This document shows, piece after piece, positions 1-64,000 of a stretch of DNA of 64,000 bases (positions are counted from its first letter, which is position 1; each line of letters begins with the position of its first letter). The position numbers were made by a program, and so were the translations under genes. Below the pieces are notes generated by a model that worked only from the letters and a program-made list of their open reading frames with translations, did no database searches and was not told the origin of the DNA. The stretch is from Flavobacteriales bacterium (GTDB lineage: Bacteria; Bacteroidota; Bacteroidia; Flavobacteriales; Flavobacteriaceae): positions 1 to 64,000 of the forward strand of contig JALVST010000123.1 in the NCBI GenBank assembly GCA_027024205.1. Reading direction: 5' to 3'.

Positions 1-1753
1 CAGCGCTACCCTCTTTGGCTAAAACAATGACTTGGTCTCCGTCGCCACGGGTCCAAGATAAATCGATTTGATTTTGTCCATTGGCAGTGGCTTGGAAGTT
101 GGAAGCTTGGTTGTCGGGATATACACAGATGTCGGGGAAAACAAAACTGGCAATTTTAGTACCGTGGGTATTATTTTTATTATATTCGCTGGTAAACCAA
201 AAGGTTCTGTTATCTGTCGGGTCAACGGATATGTTGCAATAATCACCCCATCTTGGTCCGGCTTGACCACCTATGGTCTGAGAATGTTGTCCGTTGATAA
301 TTACCGTTTCGTCTATATCCATAACACCGTTTGCATTATTATTTTCAAGTGTTGATTGTCCTTGAAACCGGATGCCTGGATATACATTATTTCCGTCGGA
401 GACCGAATAAGCAATGCCGATTTCTTTTTGGGCATTGATAGCAATAGAAGCGTTCCAACGAGAAATATGATCCGGGTTGATATTGTTCCATTGTCTTATG
501 GCCCAATTATTATTTCCGTTTTTTTGTAATTCATACCAACGGATAGCCGCTTCGTCGGCTTGTTCGGCAATGGTATGAGTGATAACCAAACGTTGGTCGC
601 CGTTAAAATTTCTGTAATTGGCTCTAAACATCAATATGGTTGATATAGCGTCCAATTTTTGATTGGTGCCGGGCTGTGGAATATTCTCCCAACTACTGTT
701 AAAGTTGCCGGAAAAAGCATCAACCGGTATGGTTTGTGTGCGTTGAAACGTAGAGTTAGCCGGAGTATTCCAATCGACATCAAGTTCAAATAACCATAAT
801 GCATCCGCCGGATTATTTTGACCGTCATCGGCTATGGTTATAAACTGACCGGGTGTACCGGCAGGTGCCCAATCGCCGTCATTGTCAAAGGGCATAATAC
901 AGTGGAAACCGTCAAATGTTCTGGGTCTGTTAGGGTTGTCAAAACCTATCATGGTAGGATTGGGATCTCCGGTAATCATCTTGTCTCTTTCAAAAACATA
1001 GACATCATTGCCGTCACCGGTATTGGTTGCCATATAGTAACCATCACGCCAAATACCGAATTTCATATAATCAGGTGTGTCGTCAACATCGAAACTCCAT
1101 GACCACCAAGCCCCGGTTGGATCGTCTGTTTGAGAAACCGCTATGAGCATATAGTCATTATTGCCACAAATAGAAAATTCTGAATAAAACCATTTATTGG
1201 CGTGTTCGTCCCATAGGACAATGGGGTCACCGTCATTACAATTAGTTCCGGCCAGATTATTATCAAAAACGGTATTTAAATTGGAAGGTCCGGCAAGGAT
1301 ATTGCCGTTTTTATCATAAATGGTATAAGTAGTATTTACCACTTGAAAATAATAATTTTCATTAACGGCTCCATTGGTGTCGGGTGGATAAGATCCTGAA
1401 TCTTGGCCATTAAAATTATGAGTAACTTGCGGGGCGACGCCCGGTAATCCGGATCTGGTTTGGTTAAACTGTCCTTGATAAATTTCATCAAAGTTTGTAG
1501 GCGGATGAATGTTAGGATCTATTTGTCGATCTTCATATTCGTTAAATTCCATTTCCTCATCTTTGAAACTAAAATCCGTAACAATGGGTTGGTTACGTAA
1601 ACTGTTTATAACAGTAAATGATGTTGGATGTTTGATTACAGTGGGATGAACTACTTTGTTTTCCTGTCCGTTGTTTCGAACGGAAACCGTAGGGGATTGT
1701 TGAGCAAAGGCTGCAAATCCCATCATAAGAAATAAAAGGGCGTATCGTTTCAT
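1..1753 (-). CDS. Large secreted surface protein, 3' end cut by the window edge
   Basis: One uninterrupted reverse-strand frame runs from an ATG at 1753 to the window edge, giving at least 584 codons without a stop. It begins with a clear signal peptide (MKRYALLFLMMGFAAFAQ, cut near AFA-QQ). The middle is rich in Asp, Asn, Trp and Gly, with phrases such as GDPIVLWDEHANKWFYS, KFGIWRDGYYMATN and DYCNISVDPTDNRTFWF, which resemble the repeated blades of large secreted Bacteroidota proteins. The last visible 35 or so residues (FQATANGQNQIDLSWTRGDG) look like the start of a fibronectin type III domain. A T9SS sorting domain would be expected beyond the edge but is not visible. The exact function is not recognised. 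A TAnnTTTG box lies at 1775-1782. Confidence 0.85.
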   Translation of the reverse strand, partial: MKRYALLFLMMGFAAFAQQSPTVSVRNNGQENKVVHPTVIKHPTSFTVINSLRNQPIVTDFSFKDEEMEFNEYEDRQIDPNIHPPTNFDEIYQGQFNQTRSGLPGVAPQVTHNFNGQDSGSYPPDTNGAVNENYYFQVVNTTYTIYDKNGNILAGPSNLNTVFDNNLAGTNCNDGDPIVLWDEHANKWFYSEFSICGNNDYMLIAVSQTDDPTGAWWSWSFDVDDTPDYMKFGIWRDGYYMATNTGDGNDVYVFERDKMITGDPNPTMIGFDNPNRPRTFDGFHCIMPFDNDGDWAPAGTPGQFITIADDGQNNPADALWLFELDVDWNTPANSTFQRTQTIPVDAFSGNFNSSWENIPQPGTNQKLDAISTILMFRANYRNFNGDQRLVITHTIAEQADEAAIRWYELQKNGNNNWAIRQWNNINPDHISRWNASIAINAQKEIGIAYSVSDGNNVYPGIRFQGQSTLENNNANGVMDIDETVIINGQHSQTIGGQAGPRWGDYCNISVDPTDNRTFWFTSEYNKNNTHGTKIASFVFPDICVYPDNQASNFQATANGQNQIDLSWTRGDGDQVIVLAKEGSA

Positions 1754-1774
1754 AAGTATGGTTGTTTATTTTAA

Positions 1775-1782
1775 CAAAACTA
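1775..1782 (-). promoter_or_regulatory. -7 promoter box of the secreted-protein gene
   Basis: TAGTTTTG on the reverse strand matches the Bacteroidota -7 consensus TAnnTTTG and ends 21 nt before the ATG at 1753. A convincing -33 TTG at the usual spacing was not seen. Confidence 0.5.
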
Positions 1783-1933
1783 ATAAAAATTTTTTTACAA
1801 CGAATTAAAAAAAACTTTTTTTAACATACTCTGTTTGAATAATGTGTAAAAATTTGTGGTTTATTAAATAATTCTCATAACAACATGTAACAATTGTTGC
1901 TTATTTTTTTAGTTGTATGATTTTTTTATAGAT

Positions 1934-2956
1934 TTATGTGTTTATTTCTTTAATATAACAATGGACGATTGTATTTCTGAATGTTTGTTTATTATGAAAA
2001 ATATAGCCGGCGTTTTGAAAAGCCTTGATAGAAGCGATGTTTTTTTGTTTTATATAAGCGTGAACCGGTAACGGATGTTTTTTTTGAAATAATCCGGTAG
2101 CTTTTTTTAATACCGGTACCGATAAAGATTTCCCTCGCCATTTTTTGTCGATTAGTATGCCTATTACGGCGTGATCTTTTTCCATATCAAAACGAATCAA
2201 AGCAACAGGATTACGGTCGATTTCAGCTATATACATCTGTGATTTTTTACTTTTTAACTTGTTTTGAAACCATATTTTATGCGTTTCAAAATCTATTTTG
2301 CCGGTTGAAAAGGATTGTTTTCTGACTTCCTCGTCATTTGCCCAATCAAATAGCAGGTTTAAATCCGATGCAGTTACTTTGCGGAGTGTGATTTGATCGG
2401 CAGGATTGATTTTTTCATGTATAACAATGTCAATTTTTTGATTGTCAATTTTATACTGTTTTTTTAATCGTTTTGCCAAAACAAAACCGGCATTGTCTAA
2501 AACGGGATATAAACGTGGACGTAAATCGTAAGCGTAGGTAAAAATTTTATGAAATTTTAAATCGTTAAAGGCCACTTTTTCTATTAATTTTAGAAAAACA
2601 GCCCAATTTTTTTCAAAATATTCTTTTTCTAAACCGGTTTCCATCAGAAATGAAATTTCGGCGGATTTTTCTTGCCAATCGATATGAACCAATCCCCCAT
2701 ATCCAATACATTTATCTTTGTGTAAAAATGAAAATAAAATTTGTCCGGGTTGTTCTTGGATGAATAAATCTTTGATAACAGTATTGAAATACCGGTCTTG
2801 TTCTTGTTTGGTTAACGGATTTTTTTGTCTCAAATGATATAATTGTTCGTTACGCCATTGCATAATTTTGTATTTGTCTTGATGACGCAACGGAACAATT
2901 TTGTAGTCGTTTGATTGGTATTCCCGGTGTTTTAAGACTTTATATTTCCGTTTCAT
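1934..2956 (-). CDS. Tandem GNAT acetyltransferase of the pse cluster (PseH-like role)
   Basis: The 340-residue protein contains two GNAT modules. The first (about 15-185) has the RimJ-type pattern MQWRNEQLYHLRQ...YFNTVI...CIGYGGLVHIDW, a form often found beside nonulosonic-acid genes. The second (about 188-340, LRKVTASDLNLLFDWANDEE...WRGKSLSVPVL) resembles the GNAT domain that in some bacteria is fused to the PseG hydrolase; no PseG domain is present here. It is the last gene of the pseB-pseC-pseF operon and overlaps pseF by 17 bp, so the likely role is N-acetylation of the 4-amino sugar before condensation (the PseH step). Both the assignment of that step and the need for two domains are inference. 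Confidence 0.8.
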   Translation of the reverse strand: MKRKYKVLKHREYQSNDYKIVPLRHQDKYKIMQWRNEQLYHLRQKNPLTKQEQDRYFNTVIKDLFIQEQPGQILFSFLHKDKCIGYGGLVHIDWQEKSAEISFLMETGLEKEYFEKNWAVFLKLIEKVAFNDLKFHKIFTYAYDLRPRLYPVLDNAGFVLAKRLKKQYKIDNQKIDIVIHEKINPADQITLRKVTASDLNLLFDWANDEEVRKQSFSTGKIDFETHKIWFQNKLKSKKSQMYIAEIDRNPVALIRFDMEKDHAVIGILIDKKWRGKSLSVPVLKKATGLFQKKHPLPVHAYIKQKNIASIKAFQNAGYIFHNKQTFRNTIVHCYIKEINT

Positions 2957-3647
2957 CTATAAATAATTTGTATTTCAATTCCGCTAATTTCCAGTCCTCC
3001 GGCGTGTCTATATCTTGGGCAGTATATCGGCTGATTTCCATTCCGGCAGTATGTTGCGGCCACATTGTTTTTTGTTCCATAAAAACATTATTTTTTATCC
3101 AATAAAACAATCCGGCGTCATGATAGGCGGGGTCTAAATCTTGTGAACGTTTGTTTTTATTTTCCGGCCAAATCATTTTTACTTTTTGATTTTCAAGTTT
3201 TAAGGCGCGTTGGATAGGGTAATCGTATTTTACAATGGGAAACACAGCATCTGTGTCCGGCTGTAATAGTTTTAGATAGGCTGTTTTTAAATCAACCGGA
3301 TTGACAAAGGGGGCAGTAGCCAGCAGACAACAAATATTATCAAATTGTAAATTAAGTTTTTCATTGTAATTTTTTATAACTTCTGAGATAACATCAGAGA
3401 GTGTTGCAAAATCTCCGGCAGTATCGCGACTTCTTAAAAAAGGAATATTAGCACCGTATTTCCGGGCTAGTTCTGCAATTTGTTCGTCATCGGTTGAGAC
3501 CATAATCTCGTCAAACAATCCGGATTTAATAGCTGTTTCAATGCTGTAGGCCAAAATCGGTTTTCCCAAGAAATTTTTGATATTTTTATGAGGTATCCGT
3601 TTACTACCACTGCGCGCGGGGATGATGGCTATGTTTTTTTTTGTCAT
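2940..3647 (-). CDS. pseF: CMP-pseudaminic acid cytidylyltransferase PseF
   Basis: The 235-residue protein belongs to the CMP-sialate synthetase family. It starts with the nucleotide-binding signature IAIIPARSGSKRIPHKN and continues with KPILAYSIETA, VSTDDEQIA and FLRSRDTAGDFA, all typical of PseF. It would activate pseudaminic acid with CTP, the last cytoplasmic step before glycosyl transfer. It lies 30 bp after pseC and overlaps the next gene. Length is normal. A NeuA or LegF assignment is possible from this domain alone, but the adjacent pseB and pseC favour PseF. Confidence 0.9.
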   Translation of the reverse strand: MTKKNIAIIPARSGSKRIPHKNIKNFLGKPILAYSIETAIKSGLFDEIMVSTDDEQIAELARKYGANIPFLRSRDTAGDFATLSDVISEVIKNYNEKLNLQFDNICCLLATAPFVNPVDLKTAYLKLLQPDTDAVFPIVKYDYPIQRALKLENQKVKMIWPENKNKRSQDLDPAYHDAGLFYWIKNNVFMEQKTMWPQHTAGMEISRYTAQDIDTPEDWKLAELKYKLFIDETEI

Positions 3648-3677
3648 TTTTTTTTGTCAGTATAAAATACAAAGATA

Positions 3678-4853
3678 TTAAATGTCAGAAAAAAAAATTT
3701 TTACTTTTTCAATGATATAATTTTGTTCATCTTCCGTTAAGCTTGGAAACATCGGTAAGCTTATGGTTTTATTGTAATAAGTTTCTGCCATGGGAAAATC
3801 GCCTTTTTTCCAACCGAACCGGCTGTAATAATCCAAAAGATGAACCGGAATATAATGTATTTGGGCTAAAATACCGTTTTGATGTAAAAAATCGTAAAAT
3901 GATTTTCTATTTTCAACTTCGATGATAAATAAATGATAGGCATGAAATGTATTATTGGGAATTTTTTGAAATTTTACAGGTAAATTTTTAAATGCTTCTC
4001 TATATTTCCGGGCTATTTCCTGACGTTTTTTTAAGCCTTTGCCGGCTCTTTTCAATTGGCTGTTTCCAAGGGCGGCTTGTATATCGGTTATACGGTAATT
4101 AAATCCCAAATCATGCATTTCGTAATACCAACCTCCTTGTTCATCACGGTTAAAGATACGAAATTTCATATCGTTTTTGGATATACCATGGGTGCGTAAT
4201 TTTAATAATTTTTGATAAATTTTTCTATCATTTGTTGTAATCATACCACCTTCACCGGCGGCAATATGCTTAACGGGGTGGAAAGAAAAAGCCGTAGTAT
4301 GGGCAAACTTACCATTACCGGATTTTTGCTTATTGTTTTGACTATCAATAAAATAAGCGCCGGGAGCATGACAAGCGTCTTCAATGATTTTCAGTTGATA
4401 CCGGTCTGCAATGTTTTTAAGTTTTTCAGTATTTACGGGTAAGCCTGCAAAGTCAACCGGTAAAATTGCCTTAAAAAAACCTTTGGGATGTTGTTTAATA
4501 AGAGTTTCTACTTTATCAAGGTCGATTAAATATGTGTCGGGATCTATATCGGCAAAATAAACGTTGGCACCGGTATATAAAGCGGCATTTGCCGTGGCGG
4601 CAAAAGTAATGGGTGTTGTTATAACATTATCGCCCGGACCGATACCTTGGGCTATCAATGATAAATGTAAGGCGGCGGTCCCGTTTGATATGGCAACCGC
4701 GTAATACGCATCGACGTATTGTGCAAAATTTTGTTCAAATTCTCCAATTTTAGGGCCTTGGGTTAAAAAATCGGATTGGAGAACTTCAACAACGGCTTTT
4801 ATATCGTCATCGGTAATCTGTTGTCGTCCGTAAGGAATTTTAAAAGTTGGCAT
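3678..4853 (-). CDS. pseC: UDP-4-amino-4,6-dideoxy-N-acetyl-beta-L-altrosamine transaminase PseC
   Basis: A DegT/DnrJ/EryC1 PLP-dependent aminotransferase of 391 residues. Visible signatures are the N-terminal PYGRQQITDDDI...SDFLTQGP, the glycine/threonine region ISNGTAALHL, the cofactor-binding Asp159 in IIEDACHA, and the Schiff-base Lys195 in SFHPVKHIAAGEGG. It aminates the 4-keto sugar made by PseB, with glutamate as donor in the characterised family. Its ATG directly abuts the pseB stop codon, indicating co-transcription and probable translational coupling. Full length, with no abnormal residues noted. Confidence 0.92.
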   Translation of the reverse strand: MPTFKIPYGRQQITDDDIKAVVEVLQSDFLTQGPKIGEFEQNFAQYVDAYYAVAISNGTAALHLSLIAQGIGPGDNVITTPITFAATANAALYTGANVYFADIDPDTYLIDLDKVETLIKQHPKGFFKAILPVDFAGLPVNTEKLKNIADRYQLKIIEDACHAPGAYFIDSQNNKQKSGNGKFAHTTAFSFHPVKHIAAGEGGMITTNDRKIYQKLLKLRTHGISKNDMKFRIFNRDEQGGWYYEMHDLGFNYRITDIQAALGNSQLKRAGKGLKKRQEIARKYREAFKNLPVKFQKIPNNTFHAYHLFIIEVENRKSFYDFLHQNGILAQIHYIPVHLLDYYSRFGWKKGDFPMAETYYNKTISLPMFPSLTEDEQNYIIEKVKIFFSDI

Positions 4854-5855
4854 TTACAGGTCGAATTTTAGATGTTTTTTCATTAATTCTCTTAATTGTG
4901 AAACACTTAAAAACCGGTCATTGTCTTTGGAATTGTAAGAAAATCCGGCAGGGACTTTTATAGCTTGAAGTTCAGTTATAAATTTATCCAAATCAAAATT
5001 TGGTTGAGAAGGTAAGATGACATAATATTGTCCCAAATCGTAAGTATAAAAGGCATCTGAGGCGGTGATCATTTCTTCGTGCAATTTTTCACCGGGACGG
5101 ATACCTATTTCCTTTAATTGACAATTTGGACAAATGGCTTTGGCGACATCAATAATTCTGTAAGATGGGATTTTAGGTACAAAAATTTCACCTCCCCAGG
5201 CATTTTTTATAGCATGAAAAATCATGTCAACGCCTTCATCCAAAGAAATATTAAAACGTGTCATTTGTTTGTCGGTGATAGGTAAAATGCCTTCTTTTCG
5301 TTTTTTATAAAAAAACGGCATAACAGAGCCGTTAGAACCCATAACATTACCGTAACGGACTACTGAAAATTTAATGTCGCGTTTACCACGAATATTGTTA
5401 GCGGCAATAAAAAGTTTATCGGAAGTGAGCTTGGTAGCACCGTAAAGGTTTATGGGCGCAGCGGCTTTGTCAGTAGAAAGGGCTACTACCCGTTTGACAT
5501 TGGTTGCCAGACAGGCATCAATGACATTTTGAGCGCCTAAAATGTTTGTCTTGACGGCTTCCATCGGGTTATATTCGGCCAAATGAACGTGTTTCATGGC
5601 AGCGGTATGAATCACGGTATCTATCCCTTCCATAGCCCGCATCAAGCGTTCTTTATCTCTGACATCTCCTATAAAAAAACGGATACTCTTATATTTTTCA
5701 TGTGGAAATTCCTGTGCCATTTGGAATTGTTTTTGCTCGTCGCGAGAAAAAATAACCAACCGTTTGACATCAGGATAAGACGCAAAGATACGTCTGACAA
5801 GTTGTCTGCCGAGCGAACCTGTCCCTCCGGTAATCAATATGGATTTTTGATTCAT
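4854..5855 (-). CDS. pseB: UDP-N-acetylglucosamine 4,6-dehydratase (5-inverting) PseB
   Basis: A 333-residue extended short-chain dehydrogenase. The Rossmann motif is GGTGSLG near the N-terminus; the family signature AAMKHVHLAEYNP follows, then STDKAAAPINLYGATKL, which holds the YxxxK catalytic pair, and RYGNVMGSNGSV. The enzyme converts UDP-GlcNAc to the 4-keto-6-deoxy-L-arabino sugar, the first committed step of pseudaminic acid synthesis. It is the first gene of the operon and has its own -7 box at 5878-5885. PseG and PseI are not found next to it in this window. Confidence 0.93.
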   Translation of the reverse strand: MNQKSILITGGTGSLGRQLVRRIFASYPDVKRLVIFSRDEQKQFQMAQEFPHEKYKSIRFFIGDVRDKERLMRAMEGIDTVIHTAAMKHVHLAEYNPMEAVKTNILGAQNVIDACLATNVKRVVALSTDKAAAPINLYGATKLTSDKLFIAANNIRGKRDIKFSVVRYGNVMGSNGSVMPFFYKKRKEGILPITDKQMTRFNISLDEGVDMIFHAIKNAWGGEIFVPKIPSYRIIDVAKAICPNCQLKEIGIRPGEKLHEEMITASDAFYTYDLGQYYVILPSQPNFDLDKFITELQAIKVPAGFSYNSKDNDRFLSVSQLRELMKKHLKFDL

Positions 5856-5877
5856 ACAAATTTATTATGATGAATAA

Positions 5878-5885
5878 CAAAAATA
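5878..5885 (-). promoter_or_regulatory. -7 promoter box of the pse operon
   Basis: TATTTTTG on the reverse strand matches TAnnTTTG and ends 22 nt before the pseB ATG, so the pse genes need not depend on ruvX transcription. Confidence 0.5.
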
Positions 5886-5924
5886 GAAACAATTATTTAA
5901 AATACGGTATTTGTTCCGGTAAAA

Positions 5925-6335
5925 TTATTCCTTATACAAATAAGACTGCAAAATCAAAGCGGCACTCACTTGATCAATCAAAGCCTTATCGCGGCGTTTT
6001 TTCTTTTTAACACCGCCTTTAATCATCGTATCCAAAGCTATTTTTGAGGTGTAACGTTCGTCTTCCCGTATAACTTCAATTCCCGGATATTTTTTTTGAA
6101 ATTTTGTGATGAATTTCCTAATATCTTCTTCAATAGGATTGAGCTTTCCAGACAAATCCAAACTTTCGCCAATGATGATTTTTTCTACCTTGTTTTGTTT
6201 CAGGTAGTTTTCTAAAAATTGCCAGATTTCCGGAGTTTTAACAGTCGTCAATCCTGATGCGATGATTTGAATGTCATCAGTTTCGGCTATACCGGTTCGT
6301 TGTTTACCGTAATCTATACCTAGTAATTTTGCCAT
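5925..6335 (-). CDS. ruvX: RuvX/YqgF RNase H-fold nuclease
   Basis: The 136-residue protein is of normal family length. It opens with LGIDYGKQRTGIA, containing the first catalytic Asp, followed by IIIGESLDLSG, the EDERYTSKIA segment and the C-terminal DQVSAALILQSYL with the last acidic residue. YqgF proteins act in pre-16S rRNA maturation and were proposed as Holliday junction resolvases. The gene is followed by the pse operon after 69 bp; the two are functionally unrelated. Its -7 box is only 4 nt from the ATG, so the mRNA may be leaderless. Confidence 0.9.
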   Translation of the reverse strand: MAKLLGIDYGKQRTGIAETDDIQIIASGLTTVKTPEIWQFLENYLKQNKVEKIIIGESLDLSGKLNPIEEDIRKFITKFQKKYPGIEVIREDERYTSKIALDTMIKGGVKKKKRRDKALIDQVSAALILQSYLYKE

Positions 6336-6339
6336 AGTG

Positions 6340-6347
6340 CAAAGGTA
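6340..6347 (-). promoter_or_regulatory. -7 promoter box of ruvX, implying a leaderless start
   Basis: TACCTTTG on the reverse strand is followed by CACT and then the ruvX ATG. Because transcription usually starts a few bases after this box, the transcript would begin at or next to the start codon. Confidence 0.45.
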
Positions 6348-6532
6348 AGTTTTTTAGTTAAAAGTTAAAAGTGGAACGAAGTGACATCCCGTATCTGTAA
6401 AGAGCGGGATTGAAAATTAGAAGTGTCAAGCAAAATAAATGAAAAACAACATATTTAACGTAGCACAACTAATCGCAAATCTGAAATTGTAAATCTGAAA
6501 TCATGAAAAATCCTTATTTCCTCAAAATAAAC

Positions 6533-6540
6533 TATTTTTG
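6533..6540 (+). promoter_or_regulatory. -7 promoter box of the Nif3-family gene
   Basis: TATTTTTG matches TAnnTTTG and ends 15 nt before the ATG at 6556. The upstream spacer (6348-6530) holds AT-rich direct repeats (AAATCTGAAAT twice) and no gene. Confidence 0.5.
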
Positions 6541-6555
6541 TAACAAATTTCCGGT

Positions 6556-7650
6556 ATGAAAATAAAGGACGTTATACATATAATTGAAGGGATTATACCG
6601 CCGGCATACTCTGAAAGTTTTGATAATACTGGCTTGTTGGTAGGTCATGCGGAAGCAAATTTAAAAGGGGTGTTGGTATCGCACGACACGCTTGAAAGTG
6701 TGATAGATGAAGCACTTGAAAAAGGTTTGAATCTGATAGTTAGCTTTCATCCTATAATATTTAAAGGATTGAAATCGTTAACCGGACGCAATTATGTAGA
6801 GCGTACCGTGATGAAAGCTATCAAGCACGATATTGCTATTTATGCTGTTCATACGGCATTGGACAATCAATCTTTCGGGGTTAGCGGTATTTTGGCAAAC
6901 AAATTGGGATTGCAAAATCAAAAGGTATTACAATCGCAGCCGGATACCTTACGCCAATTGGTTACATATGCTCCCGTTGGCGAGGCCGGACGTGTTAGAG
7001 ATGCATTGTTTGAAGCCGGCGCCGGAACCATCGGTAATTATGCCGAATGTAGTTTTAATGTAAAAGGCACCGGCACTTTCAAACCGCTTGAACATGCCAA
7101 TCCTTACGTAGGTGAACAGGGTAAAAGGCATTATGAGAAAGAAGAACGTATCAGTGTTATTTATCCCAAACATTTGGAAGCCGGTATTTTAAAAAATTTG
7201 TTTGAAAAACATCCTTATGAAGAAGTGGCTTACGAAATTTTGGCTTTACAAAACAGACACAAGGATATCGGCTTGGGTATCATAGGGGACCTGTCGGAAC
7301 CTTTTGCCGAACTTCAATTTTTAAAACATTTGAAACAACGATTGAATTTATCGTGTATACGGTATTCCGGTTTACGGGGCAGGCCGGTAAAAAAGGTTGC
7401 TGTTCTCGGCGGTTCCGGAAGTTTTGCCATAGTGCCGGCAAAAGCTGCCGGTGCGGATTTACTCATTACCGCAGATTTGAAATATCATGACTTTTTTCAA
7501 GGCGAAAATCAGATTGTTTTAGCCGATATCGGACATTTTGAAAGTGAACAATATACAAAATTGTTTTTATTTGAGTTACTTACAAAAAAAATTCGTAATT
7601 TTGCAGTTGCTTTATCGGAAATAAATACTAACCCTATCAATTATTTGTAA
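6556..7650 (+). CDS. Nif3-like dinuclear metal-centre protein (YqfO/YbgI family)
   Basis: The 364-residue protein matches the long YqfO-type Nif3 family: a split metal-binding half (SFHPIIFKGLK, YAVHTALDN), an inserted CutA1-like domain in the middle (about 130-235), and the C-terminal metal half with ADIGHFESEQYT. His and acidic residues in these motifs are the expected dinuclear ligands. Members are often labelled GTP cyclohydrolase I type 2, but the true substrate is uncertain. The usual VTLD-type motif reads VSHDTLE here. It is followed 3 bp later by the coiled-coil gene, a common pairing in Bacteroidota. Confidence 0.88.
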   Translation: MKIKDVIHIIEGIIPPAYSESFDNTGLLVGHAEANLKGVLVSHDTLESVIDEALEKGLNLIVSFHPIIFKGLKSLTGRNYVERTVMKAIKHDIAIYAVHTALDNQSFGVSGILANKLGLQNQKVLQSQPDTLRQLVTYAPVGEAGRVRDALFEAGAGTIGNYAECSFNVKGTGTFKPLEHANPYVGEQGKRHYEKEERISVIYPKHLEAGILKNLFEKHPYEEVAYEILALQNRHKDIGLGIIGDLSEPFAELQFLKHLKQRLNLSCIRYSGLRGRPVKKVAVLGGSGSFAIVPAKAAGADLLITADLKYHDFFQGENQIVLADIGHFESEQYTKLFLFELLTKKIRNFAVALSEINTNPINYL

Positions 7651-7653
7651 AAA

Positions 7654-8475
7654 ATGGGCAAAACAAAAGAAATGACAGTAGAAGACAAGCTAAGACTTCT
7701 CTATGATTTACAGCTTATAGATTCAAAGATCGATGAGATAAAAAACACCCGGGGCGAATTACCTCTCGAAATTCAAGATATGGAAGACGAGATACAAGGA
7801 CTGCGTATCAGAAAAGAGAAAATTCAGAATGCTATTGATATTCAAAAAAATGAAATTGCCAAACGAAAAATAGCCATTGACGAAGCTAAAATATTGATAG
7901 ACAGATATAACGAACAACAAAAAAACGTTCGAAACAGTCGTGAATACGAAGCTTTGTCAAAAGAAATTGAGTATCAGGAATTGGAAATTCAATTTGCTGA
8001 TAAAAAAATTCGGGAAGCCAATAACGAAATAGAAAGATTAAACCAAAAAATTACCGGTTATTCTTATGAAAAAGACGGTAATGAGGTGGTTGTAAAAGGG
8101 ATAGACGAATTGATAAAACAAAGGGAAGAAGATTTGGCACATAAGCGGGAAGAATTATCCGCTTTGATGAAAGAGACCGAAAAACAAGAGAAATTTTTAA
8201 TTAAAAAAGCTAGCGCTTTACGAAAAAAAATAGAACCGCGATTATTACGGGCTTATGACCGTCTGCGAAAAAATTTTAAAAACGGTTTGGCAGTTGTTTC
8301 TATTGAACACGGGTCGGCCGGGGGATCTTATTTTACCATTCCCGTACAGCAGCAATTGGAAATTCGTACTCGTCAAAAAATTATCGTTGACGAACATAGT
8401 GGTAGAATTTTGGTTGATGGTGATTTAGCCAGTGAAGAAAAAGAAAAAATGAATGAAATGTTTGATAATATTTAA
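7654..8475 (+). CDS. Coiled-coil protein of the C4 zinc-ribbon family (COG1579) lacking all ribbon cysteines
   Basis: The 273-residue protein has a long charged coiled coil (about 10-200) and a C-terminal domain with the framework of the C4 zinc-ribbon family: GLAVVSIEHGSAGGSYFTIP and IIVDEHSGRILVD. In zinc-binding relatives these regions carry two CxxC pairs; here the positions read Ala222, Ser225, Asp246 and Ser249, and the protein contains no cysteine. The fold is probably kept while metal binding is lost. The family's role is poorly defined; in other bacteria members have been linked to nucleic-acid or envelope functions. Co-transcribed with the Nif3-family gene. Confidence 0.85.
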   Translation: MGKTKEMTVEDKLRLLYDLQLIDSKIDEIKNTRGELPLEIQDMEDEIQGLRIRKEKIQNAIDIQKNEIAKRKIAIDEAKILIDRYNEQQKNVRNSREYEALSKEIEYQELEIQFADKKIREANNEIERLNQKITGYSYEKDGNEVVVKGIDELIKQREEDLAHKREELSALMKETEKQEKFLIKKASALRKKIEPRLLRAYDRLRKNFKNGLAVVSIEHGSAGGSYFTIPVQQQLEIRTRQKIIVDEHSGRILVDGDLASEEKEKMNEMFDNI

Positions 8476-8627
8476 ATTTCATTTATTCTTATGTTAAAAT
8501 AATGTTGACTTATTAAAAAACAAATATATATGGCATTTGTTTCATTTTTCTTTTTATATTTACATTAAAATTTCTAAATTATTATTTAGGCATGTTTTTT
8601 GAGCATTAATAATCTAAAAAAACAATT

Positions 8628-8822
8628 ATGCAATCTCATCGCCCTATTTTTTCTCGAAAAAAAAAGCATAATATAATTAAAGTTACTAACAATGGTAGCT
8701 TATTTATTGAAAAAAAAGATTTTTTTAAACAAGAAAAATTTAAAAAGACACTTCATGATTTATTAGATTCTGACTTAATAAAAAATCTCAATAACAGGAA
8801 GTTGCATAATTCTTTGAAATAA
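8628..8822 (+). CDS. Small basic protein of unknown function, coupled to the next gene
   Basis: A 64-residue Lys/Asn-rich frame (MQSHRPIFSRKKKHN...) with no recognised domain and no membrane segment. Its TAA overlaps the next ATG as TAATG at 8820-8824, a standard coupling arrangement and the main reason to accept it as a gene. It is preceded by 152 bp of AT-rich DNA. The family is unknown; it may be a small partner of the membrane protein that follows. Confidence 0.5.
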   Translation: MQSHRPIFSRKKKHNIIKVTNNGSLFIEKKDFFKQEKFKKTLHDLLDSDLIKNLNNRKLHNSLK

Positions 8823-9508
8823 TGCCTTGGAATTTATTTTTATTTCCTCTTGCTGCGGGTTATCTTTTTTTAACCAGATCATATTTTTTCAAATTCATCC
8901 AACAAAGATTAGACAAGCAACGTCTAATATTTGAAACAATTTTAAAAGGCTCATATATCGGAGCATTAGCTTTGATTATACGTTTTATAATTGAGTTCAA
9001 ATGGCCGGAACTTATTGCAAATGTTTACAATCGATTCCCTTTTAAAGAACATTACACATTAACTTCCATAGCATCTATTCCAATAGCTTTGCTAATGATT
9101 TCTTTGAATCTTTTTCTAGATAAACAAAAATATGTAATTCAAGCCATAACAAAAGTTGGCAACGAATTTGAACTAAAACTTAAAGATGCCTTTATCAATG
9201 AAAATCTAATCTTAATTTCTTTAAAGAATAACAAATTTTATATTGGTTGGGTTATTAAACTGCCCATCCCAGGTATTTCTGAATATATACGAATTATTCC
9301 GGCCATTAGTGGCTTTCGTGATGAAACATTGCAACTTAATTTTACAACACATTACCTTTCAATTTATGCTGATTATGTAGAAAACGGTAATATATTGAAT
9401 ATAAATCAATTAAATACCGATTTAATTATTAAAATGGATGAAATTCTATCTGTGTCATTTTTTGATTTGGAAATGTATGAAAAATTCAAATTAAATGAAG
9501 ATAGATAA
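8822..9508 (+). CDS. Membrane protein of unknown function with cytosolic C-terminal domain
   Basis: The 228-residue protein has three likely membrane segments (about 2-22, 38-58 and 78-98) and a soluble C-terminal half with LISLKNNKFYIGWVIKLP, YIRIIPAISGFRDETLQLNF and FFDLEMYEKF. That half looks like a small beta-rich domain of a conserved hypothetical family, but no named function can be given. It overlaps the upstream small gene by 1 bp and the downstream O-methyltransferase by 14 bp, so all three are likely co-transcribed. The region is AT-richer than its flanks, suggesting an accessory insertion. Confidence 0.75.
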   Translation: MPWNLFLFPLAAGYLFLTRSYFFKFIQQRLDKQRLIFETILKGSYIGALALIIRFIIEFKWPELIANVYNRFPFKEHYTLTSIASIPIALLMISLNLFLDKQKYVIQAITKVGNEFELKLKDAFINENLILISLKNNKFYIGWVIKLPIPGISEYIRIIPAISGFRDETLQLNFTTHYLSIYADYVENGNILNINQLNTDLIIKMDEILSVSFFDLEMYEKFKLNEDR

Positions 9509-10145
9509 TAATTTTATTAATGAAAAACTTTTAGAATACATTGAGCATTTAACTACGCCGCAATCGGAATTGTTGGCGGCATTGGAACGTGAAACTTATC
9601 AAAAAACCGTGATACCACAAATGATAAGCGGACATTATCAAGGCCGTTTGTTGAGTTTGCTGTCACGTCTTAAACAACCTGAAAAAATTTTGGAAATAGG
9701 GACGTTTACCGGTTATGCAACTTTGTGTCTGGCAGAAGGCTTGTCATCTGGTGGAAAGATAGTTACCATTGATAAAAACGATGAATTTCTAACGATACAA
9801 AATAAATATTTTGAACAATCGCCTTATCGAGGGCAAATCAAACAAATTACCGGCAATGCCCGTGAAGTGATTCCCGGTCTGGACGAAAAATTCGATATGG
9901 TTTTTCTTGATGCCGATAAACGTTATTATCCGCAATATTTGGAAATGATTCTGCCCAAAATGAAAAAAGGCGGTTTGTTGCTTGCAGACAATACTTTGTG
10001 GTATGGCAAAGTTATAGATGAACAAGCCAAAGATGCCGAAACCGCGGCGATAAAACAATTCAACGAAATGTTAGCAGTTGATGATGGCGTGGAAGCAATC
10101 ATTTTACCGGTACGGGATGGCTTGACTATGGTAATGATTAAATAA
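9495..10145 (+). CDS. SAM-dependent O-methyltransferase (COG4122 family)
   Basis: A 216-residue class I methyltransferase of the catechol/caffeoyl-CoA O-methyltransferase type. The SAM site is ILEIGTFTGYATLCLAEGL, the acidic loop VTIDKN follows, and the metal/substrate motif is FDMVFLDADKRYYPQYLEM, with LLLADNTLWYGKV after it. The substrate is unknown; in this family it is usually a small phenolic or related hydroxyl compound. It starts inside the end of the membrane-protein gene, which suggests translational coupling, although the two have no known functional link. Confidence 0.88.
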   Translation: MKIDNNFINEKLLEYIEHLTTPQSELLAALERETYQKTVIPQMISGHYQGRLLSLLSRLKQPEKILEIGTFTGYATLCLAEGLSSGGKIVTIDKNDEFLTIQNKYFEQSPYRGQIKQITGNAREVIPGLDEKFDMVFLDADKRYYPQYLEMILPKMKKGGLLLADNTLWYGKVIDEQAKDAETAAIKQFNEMLAVDDGVEAIILPVRDGLTMVMIK

Positions 10146-10180
10146 ATCTTTCAATCCCGCTCCATCAACGTGCGTCAATG

Positions 10181-10909
10181 TCACGGGACGTCGCTTTCGC
10201 TTCGCTTGTTACTTGATACTCGAATTAAAAAATCCCCTTCATTACTTTCGTGTAGTTTTTTGCTTTCAAAGCCGTTTTGCCGGGCAAAGATTCGTAAAGT
10301 ATTTTCATCGACATAAGTCCAATCAAAGCTTTCTGTTTCGCCTTTGTATTTTATAAAAAAATGTACATCGCCGTAATAATTATTTTCCGGCATCTCGTAC
10401 CCCTTACCGGTATCATACAAATATTTTAAATCGGAAGAATGAATGAGTGCTTGCCCGCCGGGTGCCAGTAATTCACTGATTTTAATAAAAAGTTTATCCA
10501 AATACCGGGCTTTTTGTACAATCCCGACGCCATTCATTAAAAACAAAATCGTGTCATATTGTTCATTGGGATTGTATTCAAAAAAGTTTTGATTGACCAC
10601 TTTTTTGACGCCTCTTTCCCGAATCACATGACTACTGACCGGCGACCACTCCAAAGCCGTGATATCTTGACCTTGTTGTTGCAAATATAAACTGTGCAAC
10701 CCGCTGCCGGCACCAACATCCAAGATTTTACCGAAAGATTTTTGTAAAGCTATCTGTTCGGAAGCCGGCATGTTGTCATAATTTCTAAATAAATATGAAA
10801 CAGGCAGGATTTCTGGCTCGGTCAAATGTGTCCAAGTAACCAAATCTTGCGGGTTATTATTTGTCCAATAATCCCAAAGTGCTTTGCCGAACAAATCTTT
10901 TTCAATCAT
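10181..10909 (-). CDS. Class I SAM-dependent methyltransferase
   Basis: The protein has a Rossmann methyltransferase core: SAM motif GKILDVGAGSGLHSLYLQQQG, then ITALEWSP, YDTILFLMNGVGIV and APGGQALIHSSDL. The substrate is not recognisable. The frame is open to a TTG at 10930, but that TTG lies next to the -7 box at 10928-10935, so the ATG at 10909 (MIEKDLFGKALWDYW) is chosen, giving 242 residues. It is convergent with the O-methyltransferase across 35 bp. Confidence 0.85.
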   Translation of the reverse strand: MIEKDLFGKALWDYWTNNNPQDLVTWTHLTEPEILPVSYLFRNYDNMPASEQIALQKSFGKILDVGAGSGLHSLYLQQQGQDITALEWSPVSSHVIRERGVKKVVNQNFFEYNPNEQYDTILFLMNGVGIVQKARYLDKLFIKISELLAPGGQALIHSSDLKYLYDTGKGYEMPENNYYGDVHFFIKYKGETESFDWTYVDENTLRIFARQNGFESKKLHESNEGDFLIRVSSNKRSESDVP

Positions 10910-10927
10910 AAATAACCGGTTCTTCGG

Positions 10928-10935
10928 CAAATGTA
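10928..10935 (-). promoter_or_regulatory. -7 promoter box of the methyltransferase gene
   Basis: TACATTTG on the reverse strand matches TAnnTTTG and ends 18 nt before the chosen ATG. A TTG lies about 22 nt upstream as a possible -33 element. Confidence 0.5.
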
Positions 10936-11016
10936 ACGATTATTGATGAAATGTTAACAACTTATCTGACATATCGACTTCATATCTATCAACATGACCT
11001 TTCATTTCCTGTTATC

Positions 11017-12372
11017 TCAGGATTGTGTTTTCGATTTGGAAACCGTTTGACCGGAATTCATATTTTTCATTTCATCACCGGACATCGGTTTGTCACCGTG
11101 GTTGTGTCCTGTACTAACCGGTCCGCCTTCGTGATTCATCATGCTGGTTTTACCCAAGAGTTGTGCCGCAGCATCTACTTTGAATACACCGTTACGAACC
11201 ACTTCATCGCCGGCTTTCAAACCACTAACTACAATATAGTAATCGCCGGCTTCAGGCCCTAAAATAATTTCACGATATGAAAAATCATTACCTTGTTTAA
11301 CATAGACTACGGAACGTCTGCCGGTCCATAATACGGCGGTTTTTGGGATGAGCAAGACCGGTTTGCTACCGATCCGGATTTGAACTATGGCATTGACAAA
11401 CATGCCGGGCTTGAGTTTTAAATCACTATTTGCAATTTCTACTCTGACTTTTGCTACGCGGGTTTGAGGATTGACAAACGGATCGACGTAATTAATTTTA
11501 CCTGTAAAGGTCTTGCCCGGAATGGCATCTACGGTAAAATTGACCAGGTCGCCTTTGCGGACACGATGTAAGTCACTTTCGTAAGCATTGAGCATAATCC
11601 ATACACGGTTGAGCGGTGTTATATCAAACAGGCTTTGCCCTTGTTTGACATAATTACCTTCGGCAACAGCCCGTTTTTGTACAAAACCACCGACGGGAGA
11701 TAAAACCGGAAAACGGGATGCCGTTCCGGGCATTTTTTCCAACGCATCTATTTGGGCCGGGGTCAGATCCCATAATTCCAGTTTGTGACGTGCCGCTTGA
11801 TATAATGCCGGCTGGCTGTCTTTGTATTGAGCGGCATCTTGTAATTCACGTTGAGCCGTGATTAATTCGGGCGAATAGATATTGGCTATTTTTTGTCCGC
11901 GAAAAACTTTTTGTCCTGTAAAATTGATATACAGTTTTTCGATACGACCGCTAAAACGGGCGGTTAGTTTTTCACTCCGGCGTTCGTCCGGCTCTACGAT
12001 ACCTGATAAACTGATGCTTTGCCGGGGAATGGCTTCCTGAACTTTGAATGTTTGAATTTGTGCCAGTTTTATAGCTTCGTCTGACAAACTTATTGCATTA
12101 GGGTTGAGTTGAATACTATTTTCGTCTTGTTTTAGCGGAATCAAATCCATCCCGCAAATAGGACATTGCCCGGGGGTATCTTGCCGGATCTGCGGATGCA
12201 TGGAACAAGTCCAAATTTGATGGTTTTTCATTTTGTCCGCTTGTGTCTTTTCAGTAGTAGATGTGCTTTTTTCAGAATTGTTTCCAAAGAGCCAAGCCCC
12301 TAAAAAAAGCCCGGTTATCAAAGTAACAACAGACAAAAAATATTTGTTGCGGGTAATTTTAAGGTTATTCAT
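11017..12372 (-). CDS. cusB: Copper/silver RND efflux periplasmic adaptor, CusB type, with heavy-metal-binding domain
   Basis: The 451-residue membrane-fusion protein has an N-terminal membrane anchor (about 10-30), then a heavy-metal-binding domain (about 53-80: IWTCSMHPQI...GQCPICGMDLIPL) with Cys, Met and His ligands, then the HlyD-type barrel-sandwich and hairpin (ARFSGRIEKLYINFTGQKV; SPVGGFVQKRAVAEGNYV). The C-terminal tail is rich in His and Met (MMNHEGGPVSTGHNHG), probably an extra metal-binding segment. It would link the CusA pump to the TolC-type channel and pass Cu(I) or Ag(I) to the pump. It lies 13 bp after the channel gene. Confidence 0.92.
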   Translation of the reverse strand: MNNLKITRNKYFLSVVTLITGLFLGAWLFGNNSEKSTSTTEKTQADKMKNHQIWTCSMHPQIRQDTPGQCPICGMDLIPLKQDENSIQLNPNAISLSDEAIKLAQIQTFKVQEAIPRQSISLSGIVEPDERRSEKLTARFSGRIEKLYINFTGQKVFRGQKIANIYSPELITAQRELQDAAQYKDSQPALYQAARHKLELWDLTPAQIDALEKMPGTASRFPVLSPVGGFVQKRAVAEGNYVKQGQSLFDITPLNRVWIMLNAYESDLHRVRKGDLVNFTVDAIPGKTFTGKINYVDPFVNPQTRVAKVRVEIANSDLKLKPGMFVNAIVQIRIGSKPVLLIPKTAVLWTGRRSVVYVKQGNDFSYREIILGPEAGDYYIVVSGLKAGDEVVRNGVFKVDAAAQLLGKTSMMNHEGGPVSTGHNHGDKPMSGDEMKNMNSGQTVSKSKTQS

Positions 12373-12385
12373 AATTATTTGTTTT

Positions 12386-13618
12386 TTAGCGTTTTTTTAA
12401 GATATTTTTTCCAATCAAAAATTCAATATCGGCAACACTTTTGTACAAATCGCTCAAGGCTTTTTCGTATTGTATGGCATAATTGATATACCGACGTTGC
12501 ATACGTAAGATTTCTTCAAAATTTTTATTTCCTCCCATGTATTCTCTTTGCAATATGGTTGTGGAACGTTGCGCCAGTTCTTTTTGACGGGTATATAAAT
12601 CCAAACGACGCAAAGCATCTTCGTAGCGGGCGTAAGCGCCGGTAAGCTGACTGTCAAGTTTATCATTTAATGCTTCTTTTGCCGATTGTCCGGCCTCTGC
12701 CAGTAAGCGGTTTTCCTTGACCATTGCTTTGTATTTTTTACGAAAAACAGGAATGGAAATACCGGCACGTAATATTATGGCATCGTTAAAGCTGGTAGTA
12801 TTCATACCTTGACCGGTATTGATATAATCTAAGCCGGCAGACAATTTCGGTAAACCAGCTTTACGGGCCAAAACTTGTTTGGTTTTATATGTTTCTATAA
12901 GATAATTTTTCTGTTTTATCAAGTGATTATCAGATAGTTGTGTCTTTAAAATTGATAAATTAGGAAGTAATTTTTTTTCCAGATTTGCAGGCAATTCTAC
13001 AAGGAAATTGTTATCAACGTGAAGCAAATTTCTAAAAGTGTTCAATTGAACTTGCCGCCGGTCTTGAAGATTTTCCAAATCCGTTTTAGCTTGGTTGACA
13101 GCCATACGGGCACGCAATTCATCGGTAGCTCCGGCTGTTCCGGTAGCAATCTTGTTTTGTGCCAAAGTTTGAAAACGTTGGAGTAAAGCCAGATTTTCTT
13201 TGGTTAGAGCCATCTGTTTATCGATAAAAAATAAATCGAAATAGACTTGTTGCACATCTTTAAACAACTTGGCTTTAGTTTGTTCAAAACCTTCATATAA
13301 TGCTTTTGCTTTAAAAATTTGACTTTCGCCGGCAACTTTCAAGGTACCAAACCATGGAAACATTTGACTGAGGGAAATTTTAAATTCCTGGGGTCCCGTT
13401 TTGGTTTCTACCGGACGTATAAAATAGCCGAATAGCAATTGCGGGTCGGGAAGACTCCGCATTTGCGGTATTTTTTCAAGAGCCGCAAGGTAGCGGTCAA
13501 AAGCCGCTTTTACCTCGGGATTGTTCCGGGCTGCTGTTTCCAAATAACCGGATAGTTTATCTTGTGCCGGGCTTATTTGAAAGATTAATAGGATGACGAT
13601 GATGATTATATTTTTCAT
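12386..13618 (-). CDS. TolC-family outer-membrane efflux channel (CusC-like)
   Basis: The 410-residue protein has a signal peptide (MKNIIIIVILLIFQISPAQ) and two repeats of the OEP helical pattern, visible as NPEVKAAFDRYLAALEKIPQ, KLFKDVQQVYFDLFFIDKQ, GATDELRARMAVNQAKTDLEN and, in the second half, LDSQLTGAYARYEDALRRL. This is the outer-membrane channel of the tripartite metal pump formed with the flanking cusB and cusA genes. It is separated from cusA by a 174-bp spacer full of repeats, whereas cusB follows closely. Confidence 0.88.
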   Translation of the reverse strand: MKNIIIIVILLIFQISPAQDKLSGYLETAARNNPEVKAAFDRYLAALEKIPQMRSLPDPQLLFGYFIRPVETKTGPQEFKISLSQMFPWFGTLKVAGESQIFKAKALYEGFEQTKAKLFKDVQQVYFDLFFIDKQMALTKENLALLQRFQTLAQNKIATGTAGATDELRARMAVNQAKTDLENLQDRRQVQLNTFRNLLHVDNNFLVELPANLEKKLLPNLSILKTQLSDNHLIKQKNYLIETYKTKQVLARKAGLPKLSAGLDYINTGQGMNTTSFNDAIILRAGISIPVFRKKYKAMVKENRLLAEAGQSAKEALNDKLDSQLTGAYARYEDALRRLDLYTRQKELAQRSTTILQREYMGGNKNFEEILRMQRRYINYAIQYEKALSDLYKSVADIEFLIGKNILKKR

Positions 13619-13626
13619 TTTTTTTA

Positions 13627-13658
13627 TTGGTTATCTGGTTATTTGATTAATTGGTTAT
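13627..13658. repeat. 8-bp tandem repeat (TTGGTTAT), four units
   Basis: Units read TTGGTTAT, CTGGTTAT, TTGATTAA and TTGGTTAT, just upstream of the TolC-type gene (reverse strand). The same octamer on the other strand (ATAACCAA) repeats five times immediately before blaI at 32195-32234. Confidence 0.7.
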
Positions 13659-13665
13659 TTGAGAC

Positions 13666-13714
13666 GGTGGCTTCGATACATCCGTCACCTAAAGTCGGCG
13701 GACACTCAACCACC
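13666..13714. repeat. Composite palindromic repeat, diverged copy 1
   Basis: Ends are GGTGGCTTCGATACA and GGACACTCAACCACC, which pair as an inverted repeat and follow the same template as the copy at 13731-13784 in reverse orientation. Confidence 0.5.
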
Positions 13715-13730
13715 TTTGCTTTCGTTTCAT

Positions 13731-13784
13731 AGGTCACTGAGTGATTTTTGCGACGCAGGAGCAAAAATTGTATCGAAGTGACTG
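13731..13784. repeat. Composite palindromic repeat, copy 2
   Basis: The layout AGGTCACTGAGTGATTTTTGC, short loop, GCAAAAATTGTATCGAAGTG forms an imperfect hairpin. It matches, in reverse orientation, the copy at 20838-20888. It ends just before the cusA stop codon, where it could also act as a transcript-end structure. Confidence 0.65.
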
Positions 13785-13792
13785 GTCGCACT

Positions 13793-16700
13793 TTACCGCT
13801 TTCCACTATAAACTAATAATTTTTCCTGCCACAAACTATACAACACAGGTACCATAAAAATCGTCAGTGTGGCGATCACCATACCTCCGAAAATGGGAAC
13901 TGCCATAGGAATCATGATGTCAGAACCTTTACCGGTTGAGGTTAAAACGGGCATCAAAGCAATCAGTGTGGTAGCCGTAGTCATAATAGTCGGCCGAACC
14001 CGTTTTTTGCCGGCCAACATGATTTTTTGCCGTACTTCCGCTTTGGTCTCCGGTTTTTTCTTGTCAAACAATTGTTTGATATAGGTGCTAATCAATACGC
14101 CGTCATCCGTAGCGATACCGAATAAAGCTATAAATCCGACCCAAACGGCAACACTCAAATTGAATGGACGTATCTGAAATAAATCTCTTAAATTCAAATC
14201 ACCCAAATGTATATTCATAAACCAATCCTGACCATAGAGCCACAACATAATAAAGCCACCCGAAAAAGCCACAAAAATGCCTGAAAAAATCAACAAAGCG
14301 CCGGTTATTGAACGGAATTGAAAATACAAAATCAAAAAGATAACCAACAATGCCAATGGAATGACCAACATTAGTCTATTGGCGGCTCTGATTTGATTTT
14401 CATAATTACCGGTAAATTCATAATGCACGCCGGCAGGCAGTTTGAGTTGACCACTTTGTTTCATTTTATTGAGATAATTTTGGGCATTTTCTACCACATC
14501 CACTTCGGCGTATCCGGATTGTTTGTCAAAAATAACATAACCCAAAGGAAAACTGTTTTCACTTTTGATCATTTGTGGTCCACGGACGTATTGGATATCT
14601 GCCAGTTCTTTGAGGCGCACATATTGTTTGGCAGGTGTGCTGATTAAAAGATTGGCAATATCTTCTGGACTGTCACGAAAATCACGGGCATAACGCATTC
14701 GTATAGGGTAGCGTTCACGTCCTTCCACGGAGAATGAAAGCGGCATCCCGCCAATCACCGAAGCGATATATTTTTGCAAACGGTTTATTTGCATACCATA
14801 GCGGGCAAGCGTTTCTCGTTTGAGCCGGATTTCCAGATAAGGTTTACCTACAACCCGGTCGGCAAAAACACTGGCCGCATTGATACCTTTGACCTGTTTC
14901 AAATATTTTTCAATCTGCATACCGGCTTGTTGGATGCTTTTTATATCCGGTCCGAAAATTTTTATCCCCATAGGCGCCCGCATACCGGTAGCCAACATAA
15001 TCAAACGGGTTTGAATAGGTTGTAATTTCGGTGCCGATGTCAAGCCGGGTATTTGCGTACGGGCAACAATTTCATTCCAAATATCGTCCGGCGATTTGAT
15101 ATGATCCCGCCATTGCCGTAGGTACTGTCCGTTAGGATCACGTATCAGTTGTGCCGTATCGATAACGCGGAAACCTGCTTCCGGGTTATATTTACTACCG
15201 TCTTTTAAGATAAAATATCCGTTTTTGTCCGTTTTAAAACGCAATTTTCGACCCTTGGCATCAATGGCATATTCCGGTTTGTAATTGATGACGTTTTCAA
15301 ACATGGAAACCGGTGCCGGGTCCAATGCCGAATTGACCCGTCCCCATTTTCCGACCACTTGTGTCACTTCGGGTATATTTTGGACGTTTTTATCCAATAA
15401 GGCGATGACTTCACGGTTTTCTTCCACGCCTGAATGTGGCATCGAAGTGGGCATTAGCAAAAAAGAGCCTTCGTTGAGTGCAGGCATAAACTCTTTGCCC
15501 ATCCCAGGAAACGTTTTTTTTAAAGACTGCCAAAAAGCGGTTTTTTGAATAGATCCCGGCATAAATCCGAAAATTTTACCGGCACCTTGCCATGCCAATA
15601 ATCCCCAAAGAATAATGATAGCCGGCAACAATAAAAATTTAATTTTGTTTGTCAAGGCCCAAGACAGAATTCGAGGATAGAAATAAATAACGGCAGATAA
15701 AAAGATTAAAATCATTCCTATAACTAGTGCCGTAAATAAAGTATTGGTCAGTAAACTATGATTAACACCTAGTGGCAACCATTGACGGGTTAAAGCAAAT
15801 AATACCACTATAATAATCAGAGCAACATTGATATAATCAACATATTTTGGTTTGCCTTTTTGTCTCCAATAACTGGTAAAGTAATTGTTGGTAGCGAGCA
15901 AAATGACGATAAGTCCGGTAAAATAATGACCTAAAAAAAACAAAACTATGCCGGTAATGCCGAGTAAAATATTCACGATTTTTCGGATTTTCTGCCGGTC
16001 AATACGGATGGAAAATACCAAATATGACAGCATGGGTAAAAATATTGCCCCGATAACTAATGCCGCTAACATGACAAAAGTTTTGGTAAATGCTAACGGA
16101 CGGAACAATTTTCCTTCGGCTTCCTGCAAAGCAAAGACTGGAAGAAAACTGACAACGGTTGTAGCAATGGCAGTTAAGATGGCAGGTATAACTTCGTTTG
16201 TCGCTTCGAAAATGATTTGTAATAATTTTTTGCCGGTTGCCCCTTGATTTTGCGGAAGGGCTTTGTGCCGGATGATATTTTCTGTTACAACGATGCCGAC
16301 ATCTACCATAACCCCGATAGCAATGGCAATACCCGATAAAGCGACAATATTGGCGTCAACACCCATATAGCGCATAGCGATAAATGTTATCAAGACGCCC
16401 AAAGGTAACAATGTGGAAATTAGAAAGGAGGCACGCAGGTTGAATACCAGTAACAGCACTACAATGATACTTATCAAGATTTCAAGTGATAAAGCTTCTT
16501 CGAGAGTTCCAAGTGTTTCCATAATCAGACCGGAACGGTCATAAAACGGGACAATACTCACTTTGGAAACAGTGCCGTCAGCCAATTTTCGTTCCGGTAA
16601 GGCTTCCGATATTTCTTTAATTTTTTCTTTAACGCGTTGAATAACTTGCATGGGATTGGCACCGTAACGTGCGACGACAACCCCGCCAACTGCTTCGGTT

Positions 16701-17590
16701 CCGGCTTTATCCAGACCACCACGCCTGGGTGCCGGTCCTACTTGAATATGAGCGATATCTTTGAGCCGTACCGGTACATTATTACGTTGTACAATTACGG
16801 TTTCTTCCAAATCTTTTACCGATTTGATATATCCCAAAGAACGGATGAGATATTCGGCACGGTTAAATTCCAGGGTTTGTGCGCCGGTATCGAGATTGGA
16901 ATTTTTGACGGCATTAATCACTTGTCCGATATCAATCCCATAGGTTTTCATTGCTTCCGGATCTATATCTATCTGATATTCTTTGACAAAACCACCAATA
17001 GAGGCCACTTCCGATACGCCTTTTACTGACGTTAAGGCGTATTTGACATAAAAATCCTGTAAGGTGCGTAATTCTTGCGGGTCCCAGCCACCGGCGGGAT
17101 GTCCCAAACTGTCACGACCTTCGAGAGTGTACCAATATACCTGTCCCAAAGCAGTGGCATCCGGCCCCAAAGCCGGTGTGACGTCATCGGGTAATAAACC
17201 GGCAGGCAAAGAATTAAGCTTTTCGAGTATCCGGCTGCGTGACCAGTAAAAATCTACGTCTTCGTCAAAAATGATGTAAATACTCGATAAACCGAATATG
17301 GAACTGCTTCTAATGGTCTTTACTCCGGGGATACCCACTAAAGAGCTTGTCAGCGGATAGGTAATCTGATCGTCAATATCGCGAGGGGAACGACCGTTCC
17401 ATTCCGTATAAACAATTTGCTGGTTTTCGCCCAAATCCGGTATGGCATCTACCGGAACAGGATCATCCGGGATAAATCCTGTTTGCCAACCGAATGGCGC
17501 CGTAGCGATGCCCCATACTATCAAAACGATTAATAATAGAATGGAAACCAACTTATTTTCAAGGAAAAATTTTATAATTTTAGAGAGCAT
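13793..17590 (-). CDS. cusA: Copper/silver RND efflux pump, CusA type, with extra membrane block
   Basis: A heavy-metal efflux RND protein of 1265 residues, about 200 longer than E. coli CusA. The N-terminus (KFFLENKLVSILLLIVLIVWG), porter domains, the TM4 proton-relay Asp430 in AIAIGVMVDVGIVVTENII and the C-terminal TM bundle (GIATDDGVLISTYI) are intact. Residues about 531-640 add a hydrophobic block of roughly four segments between TM6 and the second periplasmic loop, and about 760-850 hold a further soluble insertion. Methionines consistent with copper transfer occur in LLMPTSMPHSG and ATGMRAPMGIKIFGPD. It is the first gene of the cusA-tolC-cusB set. Confidence 0.93.
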   Translation of the reverse strand: MLSKIIKFFLENKLVSILLLIVLIVWGIATAPFGWQTGFIPDDPVPVDAIPDLGENQQIVYTEWNGRSPRDIDDQITYPLTSSLVGIPGVKTIRSSSIFGLSSIYIIFDEDVDFYWSRSRILEKLNSLPAGLLPDDVTPALGPDATALGQVYWYTLEGRDSLGHPAGGWDPQELRTLQDFYVKYALTSVKGVSEVASIGGFVKEYQIDIDPEAMKTYGIDIGQVINAVKNSNLDTGAQTLEFNRAEYLIRSLGYIKSVKDLEETVIVQRNNVPVRLKDIAHIQVGPAPRRGGLDKAGTEAVGGVVVARYGANPMQVIQRVKEKIKEISEALPERKLADGTVSKVSIVPFYDRSGLIMETLGTLEEALSLEILISIIVVLLLVFNLRASFLISTLLPLGVLITFIAMRYMGVDANIVALSGIAIAIGVMVDVGIVVTENIIRHKALPQNQGATGKKLLQIIFEATNEVIPAILTAIATTVVSFLPVFALQEAEGKLFRPLAFTKTFVMLAALVIGAIFLPMLSYLVFSIRIDRQKIRKIVNILLGITGIVLFFLGHYFTGLIVILLATNNYFTSYWRQKGKPKYVDYINVALIIIVVLFALTRQWLPLGVNHSLLTNTLFTALVIGMILIFLSAVIYFYPRILSWALTNKIKFLLLPAIIILWGLLAWQGAGKIFGFMPGSIQKTAFWQSLKKTFPGMGKEFMPALNEGSFLLMPTSMPHSGVEENREVIALLDKNVQNIPEVTQVVGKWGRVNSALDPAPVSMFENVINYKPEYAIDAKGRKLRFKTDKNGYFILKDGSKYNPEAGFRVIDTAQLIRDPNGQYLRQWRDHIKSPDDIWNEIVARTQIPGLTSAPKLQPIQTRLIMLATGMRAPMGIKIFGPDIKSIQQAGMQIEKYLKQVKGINAASVFADRVVGKPYLEIRLKRETLARYGMQINRLQKYIASVIGGMPLSFSVEGRERYPIRMRYARDFRDSPEDIANLLISTPAKQYVRLKELADIQYVRGPQMIKSENSFPLGYVIFDKQSGYAEVDVVENAQNYLNKMKQSGQLKLPAGVHYEFTGNYENQIRAANRLMLVIPLALLVIFLILYFQFRSITGALLIFSGIFVAFSGGFIMLWLYGQDWFMNIHLGDLNLRDLFQIRPFNLSVAVWVGFIALFGIATDDGVLISTYIKQLFDKKKPETKAEVRQKIMLAGKKRVRPTIMTTATTLIALMPVLTSTGKGSDIMIPMAVPIFGGMVIATLTIFMVPVLYSLWQEKLLVYSGKR

Positions 17591-17688
17591 ACTTTCTTTT
17601 TTTTTGAGACTTTTAATTGTTATTACGATGGAGCGAAGTGACAGTTTGTCCAGACGGATGCCGGAAAAGAATCTTTTTTTAATTATTT

Positions 17689-17773
17689 AGATTTCCCGTC
17701 AGTTATCATGCCTACTCCTTCTGTTGAAATGACAATCGTTTGTCATTTTGAAGTAGGAATGACTGAGAAATCT
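17689..17773. repeat. Long imperfect hairpin repeat with terminal inverted repeats (GAAATGACA type)
   Basis: Ends pair as AGATTTC...GTCAGT with ACTGAGAAATCT, followed inward by CCTACT/AGTAGG and GAAATGACAA/TTTGTCATTT around a 4-nt loop. Similar REP-like hairpins are common between genes in Bacteroidota genomes. It lies between cusA and the multicopper oxidase. Confidence 0.75.
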
Positions 17774-17861
17774 ATTTGTTAAGATTTCTTGTCACTTTCA
17801 TTTCTTACTTCGAAAAAGTTCAGCCGAAATGGAAAGTTTTTTTCATACCTTAAACTTTGCC

Positions 17862-19550
17862 TTACTTTACAATTAGTTTTTTTATAATTTTAGTATCTCC
17901 GGCATATATTTCCATCAGGTAGATACCTGTTTTGGAAAAATTGATATCCATTTTCTTTTTAAAATCAAAGTTTTGTTCAAAGACTTTTTGTCCGGTCATA
18001 TTCATTAATCGAATTTTAGTAACCGGTTTTTCCGATTGGATACTGACGATGTTTGAAGCGGGATTGGGAAAAATGTTCAAATCGAAAGATTGATTCTCTT
18101 TAACAGTATTAGAAGATTGCACTACAAATTGTCCCATCATACCGCCGTCTTCATGGGTTAGCATGTGACAATGGTACATATAGGGGACGGTATCATCGGC
18201 AAAATCCTCAAATTTGGTAATAAAACGCACGGTTTCCATTGGTTTGACCAATACCACGTCCTTACGACCTTGTTCCGTAGCAGGTGGTGGATTACCGTTG
18301 CGGTCCAGAATGTAAAATTGTACATCGTGAATATGAAAAGGATGAGCAATGGCTGATTGGTTCTGTAGTTGCCATATTTCGACGTTGTTCAAAGGAATAC
18401 TATAATTAATAACGTTCATGTCAAAACTGCTGTTGTTGATAAAAAAGTTGCCGTTGAGTTGGTTCATACCCATGTTTTGCGGTGAAAAAGTCAAAGTTCT
18501 GGTAATATTGGCAGTGCTTTCGTCAAGAGGTATGTCATTGGCCAATGTAGCCGGAATGTTTGTAACCGGATTGCTGTTTTGTGCTGTGATATTTATTTGT
18601 AAAATATTAAAATCATTACCATTTAAACTATTCGGGTTGTAACCGTTCATTGTCATGTTAGGATTCATGCCGGGTGATGTGGCGCCGTAAATTCCGTTTT
18701 GAAGTTCGGAAGCAAAACTTTTAAGAAACAGGATTTGGTTTTCACGTCCGTTTAAATCGATTAAAATTTCGGCTCTTTCACCGGGAGCCATTTGCAGTCT
18801 GGTTGTTTGTAATGTGGTGTTGAGTAATCCGCCATCAGTTGTAATTAAATAAAAATTTTCATTATTAGATAATCCTAAATTGAAAACCCTTTGTGATGAG
18901 CCGTTTAAAATTCTAAACCGTACCACTTGTGCTGGAACTTCGACAAAAGGGGCTATGGTAGCATTGACCATCACAACTGTGTCGGAATTGGCATGATTGA
19001 CAATCTGATTGTTGTTGTCAAAAGCTTTTGTTTGTATAACCAGCGGAATATCATCAACGCTGTAAGTACGGGGCAAATCGAGTGCCGCTTCTTCCGCATC
19101 TTTAACAATAATCAGTCCGGCAATACCCTTTGATACGTGTAAATCCGTTTTGGTATGCAAATGCGGGTGATACCAATAGGTGGCGGCTTTATCCATTATG
19201 GTAAAAGATGGTGTCCAGGTAGCTCCGGCTGCAATAACCGTATGCGGTCCGCCGTCGTTGGCCGCTGAAACGTGCATCCCATGCCAGTGAATAGTAGTAT
19301 CGTCACTTAATTGGTTATGGACATTGAAATTGACATAGTCGCCTTGATTTAGGATCAATGTCGGTCCTAAAATATCGCCGTTTACCCCCATAGTTTGCGT
19401 TATTTGACCGGGAAAAAATTGATATGTCCCGTTTTGTAAATTTAAATTTATATTGGTTCCTGTTAATACCGGCGGAATAAACAATTGGTTTTGTTGTGCT
19501 ATAAGTGTTAAATTTAACAAGAATAGAATGGTTGGAATTATTTTTTTCAT
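17862..19550 (-). CDS. T9SS-exported multicopper oxidase (CueO/CopA-like)
   Basis: The 562-residue protein has a signal peptide (MKKIIPTILFLLNLTLIAQ) and three cupredoxin domains. All four copper-binding signatures are present: HWHGMHV, WYHPHLH, HPFHIHD and HCHMLTHEDGGMM; the last supplies the type 1 Cys, His and axial Met. The final 80 or so residues (SFDLNIFPNPASNIVSI...KTGIYLMEI...KKLIVK) are a type IX secretion sorting domain, so the enzyme is probably exported or anchored on the surface. Oxidation of Cu(I) to Cu(II) is inferred from the Met-rich stretch (SPGMNPNMTMNGYNPN) and the adjacent cus pump. Confidence 0.92.
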   Translation of the reverse strand: MKKIIPTILFLLNLTLIAQQNQLFIPPVLTGTNINLNLQNGTYQFFPGQITQTMGVNGDILGPTLILNQGDYVNFNVHNQLSDDTTIHWHGMHVSAANDGGPHTVIAAGATWTPSFTIMDKAATYWYHPHLHTKTDLHVSKGIAGLIIVKDAEEAALDLPRTYSVDDIPLVIQTKAFDNNNQIVNHANSDTVVMVNATIAPFVEVPAQVVRFRILNGSSQRVFNLGLSNNENFYLITTDGGLLNTTLQTTRLQMAPGERAEILIDLNGRENQILFLKSFASELQNGIYGATSPGMNPNMTMNGYNPNSLNGNDFNILQINITAQNSNPVTNIPATLANDIPLDESTANITRTLTFSPQNMGMNQLNGNFFINNSSFDMNVINYSIPLNNVEIWQLQNQSAIAHPFHIHDVQFYILDRNGNPPPATEQGRKDVVLVKPMETVRFITKFEDFADDTVPYMYHCHMLTHEDGGMMGQFVVQSSNTVKENQSFDLNIFPNPASNIVSIQSEKPVTKIRLMNMTGQKVFEQNFDFKKKMDINFSKTGIYLMEIYAGDTKIIKKLIVK

Positions 19551-19571
19551 GGTTTGTAATTTTTTATATCA

Positions 19572-19579
19572 CAAAAATA
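19572..19579 (-). promoter_or_regulatory. -7 promoter box of the multicopper oxidase gene
   Basis: TATTTTTG on the reverse strand matches TAnnTTTG and ends 21 nt before the ATG. Confidence 0.5.
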
Positions 19580-19871
19580 GTTTGTTGAACAGCTGTGCGT
19601 GTTATACAATTTTGGAAAAGATTTGTAGAATTATGAGTTAATAGTACCTTGTAGTAAGTACCAGGTAGCAAGTGGAACATTGTGACAAACTATTGATGAA
19701 AAAAGCGGGCTAACAATGTTCATTATTCCCCTCGCTTTAATTCCTTAAATTTATTCCGGAATTTTAGTTTTGAAGTTAGTCATTCATTCATTCATTAGTG
19801 AGCATAATAGACAATGAATCGGGATAATTTCTCAATTCATCAAAGAAAAAATTTGGATATTAAAAATATTA
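19580..19871. other. Intergenic spacer with small direct repeats
   Basis: No gene is seen. The stretch contains a 15-bp imperfect direct repeat at 19643-19672 (AGTACCTTGTAGTA, then AGTACCAGGTAGCA) and four CATT units at 19781-19796. Confidence 0.5.
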
Positions 19872-19890
19872 ATTAGATATTTGTCTAAAT
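19872..19890. promoter_or_regulatory. Probable ArsR-type operator of the sdpRI pair
   Basis: ATTAGATATTTGTCTAAAT is an imperfect dyad (ATTAGA with TCTAAAT) ending 10 bp before the regulator ATG. ArsR-family repressors of this type commonly bind AT-rich dyads over their own promoter; this assignment is inferred from position. Confidence 0.4.
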
Positions 19891-19900
19891 ATTTAATTAA

Positions 19901-20164
19901 ATGAATGCTCTTTTCAAAGCTCTTAACGATCAAACCCGGCGAAAAATATTGGAATTATTAAAAGAGCGGGATATGACTGCCGGTGAAATCGCCGGAAAAT
20001 TCGAAATGACCAAACCGAGTATTTCACATCATTTGGATTTACTCAAGCGTGCGGGATTAATTACAGGTGAGAAAAAAGGACAGTTTGTTGTTTATACTTT
20101 GAATACCAGTATTTTGGAAGATTTATTAACTTGGATTTTAACTTTAAAAAATAACAAAAAATGA
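19901..20164 (+). CDS. sdpR: ArsR-family autorepressor, SdpR type
   Basis: An 87-residue winged-helix protein: MNALFKALNDQTRRKILELL, then the recognition-helix region GKFEMTKPSISHHLDLLKRAGLI, and the wing GEKKGQFVVYTLN. No cysteine metal site is present, unlike metal-sensing ArsR proteins. The stop overlaps the next ATG as ATGA (20161-20164), and the partner is SdpI-like, so it is assigned to the SdpR group, which in Bacillus represses the sdpRI operon until SdpI sequesters it. Confidence 0.85.
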   Translation: MNALFKALNDQTRRKILELLKERDMTAGEIAGKFEMTKPSISHHLDLLKRAGLITGEKKGQFVVYTLNTSILEDLLTWILTLKNNKK

Positions 20165-20808
20165 ATTTAAAAAAGGAGTTCCCTTATCTATTATTAATTG
20201 TCATGCCGTTTGTTTATTTGGCATATATTTGGAAAGATTTACCCGGAAAAGTCCCGATGCATTGGAACATAAACGGAAAAATTGACAGATATGGCAGTAA
20301 AACCGAATTATTAGCGGTTATATTTATGATGCCGGTTTTGACATATTTAATCTTGTTATTTGTACCGAAAATCGATCCGAAAGGTCAAATTGAGAAAATG
20401 GGCAACAAATACGGACAAATTAAGTTTTTCCTGGTAACTTTTATGTCCGTTTTGTCTTTATTCATTATTTATTCGGTTAAAACCCGGACACTTGCTAATC
20501 CTAATTATGTTTTTCTATTGATAGGCGTATTATATATCATTTTGGGTAATTATTTTAAAACTATTAAGCCGAATTATTTTATTGGTATCAGAACACCGTG
20601 GACGTTGGAAAACGAAACGGTTTGGAAAACAACACACGAATTAGCCGGAAAATTGTGGTTTGCCGGTGGCATTTTTGTAGTTTTATTGAGCATGGTTTTG
20701 GATAAATTGGCAAATCTTTATGTATTTTTCACAATAACCATGCTCATCATTTTGATACCTGTAATTTATTCCTATAAAAAATTTCAACATCTGAAAACTC
20801 TTGAATAA
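20161..20808 (+). CDS. sdpI: SdpI-family membrane immunity/signalling protein
   Basis: A 215-residue membrane protein with about six hydrophobic segments. The N-terminal DUF1648 signature is KVPMHWNINGKIDRYGSK; the SdpI signature is IKPNYFIGIRTPWTLENETVWKTTHELAGKLW. In Bacillus, SdpI confers immunity to the SDP toxin and relieves repression by SdpR. No sdpC-like toxin gene is visible here, so the pair may sense an outside toxin or have another role. Translationally coupled to sdpR. Confidence 0.88.
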   Translation: MNLKKEFPYLLLIVMPFVYLAYIWKDLPGKVPMHWNINGKIDRYGSKTELLAVIFMMPVLTYLILLFVPKIDPKGQIEKMGNKYGQIKFFLVTFMSVLSLFIIYSVKTRTLANPNYVFLLIGVLYIILGNYFKTIKPNYFIGIRTPWTLENETVWKTTHELAGKLWFAGGIFVVLLSMVLDKLANLYVFFTITMLIILIPVIYSYKKFQHLKTLE

Positions 20809-20837
20809 TAAAATTTATTCATATTAATTTTTAACCC

Positions 20838-20888
20838 GGTCACTTTGATATAATTTTGCTCCTCACGTCGCAAAATCACTCAGTGACC
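20838..20888. repeat. Composite palindromic repeat, copy 3
   Basis: GGTCACTTTGATATAATTTT, loop, GCAAAATCACTCAGTGACC forms a hairpin with outer stem GGTCACT/AGTGACC and inner stem ATTTTGC/GCAAAAT. It is the clearest palindrome of the family. Confidence 0.7.
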
Positions 20889-21108
20889 TGCTACGTATGT
20901 GTCTGAGTGCTGTGAGCGGAGCGAACAGTGTAACGAAGCAACAAGCACTTCAAGACAATCCCCTCCGGCGAATGCCGGATCGGAACCATCCAGTAACCAC
21001 TCATCAATTCATCAACTTGCAAGACAAACTTATGGTATAAAAAAATAATCATTCTTTAAACAACCGAACATATAGTGAAACACAACCAATTATCAATTCA
21101 TCAAAAAA
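20889..21108. other. Intergenic spacer with degenerate AT-rich modules
   Basis: No gene. After a small CCGGC-GAAT-GCCGG hairpin it contains the module TCATCAATTCATCAA followed by AAGACAAACTTATGGTATAA; related modules occur at 26401-26668, 34350-34500 and 58704-58810. Confidence 0.45.
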
Positions 21109-22659
21109 TCACTGATGTTCAGGTTTGAGTAAATCCATTACGGTTTTGACCGGACTGAAAGTTGCCAAAGGTACTTCTATAAAAACGGTATTCCAGCCGT
21201 CCATAGCGCCATTCCAAAGTCCCGGACGTTCATAAACTTTAACCGGTTTGCCATTGTAGGATTTTTCGGTAACAAACCCGGCAGCTTCATTGACAAATTC
21301 TTTCAAATTAAATTTTTTGCCTTCAAAATCCTTGATACTGATGACCAAATCCACAGGATTAAAATGTGTTGATTGTTTTAAAATACTTTGTTGTTGCGGG
21401 TCATCAGGATTAATTTGTGCTTTTTCGACAATTTGCAGTGATTTGATACCGTTTTTATCTTTGGCCCAAAAAGGACCGCCTCCGGGTTCACCGGTATTTT
21501 TTACCATTCCTGCCACTCGTAACGGTCTATTGAGTTTGTAAGCCAAATAACGTCTTTTACCACTGTTGTTTAGGGTGTCATAGCCTTCAATGAAACGGAT
21601 ATTTAATTTTTGTAAGGCAAAATTTTCAATTTCCGAAAGTGTTTCGCCTATAGGCTTCTCTTTTTGAAGTATTTTCAAATAATGTCTTGTTTTGCCCAAT
21701 AATTCCATTAAATAACCGGCAAGGATTTTTTTATAATGCACTGTCGTTAGTTGTGCTTCTCCTTTTTGAACGTTATCGATATTTTTGATAAAAATAATAT
21801 CTGCCTCCAAATCTTGAATATTGTCTATCAAACTACCGTGACCACCCGGTCTGAATACCAATTTTCCAGCATCATCTCTTACTAATTCACCGGTAGCCAT
21901 ATCCAGCATAACCGTATCAGTTTCCGGTTTTTGGTATGAATTGGAAATATCTATAGAATGGTCAAGATTAACTTGTTGCACCAGTTGGTCAAACATTTGT
22001 TGATGTTGGGGAGAAATACTAAAAGAAACAATAGGTTTTTGCCGGCCGGTCGCTGTATAGGCACGGACTTCCGTTAAATGTTCTTCAAGGGCTGTTTTAG
22101 TAATGTTTTTACCGTAACGGTGAAATTTGATAAAAGCTTTCGGTTTACGGGCATAAGCCAAACCTTCATCCGAAATGGTAAAATGGATTAATTGCCAAAC
22201 TTGTTCGTTTTCGTCCAGTTGAAAGTAGCCGGGGAAATTTTCTTTGATAACGTCCATCACATCTTGATAGAAAGCATAACCAGGAAAATTATTGAGAAAA
22301 TCATCCAAATCCGGTTCCATATTTTTTAGCTGATGTTGACGAACAAACCGTTCGTAATAATGTCGCCCGGGTTGGAAATTTTGATGAAAAAATACCCAAT
22401 CTTTAAACATACGGGTAGCCGCTCCCGATGCCGGTACAAATTTTTGCAGGGTATATTGTTCTTTATTTTGTTCAAACAAATTGAGATATGTCTGTTGTGC
22501 CGTTTCATCCGGTTTTACAATACCGTTTGATACGGTTGCCGGTTCAATGACTTTTGTAAACGGTAAGCCGTTATTCAAAATATCAATTTGGCGTTGCACT
22601 TCTTCAAGGCTTAGACCGTGTTCTTTTATTTGAGCAATATCTTCCGGAGAGAATTTCAT
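21109..22659 (-). CDS. DUF4301 family protein
   Basis: A 516-residue protein matching the Bacteroidota DUF4301 family. The segments QKFVPASGAATRMFKDW and FRPGGHGSLIDNIQDLEADIIFIKNIDNV look like those of nucleotidyl-transferase-fold enzymes that bind a sugar-nucleotide or NTP, but no reaction is established. Further conserved stretches include GLAYARKPKAFIKFHRY and GEPGGGPFWAKDKNG. No signal peptide or membrane segment, so probably cytoplasmic. It is a single gene with its own -7 box. Confidence 0.85.
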   Translation of the reverse strand: MKFSPEDIAQIKEHGLSLEEVQRQIDILNNGLPFTKVIEPATVSNGIVKPDETAQQTYLNLFEQNKEQYTLQKFVPASGAATRMFKDWVFFHQNFQPGRHYYERFVRQHQLKNMEPDLDDFLNNFPGYAFYQDVMDVIKENFPGYFQLDENEQVWQLIHFTISDEGLAYARKPKAFIKFHRYGKNITKTALEEHLTEVRAYTATGRQKPIVSFSISPQHQQMFDQLVQQVNLDHSIDISNSYQKPETDTVMLDMATGELVRDDAGKLVFRPGGHGSLIDNIQDLEADIIFIKNIDNVQKGEAQLTTVHYKKILAGYLMELLGKTRHYLKILQKEKPIGETLSEIENFALQKLNIRFIEGYDTLNNSGKRRYLAYKLNRPLRVAGMVKNTGEPGGGPFWAKDKNGIKSLQIVEKAQINPDDPQQQSILKQSTHFNPVDLVISIKDFEGKKFNLKEFVNEAAGFVTEKSYNGKPVKVYERPGLWNGAMDGWNTVFIEVPLATFSPVKTVMDLLKPEHQ

Positions 22660-22671
22660 AATTGTTTTTTA

Positions 22672-22679
22672 CAAAGATA
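22672..22679 (-). promoter_or_regulatory. -7 promoter box of the DUF4301 gene
   Basis: TATCTTTG on the reverse strand matches TAnnTTTG and ends 12 nt before the ATG. Confidence 0.5.
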
Positions 22680-22740
22680 AAATTTAGTTGAACGATAAAG
22701 GTTAAAAGTTTAAAATTTTTTTTCCCGATTTAATAGCGAT

Positions 22741-23229
22741 TTATTTGATAACCAAAATACCGCCATTTCCAAATTTATGGTAAGACGCATCCATATATTT
22801 AAAGCCGTTATGACGTAATATTTTTTCTATTTCTTTTCTCAAAACGCCTTTTCCTTCCCCGTGTATCAATATGAATTCTTTATGATGTTTTCTTTTCATC
22901 TCTTGTAAAATCCTTTTGACTTCATTGAGTTGCATCTCAAGTTTTTGAGCGGGAGAAAGATGATGATGTTTTGCTTGAAGTTTCTCAATATGTAGATCAA
23001 AAACAGGTATTTTGTTATAATCTTGCTTTATTGTTTTTTTAACAAGTTTTTCTTTTGGTTTATGGAGATTAATCGTGTCTAAAATATTTCCTATTGCAAC
23101 CACTTTTTCAATCGGTAATTGTAATGTAAAACCATCATCAGTTTTAAAGAAAACCATTTGATTTTCAATTTTTTCCACAGTGCCTTCCAAGTTGTCGTCA
23201 ATAGCGGAAATTCTATCACCGCGTTTCAT
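22741..23229 (-). CDS. Smr-domain protein (MutS2 C-terminal type)
   Basis: A 162-residue protein. The N-terminal 60 residues form a KOW/SH3-like strand-rich part ([20 protein letters not shown]). The C-terminal Smr domain (about 75-162) shows FDLHIEKLQ, then LIHGEGKGVLRKEIEKIL and the closing GNGGILVIK. The pattern DLHxE...HGxGxGxLR is typical. Smr domains act as nucleases or nucleic-acid binders on branched DNA or colliding-ribosome mRNA. It overlaps the upstream membrane-protein gene by 14 bp, so it is likely in one transcript with it and rocD. Confidence 0.85.
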   Translation of the reverse strand: MKRGDRISAIDDNLEGTVEKIENQMVFFKTDDGFTLQLPIEKVVAIGNILDTINLHKPKEKLVKKTIKQDYNKIPVFDLHIEKLQAKHHHLSPAQKLEMQLNEVKRILQEMKRKHHKEFILIHGEGKGVLRKEIEKILRHNGFKYMDASYHKFGNGGILVIK

Positions 23230-23530
23230 TGTTTTCTTTTTTGTTCGTGTTTTTAATCATCTCTTCCAAAGAGGGGATATCCGGATTTTTGTATTTAGAT
23301 ATTTCTTTTTTATCTGTGTCTTCTTTTGGCTTCGGATTGTCATAAGCCCAGTTTTTGGTCGATTTGAATAAACTGTATATTAATATGATGAGTAGAAAAA
23401 TCATCAACCAGAAGTTTTGTTGATCGTCCGGTTTTGTTTTAATAAAAAAGAGCATACCTCCCGATAGGAATATCAGGAGGAAATAGATAAATTGCGCTCT
23501 TTTGGGTTTGTTATGAATTTTCTTGTTCAT
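23216..23530 (-). CDS. Small two-helix membrane protein, unknown function
   Basis: The frame could extend to 23605 inside rocD, but the ATG at 23530 ([20 protein letters not shown]) is the natural start and gives 104 residues. It has two membrane helices (about 13-29 and 40-56) and a charged cytosolic tail ([20 protein letters not shown]). No known domain. It overlaps the end of rocD by 20 bp and the start of the Smr gene by 14 bp, arguing for one transcript. Confidence 0.7.
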
Positions 23531-24770
23531 ATTCCGCAATGGATTTTTTGATAATGTCAATAGCTTCACGCAATTGCATTTCGTTGATGACAAGTGGTGG
23601 TGCAAAACGAATAATATTACCGTGTGTCGGTTTGGCCAACAGACCGTTTTCGGCTAATTTCAAACAGATATTCCAAGCGGTTTCGCTTTCTTCGGTATCG
23701 TCAATTATGATAGCATTGAGTAAGCCTTTGCCGCGTACTTGTTTTACCAGTTTGGATCTATCCACTATTTTTTGCATTTGTTTGCGGAAAATTTTTCCCA
23801 TTTTATCGGCATTTTCGGCTAATTTTTCTTCTTTAACCACGGTCAAAGCGGCAATGGCCACATTGGCGGCAACCGGATTACCTCCAAAAGTAGAACCGTG
23901 TTGTCCGGGTTTGATAGCCAGCATAATATCGTCATTGGCTAAGACTGCTGACACAGGATAAACACCGCCGGATAAAGCTTTCCCCAAAATCAAAATATCA
24001 GGTTTAACATTTTCATGGTCAACGGCTAATAATTTGCCGGTTCGGGCAATGCCTGTTTGCACTTCGTCTGCTATAAACAAACAACCGTATTTTTCACAAA
24101 TTGCTTTGGCGCTTTTGAGGTAGCCGTCCCTCGGGACATATACACCGGCTTCCCCTTGAATCGGCTCTACCAAAAATCCAATTGTATTCGGATTAGCTTT
24201 AACGGCTTCTTCAAGTGCGTTCAAATTGTCATAAGGGATTTTGGTAAATCCGGGTGTATAGGGACCAAAATGGTCTCTGGCTTCCGGATCGTTGGAAAAC
24301 GAAATAATCGTTGTAGTACGTCCGTGAAAATTGCCTTCGGCGACGATGATATTCGCTGCATTTTCCGGGATACCTTTTTTCTCATAAGCCCATTTTCTAG
24401 CCAGTTTAATAGCAGTTTCAACGGCTTCGGCACCGGTGTTCATCGGTAAGAGTTTGTCATAGCCGAAATATTCCGTGGCAAATTTTTCGTATAAACCCAA
24501 TTTATCATTGTAAAAAGCTCTTGAAGTCAGAGCCAAACGTTCGGCTTGTTCTTTAAGGGCATTGACTATTTTCGGGTGTCCGTGCCCTTGATTGACCGCT
24601 GAATAAGCGGATAAAAAGTCAAAATATTGTTTTCCGTCTACATCCCACAGATAAACGCCTTTACCTCTTGTCAAAACAACGGGAAGCGGATGGTAATTAT
24701 GAGCGCCATACTTATCCTCATAAGCAATAGCTTGCTCTTTGGTTAATGCCGGATTTATTGTTGTATTCAT
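23511..24770 (-). CDS. rocD: Ornithine--oxo-acid aminotransferase RocD
   Basis: A class III PLP aminotransferase, 419 residues from the ATG at 24770. Signatures: [16 protein letters not shown] at the N-terminus, [32 protein letters not shown], the PLP Asp in [16 protein letters not shown], the Schiff-base Lys in [15 protein letters not shown], and [11 protein letters not shown]. It converts ornithine and 2-oxoglutarate to glutamate semialdehyde and glutamate in arginine/proline metabolism. A longer reading to a TTG at 24794 is rejected because that TTG is part of the -7 box. Confidence 0.93.
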
Positions 24771-24791
24771 TTTTCGATATTTTTTTATGGT

Positions 24792-24799
24792 CAAAAATA
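24792..24799 (-). promoter_or_regulatory. -7 promoter box of rocD
   Basis: TATTTTTG on the reverse strand matches TAnnTTTG and ends 21 nt before the chosen ATG. It overlaps the TTG that would otherwise extend the frame. Confidence 0.5.
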
Positions 24800-24865
24800 A
24801 GAATTTACGGGGATAATAGATTGTTTTTTACGAAAAAATATTTTTTTTACAAATCTTTATTTTAA

Positions 24866-25014
24866 GGGCGTTTACAGGCTATCCGCTTGTAGTCGTCTTG
24901 TTCCGCTCTGTTGTTTTAACGGCGGTGCGGGGGCTTCCTCCGGTCGCCGCCACCCGCCGTAAAACAATCAGGCGCAACTGCGACGAGCTACCGCTTCTAT
25001 CCTTAACGCAGGGC
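24866..25014. repeat. Large GC-rich imperfect palindrome (about 150 bp)
   Basis: The core stem pairs 24911-24925 (TTGTTTTAACGGCGG) with 24954-24967 (CCGCCGTAAAACAA). Pairing with bulges continues outward through GTAGTCGTC against GACGAGCTAC, to GCGTT at the left and AACGC at the right end. It is clearly GC-richer than its surroundings. Function unknown; it is orientated the wrong way for an integron attC site. Confidence 0.6.
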
Positions 25015-25491
25015 AAACGATTGGTGAGATAATTTTGTCGCAAGTGTCAAACACTCTCAGGAAATAGCGGGAAAATGAAAAAAAACAATTTGTAACAAAA
25101 ATTTTCTATAATAATATCACCCTTTCGGGGTTTCACCGGTTATATTTATCGGTTAGTATATACGCCGTAGCGGGCTTATATTCTCTTGTTTTTTTGATTT
25201 ACTCATCAAAGATAGCAAAATTTCTGCGAATTTTATAAATTATCTACCGACAAAAATTCTCAGAATTTTTGCGGTGTAAGGAAGCCCAAACCAACCAATT
25301 AAGCACCAAATCCCGTTATGGGGTATATACATTGTTGGCGGTAGTATTTATTTTTCCATTTTTCCTTTTCGGTTAACGGTTCTTGATTTCCAATAATATC
25401 AACGTCTAATTCTATCTTTTTTTTCTGATTTCATTATATCAAATTTTAATAATTCAAACGCCTTATTGTTGTTGTTTTTTTGAGTTTTATT
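25015..25491. other. Non-coding stretch with short palindromes beside the toxin-antitoxin pair
   Basis: No gene is seen. It contains the near-perfect palindrome CAAAAATTCTCAGAATTTTTG at 25251-25271 and two TATATAC-containing segments (25158-25164 and 25323-25330). GTTGGCGGTAGTA at 25334-25346 is the left arm of an inverted repeat around the HigBA pair. Confidence 0.45.
25334..25346. repeat. Inverted repeat flanking the HigBA cassette, left arm
   Basis: GTTGGCGGTAGTA; its reverse complement matches 26297-26309 (TATTACCGCCAAC) at 12 of 13 positions. Confidence 0.45.
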
Positions 25492-25794
25492 TTATAAATC
25501 AAAGGATAAATTTAGATTACCACCTAATCCGTCTCGTATTATTCTAATCAATGTTGATAATCTGATATCGCTTGCATTATTTTCAATCCTTGAAATATAA
25601 CTTTTTGTTGTTCCAACCTTTTCGGCAAGTTCTTTTTGCGTTAAATGTTGTTTTTTTCTTGCTTCTTGAATTAGGACACCAATTTTGAAAGCTTCAAAAC
25701 CTTCATCAAATTCATTTCTGGTTTTGGTTCCTTTTTTACCATATTTTTTATCAATGTGGTCGTCCCACGATGTAATGTTCTTATTTGTTTTCAT
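25492..25794 (-). CDS. higA: HigA-type antitoxin, XRE-family HTH
   Basis: A 100-residue protein with a helix-turn-helix at about 37-90: [20 protein letters not shown], then [20 protein letters not shown]. The N-terminal extension ([20 protein letters not shown]) is typical of antitoxins paired with this RelE/HigB group. It overlaps the toxin gene by 14 bp and is second in the operon, the usual HigBA order. It would neutralise the toxin and repress the operon at the palindrome 26154-26171. Confidence 0.85.
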
Positions 25795-26152
25795 AATATT
25801 CCTTTTTTAATTTCTCAGCTCGTTTAATTTCATTTTTAGGTGTTTTCTTTGTTTTCTTTTGAAATCCGCTTAATAAGATTATTAAATCTCCGTTATCAAA
25901 GAAACAAAATATTCGATAAATTCCTTTGTTAGCATCCACTCTTATTTCCCATAAATCATCAGTGTTTGTCAATTTCTTAAAGAATTTCTTTGGCACAATC
26001 GGTGTTGTTTTAATCAACTCCATTGTATAATCAATCTTTAATTGAACTTTTGCGTTTTGATTATTATAAAAATCCCAAAAGTGATTTTTATAAATGCCAA
26101 TATTTCTATTTTTCCGTTCTTTTTTACTAAATTGCTTGTATTTTACTTGCAA
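25781..26152 (-). CDS. higB: HigB/RelE-type toxin; start codon unresolved
   Basis: The toxin domain (about 18-123 of the open frame) shows [42 protein letters not shown] and [18 protein letters not shown], typical of RelE/HigB ribosome-dependent mRNA interferases. The frame is open to a TTG at 26152, but that TTG lies inside the -7 box TAACTTTG. Downstream, no ATG, GTG or TTG occurs in frame until the Met at codon 44, which would remove part of the fold. An ATT at codon 18 (position 26101) sits where homologues begin. Either a rare start codon is used or the gene is damaged. Confidence 0.75.
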
Positions 26153-26157
26153 AGTTA
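26150..26157 (-). promoter_or_regulatory. -7 promoter box of higBA
   Basis: TAACTTTG on the reverse strand matches TAnnTTTG and overlaps the operator palindrome at 26154-26171. Confidence 0.5.
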
Positions 26158-26171
26158 TCTAATTAGATAAC
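26154..26171. promoter_or_regulatory. Perfect 18-bp palindromic operator of higBA
   Basis: GTTATCTAATTAGATAAC is identical to its reverse complement and overlaps the upstream half of the -7 box. Its position fits autorepression by the HigA-type HTH protein. Confidence 0.6.
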
Positions 26172-26344
26172 ATTATGCAAATTTTATTCCTTTTTTTTAC
26201 AAAAAATTTATTTGGGAATTATTTGATTTATAACAAATGAAAAGAAATTTTAAAAAAATCTGTTTTAATTATTTTTTGTTAGTTTGTATTCGTTTTTATT
26301 ACCGCCAACGGTTATCTCTTAATAAAAGCTGTAATTTGCACATT
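26172..26344. other. Intergenic spacer upstream of higBA
   Basis: AT-rich, no supported gene. It contains the right arm of the flanking inverted repeat at 26297-26309. Confidence 0.4.
26297..26309. repeat. Inverted repeat flanking the HigBA cassette, right arm
   Basis: TATTACCGCCAAC, the inverse of 25334-25346. The two arms bracket about 950 bp that hold only the toxin-antitoxin pair. Confidence 0.45.
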
Positions 26345-26433
26345 GGTACGATTTTGTTCTTACGCCCTAATGTAAGTCAGGGTCACTCAGCGACCTTTCG
26401 TCAATTTAAAAGACGTAAATACAGTATGAAACG
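26345..26433. repeat. Composite palindromic repeat, copy 4 with 3' module
   Basis: GGTACGATTTTGTTC...GGTCACTCAGCGACC is a diverged palindrome. It continues into GTCAATTTAAAAGACG and AGTATGAAACG, which are shared with the copy at 58646-58746. Confidence 0.6.
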
Positions 26434-26668
26434 AAAAATATTCATAAAAACACTTAAATATGCAATGAATCACAACAAGTCATTAATTCATCAATATACA
26501 AATCGAACTTATGTTTTGAAACGAAAAGAATTCATAAAATACATTAGTTATCATTGAAGTACGATAAATCATCAATTTCAAAGACGAATATAAGGTATGA
26601 AATAATGAGCAAACATCAAGGAATGCAATACACTATGAACCGGAACAAGTCCTCATTTCCTCAATTCA
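26434..26668. other. Intergenic degenerate modules downstream of parC
   Basis: Three or more degenerate copies of a module containing TCAATTCATCAA, then TATGGTATGAAAC-like sequence. Short open frames here are repeat-derived and not supported as genes. Confidence 0.45.
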
Positions 26669-29308
26669 TCAAAACAAAGTCGGTTGGTCGTTATCATCCG
26701 GTTTCTTTTGTTCTGACTCATCGATCTTTTCTTCGGGTTTTGGAATTTTAATTTCAAACGGAATATCATCCGGATTTTGCTCAACCGGGTCATTTCCTGC
26801 ATCCGGTTCCACACTTTCTACGGTAGGCGGTTCATAAGTCAAAGAAGGCAGGATTTCTATTTTCTTAATTTTTTTCTTACTTAAAAGATTACCTTGCGCT
26901 TTGATACCTTTGATACCGATAAATTCGCCAACATTTATCTCTTGTGGCGGCTTTTGATCTTTGCCACGCTCTTTGGTAAAATGCAGGTTCCAAACCGGTA
27001 ACCAATCATAAGCAATTTGTAAGAGTTGCGCATTTTCAGGGATAAAAGCTTCTTCGCGTTTAAGATCGTCTATCAGAAAACGTTTAATAAAATACCGGTC
27101 TTTATCTTTATCGTAATAGGCGGCGGTAACGGGTTTTCCGGGTTCGTATTTTTCTAGCAAGATCATATTATCCGGAAAATGTTTTTCGAGGTCGGGAATA
27201 AATTTGGAGACACGACCGTCTTTCAAAATCATTACCAGTTGGTCATTGCCGCTGAATTCTCCCAAAAATTTGCCGCGTTCTTCGGTATTGAGGCGTTGTA
27301 CCACTTCGTCAAACCAGATTTTACGAGGTTTTAAGGTCGAAACGCCTGCTTCTTTGAGTTTAATGGTTTTGACAGGCAATTTGGTTACAAGATTGCCCCG
27401 TACACCACGGCCTTTGATAGTCAAATCTTTAAAATCAATATCGAATTTTGTTTTCCGCAAGCTACCGGTTTGTCGCAGGTAAACGGTTACTACTTCGGCT
27501 TCGCCGTTTGGGTTGACAGATAGATATAAAATTTCCGATCCGGGATTGCCGGAAGTTAAGTCATATTCTTTGTCACGGGTTACGCCGCTGACAAAAAAGC
27601 GTTTCATATATGAAGGACCGCGTTTCCCGTCCCGGTATATCATGTTGTAAATTGTGCGTTTATCTTTTTTCTTAAAAACGTTGATGTAAATAATGTCTTT
27701 ACCGAAAAACTTTTTATCGGTCACTTTGGAGACCATCATTTTACCGTCTTTACGTATCACAATAATATCGTCTATATCCGATACATCGGCAACATATTCG
27801 TCTTTACGTAAGGATGTGCCTGCAAAACCTTCTTTACGATTGACATACAATTTGACATTACGCATGACCACTTTGGTCGCTTCGATATCTTCAAAAGCTT
27901 TTATTTCGGTTTTACGTTCCCGTCCTTTGCCGTATTTTTTCTTGATATTTTTAAAGAAGTCAATCGTATAATCGATAATGTGTTCCAGATGATGTTGTTT
28001 CTCGGCAATTTTTTCTTCGATTGCTTCGATATTTTTACGGGCTTTGTCTATATCGTATTTAGAGATTCTCTTGATTTTTATTTCGGTCAGCCGCACGATA
28101 TCTTCTTCGGTAACAGGCCGTTTCAGATGTTTAATGTGCGGTTTTAAACCTTTATCAATAGCTTTGAGAACGCCTTCCCAAGTAGTTTCCTGTTCAATAT
28201 CACGATAGATACGGTTTTCGATAAAGATACGTTCCAACGAAGCGGCATGCCATTGGTCTTGAAGTTCTTGCAATTCGATTTCCAATTCTTGTCGCAACAA
28301 TTCCACGGTGCGCCGGGTCGAGCGTTCCAAAATTTCGCTGACGCCTAAAAACAACGGTTTATTATTTTCTATCACTACGGCCAAAGGAGAAATGGACATT
28401 TCGCAGTTGGTAAATGCATAGAGTGCATCAATGGTTTTATCCGGCGATACGCCCGGTGGTAAGTGCAAACGTATTTCGACATTTTCGCTCGTGTTATCTT
28501 CTATTTTTTTGACTTTTATTTTTCCTTTGTTGTTAGCCTTGATGATACTGTCAATCAGGCTGCCGGTAGTTGTTTTGTAGGGAATTTCGGTAATAACGAG
28601 TGTCTTGTTATTTTCTATTTTGATTTTTGCCCGTATCCGAATTTTACCGCCACGTTTACCGTCGTTGTAATTGCTGACGTCTATCATACCGCCGGTAGGA
28701 AAATCGGGGTACAAGGAAAATTTTTTGCCTTGTAAAACTTTAATAGATGCGTCTATCAGTTCGTTAAAATTGTGGGGCAGAATAGTTGTAGATAGTCCGA
28801 CGGCAATCCCTTCGGCCCCTTGCGCCAAGACGATGGGAAATTTTGCCGGCAGATTGACCGGTTCTTTTTTACGCCCATCGTAAGAAGCCGCCCAAGTAGT
28901 AATTTTCGGATTGAACAACACATCCAAGGCAAATTTTGATAAGCGGGCTTCAATATACCGTGAAGCAGCGGCACTGTCGCCTGTCAAGATATTACCCCAG
29001 TTTCCTTGTGTATCTATCAGCAGGTCTTTTTGTCCCATATTGACCATGGCATCGGCAATGGAGGCGTCGCCGTGCGGGTGGTATTGCATCGTATGTCCGA
29101 CCAGATTGGCAACTTTGTTGTAACGGCCGTCGTGTAATTCACGCATGGCGTGCATAATACGGCGTTGCACAGGCTTAAAACCGTCTTCAATGGCCGGCAC
29201 AGCCCGTTCCAAAATCACATAAGAAGCATAATCCAGAAACCATTCTCTGAATTTGCCTTTGACTTTTTTGATACTTTCTTGTTCGTTATGTTGCTGTTCT
29301 TCGTTCAT
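26669..29308 (-). CDS. parC: DNA topoisomerase IV subunit A ParC
   Basis: An 879-residue type IIA topoisomerase A subunit. The quinolone-determining region reads YHPHGDASIADAM with Ser83, and the catalytic tyrosine is Tyr118 in AAASRYIEARLSKFA. The winged helix, tower and coiled coil follow, then a divergent beta-pinwheel C-terminal domain and an acidic tail (EEKIDESEQKKPDDND). The DNA gate works with ParE to decatenate chromosomes. The N-terminus EWFLDYASYVILERAVP is the Bacteroidota ParC pattern. It follows mazF by 24 bp rather than directly following parE. Confidence 0.93.
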   Translation of the reverse strand: MNEEQQHNEQESIKKVKGKFREWFLDYASYVILERAVPAIEDGFKPVQRRIMHAMRELHDGRYNKVANLVGHTMQYHPHGDASIADAMVNMGQKDLLIDTQGNWGNILTGDSAAASRYIEARLSKFALDVLFNPKITTWAASYDGRKKEPVNLPAKFPIVLAQGAEGIAVGLSTTILPHNFNELIDASIKVLQGKKFSLYPDFPTGGMIDVSNYNDGKRGGKIRIRAKIKIENNKTLVITEIPYKTTTGSLIDSIIKANNKGKIKVKKIEDNTSENVEIRLHLPPGVSPDKTIDALYAFTNCEMSISPLAVVIENNKPLFLGVSEILERSTRRTVELLRQELEIELQELQDQWHAASLERIFIENRIYRDIEQETTWEGVLKAIDKGLKPHIKHLKRPVTEEDIVRLTEIKIKRISKYDIDKARKNIEAIEEKIAEKQHHLEHIIDYTIDFFKNIKKKYGKGRERKTEIKAFEDIEATKVVMRNVKLYVNRKEGFAGTSLRKDEYVADVSDIDDIIVIRKDGKMMVSKVTDKKFFGKDIIYINVFKKKDKRTIYNMIYRDGKRGPSYMKRFFVSGVTRDKEYDLTSGNPGSEILYLSVNPNGEAEVVTVYLRQTGSLRKTKFDIDFKDLTIKGRGVRGNLVTKLPVKTIKLKEAGVSTLKPRKIWFDEVVQRLNTEERGKFLGEFSGNDQLVMILKDGRVSKFIPDLEKHFPDNMILLEKYEPGKPVTAAYYDKDKDRYFIKRFLIDDLKREEAFIPENAQLLQIAYDWLPVWNLHFTKERGKDQKPPQEINVGEFIGIKGIKAQGNLLSKKKIKKIEILPSLTYEPPTVESVEPDAGNDPVEQNPDDIPFEIKIPKPEEKIDESEQKKPDDNDQPTLF

Positions 29309-29332
29309 TCGTATGGAATAAAATATTTTTTT

Positions 29333-29656
29333 TTAATCTACCAAGGTTTCTTTAATGACCGATTTTAATGCTTTTATTTCTGATTTTGAGAGTTCTCCCA
29401 AAGTTTTGATAATACGCTGTTTGTCAATCGTCCGTATTTGATCTACTACAATCCAACTTGTTTTATCATTATATGAAATTTTAACACGGGTTGGATAATT
29501 ATTTGAAGTAGAAGTAAGCGGTACAATTATAATCGTACGAATATGTTTATTCATTTCGTTAGGTGAAACAATGACACAAGGTCTTGTTTTTTTTATTTCA
29601 CTACCAATAGCAGGATCAAGATTTACTAAAATTATTTGGTATTGCTCAAACTTCAT
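29333..29656 (-). CDS. mazF: MazF/PemK-family endoribonuclease toxin
   Basis: A 107-residue toxin with QIILVNLDPAIGSEIKKTRPCVIVSP, TIIIVPLTS and SWIVVDQIRTIDKQRI, the three conserved blocks of MazF/PemK; the Arg of KKTRP and the Thr of PLTS are in the catalytic region. It would cleave mRNA at a short motif when freed from MazE. It overlaps mazE by 4 bp (ATGA). The pair sits between parE and parC. Confidence 0.9.
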   Translation of the reverse strand: MKFEQYQIILVNLDPAIGSEIKKTRPCVIVSPNEMNKHIRTIIIVPLTSTSNNYPTRVKISYNDKTSWIVVDQIRTIDKQRIIKTLGELSKSEIKALKSVIKETLVD

Positions 29657-29892
29657 TCTTCAAAAATTTCATCCTCAAAAATATCATCAATTAACAATTT
29701 ATCATCTTCTTTACGACGCATCTCTTCAAAAGCTTTTTCCCAACCCTGACGAGGGGTTTTTACCGGTTTGATGATGAGATAACCGTTTTTTAAAATCAAT
29801 TCTACTTTATCTTTAATATGGTATTTGTCAAGAATGGTTTTAGGAAGTCTTAAACCTTTTGAATTACCTATTTTGATGATTGACGCTTCCAT
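29653..29892 (-). CDS. mazE: MazE-type antitoxin, AbrB/SpoVT fold
   Basis: A 79-residue protein: the swapped-hairpin DNA-binding domain EASIIKIGNSKGLRLPKTIL, then YHIKDKVELILKNGYLIIKP, and an acidic C-terminal tail (EDDKLLIDDIFEDEIFEE) that would wrap the toxin. It is first in the operon and coupled to mazF. The promoter and dyad at 29906-29928 suggest autorepression. Confidence 0.88.
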   Translation of the reverse strand: MEASIIKIGNSKGLRLPKTILDKYHIKDKVELILKNGYLIIKPVKTPRQGWEKAFEEMRRKEDDKLLIDDIFEDEIFEE

Positions 29893-29905
29893 AATATTTG
29901 CTTTT

Positions 29906-29928
29906 ATGTAATTACAAAGTTAATACAT
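29906..29928. promoter_or_regulatory. mazEF promoter/operator
   Basis: The -7 box TAACTTTG (reverse strand, 29915-29922) ends 22 nt before the mazE ATG. It lies inside an imperfect dyad with ATGTA/TACAT ends, a likely MazE/MazEF binding site. parC, 24 bp after mazF, could also be read from it. Confidence 0.45.
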
Positions 29929-29961
29929 TTTTCAATAAGTTTTACAAAAAAATTTAATCAA

Positions 29962-31827
29962 TTATTCTCTCTCAATCACATCCAATTCAACTTTCAGATT
30001 ATCGATGATAAAGCGTTGACGGTCAGGTGTGTTTTTACCCATATAAAAACTCAATAATTCTTCAATAGACAAATCCGGATCCATCATTACCGGTTCCAAC
30101 CGGATATCTTTACCGATGAAATGCTTAAATTCGTTTGGCGATATTTCCCCCAAACCTTTAAACCGGGTGATTTCCGGTTTACCACGTTTGCTCAATTTTT
30201 TGATAGCCGCTTGCTTTTCTTCTTCACTGTAACAATAAATGGTTTCTTGTTTGTTACGCACGCGGAACAAAGGCGTTTCCAAAATATACAGATGACCTTC
30301 TTTAATCAGTTCGGGAAAGAATTTTAAGAAAAACGTCAAGAGTAACAACCGGATATGCATTCCGTCCACATCGGCGTCGGTGGCAATCACGATATTGTTG
30401 TAACGCAGGTTTTCCAAACCGTCTTCAATATTGAGTGCCGCTTGCAAGAGGTTAAATTCTTCGTTTTCGTAAACGACTTTTTTGGTTAGTCCGTAAGAGT
30501 TGACTGGTTTGCCACGTAAACTGAATACGGCTTGTGTATTGACATCCCGTGATTTGGTTATGGAACCACTCGCCGAATCACCTTCGGTAATAAACAAAGT
30601 GCTTTCGAGTCGGTTTTCTTTTTTTAAGTCGTTGTAATGGACCCGGCAGTCGCGAAGTTTTTTATTATGTAAACTAACTTTTTTGGCGCGTTCACGGGCT
30701 AATTTTCTGATGCCGGACAATTCCTTACGTTCGCGTTCGGCTTGAATGATTTTTTGCAAAATAGCTTCGGCTGTTTCGGGATGTTTGTGCAGGTAATTAT
30801 CCAATTCACGTTTGATAAAATCATTGACATATGTGCGAACGGTAGGCAGGCCGTCTCCCATCTCCGTTGAGCCGAGTTTAGTTTTGGTCTGTGATTCAAA
30901 TACCGGTTCAATCACTTTGATACTGATAGCCGCCACTATGGATTTTCGAATATCCGAAGCATCGTAATTTTTGCCGAAAAAATCACGAATGGTTTTAACG
31001 ACGGCTTCTCTAAATGCCGCTTGATGGGTCCCGCCTTGGGTGGTATGTTGTCCGTTGACAAATGAATAATACACTTCACTGTATTGGGTTTTGCTATGGG
31101 TCATCGCTACTTCGATATCTTGCCCTTTGAGGTGGATAATCGGATAGCGGCGGTCTGATTCGGGAATATTTTCACTCAACAAATCTTTAAGCCCGTTTTC
31201 GCTATAAAATTTTTCGCCGTTAAACCGGATGGTCAGTCCGGTATTGAGATAAATATAGTTTTTGAACATTCGCACGAGGTATTCGGTGCGAAATCTGTAT
31301 TTTGGAAAAATTTCAGGATCGGGAGTAAATTCAACATAAGTACCGTTTTTTTGGGTAGTAGCTTCTAAATCCGACTCTTCAATCAGTTCGCCACGGCTAA
31401 ATACCGCCCATTTGGTTTGTCCGTCTCGAAAAGCTTGTACTTTAAAATATGATGATAAAGCATTCACTGCTTTGGTGCCGACGCCGTTTAACCCGACGGT
31501 TTTTTTAAAAGCACGGGAGTCGTATTTACCACCGGTATTCATTTTAGAAACTACATCAACAAGTTTGCCCAAAGGGATACCCCGTCCGTAATCGCGAACG
31601 GAAACCATAGTGTCATTGAGTTGTACCGTTATGGTTTTGCCGGCTCCCATAACAAATTCGTCAATGGAGTTATCCATTACTTCTTTGACCAAAATGTAGA
31701 TGCCGTCATCAGGAGACGAACCGTCTCCTACCTTCCCGATATACATGCCGGGACGCATACGGATATGCTGTTTCCAGTCAAGCGATTGAATGTGTTCTTC
31801 TGTATATGCCGTTTGTTTTTTTGCCAT
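29962..31827 (-). CDS. parE: DNA topoisomerase IV subunit B ParE
   Basis: A 621-residue GHKL ATPase subunit: EVMDNSIDE with the catalytic Glu49 and Asn53, [11 protein letters not shown], and [18 protein letters not shown]. The transducer domain follows, and then the TOPRIM site with [11 protein letters not shown] and [16 protein letters not shown]. Length fits ParE; GyrB in this phylum is of similar size, but the linkage to parC supports ParE. It powers strand passage by topoisomerase IV. A clear TAnnTTTG box was not found upstream. Confidence 0.93.
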
Positions 31828-32026
31828 AAAAAAGTCCGGAATTTATCAGCTCGCAAGATAATAAAGAATAAAATGTATTTGACGTAACAATTGTGAAATT
31901 TATTAACAATCCATTGTTAGTTGAAAGTTTAATGTTAAAAGTTGAAAGTTCGATTTCGAGTTGAGTAAAAAGAACTCATAAAAATTGTTTATTTGGATGG
32001 CTTTGAAATTAAAAAAACACATAAAA
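31828..32026. other. Divergent intergenic region between parE and the blaI-type gene
   Basis: No gene. It includes the degenerate repeat AGTTGAAAGTTTAATGTTAA, a common Bacteroidota spacer repeat also seen near 34505 and 39755. Confidence 0.4.
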
Positions 32027-32080
32027 ACTATAAAAATAGTCAAATAACTACAAAAATAGTTGTGTAACTAAAATAATAGT
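32027..32080. promoter_or_regulatory. Array of three 14-bp operator dyads at 20-bp spacing
   Basis: The sites at 32027-32040, 32047-32060 and 32067-32080 follow ACTAnAAAnnTAGT, and their starts are exactly 20 bp apart, about two helical turns. The third lies between a TTG -33 element (32060-32062) and the -7 box (32083-32090). This fits cooperative repression by the BlaI/MecI-type protein encoded downstream. Confidence 0.65.
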
Positions 32081-32082
32081 TG

Positions 32083-32090
32083 TATGTTTG
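32083..32090 (+). promoter_or_regulatory. -7 promoter box of the blaI-M56 operon
   Basis: TATGTTTG matches TAnnTTTG, with TTG 20 nt upstream, and ends 150 nt before the ATG, predicting a long 5' leader. Confidence 0.6.
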
Positions 32091-32194
32091 CAGTGAAAAT
32101 ACAATTGAAGGTTATTATTTCTGATAATTAAAAAAAAAATAGAAGTGTTATAAAAAATAATCTAGAAAGTCATAAACTATTATCAGATAACGAT

Positions 32195-32234
32195 ATAACC
32201 AAATAACCAAATAACCAAATAACCAGATAACCAT
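32195..32234. repeat. 8-bp tandem repeat (ATAACCAA), five units, just before blaI
   Basis: Three exact ATAACCAA units are followed by ATAACCAG and ATAACCAT, ending 6 bp before the ATG, in the position where a ribosome-binding site would lie. The same octamer is found at 13627-13658. Confidence 0.75.
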
Positions 32235-32240
32235 ATAGTT

Positions 32241-32612
32241 ATGAAACAAAGATTAACCCTGAAAGAAGAAGAATTGATGCAAGTGCTTTGGCGTTTGCAA
32301 AAGGCATTTGTAAAGGAAATTGTAGCAGCATTACCCGAACCGCGTCCGCATTACAATACGGTTTCGACCATTATCAGAAAAATGGTAGATAAGGGATTTG
32401 TCGGTTATGAGAGTTTTGGTAATACGCACCGGTATTATCCGTTGGTGTCAAAAAAAGCTTATACTGAAAATTTTATGCAAAAAGCATTGCGGAATTATTT
32501 TGACAATTCTTATAAAAATATGGTCTCGTTTTTTGCCAAAGAGCAAAAAATCAGTGCTGACGAATTGCGTGAAATTATTGAATTGATTGAAAATCAAAAT
32601 AAGGAGAAATGA
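32241..32612 (+). CDS. BlaI/MecI/CopY-family transcriptional repressor
   Basis: A 123-residue winged-helix repressor: LTLKEEELMQVLWRLQKAFVKEIV, the recognition-helix region PHYNTVSTIIRKMVDKGFVG and a C-terminal dimerisation helix. In related systems the repressor is cleaved by a BlaR1-type M56 peptidase on signal recognition. Here the peptidase gene overlaps by 4 bp, and three dyads precede the promoter, so autoregulation is very likely. Its wider regulon is unknown, and no beta-lactamase is nearby. Confidence 0.9.
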   Translation: MKQRLTLKEEELMQVLWRLQKAFVKEIVAALPEPRPHYNTVSTIIRKMVDKGFVGYESFGNTHRYYPLVSKKAYTENFMQKALRNYFDNSYKNMVSFFAKEQKISADELREIIELIENQNKEK

Positions 32613-34243
32613 ATTTAATTTATATTGTAAAAGTTAGTGCTTTAACTGCTGTTTTGTGGCTGATATACAAATTGTTACTTCGTAAAGACACTTTTTTCAA
32701 TGCGAAGCGGTTTTATTTTATAACCGGTATGTTTATTTCGTTTTTATTGCCTTTGTGGCGCATTAAAAAAGTTATTCCGGTTGACACAACTTCATTACCT
32801 ATTCCTATTAATAATTTGCTTACCGACAAAACTGTGGCTAATAATTTGCAGCAAGGTTTTGATTGGAACAATTTATTGTATGTTTTGTTTGCGGGAACGG
32901 TAGTTTTATTGCTTAAAATGTTGATAGACTTAACCGGTATTTACAGGTTGATTGCGAGAGGTGTCAAAGAGCAAAAAAACGGATTTGTATTAGTTAAAGT
33001 TGACAAAGTCATTTCCCCATTTTCATTTGGAAAATATGTAGTCATTAACCCGAAACAATTTACAGCGGAGGAACAGCAAATGGTAATAGCGCACGAACAG
33101 GTGCACATAAGTCAAAAACACAGTATTGATGTATTGCTTTCTAGTGTTTTTACGGCTCTGCAATGGTACAATCCTTTTGCATGGCTATGGCGCAATGATT
33201 TGATTGAAAATCTTGAATTTATAGCTGATAATCAGGTAGCAAAACAAGTGGCATCAGTCAAAAGTTATCAATATTTGTTATTAAAAACCGGTGTAGAAAA
33301 TCCGTTACCGGCTCTTGTTAATAGTTTTTATAAACCCAATTTAAAAAATAGAATTATGATGTTACAACAACAAAAATCTCAAAGTATTAAATTATTGAAG
33401 TTCGGTATTTTATTGCCGTTAATTGCTCTGTTTCTTTACGGTTTTAATACCGAAAAAGTTTATGCGCAAAATAAATCAAAGCATTACCTTATTGATAAAC
33501 ATACGACTGCAAAACAATTGAAAGAGATAGAAAAAAATATCAATAAAGAAGCTGAAAAATTTAAGGTTCATTTTGGCAACTTAATGTATATAGAGGATAA
33601 TTTGGTAAATGTTGATGTGTCAACCCATTATTTCACTACCGGAAAAGACACTAAATTACGAATCCAAAATGAAAAAGGCATTTTAGAAACTACCTTTTAC
33701 ATTAAAGATGGCATTTTTATTCTTTCTCAAAAAGAAGAAAAGACATTTTCAATATATGATGAAGGTGTAGAGGTGACTACTTCTGATAACAACAGCAAGT
33801 CATTTACTACAAGTTCTCTTCAAGTGAAACATTATACAAAAGATGGCAAAGAAGCCAAAACAAAATCGAATACCGGTGTCATTCATTACCATGAGAAAGA
33901 TTATTTTTACACTAAATCCGGTAATGATTATCGTTTTTTTGATATTTCCGGTTCTGAAACAGACCCGGAAACTTCCAAAGTTTTACTTGATGAATTAACA
34001 AGCAGGCAGATATTCTTGATTGACAGTAGTGTAGTAGATTCAAAAAATCCGCCGCTTTATATATTGGATGGAAAAATTATTTCCAAAAAAGCCGTGGAAA
34101 AACTTCCGGCTGATAATATACTTAAAATCACGGTGTTGAAAGGTGATGCGGCCAAAAAGAAATACGGAGAAAAAGGGAAAAACGGTGTAGTAGAGATTAC
34201 ATCAAAAAAAAAGCTAAACAACCCGTTACATAAAACAAAATAG
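32609..34243 (+). CDS. BlaR1-like M56 membrane metallopeptidase with C-terminal plug-like domain
   Basis: The 544-residue protein has about four membrane helices (near 5-22, 34-51, 90-110 and 268-285). The M56 zinc motif is HEQVH (His162, Glu163, His166) with a further acidic motif ENLEFIADNQVA. The large extracytoplasmic C-terminal part (about 290-544) is not a penicillin-binding sensor. It ends in PLYILDGKIISKKAVEKLP...DAAKKKYGEKGKNGVVEI, a fold like the plug of TonB-dependent receptors. The protease probably cleaves the BlaI-type repressor; the signal sensed is unknown. Confidence 0.88.
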   Translation: MNLIYIVKVSALTAVLWLIYKLLLRKDTFFNAKRFYFITGMFISFLLPLWRIKKVIPVDTTSLPIPINNLLTDKTVANNLQQGFDWNNLLYVLFAGTVVLLLKMLIDLTGIYRLIARGVKEQKNGFVLVKVDKVISPFSFGKYVVINPKQFTAEEQQMVIAHEQVHISQKHSIDVLLSSVFTALQWYNPFAWLWRNDLIENLEFIADNQVAKQVASVKSYQYLLLKTGVENPLPALVNSFYKPNLKNRIMMLQQQKSQSIKLLKFGILLPLIALFLYGFNTEKVYAQNKSKHYLIDKHTTAKQLKEIEKNINKEAEKFKVHFGNLMYIEDNLVNVDVSTHYFTTGKDTKLRIQNEKGILETTFYIKDGIFILSQKEEKTFSIYDEGVEVTTSDNNSKSFTTSSLQVKHYTKDGKEAKTKSNTGVIHYHEKDYFYTKSGNDYRFFDISGSETDPETSKVLLDELTSRQIFLIDSSVVDSKNPPLYILDGKIISKKAVEKLPADNILKITVLKGDAAKKKYGEKGKNGVVEITSKKKLNNPLHKTK

Positions 34244-34312
34244 TCCAATAAGTTTGGTGTTTCCGGCTATGCCGAGAGTCAATAATACTTATCTTTATTG
34301 GACTATTTTTTA
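34241..34312 (+). terminator. Rho-independent terminator after the M56 gene
   Basis: The arm AGTCCAATAAG, beginning at the stop codon, pairs with CTTTATTGGACT, followed by a T-run (TATTTTTTATC). A small inner CCGGCTATGCCGAG hairpin lies in the long loop. Confidence 0.65.
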
Positions 34313-34314
34313 TC

Positions 34315-34346
34315 AGACCTACCGGGTTTTGTAAACCTGGCAGGAC
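34315..34346. repeat. AGACCT-type hairpin repeat
   Basis: AGACCTACCGGGTTT, TGT, then AAACCTGGCAGGACT forms a stem of about 15 bp. This hairpin type is widespread between genes in Bacteroidota. Confidence 0.6.
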
Positions 34347-34537
34347 TATTATCCTCAATTCCTCAAATTAATAGCAGAATTATGGTATAAAGCGTTATAC
34401 AAACATAAAAAGCCAAATTTTCTATGAAGCACAAAAAGTCCTCAATTCCTCAAAATTATAGTTTAAAGCAGTAAACAATCCTCTAAACTCAAAGTATTCT
34501 GTGAAGAATAACTTTTAACATTCAACTTTCAACTCAT
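34347..34537. other. Intergenic degenerate modules
   Basis: No gene. Two diverged copies of the module TCAATTCCTCAAA...TTATGGTATAAAG are present, followed by an AACTTTTAACATTCAACTTT spacer repeat. Confidence 0.4.
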
Positions 34538-34852
34538 TTATTTCCCCTGCCTGTCAATCACATCGAGTTCCGTGGCAAAATAGACCATTTTAGGGCTGAA
34601 TTTGAGGTGTAATTCGTTTAAAATAGGATATAATTCCTTATCGATAAATTGTTTTAAATCTGCCTGATTGTCAGCGGCAAACTGAATTGAGTAGGAGTTA
34701 CCTTGTGCTTCATCGACCATGATTTTGCTGGTTAAAGAAGATTTAAGCAAACCGCTGTTCAGCATTTTGGGGATAAATTGCTTTTTAATATAATCCAGCC
34801 ATTCTTTCTCTATGGATTTTTCGACGTTGAATGTGATGTTGTAAATGTACAT
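34538..34852 (-). CDS. DUF4286 family protein
   Basis: A 104-residue protein of the Bacteroidota DUF4286 family: MYIYNITFNVEKSIEKEWLD, then DEAQGNSYSIQF and LYPILNELHLKFSPKMVYFATELDVI. The alternating strands and helices suggest a small ferredoxin-like fold. No function is established. It lies 21 bp after the unknown membrane-protein gene and may be co-transcribed with it. Confidence 0.85.
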   Translation of the reverse strand: MYIYNITFNVEKSIEKEWLDYIKKQFIPKMLNSGLLKSSLTSKIMVDEAQGNSYSIQFAADNQADLKQFIDKELYPILNELHLKFSPKMVYFATELDVIDRQGK

Positions 34853-34873
34853 AGTATTGATTTCAATTGTTAT

Positions 34874-35575
34874 TCATTCGTTTATGCCAAAATAATCTAA
34901 CTGTTTTTCCTTTTTTAATAGCGTAATTATAAAATGAAATGTCCCGTCTTCTTTTGGGGTTTTTGTATAATATTCTCTTTTCAAATATTTGTCGGTTTCA
35001 AAATTAATTGTGTCATGTGTTTTATATCCTGCTTCTGGATAGTCTTTTTGAATGTCAGAAAAAATTCTTTTAAAAGATTTTGATTGTCTTATTTGATTGG
35101 AAATCGAATTAAAATCGGAATCGGATATTTTCAATGTAAAAGTATGGGAATAATCAGAAAATCCACCGCTTTCATTTTTCAGTATTTTAAAGTCTTTTTT
35201 TAATTCAATATGATGCCAAGAGAGTATTTTCCGGGCATCTTTTTTACTGAAAGTCCAATCCGATAGCCACGGTTGTATAGCAATCAGGATAAATCCAATC
35301 GTTAGAATTGAAGAAAATATTATTCCTAATTTTTTTCTTCTCACTAATCTAAATCCCCAGCATGTAATGAATATTATTTGAAAAGCAAAAATAACCGGCC
35401 AAATAAAAATTACAAGAAAATCTAATTCGCCAATTAATGACCAAGTAATGATTATACCGAGAATTACACTTACCAAAAGACCTGTGTTTTTTTTATTGCT
35501 CTTGTAAGGTAAATAATAACACAAAAATGTTAAGATTATTAATATTGAAGCGGAAATTATATAAAATGGCCTCAT
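34874..35575 (-). CDS. Membrane protein of unknown function
   Basis: A 233-residue protein with four hydrophobic segments in the first 110 residues (about 5-20, 32-48, 51-70 and 85-103) and a soluble C-terminal domain (about 115-233) containing DYSHTFTLKISDSDFNSI and GTFHFIITLLKKEKQLDYFG. No family is recognised. The C-terminal part, with its repeated strand pattern, may be extracytoplasmic. No start other than the first ATG is suggested. Confidence 0.7.
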   Translation of the reverse strand: MRPFYIISASILIILTFLCYYLPYKSNKKNTGLLVSVILGIIITWSLIGELDFLVIFIWPVIFAFQIIFITCWGFRLVRRKKLGIIFSSILTIGFILIAIQPWLSDWTFSKKDARKILSWHHIELKKDFKILKNESGGFSDYSHTFTLKISDSDFNSISNQIRQSKSFKRIFSDIQKDYPEAGYKTHDTINFETDKYLKREYYTKTPKEDGTFHFIITLLKKEKQLDYFGINE

Positions 35576-35626
35576 ACGAAAACAACAATATGTTTTGGAT
35601 AATAATTTACTTATTATTTTTTATTA

Positions 35627-37129
35627 CTATTTGATAATCAAATCATTTTTATGCAAATAATCCGCAATTTTACGGTTGTCGGACAGGTGCGGCAGTTTGT
35701 TTTGTCCGCCCAGTTTTCCTATGGATTTCATATACCGGTCAAAAGCACCTTTTTTAACAGGTGTAATAACGGCGGAGCGTAAGATTTTTCCGGTTATCAG
35801 GTCCTTGTAATACACATTTTGCGCTTGCATACTTTGGTCGATAATCCGGGCAAATTCATTGATATTTTCAGGAGCTTTTACAAATTCAATAAGCCATTCG
35901 TGGTAGGGTAATCCACTAGCGGGATTGATTTGTGGTGCCACTGTAAACTCGCTGATGCTAATGCCGGTTTTCGTCATGGCCTTTTGAATGGCGGTTTCCA
36001 CTTCTTTGGCAATCACGTGCTCGCCGAAAGCCGATATAAAATGTTTAATACGTCCGGTAACTTTCAGGCGGTAAGGCGTGGTAGAAGTAAACATCACCGT
36101 ATCGCCGATATTGTAAGCCCATAAGCCGGCATTGGTGCTGATGATAAGAGCATAATTGACACCGGTTTGTACATCTTTAAGTGACAAACGGGTGGGGTTT
36201 TCGTCAAAAATTTCGTTTGCGGGGACAAACTCGTAAAATATACCGTGATGGGTTAATAGTAATAAATCGTCACGTTCCGGTTTGTCTTGATAAGCAAAAA
36301 ATCCTTCCGATGCCGGATACAATTCGATATTGTCAACATCTCTCCCTATTAATTGTCTGAACTTTTGGCGGTAAGGTTCAAAGTTCAAGCCGCCATAAAC
36401 AAACAAATTAAAATTTGGAAAAATTTCACCTACCGGTTTACCGGCTTTTTGAATGAGTTTTTCAAAATAGATTTGCACCCAAGACGGAATACCGCTGATA
36501 AGTCGCATATCTTCTTTGAGAGTTTCATCCACAATAGCGTTTACTTTGGTTTCCCAATCTTTGATAGTATTGGTTTTCCAGCTTGGCATCCGGTTTTTTT
36601 GCAAGTATTTGGGGACATAATGGGCTACAATACCTGACAACCTTCCGGTTTTGATACCGCCTACTTCATCTAAAACGGGGTCGCCTTGCAAGAAAATCAT
36701 TTTACCGTCCACAAAATCGGCTTTGCCGGTTTCATAGATATAATGGAGTAAAGCGTGTTTGGCTGCCATCACGTGAAAAGGCATTGATTCTTTACTTATA
36801 GGAATGTATTTGGTCCCCGAAGTTGTTCCCGAAGTTTTTGCAAAATAAATGGGACGGCCTTTCCATAAAACATTATATTCACCGTTGATAATTCTGTCAA
36901 TGTAAGGTTTGATGTCTTCGTAAGTTCTGATGGGAACGGCTTTTTTATAATTGTCATAAGTTGTAATTTGTTCAAACTGGTGGTCTTTTCCAAACGCTGT
37001 ATGGCCGGATTGCGAAATTAAATACCGGAACATTTTTTGTTGTGCTGTGACTGGTTGTTTTATCCATTTTTGATTTTTTTTGACAATATAAGACGCATAA
37101 ACTTTGGATAATTTGGCTTTAAGACTCAT
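35627..37129 (-). CDS. GH3-family acyl-adenylating enzyme
   Basis: A 500-residue member of the bacterial branch of the GH3 (auxin-responsive) family. Visible conserved blocks include the AMP/phosphate-binding loop AKTSGTTSGTKYIPIS, FPNFNLFVYGGLNFEPYRQKF, ELYPASEGFFAYQ and LWAYNIGDTVMFTS. Plant relatives join amino acids to acyl-adenylates. The bacterial substrate is unknown. It is 3 bp downstream of the M23 peptidase gene, a close link suggesting co-transcription. Confidence 0.9.
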   Translation of the reverse strand: MSLKAKLSKVYASYIVKKNQKWIKQPVTAQQKMFRYLISQSGHTAFGKDHQFEQITTYDNYKKAVPIRTYEDIKPYIDRIINGEYNVLWKGRPIYFAKTSGTTSGTKYIPISKESMPFHVMAAKHALLHYIYETGKADFVDGKMIFLQGDPVLDEVGGIKTGRLSGIVAHYVPKYLQKNRMPSWKTNTIKDWETKVNAIVDETLKEDMRLISGIPSWVQIYFEKLIQKAGKPVGEIFPNFNLFVYGGLNFEPYRQKFRQLIGRDVDNIELYPASEGFFAYQDKPERDDLLLLTHHGIFYEFVPANEIFDENPTRLSLKDVQTGVNYALIISTNAGLWAYNIGDTVMFTSTTPYRLKVTGRIKHFISAFGEHVIAKEVETAIQKAMTKTGISISEFTVAPQINPASGLPYHEWLIEFVKAPENINEFARIIDQSMQAQNVYYKDLITGKILRSAVITPVKKGAFDRYMKSIGKLGGQNKLPHLSDNRKIADYLHKNDLIIK

Positions 37130-37132
37130 AAA

Positions 37133-38005
37133 TCATGGTTTAAAATTGATAAAATCAACCGGATTAACAGGTATATCATTAATCCAAAGTTCAAAATGCA
37201 AATGTGGTCCGGTCGTTTTTTTACCGGTATTTCCTGACAAGGCAATGACTTCACCTTGGTTGACGAAATCACCGGTTTTTCGCAACAATTTTTGATTATG
37301 TTTGTATATGGAGATAACATTATTAGGATGTTTGATGATAATTGTGTTGCCGGTGTCAGGTGACCAATCGGCAAAAATAACCCGTCCCTTGGCTATACTT
37401 TTGACAGGTGTCCCTTTTTTTAAGGCTATATCAATAGCATAATGTTGCCTGCCGGTATCAAATTTATTGACAATGATCCCTTTTACCGGCGGTATAAAAT
37501 TATATGTCAAACTGTTTTTTTGATGATTTACTTTAAAGCGTTCCCTTTGGGCAACTTCTTTGCGTAGCACGGAGTCCATTTTACCGGCAGATAATTTTAA
37601 TGTGTCGGGGTCAAAGTTTTGGGTTTGGTAAGTTTTGTTAAATTCTTCTATTGTAATTTCGTTGTTCAAAACTTTTTTTAATTGCTCGAGATAATAGGTG
37701 TTTACCAATAAAGCTTTTTTTAGTGAATCGGTTTTTAATTGTAAATGAATGGCTTTCTTTCGCAAGCCCGGTGCATTGTTATATCCGGGAATATAGGTTT
37801 TAAGAGGTGTAAAGGCAATTAAAACCGTGGTTATAATTATCAAAAAAAATGCAAATAATCCGGTAAATACAAAAACATTGAACCGGTTTAATTTGAAACT
37901 GAATTTTTCTTCATACGTATCATCATTAATTATCAAAATACGATAATGATAAGTAAGTTTCTTAAAAAAACCGTTCGATTTTTTTTTCTTCTTCTTAGTT
38001 GGCAT
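37133..38005 (-). CDS. M23-family metallopeptidase (LytM domain), membrane-anchored
   Basis: A 290-residue protein: a basic N-terminus, one membrane helix (about 45-66), a coiled spacer, and a C-terminal LytM domain (about 165-285). Zinc and catalytic residues appear as His188 and Asp192 (HYAIDI), His236 (YKHNQ) and the HLH motif (His268, His270). Such proteins cleave peptidoglycan peptide bridges or regulate amidases. All catalytic residues seem intact, so it is probably active. Confidence 0.88.
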   Translation of the reverse strand: MPTKKKKKKSNGFFKKLTYHYRILIINDDTYEEKFSFKLNRFNVFVFTGLFAFFLIIITTVLIAFTPLKTYIPGYNNAPGLRKKAIHLQLKTDSLKKALLVNTYYLEQLKKVLNNEITIEEFNKTYQTQNFDPDTLKLSAGKMDSVLRKEVAQRERFKVNHQKNSLTYNFIPPVKGIIVNKFDTGRQHYAIDIALKKGTPVKSIAKGRVIFADWSPDTGNTIIIKHPNNVISIYKHNQKLLRKTGDFVNQGEVIALSGNTGKKTTGPHLHFELWINDIPVNPVDFINFKP

Positions 38006-38060
38006 TGTTAAATATTTTTGTAAAAATACAAAATTTGTTTTTGTAAAACCGGTTTGAAAT

Positions 38061-38090
38061 AAAAAAAGCCGCCCGGTAAGGGACGGCTTT
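38061..38090 (-). terminator. Rho-independent terminator of rplY
   Basis: On the reverse strand AAAGCCGTCCC, TTACC, GGGCGGCTTT is followed by a run of T. It lies 28 bp after the rplY stop codon. Confidence 0.8.
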
Positions 38091-38117
38091 AAGTAATTAT
38101 AAATAAATCGAAAAAAT

Positions 38118-38711
38118 TTACTTTTCTTTGGCCGCGGCTTTGGCTTCTTGAACAGCTTTCATGGCGGCTCTTGACATTTTCACTTGAACGGCAACGACGT
38201 TGTCCGGGTGCATTAATTTGTATTTGTCATTGCGTAATTCGGAAACGTAAACTTTGTCTCCAATATCCAAATGGCTGATATCAACTACCACGGCATCGGG
38301 TAGATTTTCAGGTATAGCTTTGATTTTGAGTTTTTTCATGGTTAAAGTCAATGTTCCCCCTTTGATAACTCCCGGAGCAACCCCGGTTGTTTTTACCGGA
38401 ACGGTTAAAGTTACTTCTTTGTCAGGGAATAACCGGAAAAAGTCAACGTGTAAGATTTTGTCTGTTACAGGGTGAAATTGAATATCCTGCATTATGGCTT
38501 CATGTTTAGAGCCGTCTTCCAATTCAATCACTACGGTGTGCGTTTCCGGAGTGTAAACCAATTTTTTGAACTCACGTTCATCTGCAGAAAAGTGCATGGG
38601 TTCGCCACCGCCGTATAAAACGCACGGGACTCTTCCAGCATTACGTAAGGCTTTGGTTGCCGATTTGCCCACGCTTTCTCTTTTGGAGCCTTTGATTGTT
38701 AATGATTTCAT
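38118..38711 (-). CDS. rplY: 50S ribosomal protein L25 (Ctc type)
   Basis: A 197-residue L25 of the long CTC form. The N-terminal 5S-rRNA-binding domain (about 1-90) shows [25 protein letters not shown] and [16 protein letters not shown]. The C-terminal domain ([39 protein letters not shown]) follows, and the protein ends in an Ala/Lys-rich tail. It binds 5S rRNA in the central protuberance. It sits downstream of prs in the same direction, a frequent pairing. Confidence 0.93.
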
Positions 38712-38774
38712 TTCGTTTTGTTTTTATGATTAAACATTTTACTTTTTCTTTTTGCTGTTGCTAAGTCTTTAACG

Positions 38775-39719
38775 TTACATAATAAACTTGGAACTGATAG
38801 ATTTATGAACGTGCACGTTAAACATAACATCGGCAAAAAGAGGGGCGCAAGATAGCACTTTTATTTTCTTTGACAAAATTTTTCTCGGAATTGAATCGGT
38901 GACGATCAACTCTTTCAATTGTGATTCGGCAATACGTTCTTGTGCGTTGTCCGAAAGTAGTGCATGTGTGCAAACTGCCCGGACACTTTTGGCACCTCTA
39001 TCTTTCATCAATTGAGCTGCTTTGACCAATGTTCCACCCGTATCTATTATGTCATCGACTAATACGACGTTTTTACCTTTAACTTCTCCAATCAATTCCA
39101 TTTTACCGATAACATTGGCACGTTTGCGTTGTTTGTAACAGATGACAACATCACTGTTTAAAAATTTGGAATAGGCATAAGCACGCTTGGAACCACCCAT
39201 ATCAGGGGAGGCAATTACCAAATTATCCAAGTCGAGATTTTGAATGTAAGGTATAAAAATAGTACTTGCATATAGATGGTCAACGGGAATTTCAAAAAAG
39301 CCTTGTATGGGGTCGGCGTGTAAATCCATTGTAATGATTCTTGAAGCGCCGGCAGCCTGCAACATATTGGCAACCAATTTGGCAGCTATCGGGACACGAG
39401 GTTCGTCTTTCCGTTCTTGACGCGCCCATCCGAAATAAGGAATAACCACATCGACAAATTCGGCTGATGCCCGTTTGGCGGCATCTATCATCAATAAAAC
39501 TTCCATTAAATTGTCTGCCGGAGCAAAGGTTGAACCGATGATAAAAACCCGTTTTCCACGAATTGATTCTTTGAAGGAAGGTTTAAATTCGCCATCTTTA
39601 AAACGTTGCAATTCCATTTTGCCGAGATGAAGTTCCAAGGCTTTGGCAATTTTATTGGCCAAATCTTTACTTTGACTGGCAGCAAAAACTTTAGCTTCTT
39701 TTATTTTTTTTGAAGACAT
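38775..39719 (-). CDS. prs: Ribose-phosphate pyrophosphokinase
   Basis: The 314-residue enzyme makes PRPP from ribose 5-phosphate and ATP for nucleotide, His and Trp synthesis. Visible motifs: RFKDGEFKPSFKESIRGKRV near the N-terminus, the flexible region PYFGWARQERKDEPR, MDLHADPIQGFFEIPVDHLY, and the PRPP loop VVLVDDIIDTGGTLVKAAQL. Length is standard for class I. It has its own -7 box and is followed by rplY. Confidence 0.95.
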   Translation of the reverse strand: MSSKKIKEAKVFAASQSKDLANKIAKALELHLGKMELQRFKDGEFKPSFKESIRGKRVFIIGSTFAPADNLMEVLLMIDAAKRASAEFVDVVIPYFGWARQERKDEPRVPIAAKLVANMLQAAGASRIITMDLHADPIQGFFEIPVDHLYASTIFIPYIQNLDLDNLVIASPDMGGSKRAYAYSKFLNSDVVICYKQRKRANVIGKMELIGEVKGKNVVLVDDIIDTGGTLVKAAQLMKDRGAKSVRAVCTHALLSDNAQERIAESQLKELIVTDSIPRKILSKKIKVLSCAPLFADVMFNVHVHKSISSKFIM

Positions 39720-39739
39720 CTTTGTAAATTATGACGTTA

Positions 39740-39747
39740 CAAAGATA
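39740..39747 (-). promoter_or_regulatory. -7 promoter box of prs
   Basis: TATCTTTG on the reverse strand matches TAnnTTTG and ends 20 nt before the ATG. Confidence 0.5.
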
Positions 39748-39788
39748 AATTATTTAGTTGAAAGTGAAAAGTCCGGGTTTAGGCAAAT

Positions 39789-40484
39789 TTAGCTTTGATT
39801 GATTCTATTTTTTGCCAAATCCAAAACCATATCCAATTGTGCTTCGCGTGTGAGATAACTGTTGTCAATTTCAATAGCATCTTTTGTTTTGATTAAAGGT
39901 GAAGCGCTGCGTTCAGAATCAATTTTATCTCTTTTTAAAACATTGGTCAATACATCGATGTAACTGACATCTTCACCCTTGTCCAATAATTCGAGATAGC
40001 GTCTTTTAGCTCTGACTTCGGGCGATGCGGTCATGAAAATTTTGAGTTCTGCATCGGGGAAAACGACCGAACCAATATCCCTACCGTCCATGACAACCCT
40101 TTTGTCTTGTCCGATTTTTCGTTGTTGAGCAACTAATTTTTTACGTATTTCAGGAATAGCGGCTATTTGACTGACAAAATTTGATACGCGCATTTGCCGG
40201 ATTTCATTTTCAATATTTTGTCCGTTGAGATAGACTTCTGCAAAACCTTTACCGGGATTATATTTAAAATCGATTTGAATATTATTCAAATCCTTGATTA
40301 ATTGTTCTTTATCTATGTGGTTGTCCGAAATTAAATTATTTTGTAAGGCATAATAAGTTACAGCTCTGTACATGGCTCCCGTATCGATATAGATATAGTT
40401 AAGTGCTTTGGCCAAATCTTTGGCAAGGGTGCTTTTTCCGGTTGATGAATGTCCGTCAATGGCTATGATGATGTCTTTTTTCAT
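39789..40484 (-). CDS. cmk: (d)CMP kinase
   Basis: A 231-residue P-loop kinase: IAIDGHSSTGKSTLAKDLA at the start, DTGAMYRAVTYYA for nucleotide recognition, VVMDGRDIGSVVFPDAELKIFM, and the LID region KRRYLELLDKG. It phosphorylates CMP and dCMP. The gene lies 3 bp after porQ, the same porQ-cmk linkage seen in other Flavobacteriia, although there is no direct functional tie. Confidence 0.93.
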   Translation of the reverse strand: MKKDIIIAIDGHSSTGKSTLAKDLAKALNYIYIDTGAMYRAVTYYALQNNLISDNHIDKEQLIKDLNNIQIDFKYNPGKGFAEVYLNGQNIENEIRQMRVSNFVSQIAAIPEIRKKLVAQQRKIGQDKRVVMDGRDIGSVVFPDAELKIFMTASPEVRAKRRYLELLDKGEDVSYIDVLTNVLKRDKIDSERSASPLIKTKDAIEIDNSYLTREAQLDMVLDLAKNRINQS

Positions 40485-40487
40485 GGG

Positions 40488-41516
40488 TTAAAAAGCATTC
40501 AAGTTGACTGTGATACTGATAAAATTGGTGCCGGCAGCATAGTTGTAATTGCTGTAAGCATAGTTAATTTCAAATTTGTTAAAACGTAACCCGAATCCGA
40601 AATTAAAACCACTGCCGAAACGTTCGTCTTTTTGTGATAGTTCTGCGCCGCGGCGAAAATTGTATCCGGCTCTGACATTAAATCTTTTTCTGGGAAATAA
40701 TTCTACGCCTAAGATTAAATGTCTGAAAATGTGGTCGGTAAAAGTGATATCTTCTTCTATGACATTGCCGTTCGGATCTTGGGTATTATGGGCTGTATTG
40801 ACAAAGGCAATTTTAGGTTTTTGAAGGTTTTCCAGGGTGACAAACCACTTAAAAGGTGCATGTAAAAATGTTTTGGCAAAAGTCAAATCCACTTCAAAAG
40901 GTAAGGGTTCTTTTGTCCCTTGGTAAGTTGAAAGTTGCAACCCGAAATTACGTGCCGTTAAACCGGTTGCAATACCTTTTCTGTCATTCAGGTATAAAAG
41001 TCCGACATCAAATGCCAAACCGGTAGCTGAATAATTTTCCAAGGCAGATAAAATGAATTTGGTATTGGCTCCGATGTGCCATTTGGAGTGTGGTATGTGG
41101 TATGCGTAACCGAGAATTAAAGCGCCTTCCGAAGCACTGAATGTGCCGTGTCTGTCGCCGTTAACATCGGCGTAATCAAAACGGCCGTAATTAATGTAAG
41201 AAATAGCCGCATATATGAGACCTATTTTTTTTAAATGCCGGGCATAAGCAAAATTGCCGTAATTGATATCGCTTATATAATCGGCGTAATTAACTCCTAT
41301 TTGATTGTGCAATGTGGAGTCCAGTGTAGCGGGATTGAAAGTCGGCTGAAAAATATCATTTTTCAAGTTTGTATAAACCTTCCCTCCCAAAGCTGCCTGT
41401 TTGGCCGAGATAGACAAATTTAAAAATTTGAATGTCGTATTACCACCGGTTTGTCCTTGTAGTAAAAGTGACGGCAACAATAAAAAGGTAAAGAAAAAAT
41501 ATCTCATAAATACCAT
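40488..41516 (-). CDS. porQ: Type IX secretion protein PorQ
   Basis: A 342-residue outer-membrane protein with a signal peptide and a beta-barrel rich in aromatic strand ends. Family features: TFKFLNLSISAKQAALGGKV, NPATLDSTLHNQIGVNYADYI, HIGANTKFILSALENYSATG, and NVRAGYNFRRGAEL near the end. PorQ works with PorU/PorZ/PorV at the cell surface in attaching T9SS cargo. ATGs at 41516 and 41507 are both possible; the second gives the more typical signal peptide start MRYFFFTFLLLP. Precedes cmk. Confidence 0.9.
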   Translation of the reverse strand: MVFMRYFFFTFLLLPSLLLQGQTGGNTTFKFLNLSISAKQAALGGKVYTNLKNDIFQPTFNPATLDSTLHNQIGVNYADYISDINYGNFAYARHLKKIGLIYAAISYINYGRFDYADVNGDRHGTFSASEGALILGYAYHIPHSKWHIGANTKFILSALENYSATGLAFDVGLLYLNDRKGIATGLTARNFGLQLSTYQGTKEPLPFEVDLTFAKTFLHAPFKWFVTLENLQKPKIAFVNTAHNTQDPNGNVIEEDITFTDHIFRHLILGVELFPRKRFNVRAGYNFRRGAELSQKDERFGSGFNFGFGLRFNKFEINYAYSNYNYAAGTNFISITVNLNAF

Positions 41517-41550
41517 TTAGTTTATAAAACGATAAAGATAGCTTTTTATT

Positions 41551-43770
41551 TTAAGGCTTTTCAGTACGGATGACATTTTCAACCCCCTCTATACTTTTGA
41601 GGTCTTTGATGACTTGGTTAAGAAGACCGGTATTTTTGATATATAATGAAATAACCCCTTCAAAAATGCCGCCTTGTGAGTTGAGATTGATATTTTTCAT
41701 ATCGAGCTGTTCATCATCCGTAATCATCCGGGTAATATCTTTGGCCATTCCTTTACGGTTAAAACCGGTAATTTTGAGATAGACGATAAAATCGTGTTTT
41801 GAAGAATCAATCCAGCGTGCGGTAATGATACGGTATGCATAATTGGAATACAAACTCAATGCATTGGGACAACTTTTTTTATGCACCTTAATACCCTCAT
41901 TAATGGTTGTAAACCCGAAAATATCATCGCCAGGAATGGGATTACAACAATTGGCCAATGTATAATCCAATCGTTGTTCGTCAGGCCCGAAAACTATCGT
42001 GTCATAATTATAAGTAATTTCATCTTTGGCTGATTGAAAATCATTGGGTTTACGGCGTAATTTCTTTTTAAAGAAATCAAATAAAACGTTGGAACGAGCG
42101 GTAGCAAAATTTTTCAACATTTTATTATCAATTATCCCCGCTCCTATATTATAAAACAAATCTTGACTGGTTTTCAGGTTGAAAAAACTTACCAAATTAT
42201 TGATTGTCTTATCGTTATATTTTATTTTTAGTTGTTTGAGTTTTCGTTGCAAGATTTCTTTACCTTCTTCTATGATTTCTTTTTGTTCGAGCTTGAGTGA
42301 TGCTTTGATTTTAGATTTAGCCCTACCGGTAACTACGTAGTTCAGCCAATTGGGTTTGGGTTTTTGGTTGGGTGATGTAATGATTTTGACAACGTCGCCA
42401 CTTCTCAATTTATAATTGAGTTGCACGAGTTTACCGTTGACTACGGCACCGCGGCAATGTGAACCGACTTCGGTATGAATGGCATATGCAAAGTCTAATG
42501 GTGTGGCATTTTTGGGCAATGAAATGATATCTCCATCCGGGGTCAATACAAAAATTTCTTTGGCATATAAGTTGAGTTTGAAATCTTCAATAAAATCGAC
42601 AGCATTTTCGTTTTGATTTTCGAGTAAATCTTTTAGTTTGTTAAGCCAACCTTCTATTCCGACTTCTTCGTTACTGCCGTGTTTGTATTTGTAGTGGGCG
42701 GCATAGCCTTTTTCGGCTATTTCGTTCATGCGTTCGGAGCGAATCTGAACTTCAACCCATTTTTTTTCCGGTCCTACAACGGTAATATGCAAAGCTTCGT
42801 AACCGGTTGATTTGGGGTATGAAATCCAGTCCCGTAGCCGGCTCGGATTGGGTTTGAAATGATCGGTTACAGTGGTATAAATTTTCCACGCCAAAAATTT
42901 TTCGTTTTTCCGGTCGGCTTTGTAAATGATACGTATGGCAAATTTGTCATAGACTTCTTCAAAACTGACTTTTTTATCCCGCATTTTGCGGTAAATGGAG
43001 TAAACCGATTTAAATCGACCGATGATTTTAAAATTCAGTCGTTCTTTTTTTAACGAATCTTCAATGATGCTTGTAAAGGTTTTGATATAACGTTCTTGTT
43101 CTTCTTTTGATTCTTCGATTTTGTTCTCGATTTCTTTGTAAATTTCCGGTTCGGTATATTTTAGGCCTAAATCTTCCAGTTCGCTTTTGATGTTGTATAG
43201 ACCGAGTTTGTGTGCCAAAGGGGCATAGATATATAATGTTTCGGAAGCGATTTTTTCCTGTTTGTGCCTTGGCATACTTGCCATGGTTTGCATATTGTGT
43301 AAACGGTCGGCGATTTTGATGAGGATGACACGCACATCTTCGTTGAGTGTTAAAATCATCTTCCGGAAATTTTCGGCTTGAAGTGAAATGTCTTTTTCGT
43401 GTTTGAGTCGTTTGATTTTGGTAAGTCCGCGAACAATCCGGCTTATTTTATCACCGAACATTTCATAAATATTATCATGTGTCAGTTTTGTATCTTCAAC
43501 TGTGTCGTGCAGTAGAGCGGCAGCAATGGATATGGCCCCCAGGCCGATATCTTGTGCCACGATTTTGGCGACCGCCAGCGGATGAAAAATGTAAGGTTCT
43601 CCCGATTTGCGGCGTTGTCCGTCATGGGCATCACGGGCCACTTTAAAAGCTTTTTTGACCAATGCTTGTCCGTCCTTATCGATTTTTTGATAAGTGGATT
43701 TCATCAAGTCGTCAAAAGCGGCTTGAATCTGCACTTGTTCTTCGGGAGAATAATCTGTCGGCTTTTTCAT
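41551..43770 (-). CDS. relA: Bifunctional RelA/SpoT-family (p)ppGpp synthetase/hydrolase
   Basis: The 739-residue protein has an intact hydrolase HD domain (HPLAVAKIVAQ, ALLHDTVEDT), a synthetase domain (GRFKSVYSIYRKM, KSTGYEALHITVVGP, AEKGYAAHYKYKHG), a TGS domain (IFVLTPDGDIISLPKNATPL) and a C-terminal ACT/RRM part. Both catalytic halves look complete, so it should control alarmone level in both directions, as SpoT/Rel does. It is the only such long protein in the window. Confidence 0.93.
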   Translation of the reverse strand: MKKPTDYSPEEQVQIQAAFDDLMKSTYQKIDKDGQALVKKAFKVARDAHDGQRRKSGEPYIFHPLAVAKIVAQDIGLGAISIAAALLHDTVEDTKLTHDNIYEMFGDKISRIVRGLTKIKRLKHEKDISLQAENFRKMILTLNEDVRVILIKIADRLHNMQTMASMPRHKQEKIASETLYIYAPLAHKLGLYNIKSELEDLGLKYTEPEIYKEIENKIEESKEEQERYIKTFTSIIEDSLKKERLNFKIIGRFKSVYSIYRKMRDKKVSFEEVYDKFAIRIIYKADRKNEKFLAWKIYTTVTDHFKPNPSRLRDWISYPKSTGYEALHITVVGPEKKWVEVQIRSERMNEIAEKGYAAHYKYKHGSNEEVGIEGWLNKLKDLLENQNENAVDFIEDFKLNLYAKEIFVLTPDGDIISLPKNATPLDFAYAIHTEVGSHCRGAVVNGKLVQLNYKLRSGDVVKIITSPNQKPKPNWLNYVVTGRAKSKIKASLKLEQKEIIEEGKEILQRKLKQLKIKYNDKTINNLVSFFNLKTSQDLFYNIGAGIIDNKMLKNFATARSNVLFDFFKKKLRRKPNDFQSAKDEITYNYDTIVFGPDEQRLDYTLANCCNPIPGDDIFGFTTINEGIKVHKKSCPNALSLYSNYAYRIITARWIDSSKHDFIVYLKITGFNRKGMAKDITRMITDDEQLDMKNINLNSQGGIFEGVISLYIKNTGLLNQVIKDLKSIEGVENVIRTEKP

Positions 43771-43792
43771 AACGGCGGCGGATTTAAGCTAA

Positions 43793-43800
43793 CAAAAATA
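43793..43800 (-). promoter_or_regulatory. -7 promoter box of the relA/spoT gene
   Basis: TATTTTTG on the reverse strand matches TAnnTTTG and ends 22 nt before the ATG. Confidence 0.5.
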
Positions 43801-43900
43801 TAAAAATATCGTTATAAATCAGGTTGTAATTTAAATTTTTTATCACTATTTCATCAATTATTCATTTCCTTATTTCTTTATTTCCTTAAAAAAATATCCG

Positions 43901-43908
43901 TATTTTTG
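43901..43908 (+). promoter_or_regulatory. -7 promoter box of the first uvrA paralogue
   Basis: TATTTTTG matches TAnnTTTG and ends 21 nt before the chosen ATG at 43930. It contains the TTG that would otherwise extend the coding frame to 43906. Confidence 0.55.
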
Positions 43909-43929
43909 CAGTTTACTAAAAAACTTTTG

Positions 43930-46737
43930 ATGTCTCAAACCGGTTTATCTAAAAAATTTAATTCCGAAAAACACATTTTTATAGAGGAAGCGGCGGAAAA
44001 CAATCTTAAAAATGTGAGTGTGTTAATTCCGCGAGACCGTTTGGTGGTGATAACCGGCGTCTCCGGAAGCGGTAAATCCAGTTTGGCGTATGATACATTA
44101 TATGCCGAAGGACAACGCCGTTATATAGAAAGTCTCTCTTCGTATGCCCGGCAATTTTTGGGTAAAATTCAAAAACCGAAAGTTAAAAATATTAAAGGGA
44201 TTGCACCGGCTATTGCTATCAAACAAAAAGTCAATACTTCCAATCCGCGTTCAACGGTGGGAACGGCCACCGAGATTTACGATTATTTAAAGTTACTCTA
44301 TGCCCGGATAGGTAAAACCATATCGCCCGTGTCCGGACAAGAAGTCAAAAAGCATAGTGTCAGTGATGTTATTGATTTTTTAAAAAAACAAGAACACGGG
44401 AGTCGTTGGGTTTTATCGGTCGGCTTGGAGGCACATCATGGTAAAGATATTAAAACTATTATACGTATTTTGGAGCAACAGGGTTATGCCCGTCTAAAAA
44501 CCGGTAATGATATCATAAGTATTTCCGAAATATTAAAACAACCGGAATTACCACAGGAATTGGAATTGGTGATAGACCGTATCCGGCTTAAAAATGATAC
44601 CGATTATTGGAACCGGTTATCCGATTCGGTACAAAAAGCTTTTTTTGAGGGACACGGCAATTTGAAATTAACCGATTGGCAAAGTAAAAAAGTTTATACG
44701 TTTTCTCAAAAATTTGCATTGGACGGGATGGAATTTCCCGAACCGAGCATTCATTTGTTCAGTTTTAATACACCTTACGGCGCATGCAAAACTTGTGACG
44801 GGTTTGGGAGTGTGTTGGGTATTGATCCACAAAAAGTTATCCCTGACACAACTTTGTCCGTTTATGAAGGTGCCATTGCCTGTTGGAAAGGCAGTAGTTT
44901 GAACTACTACAAGAATCTTTTGGTAGAAAATGCGCATAAATTTGATTTTCCGGTATTTACACCTTGGTATGAACTGAGTGACGAACAAAAAGAATTGGTC
45001 TGGCAAGGCAATGAATATTTTGTCGGAATCAATGATTTCTTTAAAGAATTGGAACAAAAAAGTTATAAAATTCAAAACCGGGTGATGTTAGCCCGTTATC
45101 GAGGTAAGACTTTGTGTCCTTCGTGTAAAGGCAGGCGTTTGCGGCAAGAAGCTTTTTATGTTCAGGTCGAAAAAAAAAACATCGGTGAGTTGGTAGAAAT
45201 GCCGATTGACGAATTGCAAGTATTTTTCAAAAAATTAAAATTGTCCGCTTATGAAAAATCGATAGCAAAACGGATTTTATACGAAATAAACAGCCGTATC
45301 GGATTTTTGTTGGATGTTGGTCTGGGATATCTGACATTAAATCGGGCTTCCAATACGCTTTCGGGTGGTGAAACGCAACGGATTAATTTGGCAACTTCAT
45401 TGGGCAGTAGTTTGGTCGGCTCCATATATGTTTTGGATGAACCCAGTATCGGTTTACATCCGAGAGATACCGGCCGTTTGATAAAAGTGTTAAAAAATTT
45501 GCGTGATTTAGGTAATACGGTTGTAGTGGTTGAACATGATGAGGATATAATGAAAGCAGCTGATTATCTGTTAGATATGGGTCCGGAAGCCGGTATTTTC
45601 GGAGGTGAATTAGTGGCAGAAGGCAAATACAAGGATTTAATAAAAACGGATACTTTGACGGCACAATACCTTAGTGGTACAATGCAAATTCCCATACCTG
45701 CCATCAGGCGTTCTTCCAATGACTTTATCCGTATAAAAGGCGCTCGTCAGCACAATTTGAAAAACATCGATATCAAATTTCCCTTACATACTTTGTCGGT
45801 GATAACCGGCGTGTCTGGGAGTGGTAAGAGCACCTTGGCATCAGAGATTATCTATCCGGCCATCCATAAAAAATTATTTGGTCACGGGCCTAAAACCGGT
45901 GATTTTACGGCTTTGGAAGGTAGTGTCTCGCAGTTGGAACATATTGAATATCTCGATCAAAATCCAATAGGTCGCAGCAGCCGTTCCAATCCGGTTACGT
46001 ATATCAAAGCTTATGATGATATCCGCCATTTGTTTGCATCGCAACGTTTGGCTATGATTAAGCGTTTGCAACCCAAACATTTTAGTTTTAATGTAGAAGG
46101 GGGGCGTTGCGAACATTGTAAGGGTGAAGGAGTAGTCACTATCGAAATGCAATTTATGGCCGATGTACATCTGACTTGTGAAGTTTGCGGTGGTAAAAGG
46201 TTTAAAGAAGAGGTCTTGCAAGTGACTTACGAAGGTAAAAATATTCATGATATTTTGGAGATGAAAGTTGATGAAGCTATCGCTTTTTTTGCAAAGTATA
46301 AACAAGACAAAATTGTCGGTAAGTTACAGCCATTGCAAGATGTCGGTTTGGGATATGTCAGTTTGGGACAGTCTTCATCAACTTTGTCGGGAGGGGAAGC
46401 GCAGCGGATTAAATTGGCGTCGTTTTTGGCAAAGGGCAATCGCCAGCCTAAAACTTTATTTATCTTTGACGAACCTACAACCGGTTTACATTTTCACGAT
46501 ATTCAAAAACTGCTTAATTCTTTTGACGCTTTGATTGAAAACGGCCACAGTATTTTGGTGATTGAACATAATATGGAAATCATAAAATCTGCCGATTGGA
46601 TAATTGATTTAGGACCTGAGGGGGGTAAAAAAGGAGGTTATCTGGTTTTTGAAGGTACGCCGGAGGATTTGATTAAAAACGGAAAGTCTTTGCTGACGCC
46701 TTATCTATTGGAAAAATTGAAGAAACAACCGGAATAA
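43930..46737 (+). CDS. uvrA: UvrA-type excinuclease ATPase, paralogue 1
   Basis: About 935 residues from the ATG at 43930. It has two ABC modules: Walker A VITGVSGSGKSSLAYDTL and VITGVSGSGKSTLASEII, with LSGGE signatures in both (NTLSGGETQRINLA, STLSGGEAQRIKLA). Zinc modules have CKTCDGFG, LCPSCKGRRL and CEHCKGEG...CEVCGGKRF. All UvrA features are intact, so it should bind damaged DNA or act in a related role. It is clearly diverged from the second copy at 47417-50227; Bacteroidota commonly carry two. Confidence 0.9.
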   Translation: MSQTGLSKKFNSEKHIFIEEAAENNLKNVSVLIPRDRLVVITGVSGSGKSSLAYDTLYAEGQRRYIESLSSYARQFLGKIQKPKVKNIKGIAPAIAIKQKVNTSNPRSTVGTATEIYDYLKLLYARIGKTISPVSGQEVKKHSVSDVIDFLKKQEHGSRWVLSVGLEAHHGKDIKTIIRILEQQGYARLKTGNDIISISEILKQPELPQELELVIDRIRLKNDTDYWNRLSDSVQKAFFEGHGNLKLTDWQSKKVYTFSQKFALDGMEFPEPSIHLFSFNTPYGACKTCDGFGSVLGIDPQKVIPDTTLSVYEGAIACWKGSSLNYYKNLLVENAHKFDFPVFTPWYELSDEQKELVWQGNEYFVGINDFFKELEQKSYKIQNRVMLARYRGKTLCPSCKGRRLRQEAFYVQVEKKNIGELVEMPIDELQVFFKKLKLSAYEKSIAKRILYEINSRIGFLLDVGLGYLTLNRASNTLSGGETQRINLATSLGSSLVGSIYVLDEPSIGLHPRDTGRLIKVLKNLRDLGNTVVVVEHDEDIMKAADYLLDMGPEAGIFGGELVAEGKYKDLIKTDTLTAQYLSGTMQIPIPAIRRSSNDFIRIKGARQHNLKNIDIKFPLHTLSVITGVSGSGKSTLASEIIYPAIHKKLFGHGPKTGDFTALEGSVSQLEHIEYLDQNPIGRSSRSNPVTYIKAYDDIRHLFASQRLAMIKRLQPKHFSFNVEGGRCEHCKGEGVVTIEMQFMADVHLTCEVCGGKRFKEEVLQVTYEGKNIHDILEMKVDEAIAFFAKYKQDKIVGKLQPLQDVGLGYVSLGQSSSTLSGGEAQRIKLASFLAKGNRQPKTLFIFDEPTTGLHFHDIQKLLNSFDALIENGHSILVIEHNMEIIKSADWIIDLGPEGGKKGGYLVFEGTPEDLIKNGKSLLTPYLLEKLKKQPE

Positions 46738-46797
46738 TGGATGATTGTAATTTGAATAGAAGCTTGTTTGATAGGGAAGAGTATATCAAAAAAAATA

Positions 46798-46805
46798 TAT
46801 CTTTG
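46798..46805 (+). promoter_or_regulatory. -7 promoter box of the acyltransferase gene
   Basis: TATCTTTG matches TAnnTTTG and ends 19 nt before the ATG. Confidence 0.5.
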
Positions 46806-46824
46806 TCAATAAAAACATTATAAA

Positions 46825-47394
46825 ATGAAAAAAGCACTGGCCAAATTCGTCAATTTTATTACCGGATGGCGTGTTAATGTCCCGGAGGAATTCCGTATAA
46901 AAAAAGCCGTTATGATTGCGGCGCCACATACGTCCAATTGGGATTTGCTTTATGCTATGGCGGGTTTGTGGTATGTTGGATACCGGCCACGTTTTTTTAT
47001 TAAAGATGATTTTAAAAAAGTGCCGGTTCTTAATTGGATTTTAAAATGGTTGGGCGCTATTTGGGTAAATAGGAAAAAACATAATAATTTAATCAAACAT
47101 TCGGTCAATATGCTCAACAAAGAAAAGGAATTGATTTTATTGGTGCCGGCAGAAGGTACTCGTAGTGCCGTAGATCAATGGCATTTAGGTTTTTATCATA
47201 TTGCCAAGCAATCGGGTTTACCTGTTTTACTAGCCTACTTGGATTATGCCAAAAAAGAAGCTGGCGTGGGAAAGATGTTGTATCCTGGTGATGATTTTGA
47301 AAAAGATATGCTGGAAATTGAAAATTTTTATAAAAATATTACGGCCAAATATCCTGAAAAATATAACAAAAGGATTTTTAAACGTAAAAATTGA
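46825..47394 (+). CDS. Lysophospholipid acyltransferase (PlsC-like)
   Basis: A 189-residue member of the PlsC/LPLAT family. The catalytic HX4D motif is HTSNWD (His35, Asp40), the second motif is VPAEGTRSAVDQW, a variant of the usual PEGTRS, and a motif for the phosphate (FFIKDDFKKVPVLNWILKWLG) lies between. It probably acylates lysophosphatidic acid or a related lipid in the inner membrane. It is shorter than many PlsC proteins and lacks a clear membrane anchor. It sits between two convergent uvrA genes. Confidence 0.85.
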   Translation: MKKALAKFVNFITGWRVNVPEEFRIKKAVMIAAPHTSNWDLLYAMAGLWYVGYRPRFFIKDDFKKVPVLNWILKWLGAIWVNRKKHNNLIKHSVNMLNKEKELILLVPAEGTRSAVDQWHLGFYHIAKQSGLPVLLAYLDYAKKEAGVGKMLYPGDDFEKDMLEIENFYKNITAKYPEKYNKRIFKRKN

Positions 47395-47416
47395 ATCAAT
47401 TTTCATACCTCATTCC

Positions 47417-50227
47417 TCAAAGATACCGCCCCGTATAAGACAACTTACATTTTACGATTTCTTCGGGAGTGCCTTCAAAAATTATTTTACCGCCTTTTTG
47501 TCCGCCTTCCGGCCCTAAATCAATGATATGATCAGCGAGCTTAATGACATCCGTATTGTGTTCGATAATGAGAACCGTATTGCCTTTATCGACTAATTTG
47601 TTTAAAACTTCCATCAAAATACGGATATCTTCAAAATGTAGTCCGGTTGTAGGTTCGTCGAGGATGTAAAAAGTCTTTCCGGTATCTTTTTTGGATAATT
47701 CCGTTGCCAGTTTGACCCGTTGTGCTTCACCGCCCGAAAGGGTGGGAGCAGGTTGTCCCAAAGTTAAATATCCCAATCCTACATCTTGTAAAGTTTTGAG
47801 TTTTCTATGAATTTTGGGAATGGCTTCAAAAAATGTAACAGCTTCGTTTATAGTCATTTCCAAAACATCTGCTATGGATTTTCCTTTGTAACGGACTTCC
47901 AGGGTTTCACGGTTAAATCGTTTGCCTTGACAAGTTTCGCAAGTAACCTGGACATCAGGAAGCAAATTCATTTCTATGGTGCGAATCCCGGCACCTTCGC
48001 ATACCGGACAACGACCGTCTTTGACATTGAATGAAAAGCGTCCCGGTTTATAACCGCGAATTTGAGCTTCGGGCGTTTGGGCAAACAGATTTCTGATTTC
48101 CTGAAAAACCCCTGTATAGGTAGCCGGGTTGCTACGGCTACTACGTCCTATGGGGCTTTGGTCAATATCAATAACTTTGTCTATATTTTCAATGCCTGAA
48201 ATACTTTTATAAGGTAGGGGTTCTTTAACACCTTTATAAATTCTGTTATTTAAAATCGGATAAAGCGTTTCATTGATTAATGTGGACTTACCGCTTCCCG
48301 AAACACCGGTTACACCGATAAGTTTACCCAATGGCAGTTTTACCGTGACATTTTTAAGATTATTACCGGTAGCCCCTTTCAAAATGATATATTTACCGGT
48401 TCCTTTCCGGCGGTTTACAGGTATTTCAATCCGTTTTTCTCCGGTTAAATATGCTGCTGTGAGAGAACCGGATTGTTTGATGGTTTCCAAATGGCCTTCG
48501 GCTACAATTTCACCGCCATGTTTGCCGGCACGTGGGCCCATATCGATAATATGGTCAGCTTGTTCCATCATTTCCTGGTCGTGTTCCACAACTATAACGG
48601 TATTGCCCAGATTACGCAATTGTTTTAAGGATGCTATTAACCGGCGGTTGTCTCTTTGGTGTAATCCGATGCTGGGTTCATCCAGGATATATAAAACATT
48701 GACCAGTTGTGCACCGATTTGCGATGCTAAACGAATCCGCTGTGATTCCCCTCCTGATAATGACTTAGCAGGGCGGAATAAATTCAAATAATTTAGTCCT
48801 ACGGCCGTAATAAATTCGATACGGTTCCTAATTTCCTTGATGATTTCATCTCCTATAATGCGTTGTTTGTCAGTAAGATGTTCTTCTATATCTCGGAACC
48901 ATTCTGCCAATTCATCGATATCCATGAGGGCCAAATCAACAATGGACTTTCCATTTATTTTAAAATATTGAGATGTTTTCTTTAATCGATGACCATGACA
49001 AACCGGACAAACTTTTTCGGTCAAAAAGTTTTTAGCCCATCGTCTGATTTTTTGACTGTCATTAGCATCGTATTGATGCCGGATAAAATTGATGATACCT
49101 TCAAATTTTAAATGATAAGATTGGGTTATACCCAATGTTTTAGAAAAGATTTCGAAATGCTCGTCTGCCCCATGTAAAATAACCTGCATGGCTTTTTCGG
49201 GGATATTTTTTATGGGGGTATCCAAACTAAATTCGTAGCGTTTTGAAATAATCTCCAATTGACTGAATATCCATGAGTTTTTGTAAGGTCCCAAGGGGGC
49301 TAATCCGCCTTTTTTGATAGAAATACTATGGTCCGGTATAATTTTTTTTAAATCTACTTCAAATACATTTCCCAAACCTTTACAATAATCACATGCGCCT
49401 TTTGGAGAATTAAACGAAAAAGTATTCGGCTCGGGTTCAGGATAAGATATGCCGGTAGTAGGACACATTAAATTCTTGCTGAAATATTGAATTTTGTTTT
49501 CTGTTTTATCCCATACTATTAAGGTGCCTTTTCCGTGATACAAAGCGGTTTCTATACTTTGTTTAAGTCGCTTGCGGTTATGCTCAGAGGGTATAAGTCT
49601 GTCTATAACAATGTCTATGTCATGTATTTGATAACGTTCCACTTGCATGTCGCGTTCTATTTCTTTGATATCTCCGTCTATGCGAACGCGTAAAAAACCC
49701 ATACGGGCAATTTTTTTAAACAATTCTTTATAATGACCTTTACGTGACTTGATAACCGGTGATAATATATAAATCTCTTTGTTATTATATAATGTATAAA
49801 TTAGCTCCAAAATTTCTTTTTCAGAATAATTAACCATTTTTTCTCCTGTTTCATATGAATAGGCTTCTCCTATTTTAGCATAAAGTAGTCGCAAAAAATC
49901 ATAAATTTCCGTTACTGTCCCGACTGTGCTGCGCGGATTTTTATTGGTCGTTTTTTGTTCAATGGCAATAACGGGAGACAATCCGTCAATTTTATCTACA
50001 TCAGGTCGATTCAGTCCTCCTAGAAATTGCCGGGCGTAGGCCGAAAAAGTTTCTATAAAACGCCGTTGTCCTTCGGCATAAATAGTATCAAATGCCAATG
50101 ACGATTTACCGCTACCACTTAGTCCCGTGATAACGGTTAGTTGTTTATGGGGAATTTGGAGCGTCAGGTTTTTCAGGTTATGTTCCCGGGCGCCGTATAT
50201 TTTAATATGTGTTTGTTTTTTTGACAT
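47417..50227 (-). CDS. uvrA: UvrA excinuclease ABC subunit A, paralogue 2 (canonical)
   Basis: About 936 residues from the ATG at 50227 (MSKKQTHIKIYGAREHNLKN). Walker A sites VITGLSGSGKSSLAFDTI and GVTGVSGSGKSTLINETL; signatures KSLSGGESQRIRLA and PTLSGGEAQRVKLA; zinc pairs CDYCKGLG, CPVCHGHRL and CPVCEGAG...CETCQGKRF. This copy looks like the standard nucleotide-excision-repair UvrA of the phylum (GLSPVIAIEQKTTNKNPRST). A longer frame to a TTG at 50242 is rejected because that TTG is in the -7 box. Confidence 0.92.
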   Translation of the reverse strand: MSKKQTHIKIYGAREHNLKNLTLQIPHKQLTVITGLSGSGKSSLAFDTIYAEGQRRFIETFSAYARQFLGGLNRPDVDKIDGLSPVIAIEQKTTNKNPRSTVGTVTEIYDFLRLLYAKIGEAYSYETGEKMVNYSEKEILELIYTLYNNKEIYILSPVIKSRKGHYKELFKKIARMGFLRVRIDGDIKEIERDMQVERYQIHDIDIVIDRLIPSEHNRKRLKQSIETALYHGKGTLIVWDKTENKIQYFSKNLMCPTTGISYPEPEPNTFSFNSPKGACDYCKGLGNVFEVDLKKIIPDHSISIKKGGLAPLGPYKNSWIFSQLEIISKRYEFSLDTPIKNIPEKAMQVILHGADEHFEIFSKTLGITQSYHLKFEGIINFIRHQYDANDSQKIRRWAKNFLTEKVCPVCHGHRLKKTSQYFKINGKSIVDLALMDIDELAEWFRDIEEHLTDKQRIIGDEIIKEIRNRIEFITAVGLNYLNLFRPAKSLSGGESQRIRLASQIGAQLVNVLYILDEPSIGLHQRDNRRLIASLKQLRNLGNTVIVVEHDQEMMEQADHIIDMGPRAGKHGGEIVAEGHLETIKQSGSLTAAYLTGEKRIEIPVNRRKGTGKYIILKGATGNNLKNVTVKLPLGKLIGVTGVSGSGKSTLINETLYPILNNRIYKGVKEPLPYKSISGIENIDKVIDIDQSPIGRSSRSNPATYTGVFQEIRNLFAQTPEAQIRGYKPGRFSFNVKDGRCPVCEGAGIRTIEMNLLPDVQVTCETCQGKRFNRETLEVRYKGKSIADVLEMTINEAVTFFEAIPKIHRKLKTLQDVGLGYLTLGQPAPTLSGGEAQRVKLATELSKKDTGKTFYILDEPTTGLHFEDIRILMEVLNKLVDKGNTVLIIEHNTDVIKLADHIIDLGPEGGQKGGKIIFEGTPEEIVKCKLSYTGRYL

Positions 50228-50239
50228 AAAAATAGAATG

Positions 50240-50247
50240 CAAAAGTA
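50240..50247 (-). promoter_or_regulatory. -7 promoter box of uvrA (paralogue 2)
   Basis: TACTTTTG on the reverse strand matches TAnnTTTG and ends 12 nt before the chosen ATG. Confidence 0.5.
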
Positions 50248-50343
50248 GAATATTTTTATATATTTTTTTATATTGAATTCATGATTATTATGAAACGGTT
50301 TGGTTTTGACATTAACGTTATAATTGTAATTTTCAAAATTATT

Positions 50344-50388
50344 TATAAAAACAAACACCCCAGATTTCCGGGGTGTTTGTTTTTATAA
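50344..50388. terminator. Strong bidirectional terminator after susD
   Basis: AAAAACAAACACCCC, AGATTTCC, GGGGTGTTTGTTTTT forms a 15-bp perfect stem with A- and T-runs on either side, 12 bp beyond the susD stop codon. It works in the susD direction and could also block read-through from the opposite strand. Confidence 0.85.
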
Positions 50389-50399
50389 ATTTCCAAATA

Positions 50400-51863
50400 T
50401 TATTGATCCCACCACATGCGGGTATTCATTTCATTTCCTCCCATATCATTTATTGCTTGAGAGAGATTATCCATATTTATAGCTGCTTCACTTTCAGGAT
50501 ATCTGAATCTTCTGGGAATTTCGGTGGCATTGGCACTGGCAGCCGGTGGAAATTGTAATACGGGGTAATCAAGACGTTTCCATTCATTCCAGGCATTAGC
50601 TCCTTGGAGATAAAGAGCGATATGTTTTTGTTCTCCTATTAATTTTCTCCAATTGGCTGTATTATATTGCACTTCGGGATATGCCAAATAAGTTGTAATA
50701 TCGGCTTGTGAAACGCCCCATTGATCCATACTGGCTGCAATAGCATCGTAATACGTGTTGGAGGCATCGGCTGTGTTGCCGAACCAACCTCTTTGTTCGG
50801 CTTCGGCTTTGATAAACAACAATTCGGCATAGGTCATAAGAAAACTTGGGAAATTCATGGCTCTGACTTCAGCACTTGGCAATGAATAATCTTCGATTGC
50901 ATAGTTAAATGTATCAGAGGTAGGTAAGCCGTAAGGGAATCCTACATATTCTCCGTTTTGGTTGGGGTCGGCGTAATGCGGAATTCTGGGGTCGGAAGGA
51001 CTGGCAGCTGTTCCACTACCGTAAGAATTCATTAAGTTAATTAACGGTTCACTTACAAATGTCCATTGTTGTGTTAAAAATTCCAAATATAACGGATTGG
51101 CATGAGATTCTTCGTTTTGGAAGTAAATCATTGCGTTGTCATCATTACTTGTAAAAACATTGCTTGATAAAGCATCGGCAACTTCGGTTTGAGCTAATGA
51201 AGGATTAACCTCTGACATTCTCAATGCCAATCTGGCTCTTAAAGAATTAGCGAATCTTTTCCATTTGGTCATATCTCCGTTATACATCATATCACCGCTG
51301 GTAAATCCTGAGGCATTTACATCAATCATATTGGCAGCATCTTTCAATTCGTTGATTAAAGCGGGATAGATACTTTCTTGTTTGTCATATGCCGGAAAAG
51401 TTATATCTTCTTTTAAAGCTTCGGTATAAGGTACATTTCCCCAAGTATCGGTAATATTGGAGAAAGCCCATACTTTAAGAATTTTAGCTACGGCTATTTG
51501 ATTTTCATTTTTTCCGTAAACACTGTAATCGTCTTTATTATCACCACTGTTAAGTTCGATGATATTTACCAATTCGGGCAATCCGTTCAGATACCAGGCT
51601 GACCAGTCTCCCGATGAATCGTCCATAACATATAAGCTCCGGGTAGTTGTTTCGCGTTGTGACCATTGCTGACTGTAAAGCATCAAGGTTTTATTATAAC
51701 CTAAACCCGAATTTATATTGATTAGACTTTGCATGGCTCCGGTGAGAATGGCCGGTGTGGGTGCTTTATTTGTAGCCAAAGGATTTTTATTAAGTTCAAC
51801 AAAATCCTTTGTACACGAAGATGTTAATCCGATAATTATTAAAAATATGATTATTTTTTTCAT
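50400..51863 (-). CDS. SusD/RagB-family surface lipoprotein
   Basis: A 487-residue lipoprotein with lipobox LTSSC (Cys17). It belongs to the SusD-like subgroup with TKDFVELNKNPLATNKAPTP at the start, WKRFANSLRARLALRMSEVN, and the C-terminal YLQGANAWNEWKRLDYPVL. SusD proteins cap the SusC transporter and bind the substrate. Many members of this subgroup act on peptides or other non-starch ligands; no carbohydrate enzyme is present nearby, so the ligand is unknown. Lies 12 bp after susC. Confidence 0.9.
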   Translation of the reverse strand: MKKIIIFLIIIGLTSSCTKDFVELNKNPLATNKAPTPAILTGAMQSLININSGLGYNKTLMLYSQQWSQRETTTRSLYVMDDSSGDWSAWYLNGLPELVNIIELNSGDNKDDYSVYGKNENQIAVAKILKVWAFSNITDTWGNVPYTEALKEDITFPAYDKQESIYPALINELKDAANMIDVNASGFTSGDMMYNGDMTKWKRFANSLRARLALRMSEVNPSLAQTEVADALSSNVFTSNDDNAMIYFQNEESHANPLYLEFLTQQWTFVSEPLINLMNSYGSGTAASPSDPRIPHYADPNQNGEYVGFPYGLPTSDTFNYAIEDYSLPSAEVRAMNFPSFLMTYAELLFIKAEAEQRGWFGNTADASNTYYDAIAASMDQWGVSQADITTYLAYPEVQYNTANWRKLIGEQKHIALYLQGANAWNEWKRLDYPVLQFPPAASANATEIPRRFRYPESEAAINMDNLSQAINDMGGNEMNTRMWWDQ

Positions 51864-51875
51864 GGTTTTAAAAAT

Positions 51876-54800
51876 TTAGAATGAAATATTTAAATTAAGT
51901 GCAATAGAGCGTGCAGCCGGTAATTGACCGTATTCACGTCCTTGAATATTCCCTGAAGAATTTCCGGCAGATTCCGGATTATAACCTTCTGGAGTATTTC
52001 TAAACAGAATAGCTAAATTTCTACCGATAATTCCAACACTGGCACTCTTCATTTGAAGTTTGGAAACAAAATCACCGGGGATTCTGTATTGTAAAGATAT
52101 TTCTCTTAATTTGATAAAACTGGCATCAAAGACTGTAAAATCTCCGGGTGTTTTACGCATCAATCTAAAATATTGCTTATAGTTTTGAGCCGGCGTGGTA
52201 TTTTCGCTGTATATAGGGTTTCCGCTGCTATCAGTACCGGTTTGCATAACTCCTTCGGCAATAAGAGGTTTTTCTCTAACATCATTTTCAGCTGTTATTT
52301 TCATGGTACCGGCATAAATGGCCGTTTGATATCCTCTTAGAAATATAACGCCACCTTTTTGAAAATCAATCAATCCGGAAAGCGTGAAGTTTTTATATTT
52401 AAAAGTATTCATAACGCCTCCTGTGAAATCGGGAAGAATACTGCCCATAAAGGTTAAATCGTCGTCTCTTTCGTAGTATCCGGTAGTAGCATTAACAATT
52501 TTTTGTCCGTCGTGCGTTCTTTTAATTTTACGGGCATAAATGGAACTGAATGGTTCGCCTACTCTTGATTCAAGTGTTACACCGGGATAGAAAGTAGCCA
52601 TAAGGTAAGACTCCATACCTTTGGCCAGTTCAACTACTTCGTTGTTATTTTTAGCCCAGTTAATATTCATATCCCATTTTAAATCTTTATTTAAGATTCT
52701 ACCGTTTAAATTAAGTTCAATTCCGGAATTTTTAATTTTACCGGCGTTAACCCATTTTTTATCATAACCGGTTGCTTGTGAAACATCGATGGGGATAATT
52801 TGATTTTTGGTATTACCGTTATAATAGGTAAAGTCAAAGCCCAATCTGTTATTAAGCATTGAAACATTTAAACCGGTCTCAATGGAGGTTGTAATTTCCG
52901 GTTTTAGGAATGGATTGTTTGAGGTAGTAGGCAGATAAAAGGCGGGAGCACCTCCGATAGGACTTCCTTGAATGTATGTGCTATACAATCTGTAAGGTGA
53001 TGTATCATTACCAACTTGTGCCCAGCCCAATCTGATTTTACCGTAATTAATAATATCATTTTTTAAAACTTCGGAGAAAACGAAACTTCCGGTTACAGAA
53101 GGATAAAAGTAAGACCAATTGTCAGGCGGTAGGGTTGAAGACCAGTCATTTCTTCCCGTTAGATCTAAAAATAGGTAATTTTTATATCCGAAAGTAGCAC
53201 TTCCGAATAAACTGTTTATTTTTTTTCTATAAAGTCCGCGTGCTACATAAGGTCTGTCAATGGAGTTTGACAAAGAGTAGATATCGGGAAGATTTAAACC
53301 GCCTTGTGTAGCGCCTTTATTTACTTCCAATTTGCGATACATCAGGTTAAAACCTAAACGGGCATTTAAAGAAATATCTTTGGTCAGATTATTATTTTTA
53401 TAATTGAAACCGCCATCGATATTTGTTTCGTTGAAATTATACATTTGTGATATAAAATACGGGGTATATCGACTACCTACGGCCCTTCTATCTCTTCTTT
53501 GGTCGGCATAAGTATCCAAAGAATATCGCAGATACACACTGTAATTATCAGTTAAATCATATTGTGCCTTAATATTTCCAAAGAAACGGTTTCTTTCATC
53601 ATCTTGATAGTCTTTGTAGGCCAGCCAAAACGGATTGTTGGCTCTTACCGTTCTATCATTAAGTCCGTAGGTTCTCCAAGTTATTTGTTTTCCGTCCTGT
53701 GCTTCATATGTTCTCAATCTGTCTATATCAATTTGTCTTTGTGTCCAAATAACCAGATTATAAACAGGGTTATCACTACTTCCACCGGTTTTAGGTCTTC
53801 CTTTTCCTTGATTGTTTATATAATTCAAGTTAGTTGATACGGAAAATCTTTTGACTTTTCCGGAAATTTTAGCACTGATGGTATTTCTTTTTATTTGACT
53901 ATTGGGGACTATACCTGTTTGGGTTAAATTGGTATATGAAAGTCTGTAACTACCGATATCTCCTGCTTGTGAAAAAGCAACATTGGTTTTATTCATGATA
54001 CCGGTTTCGAAATAATTTTTATAATTGTCAGGATGAGGGGACCAAGGACGCACTTCACCACCTTGTCCCAAGCCGTCCCATTGTCTGACGAGTCGTCCGT
54101 CCAGTTTAGGGCCCCAACTTTCGTCGGTTTGTACATTTTGAATGGGATAGCCATTGGGGTCAAAATTTGTAAAAGTCAATGATTGACCACCGCCATAAAT
54201 GTTTTGTAACGGCGGAAAATCATAAGCTTTCTCCATGGCTGTTGTTTGGCTGATAGACAAACCTATACCTTTTCTTTTTTTGGCACTTTTGGTTGTAATC
54301 AATATGACACCGTTACTAGCTCTTGAGCCGTATAAAGCTGCGGCATTCGGACCTTTCAGAATACTGATGGATTCTATATCTTCGGGGTTGATGTCTTGTG
54401 CGGCATTACCGTAGTCAATATTACCATTGATATCGTCTCTTGCCCCGTAAGCTTGTCTGAAACTACCGAAATTGGAGTTGTCTATCGGAACACCGTCAAC
54501 AACAAACAGTGGTTGATTGTTGCCTGTTAATGACGTTGCACCACGAAGTAATATTCTGGTTGATCCTCCCAAATTTCCGGTTGATTGTATTTGAACGCCT
54601 GCAATTTTTCCGGCAAAGGCATCAACGAGATTTGTACTGTTATTTTTTGAAATTTCACTTCCTTTTACTTCTTGTATGGCATATCCGAGGGATTTTTTTT
54701 CACGTTTGATTCCCATGGCTGTTACAACGACTTTGTCAAGTTTTGAAGCGCTTTCTTTTAAAGTAACATTTAATATACCGCCTTTATCTATGGTTTTTTC

Positions 54801-55043
54801 AACTGTCTGATACCCAATAGATGAGAAGACCAATACATCACCCGGATTTACCCGGATACTGTAATTTCCGTCGAAATCGGTTGCAGTTCCTTTGTTTTTT
54901 TCTTTGATCACGACATTGGCTCCCGGAATGGGTTCTCCCGAGACATCCGTGACTTTACCTGAAACGCTTAGTTCTTGTGCAGAAACAAACTGCGAAAAAA
55001 CAAAGCTTAAGATTAAGAATAATACTAGCTTTACTCTTTTCAT
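51876..55043 (-). CDS. SusC/RagA-family TonB-dependent outer-membrane transporter
   Basis: The 1055-residue protein has a signal peptide (MKRVKLVLFLILSFVFSQFVSAQ), a carboxypeptidase-D-like domain (about 27-105: SGKVTDVSGEPIPGANV), the TonB-box-like KLDKVVVTAMGI, a plug (about 120-240: LRGATSLTGNNQPLFVVDGV, NPEDIESISILKGPNAAALY), and a large barrel ending in the terminal Phe (SIALNLNISF). It imports a large nutrient together with the SusD partner using the proton-motive force through TonB. Confidence 0.93.
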   Translation of the reverse strand: MKRVKLVLFLILSFVFSQFVSAQELSVSGKVTDVSGEPIPGANVVIKEKNKGTATDFDGNYSIRVNPGDVLVFSSIGYQTVEKTIDKGGILNVTLKESASKLDKVVVTAMGIKREKKSLGYAIQEVKGSEISKNNSTNLVDAFAGKIAGVQIQSTGNLGGSTRILLRGATSLTGNNQPLFVVDGVPIDNSNFGSFRQAYGARDDINGNIDYGNAAQDINPEDIESISILKGPNAAALYGSRASNGVILITTKSAKKRKGIGLSISQTTAMEKAYDFPPLQNIYGGGQSLTFTNFDPNGYPIQNVQTDESWGPKLDGRLVRQWDGLGQGGEVRPWSPHPDNYKNYFETGIMNKTNVAFSQAGDIGSYRLSYTNLTQTGIVPNSQIKRNTISAKISGKVKRFSVSTNLNYINNQGKGRPKTGGSSDNPVYNLVIWTQRQIDIDRLRTYEAQDGKQITWRTYGLNDRTVRANNPFWLAYKDYQDDERNRFFGNIKAQYDLTDNYSVYLRYSLDTYADQRRDRRAVGSRYTPYFISQMYNFNETNIDGGFNYKNNNLTKDISLNARLGFNLMYRKLEVNKGATQGGLNLPDIYSLSNSIDRPYVARGLYRKKINSLFGSATFGYKNYLFLDLTGRNDWSSTLPPDNWSYFYPSVTGSFVFSEVLKNDIINYGKIRLGWAQVGNDTSPYRLYSTYIQGSPIGGAPAFYLPTTSNNPFLKPEITTSIETGLNVSMLNNRLGFDFTYYNGNTKNQIIPIDVSQATGYDKKWVNAGKIKNSGIELNLNGRILNKDLKWDMNINWAKNNNEVVELAKGMESYLMATFYPGVTLESRVGEPFSSIYARKIKRTHDGQKIVNATTGYYERDDDLTFMGSILPDFTGGVMNTFKYKNFTLSGLIDFQKGGVIFLRGYQTAIYAGTMKITAENDVREKPLIAEGVMQTGTDSSGNPIYSENTTPAQNYKQYFRLMRKTPGDFTVFDASFIKLREISLQYRIPGDFVSKLQMKSASVGIIGRNLAILFRNTPEGYNPESAGNSSGNIQGREYGQLPAARSIALNLNISF

Positions 55044-55087
55044 AATTTTGATTTTGATTAATTTTGGTTAAAAATTCTTAATAAAAC

Positions 55088-55095
55088 CAAATATA
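55088..55095 (-). promoter_or_regulatory. -7 promoter box of the susCD operon
   Basis: TATATTTG on the reverse strand matches TAnnTTTG and ends 44 nt before the susC ATG. No regulator gene lies beside it. Confidence 0.5.
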
Positions 55096-55179
55096 ACATT
55101 TTTTTTTCTATTATTTAATGATTTTTTTAATATTCGGTGAGTTTATTGTGAATAAGATGTGTAGAGAAATTATCTAAAT

Positions 55180-57591
55180 TTATGATAAATAATTCATCAC
55201 TAGTCTTAATTCTCCCCAATCATAGTCATTACCTGCAATGTTTTTTAATTCCGATAAAGATTCAAAATCGTTATTTTCTATAATTTTTTTTATTTGATTA
55301 AATCTTTCTTGCGAAATTAAATTCGTAATTTTTATGTCTCCGGCCGGGATGTAATGTGCCAAATGACCGATAATGGTATTGACAGTCAGGTTTCTGATTT
55401 CTGCTATTTCCTTTATATTTTTTCCCGATTTGAATAATTCCAAAGAAATTTTCTTCGTATCCGTTTTTGTTTTTTGAGGCTGGTCTTCCCTAAGCGGAAT
55501 ATCGTTGGCAATACAGTAGGCTTTTATGATTTCAAGGATTTGGTTGCCATATTTTCTAAGGCGTATTTTACCGATACCATGCACTTTTTTTAGCTGTTTG
55601 GTCGTAACTGGTAATTCTTCACACAACGCATATAAAGTTTCTTGTGTAAACACTTGATAGAGCGGTATGTTTTCTTCATACGCCAGCTCACTACGTAAAT
55701 TTTTAAGGGCATCAAATAAATCGGGATGTATAAAGATATCGGGCAAAGATGTTTTAATTTTTTTCGGTTTTGCCGATTTTTCCAAAATAGCTTTGGCTCT
55801 GATATCCAAATAATTTTTGATATTGAAATCTTTATCGAGATGTTTTAAGATGAATAATTTTTGATGTAAATGTTTGTCGAGCTCATCATAAAATTTGGCA
55901 AAATCTTTCCGGACTTGTTTGTTTTCTATATCAAAAACAATGTCATCGAGTATTTTTTGAATATTACCTTCGGTTTGTTGTAAAAAATAGTCACGGGCTT
56001 TGGCTACCCGTTCCAGTATAAGACTGTCTTTTTCAGGATTGTCTATACCCGATGATAATTTGGTAATTTGCTTGATAAATTTATTTCGTATATCAATTAA
56101 CCCCTTTAATTGTTCTTTAAGTTTTTGCAAAGGATTGATGACATTTCCTTGGATACTTCCGGTGTTTTTTTGATAAATATCAATCAATCTGTTTACGGGA
56201 TAGAGGAGGGGTAAATAATCGAATAATTCGCCAATTACTTCTGTAAAGTATTGTTTTTTAGAGTTTTGTAAAATATTTTCGTCAAGTTGCCGTTTGGCGA
56301 TGTCGTTTGTAAAGCCGGTTACCCGTCTGTCATTGATAATACTACTGTTTTTAATGGGCGATTTGAGTACCAGTCCTTCCAAACTTTTACAACGGCTCAA
56401 TGCCACATAGGTTTGGCCGTGTGCAAAAGACAGTTCGGTATCTATAATGGCTTTGTCAAAGGTTAGGCCTTGACTTTTATGAATGGTGATTGCCCAGGAA
56501 AGTTTTAAAGGGATTTGTGAAAAACTACCTTGGCTTTTTTCCTCTATTTGCTTGGTTTCGGGATTAATCGTATATGTGATATTTTCCCAGACTTCACGTT
56601 TGACTTCTATGTCGCTTTCATCTCCGGGGCATCTGACAAAAATGTTTTTATCATCAATAAAGGTTATTTTTCCTATTTTACCGTTGTAATAACGTTTTTC
56701 AAAACTACTGTCATTTTTGATAAACATGACTTGTGCGCCTTTTTTAAGGACTAATTTTTCAGCATTCGGATAGGCATTTTCAGGAAAATATCCATCGATG
56801 TAAGCGTGAAAATAATAGTTTTTTCCTGGTAAATCATCGAGTTTTTCCCGGTTTATTTTCTTGGCTTTATAATTATGAGTGGTTAATAAAATGTATTCTT
56901 CATTTTCAGGCGGTTCAAAGTCCGGAATATAACGGCTGTTGAGCAAGCGGGCACTTTGCTCTGACAATTTGTTATTTCTGATTTCGTTTAAAATTTTGAT
57001 AAAGGTTTCATCTTCTTGCCGGTAAATGTTTTTGAGTTCAATATTTACGGTATTAGCCTGCTGAAAGGCTTGGCTACTAAAAAAATAAGGAGTTTTGTAA
57101 TGATTTTTGAGTAATTCCCATTCGTTGGGTTTAACAACCGGGGAAAGTTGTTGCAAATCGCCTATCATCAATACTTGGGTACCGCCGAACACTTTGTTAC
57201 GGTCTTTGTATTTACGAAGTGTAAAATCTATGGCATCCAGCAGGTCCGCCCGCACCATGCTGATTTCGTCGATTATCAGTAAATCCAGCGATTTGATAAT
57301 ATCGATTTTTTTCTTACTGAATTTGTGTTTAAAGTCGCGTTTGATATTTTGTTGGGTTTTGCCGGGTATAACCGGCCCGAATGGTATTTGAAAAAAAGAA
57401 TGAATGGTAACACCGCGTGCATTGATAGCTGCTACGCCCGTAGGTGCGACAACGGCCAAACGTTTGTTGCTTTCTTTTTTGAGCCGGTGTAAAAAAGTTG
57501 TTTTACCTGTACCGGCTTTACCGGTTAAAAAAATATTTCGCTTAGTATAATTGACAAAATCCCAAGCCAATTGCAATTCTTTATTTTGCAT
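55180..57591 (-). CDS. PIF1-type DNA helicase with C-terminal HRDC and HTH domains
   Basis: The 803-residue SF1B helicase has Walker A TGKAGTGKTTFLHRL, Walker B LLIIDEISMVRADLLDA, GDLQQLSPVV and the C-terminal motor motifs AITIHKSQGLTFDKAI and YVALSRCKSLEGL. After a helical linker comes an HRDC domain (about 625-705: ALKNLRSELAYEENIPLYQV...LKKVHGIGKIRLRKYG), then a RecQ-type helix-turn-helix (about 720-760: TKKISLELFKSGKNIKEIAEIRNLTVNTI). The HRDC and HTH tail is borrowed from RecQ-like proteins. Likely roles are fork repair or secondary-structure removal. Confidence 0.88.
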   Translation of the reverse strand: MQNKELQLAWDFVNYTKRNIFLTGKAGTGKTTFLHRLKKESNKRLAVVAPTGVAAINARGVTIHSFFQIPFGPVIPGKTQQNIKRDFKHKFSKKKIDIIKSLDLLIIDEISMVRADLLDAIDFTLRKYKDRNKVFGGTQVLMIGDLQQLSPVVKPNEWELLKNHYKTPYFFSSQAFQQANTVNIELKNIYRQEDETFIKILNEIRNNKLSEQSARLLNSRYIPDFEPPENEEYILLTTHNYKAKKINREKLDDLPGKNYYFHAYIDGYFPENAYPNAEKLVLKKGAQVMFIKNDSSFEKRYYNGKIGKITFIDDKNIFVRCPGDESDIEVKREVWENITYTINPETKQIEEKSQGSFSQIPLKLSWAITIHKSQGLTFDKAIIDTELSFAHGQTYVALSRCKSLEGLVLKSPIKNSSIINDRRVTGFTNDIAKRQLDENILQNSKKQYFTEVIGELFDYLPLLYPVNRLIDIYQKNTGSIQGNVINPLQKLKEQLKGLIDIRNKFIKQITKLSSGIDNPEKDSLILERVAKARDYFLQQTEGNIQKILDDIVFDIENKQVRKDFAKFYDELDKHLHQKLFILKHLDKDFNIKNYLDIRAKAILEKSAKPKKIKTSLPDIFIHPDLFDALKNLRSELAYEENIPLYQVFTQETLYALCEELPVTTKQLKKVHGIGKIRLRKYGNQILEIIKAYCIANDIPLREDQPQKTKTDTKKISLELFKSGKNIKEIAEIRNLTVNTIIGHLAHYIPAGDIKITNLISQERFNQIKKIIENNDFESLSELKNIAGNDYDWGELRLVMNYLS

Positions 57592-57619
57592 TAAATATTA
57601 CTATATGTATAACTTTCAA

Positions 57620-58468
57620 CTAATTAATATGTTTATGAGCATGATAAGACGAACGAACCAAAGGGCCGCTTTCCACATTGCGGAATCCCAATGACAATCC
57701 TATTTCTTCGTATTTTTTAAATTCGTCGGGATGTGGATAACGGACGACCGGCAAATGTTTGGATGATGGTTGTAAATATTGTCCGATAGTCATGATATCA
57801 ACCCCGGCTTCACGTAAATCATGCATGGTTTCGATAACTTCATCTTCTGTTTCGCCCAATCCGAGCATTATACCTGATTTAGTCCGGTTGATACCTTGAT
57901 TTTTTAAGTATTTCAGAACTTTCAGACTGCGTTCGTATTTAGCCTGTTTACGGACTTGTTTGGTAAGCCGGCGAACGGTTTCGAGATTGTGTGAAACCAC
58001 TTCGGGGGCTTCTTTGATAATGATGTCCAAAAGTTCTTCTTTCCCTTGAAAATCAGGGATTAAGGTTTCCATGGTGATACTGGGATTATAATCACGAATT
58101 TTTTTGATGGTTGCCGCCCATATTCCGGCGCCGCCATCGGGTAAATCGTCACGGTCAACGGATGTAATTACGGCATGCTTAACACCCATTAAGCGGATAG
58201 ATTCGGCTACTTTTTCCGGCTCTGACCAATCAACCGGTAACGGTCTGCCGGTTGCTACATTGCAAAAACCACACGAACGCGTACATATATTTCCCAAAAT
58301 CATAAAAGTAGCCGTACGGTCGCCCCAACATTCTCCCATATTGGGACAACGACCACTACTGCAAATTGTATGAAGTTTGTGAGTCTCTACAATATTTCTC
58401 AGTTCTTTGAAGTTATCCCCGGAAGGCAATTTAACTTTTAGCCAATGTGGTTTCCGCGTAATTTGCAT
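57620..58468 (-). CDS. lipA: Lipoyl synthase LipA
   Basis: A 282-residue radical-SAM enzyme. The auxiliary cluster uses Cys36, Cys41 and Cys47 ([12 protein letters not shown]); the radical-SAM cluster uses Cys62, Cys66 and Cys69 (CTRSCGFC). The C-terminal serine motif appears as [11 protein letters not shown]. It inserts two sulfur atoms into octanoyl groups of the lipoyl domains. Length fits the family. No lipB is adjacent. Confidence 0.95.
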
Positions 58469-58645
58469 AAATGTGAATTTTTAATGTCAAATTGATTTTA
58501 TATTTTTGAATTTTCAATTTCAATTCATTGCAAATTTACAATAAAATCGGAGAGAAAAAAGTTTATAAAGTTTATAATGTTTGTAAGGTAATAAGTAACA
58601 AGTTAATTGACTAATTGAGGAACGAGAAACAAGGAATTGAGGAAA
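58469..58645. other. Intergenic spacer upstream of lipA
   Basis: AT-rich; no gene and no convincing -7 box. It contains short degenerate repeats such as GGTAATAAGTAACAAGTTAA. Confidence 0.35.
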
Positions 58646-58746
58646 GGTCACTTTATTGCGGTTTTGCTCGTTACCTTATAAAATCACTCAATGACCTAAT
58701 GTCCTTTATTTGTCAATTTAATAGACAAAAATATAAATATGAAACG
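58646..58746. repeat. Composite palindromic repeat, copy 5 with 3' module
   Basis: GGTCACTTTATTGCGGTTTTG...ATCACTCAATGACC carries the hairpin, then GTCAATTTAATAGAC and ATATGAAACG match the downstream module of the copy at 26345-26433. Confidence 0.65.
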
Positions 58747-58810
58747 ATTCACATTTATCAAACAAAGAAATATTCTATAAAACGAATCAAATTATCAATT
58801 TTACAAACAA

Positions 58811-59515
58811 ATGACTTCACAAGAACAAAATATAAATTCAACAGCCAAAAAGACCGATAAAAAGGCATTGGCTTATTATATTTTTTATCCTTTATTATTT
58901 GTTTTTTTTATGTGGTTGATTTTTTGGATTGAAGACACATTTCATTTCAATTTTAACCGTTACGGCATTTATCCGCGTAGAGTATCGGGATTGCAAGGAA
59001 TAATTTTTTCGCCGTTTATTCATTCGGGGTTCAGTCATATTTTAAATAATTCACTTCCATTGTTTATATTGACTTCATTTTTGTTTTATCATTATAAACG
59101 TATAGCTTGGAAAATTTTATTTTGGGGTTTGCTTTTGACCGGTTTTTTAACGTGGTTAATTGGCCGTCCGTCATATCATATCGGTATGAGTGGTATCATA
59201 TATATGTTGATTTCATTTTTGTTTTTTTCCGGGGTTTTTATCGGATATTATCGTTTGATAGCCGTTTCATTGATTGTGGTTTTTTTGTATGGTAGTTTGA
59301 TTTGGTTTATGTTTCCGTTGGTAAAACAGATGTCTTGGGAAGGGCATCTTTCCGGTTTTATCACCGGTTTGTTTTTGTCAATTATATTTAGTAAAAATTT
59401 GAAAAAACAATATCGTATTAAAAAAATGGTAAAAATATATCCCGAAGATGTCGAATTTTTGAAACATTTTGATGAGAAAGGTAATTTTATCGAAAAACCT
59501 GAACAAAACATATAA
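58811..59515 (+). CDS. Rhomboid-family intramembrane serine protease
   Basis: A 234-residue protein with about six membrane helices. The catalytic dyad is Ser127 in HIGMSGII (GxSG) and His179 in SWEGHLSGF. The conserved HxxxN region appears as FIHSGFSHILNN (His76, Asn80). A short soluble tail ends the protein. It would cleave membrane-protein substrates within or near the bilayer; the substrate is unknown. The start is placed just after the composite repeat. Confidence 0.92.
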   Translation: MTSQEQNINSTAKKTDKKALAYYIFYPLLFVFFMWLIFWIEDTFHFNFNRYGIYPRRVSGLQGIIFSPFIHSGFSHILNNSLPLFILTSFLFYHYKRIAWKILFWGLLLTGFLTWLIGRPSYHIGMSGIIYMLISFLFFSGVFIGYYRLIAVSLIVVFLYGSLIWFMFPLVKQMSWEGHLSGFITGLFLSIIFSKNLKKQYRIKKMVKIYPEDVEFLKHFDEKGNFIEKPEQNI

Positions 59516-59594
59516 AAAAATAAAACATTGAAGTATTAACACAATAATCTTGCAAAAAAAAAGTTTGTATAGTTGTGACAATTAAAATTAATTT

Positions 59595-59602
59595 TATCTT
59601 TG
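59595..59602 (+). promoter_or_regulatory. -7 promoter box of gldJ with -33 element
   Basis: TATCTTTG matches TAnnTTTG, with a TTG at 59573-59575 separated by 19 nt, the best -33/-7 pair in this part of the window. It ends 102 nt before the gldJ ATG, so the transcript has a leader of about 95 nt. Confidence 0.6.
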
Positions 59603-59704
59603 CAAAGTGAATATTTGAGCAAGTGAGGGGATAGAGTGTAAGGAATAATTGCTTAAAATATTGAAATATAGACAATTAAATAAAATGCATAATAAATTAA
59701 TGAT

Positions 59705-61351
59705 ATGAAAAAAAGGTTTTTAATCGGTATCTTTTCTTTTGCTTTAATCGGTTTTTTGTTGACCGGATGTTCCGGGGAGAATGATTTCAAACGTTCTCGA
59801 GGAACAGGTCGTTCTATGAACGGTAAAGAAGGTGGTTATAAATTCAATCCGCGTTTCCGGAATCAAATTACCGGTCCGGGATTGGTGTTTGTTGAAGGAG
59901 GAACGTTTACTTTCGGGGAGGTCCAAGACGATGTTATGCACGATTGGAATAATGTTCCCACCCAACAACATGTCCGTTCTTTTTATATGGACGAAACCGA
60001 GGTTACCAATTTAATGTATTTGGAATATCTGGATTGGCTTAAAAAAGTCTTCCCGATGGACGATGAGAAGTATAAAAATATTTATAAAGGTGCTTTGCCC
60101 GATACAATGGTATGGCGTACCCCATTGGGATATGACGAGGATTTGGTTAACAATTATTTGAGACATCCGGCTTATGCATTATATCCGGTTGTAGGCGTTA
60201 ACTGGATTCAAGCGGTTCAATATTGTAACTGGCGAACCGATAGGGTTAACGAAACCTTATTATATAAATCCGGAAAATTAAATAAAGAAGCTCTTGAAAA
60301 TCCTAACGCCGAAGAATTGTTTAGTACGGAGACGTATTTAACAGCACCCGAGTTGGCATTCGGAGGCAATACGGATATGTTTAATAGACGTAAGAAAAAA
60401 AATGATACAACCCTAAATGTTGTGAATCGTAGTTCCGGTATTATTTTGCCTGCTTACCGTTTACCGACGGAAGTAGAGTGGGAATATGCAGCCAAAGCCG
60501 ATGTCGGTTTGCGTGAATACAATACTTTAAAAGGTCGAAAAATTTATCCTTGGAAAGGAACTTCCACCCGTAATCTGAAAAAAGGTAAAGATAGAGGTAA
60601 AGAATTGGCCAACTTTAAAATCGACGATGGTAATTACGACGGTTTGGCCGGTTGGGCTGATGATGCAGCCGATATTACAGCACCTGTAAAAACTTATCCG
60701 CCCAATGATTTCGGTTTGTATGATATGGCCGGAAATGTTAATGAATGGGTAGCTGACGTATATCGTCAAATTATAGATGACGAAGCCAGTGATTTTAATT
60801 ATTACAGAGGTAATATCTATACCAAACAAGCTTTTGACGAGAATGGCGAGCTGATTGTTATTACCCCTGATTCCATTCCGATGGATACTTTGCCTAACGG
60901 AAAAATTATTGTTAAACAATATCCCGGTTCACCCGGTAAAAAACCCGTTGATGACAATGAATTGTATTTGAGACAAAATTTTGACAGATCCGATAATCGT
61001 GATTATCGTGACGGGGATATCGCTTCGTCCAGAAGTTATATTAAAGAGCAAGAAGATGTTGATGCAGACCCTTCATTGAGAATGTATAATGCCCCGGTAC
61101 ACGAAGTATATGCAGATTCAACCCGAATGGTTAAAATCTATGATAAGTCTAATAACCGTTCTACATTGATAGATAATAACGTAAGAGTTATCAAAGGCGG
61201 TTCTTGGCGCGATAGAGCTTATTGGTTAGACCCGGCTCAACGAAGATTTTATCCGCAATATTTGTCCCGAAATGATATCGGCTTCAGATGTGCCATGTCA
61301 CGGGTTGGAAACAAATCTATTTACAAGTCATTCAGAAGACCGGTAAATTAA
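59705..61351 (+). CDS. gldJ: Gliding motility lipoprotein GldJ
   Basis: A 548-residue lipoprotein with lipobox LTGC (Cys22). It has a sulfatase-modifying-factor (FGE-type) fold: LVFVEGGTFTFGE, FYMDETEVTNLMYLEYLDW, PVVGVNWIQAVQYCNW, YRLPTEVEWEYAAKA, DMAGNVNEWVADVY and the end VIKGGSWRDRAYWLDPAQRR...IGFRCAMSR. In Flavobacterium GldJ is needed for gliding and for stability of GldK, part of T9SS. With porQ and the sorting domain of the multicopper oxidase it shows that this organism has T9SS. Confidence 0.93.
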   Translation: MKKRFLIGIFSFALIGFLLTGCSGENDFKRSRGTGRSMNGKEGGYKFNPRFRNQITGPGLVFVEGGTFTFGEVQDDVMHDWNNVPTQQHVRSFYMDETEVTNLMYLEYLDWLKKVFPMDDEKYKNIYKGALPDTMVWRTPLGYDEDLVNNYLRHPAYALYPVVGVNWIQAVQYCNWRTDRVNETLLYKSGKLNKEALENPNAEELFSTETYLTAPELAFGGNTDMFNRRKKKNDTTLNVVNRSSGIILPAYRLPTEVEWEYAAKADVGLREYNTLKGRKIYPWKGTSTRNLKKGKDRGKELANFKIDDGNYDGLAGWADDAADITAPVKTYPPNDFGLYDMAGNVNEWVADVYRQIIDDEASDFNYYRGNIYTKQAFDENGELIVITPDSIPMDTLPNGKIIVKQYPGSPGKKPVDDNELYLRQNFDRSDNRDYRDGDIASSRSYIKEQEDVDADPSLRMYNAPVHEVYADSTRMVKIYDKSNNRSTLIDNNVRVIKGGSWRDRAYWLDPAQRRFYPQYLSRNDIGFRCAMSRVGNKSIYKSFRRPVN

Positions 61352-61373
61352 GTTTTCGAATAAAATATTTTTT

Positions 61374-61408
61374 TAAGTCGGGGTATTTTTACTCCGGCTT
61401 TTATTTTA
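61374..61408 (+). terminator. Rho-independent terminator of gldJ
   Basis: AAGTCGGGGTA, TTTT, TACTCCGGCTT followed by TTATTTTATTTTT; stem of about 11 bp with mismatches, 22 bp after the gldJ stop codon. Confidence 0.65.
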
Positions 61409-61434
61409 TTTTTAAACTGTAATTCTTTTTATCT

Positions 61435-61442
61435 TACATTTG
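61435..61442 (+). promoter_or_regulatory. -7 promoter box of topA
   Basis: TACATTTG matches TAnnTTTG and ends 14 nt before the topA ATG. Confidence 0.5.
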
Positions 61443-61456
61443 CAAAAAAATATCTT

Positions 61457-63892
61457 ATGAGTAAGAAATTAGTTATCGTCGAATCTCCAGCCAAAGCCAA
61501 AACCATTAAAAAGTTTTTAGGAAAAGATTATGAAGTGGCTTCCAGTTACGGTCATATTGCCGACTTGCCCTCCAAAGAAATCGGAATAGATTTGGAAACG
61601 TTTGAGCCGGAATATATCGTTCCCAAAGATAAAAAAGAGACATTGGAAAAGTTAAAAAAATTATCCGGTAAAGCAGATGAAGTCTTGCTGGCAAGTGATG
61701 AAGATAGGGAAGGAGAAGCGATAGCTTGGCATTTGAAAAACAAACTAAATTTGAAAGATGAAAATGTCAAAAGAATTGTTTTTCATGAGATAACCGAGTC
61801 GGCTATAAAGAATGCGTTGAAAAATCCTCGTGATATCAATTATTTTTTGGTTGATGCTCAACAAGCCCGTCGTTTGTTAGACCGTTTGGTCGGGTATAGA
61901 TTATCACCGGTTTTGTGGCGAAAAGTCAAACGGGGATTGTCAGCCGGCCGGGTTCAATCCGTTGCCGTCAGGTTAATTGTCGATAGAGAAAAAGAAATTA
62001 GAGCCCATAAACCTCAAATTTCATTTAAGGTTACAGGTAATTTTTCCAATCATCAAAATCACGATTTTGAGGCGGTTTTGGACAAGGAATTTAAAAAAGA
62101 AGATGAAGTTGAAAACTTTCTTGAGCTTATAAACGGAGCCCATTATAAAGTTGCCGGTATTGTTACCAAAGCTGCAAAAAAAACACCGGCTCCGCCGTTT
62201 ACAACTTCAACTTTACAGCAGGAAGCGGTTCGAAAGCTCGGTTTCAGTGTATCTAAAACAATGATGATAGCTCAAAAATTGTATGAAAATGGTTACATTA
62301 CTTATATGCGAACCGACAGTGTAAACTTGTCCGATGATGCCAAAAAACAAGCAGCCGGAATCATTATCGAAGAATTTGGAAAAGAGTATAGTAAAAAACG
62401 TAATTATAAAACCAACTCCAAAGGTGCACAAGAAGCCCACGAAGCCGTACGACCGACTTTAATTTCACGAAAATCGTTAAATCTCGATTATGATTCCAAT
62501 AGATTGTATGATTTGATATGGAAAAGAACCTTGGCTTCGCAGATGGCTGATGCTTTGATTGACCGTACTACGGTAAAAATTGAAAATGATAAAACATCCG
62601 ATTTGTTTACGGCAAAAGGCGAAGTCATTGTTTTTGACGGCTTTTTAAGATTGTATCAAGAAGCAAAAGATACACAGGATGAGCCGGAATTTAAAGGAAA
62701 ATTACCCAAACTTAAAAAAGGCGAAAGTTTGAAAAACAATTATATTGAAGCAGTCCAAAAATTTTCCCGCCCACCCGCCCGTTACAACGAAGCTTCTTTG
62801 GTAAAAAAAATGGAAGAACTTGGAATCGGTCGTCCTTCTACATATGCCCCTACCATTTCAACCATTCAAAAACGGGGTTATGTTGAGAAAAAAAATATTA
62901 ATGCCAAAGAAAGAAAAGTTTCTAAATGGATTTTGGAAAACGGAGTAATTTCAAAAAAATCAACTATTGAAAAATACGGGTTTGAAAAAAACAAATTGGT
63001 CCCAACCGATATCGGTATAGTTGTCAACGATTTTTTAATCCAAAATTTTGATAAAATTCTCGATTATAATTTTACTGCAAAAATAGAAGAAGAGTTGGAT
63101 AAAATAGCTGATGGAAAGAAAGCATGGAAAGAAACATTAAAAGAATTTTATAACGAATTTGACCCGGTAGTTGAGAATGTTTCAAAATATGCCGTGCGTG
63201 CCAGAGGAGAAAGATATTTGGGAAAAGATCCGAAAACCGGTAAAAATGTATATGTTAAAATAGGGCAATACGGTCCCTTAGTTCAGATAGGCGAGTCTAA
63301 TGAAGATGAGAAACCTTTATTTGCCGGAGCGCCGCAAGGGGTCAGTTTGAACGACATCACGCTGGAACAAGCTTTAAGTATGTTTAATTTTCCTAAGAAT
63401 ATCGGAAAATACGAAGGAAATGATATAGTGATTGCAACCGGTAAATATGGTCCATACATTATATACAATAATAAATTTATTTCCATTCCCAAAAATATTG
63501 ACCCGGTAACTATCACTTTGGATCAGGCCATTGATTTGATACAAAAAAAGTTGAAATCCGAGCAGCCTGTTGCCACGTATGAAGGTAAGCCGGTATTTAA
63601 AGGAAAGGGGCGTTTCGGACCATTTATCAAATGGAATGATTTGTTTATCAATGTCCCTAAAAAATATGATTTTGAAAATTTGACCGGACAGGAAATTGAA
63701 GAATTGATTAAGAATAAACTCAAAAAAGAAAAAGAAAAAATTGTTAAGGTTTGGGATGAAGAAGGGATTACTTTACAAAAAGGAAAATGGGGTAGGTTAG
63801 TAGTTGTTAAAGATAAAAAGAAGGTGATGTTACCCAAAGGTACCAAACCGGAAGATGTTACATTGGAAATAGCCAAAATGAATTTGAAATAA
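61457..63892 (+). CDS. topA: DNA topoisomerase I TopA
   Basis: An 811-residue type IA topoisomerase. TOPRIM: KKLVIVESPAKAKTIKKFLG and LASDEDREGEAIAWHL; the active-site tyrosine is Tyr283 in ITYMRTDSVNLS. The C-terminal region (about 590-811) has no zinc-finger cysteines and is built of four related units (GQYGPLVQIGE, GKYGPYIIYNN, GRFGPFIKWND, GKWGRLVVVKD). It relaxes negative supercoils. A gene begins 1 bp after its stop codon. Confidence 0.94.
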   Translation: MSKKLVIVESPAKAKTIKKFLGKDYEVASSYGHIADLPSKEIGIDLETFEPEYIVPKDKKETLEKLKKLSGKADEVLLASDEDREGEAIAWHLKNKLNLKDENVKRIVFHEITESAIKNALKNPRDINYFLVDAQQARRLLDRLVGYRLSPVLWRKVKRGLSAGRVQSVAVRLIVDREKEIRAHKPQISFKVTGNFSNHQNHDFEAVLDKEFKKEDEVENFLELINGAHYKVAGIVTKAAKKTPAPPFTTSTLQQEAVRKLGFSVSKTMMIAQKLYENGYITYMRTDSVNLSDDAKKQAAGIIIEEFGKEYSKKRNYKTNSKGAQEAHEAVRPTLISRKSLNLDYDSNRLYDLIWKRTLASQMADALIDRTTVKIENDKTSDLFTAKGEVIVFDGFLRLYQEAKDTQDEPEFKGKLPKLKKGESLKNNYIEAVQKFSRPPARYNEASLVKKMEELGIGRPSTYAPTISTIQKRGYVEKKNINAKERKVSKWILENGVISKKSTIEKYGFEKNKLVPTDIGIVVNDFLIQNFDKILDYNFTAKIEEELDKIADGKKAWKETLKEFYNEFDPVVENVSKYAVRARGERYLGKDPKTGKNVYVKIGQYGPLVQIGESNEDEKPLFAGAPQGVSLNDITLEQALSMFNFPKNIGKYEGNDIVIATGKYGPYIIYNNKFISIPKNIDPVTITLDQAIDLIQKKLKSEQPVATYEGKPVFKGKGRFGPFIKWNDLFINVPKKYDFENLTGQEIEELIKNKLKKEKEKIVKVWDEEGITLQKGKWGRLVVVKDKKKVMLPKGTKPEDVTLEIAKMNLK

Positions 63893-63893
63893 A

Positions 63894-64000
63894 ATGCTTC
63901 GCGAATACCTGACTCCCTTATCCGGCCACTTCGATTTTAAAGATGCCCGTGAATTCGGTAATATTGGCGGAATGATTCAAGCACATACCATTGATTCTTT
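63894..64000 (+). CDS. 5' end of an unidentified gene cut by the window edge
   Basis: An ATG one base after the topA stop opens a frame of 35 codons to the edge (MLREYLTPLSGHFDFKDARE, then FGNIGGMIQAHTIDS). The close spacing implies co-transcription with topA. The sequence is too short to assign; an arginase/formimidoylglutamase-type protein is possible, as such genes occur near topA in this group, but this is only a guess. Confidence 0.6.
   Translation, partial: MLREYLTPLSGHFDFKDAREFGNIGGMIQAHTIDS

Follow-up and report, generated by a model that had tools for sequence, protein, structure and literature searches.

The blaI-M56 operon and its promoter

The window, by which we mean the whole 64-kb stretch of DNA that was analysed, carries on its plus strand genes for a repressor and a membrane protease, preceded by one promoter and three short palindromes (dyads). 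The features are as follows.

32027..32040, plus strand: dyad 1, candidate distal operator, ACTATAAAAATAGT
32047..32060, plus strand: dyad 2, candidate core operator, ACTACAAAAATAGT, sharing one base with the -33 TTG
32060..32062, plus strand: -33 element TTG, found at -7 relative to dyad 3 in 78 of the 93 promoters that were aligned
32067..32080, plus strand: dyad 3, candidate core operator, ACTAAAATAATAGT, occupying the spacer between the -33 and -7 elements
32083..32090, plus strand: -7 element TATGTTTG (TAnnTTTG), found at +16 relative to dyad 3 in 71 of the 93
32241..32612, plus strand: blaI, BlaI/MecI-family repressor of 123 aa (PF03965, E = 4.6e-33)
32609..34243, plus strand: BlaR1-type M56 membrane metalloprotease of 544 aa (PF05569, E = 7e-17)

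The first-pass annotation had called the gene downstream of the dyads a BlaI/MecI repressor, and the Pfam match bears this out. The match covers the full-length Penicillinase_R domain (positions 2-114 of 115), and by sequence the protein is also related to the MecI structures 1sd6 and 1okr (E about 1e-6). It is the sole PF03965 gene in the genome. The M56 gene overlaps blaI by 4 bp. Its product has the motifs HEQVH at 162-166 and EFIAD at 203-207 (the latter an ExxxD read by eye from the translation); HExxH and ExxxD are the M56 gluzincin motifs of the BlaR1/MecR1 sensor-proteases (PMC9834060). Pfam gives PF05569 alone for this protein, a penicillin-binding sensor domain being absent, and comparison with blaR1_generic gave 27.7 of 400 bits, far under the cut-off. 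The C-terminus contains a TonB-plug-like stretch, with weak matches to SusC/RagA plug regions at 478-534. The gene that follows encodes a DUF4286 protein on the opposite strand, and the blaI-M56 operon therefore comprises two genes. Farther upstream, a toxin-antitoxin pair (MazF-like and MazE-like), recognized by eye from the translations, is found on the minus strand (29333-29892) between topoisomerase subunit genes at 26669-29308 and 29962-31827.

The promoter belongs to the Bacteroidota type: TTG, 20 nt, and then TATGTTTG. The TTG overlaps the end of dyad 2 and the -7 box closely follows dyad 3; the dyads do flank and overlap the two promoter elements, as had been noted before. In Flavobacterium psychrophilum, the -7 box occupies positions -12 to -5 (PMC9723704), from which transcription is predicted to start at about 32095, with a leader of about 146 nt. 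Folding of the leader is modest (z -2.2), and an Rfam search of 31700-32400 gave no match to a structured RNA. An 8-bp unit, ATAACCAA, is repeated six times at 32187-32237, ending right before the blaI start codon; the number of repeats could vary and affect translation. In nine relatives selected for a GTTAGGG element in the leader, the repeated element Flavo-1 (RF01705) matches the leader in eight, three of these under the gathering score. Flavo-1 lies right after the -7 box at L114, L117, L142, L170, L176, L182, L190, and L204, which represent several genera. We rejected it as a part of the BlaI switch because it is present in 11-75 copies per genome in the set of tested relatives and in none in the genome of the window.

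Three dyads in a 20-bp step

Inspection of the window places the starts of the dyads at 32027, 32047, and 32067, an exact 20-bp step across the blaI-M56 promoter, in agreement with the first-pass annotation. The motif proposed there, ACTAnAAAnnTAGT, fits dyads 1 and 2; dyad 3 departs from it by one base, T instead of A, and ACTA-N6-TAGT is the motif common to all three. Placement of the dyads on the same face of the helix, also proposed, is only approximate, since 20 bp correspond to 1.9 turns at 10.5 bp per turn. The dyads are almost certainly the operator of BlaI, and three BlaI dimers are likely to occupy the array. Cooperative loading of the dimers is plausible in view of the rigid spacing.

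Conservation of the array

Conservation was studied in 100 relatives, which represent some 100 genera within the same family and were chosen by similarity of the BlaI protein, irrespective of the motif. Upstream DNA was scanned for dyads within 700 nt, and one mismatch per dyad was allowed. Two or more dyads in the exact 20-bp step are present in 92 of the 100 relatives (93 of 101 loci when the window is included), and three phased dyads in 66 (67 of 101). When the loci are aligned on the last dyad, matches fall at -40, -20, and 0; other offsets are nearly empty, and there are none at -60. In the BlaI proteins of the relatives, the recognition-helix stretch HYNTxST..R is invariant, and HExxH is present in the M56 protein of all 100 relatives examined. 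BlaI/MecI repressors are inactivated by proteolysis near N101-F102. An SFF stretch near this cleavage region is nearly invariant, and the equivalent stretch (M)VSFFAKE is conserved in BlaI.

At least three of the exceptions have extra genes between the array and blaI. In L130 and L199, three dyads precede an additional gene that is inserted before blaI, and in the genome of L189 three are found upstream of a serine hydrolase gene (L035) that precedes blaI. A protein of about 330 aa that looks exported and has a HEHFH or HENFH motif resembling those of metallopeptidases is encoded just before blaI in L130 (532-1518), L199 (468-1448), and L189 (538-1566); a Pfam search, made for the L130 protein only, gave no match.

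In a second, named set, which includes Flavobacterium, Tamlana, Winogradskyella, Algibacter, and Maribacter and partly overlaps the first set as both come from public genomes, 79 of 80 loci have at least two dyads and 50 have three. The reverse search, which used paired dyads alone, led to blaI in 50 of 57 loci, including some from other families of the class. One locus of another family has five dyads in the 20-bp step before its blaI-M56 operon (L055:1501-1594). Several Flavobacterium loci, among them L222, L228, L253, and L255, carry a tandem blaI-M56-blaI-M56 arrangement behind a single array, followed in some by a gene for a PF00144 serine hydrolase.

In relatives, the distal dyad usually carries a mismatch, and it could be that function is confined to the two core dyads, the distal one being a weak or relict site retained within a 20-bp tandem duplication. 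Tandem Repeats Finder reads 32026-32085 as a 20-bp unit present in three copies that are 80% alike, 26 of the 101 loci have just two phased dyads, and the distal site carries exactly one mismatch in 55, and two or more in 25, of the 91 relatives with enough upstream sequence. The same 91 relatives also provide an argument against this reading: 66 of them retain the distal site with at most one mismatch exactly 20 bp upstream of dyad 2, against 0.09 expected from shuffles, though the linkers and the N6 vary. In the window, moreover, the distal dyad is perfect. We consider a purely two-dyad operator unlikely, perhaps a one-in-several prospect, and favor a three-dyad operator, with the proviso that, given the frequent mismatches of the distal dyad, some relatives may load fewer than three dimers.

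A proposed self-regulated switch and its possible signal

The best overall explanation of the sites, their phase, their fixed promoter position, their conservation, and their tie to this BlaI clade is, with high confidence, that the three palindromes serve as the operator of the BlaI encoded downstream in a self-regulated blaI-M56 operon. For binding, stoichiometry, cooperativity, cleavage, and signal, we infer the following scheme. One BlaI dimer would bind each ACTA-N6-TAGT site. With BlaI bound, dyads 2 and 3 would mask the -33 box together with the spacer that leads to the -7 box, which would keep RNA polymerase out. Dyad 1, just upstream, probably raises occupancy through contacts between neighboring dimers. 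The operon would carry both its own repressor and its own inactivator. The M56 membrane protease would sense an envelope signal and cleave BlaI, as in BlaR1 (PMC9834060). The array would then empty, blaI-M56 would be transcribed, and the repressor would be replenished.

A classical beta-lactam switch, in which a BlaR1 protein senses beta-lactams, cleaves BlaI, and induces resistance, would use the same components, as BlaI and M56 belong to the bla/mec family, and PF00144 (Beta-lactamase) serine hydrolases are encoded in or beside the operon at L035, L136, L217, L219, and L222. PF00144, however, includes many proteins that are not beta-lactamases, and in the window no beta-lactamase gene follows the M56 gene. 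The M56 partner of the window also has no penicillin-binding sensor, and we consider a beta-lactam switch improbable here. A close relative has, in its BlaI operon, an M56 protein fused to an M23 peptidase and LysM domains (L210:6363-9737). This fusion and the serine hydrolases in several operons point to a cell-wall or envelope signal.

That the array is a mere product of chance or of AT-richness, with no part in regulation, has practically no standing: AT content is very high here and further short repeats are present, but neither 400 shuffled windows nor 20000 local shuffles gave a single pair in the 20-bp step, and conservation of the array over about a hundred genera already refutes it. 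ACTAN6TAGT occurs three times in the 64 kb, always in the array, whereas shuffled windows have 0.41 sites on average and none of the 400 has a pair within 44 bp. Since about 100 genera of one family share the layout of three (or two) sites, the array appears to be a genuine and conserved switch that regulates itself, of a kind already known.

The switch appears, from the distribution of its sites, to regulate only itself in this genome. The whole genome contains 14 ACTAN6TAGT sites, and the array is the only phased set. The other 11 are solitary, 10 of them inside open reading frames; the wider regulon that a genome scan for the motif had been expected to define was not seen. A search for other 20-bp-phased pairs with up to three mismatches gave 6 matches, none convincing, versus 21 for a reversed control pattern. 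With the searches for single dyads and for phased pairs (up to three mismatches) giving nothing convincing, a regulon beyond the own operon was rejected for this genome.

A sister clade with 18-bp arrays

Many genomes have a second BlaI, mostly 45-52% identical to that of the window. Its promoter has two dyads 18 bp apart (1.7 helical turns), immediately before the -7 box, and often a third dyad beyond the -7 box at a variable distance. In a tree, the 20-bp and 18-bp classes form two separate groups with full support, the 18-bp rows of the tree having mostly been found by pattern. Protein similarity yielded 20 further sister copies: the 18-bp pair is present in 16 of them, a 17-bp pair in one, and an 18-bp pair with a mismatch in another, while two are without a pair of this type.

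The two classes also differ in half-site and in protein. The fifth base of the half-site is T or C in most core sites of the 20-bp class and A in 136 of 140 half-sites of the 18-bp pairs. Residue 37 lies at the edge of the recognition helix; all 92 proteins of the 20-bp class have His there, and all 18 of the 18-bp class have Ala. In the sister set picked by protein, it is Ala in 18 of 19 readable cases. A sister clade with an 18-bp step, A as fifth base, and Ala as edge residue is new here. Both classes are present together in several genomes (for example, G108, G116, G126, and G156); the genome of the window has the 20-bp class only, and in G129, of the same genus, only the 18-bp class was found. 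One further BlaI relative (L329) has two upstream CTACATTTGTAG palindromes in place of ACTAN6TAGT, possibly a third type of operator.

As a tentative idea, with the balance somewhat against it, operator spacing may act as an address code that keeps the two clades, often present in one genome, apart through the step, the fifth base, and residue 37. Dimers would touch each other only at the right step, and the 20-bp arrays, which reach five dyads in one genome outside the family, would make a steep cooperative switch.

Relation to known BlaI systems

In the bla and mec systems of Staphylococcus aureus (BlaI/MecI with BlaR1/MecR1), as here, a BlaI-fold repressor is encoded beside an M56 gluzincin protease, palindromes cover the promoter, and derepression is likely to proceed by cleavage. 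Unlike those systems, the present locus has no PBP-type sensor on M56 and no blaZ or mecA, and blaI precedes M56 in one operon with a rigid 20-bp array and a single promoter. In Bacillus licheniformis, BlaI binds three operators (OP1-OP3) between the divergent blaP and blaI-blaR1 units (PMC3305447). The number of sites per BlaI is the same; here the three candidate operators are arranged on one promoter in an exact 20-bp step, with ACTAN6TAGT in place of the OP1 oligo core TTACATATGTAA. In Clostridium thermocellum, BlaI_0696 and BlaI_1845 use ordered pairs of inverted repeats with GTCTAT/GACTAT half-sites at few target promoters, and combine autoregulation with a very small regulon (PMC8457756). 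The present system would resemble these in its ordered inverted repeats, autoregulation, and tiny regulon, but it has three dyads rather than two pairs and is found in another phylum and on another promoter type. In view of the three operators of B. licheniformis and the ordered pairs of C. thermocellum, the earlier statement that the locus has more dyads than classical bla/mec promoters was too strong. The locus is set apart from the known systems by having its sites in a rigid 20-bp step on a single promoter. A search for literature on Bacteroidota BlaI operators found nothing relevant, subscription papers being mostly outside its reach.

Pairs of BlaI and M56 occur commonly in this bacterial family. 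For these repressors, the array defines the probable operator, the geometry of the promoter and, through searches for phased sites, their targets. The 20-bp and 18-bp arrays, each with its matched repressor, offer a clean natural comparison of how spacing relates to specificity and cooperativity.
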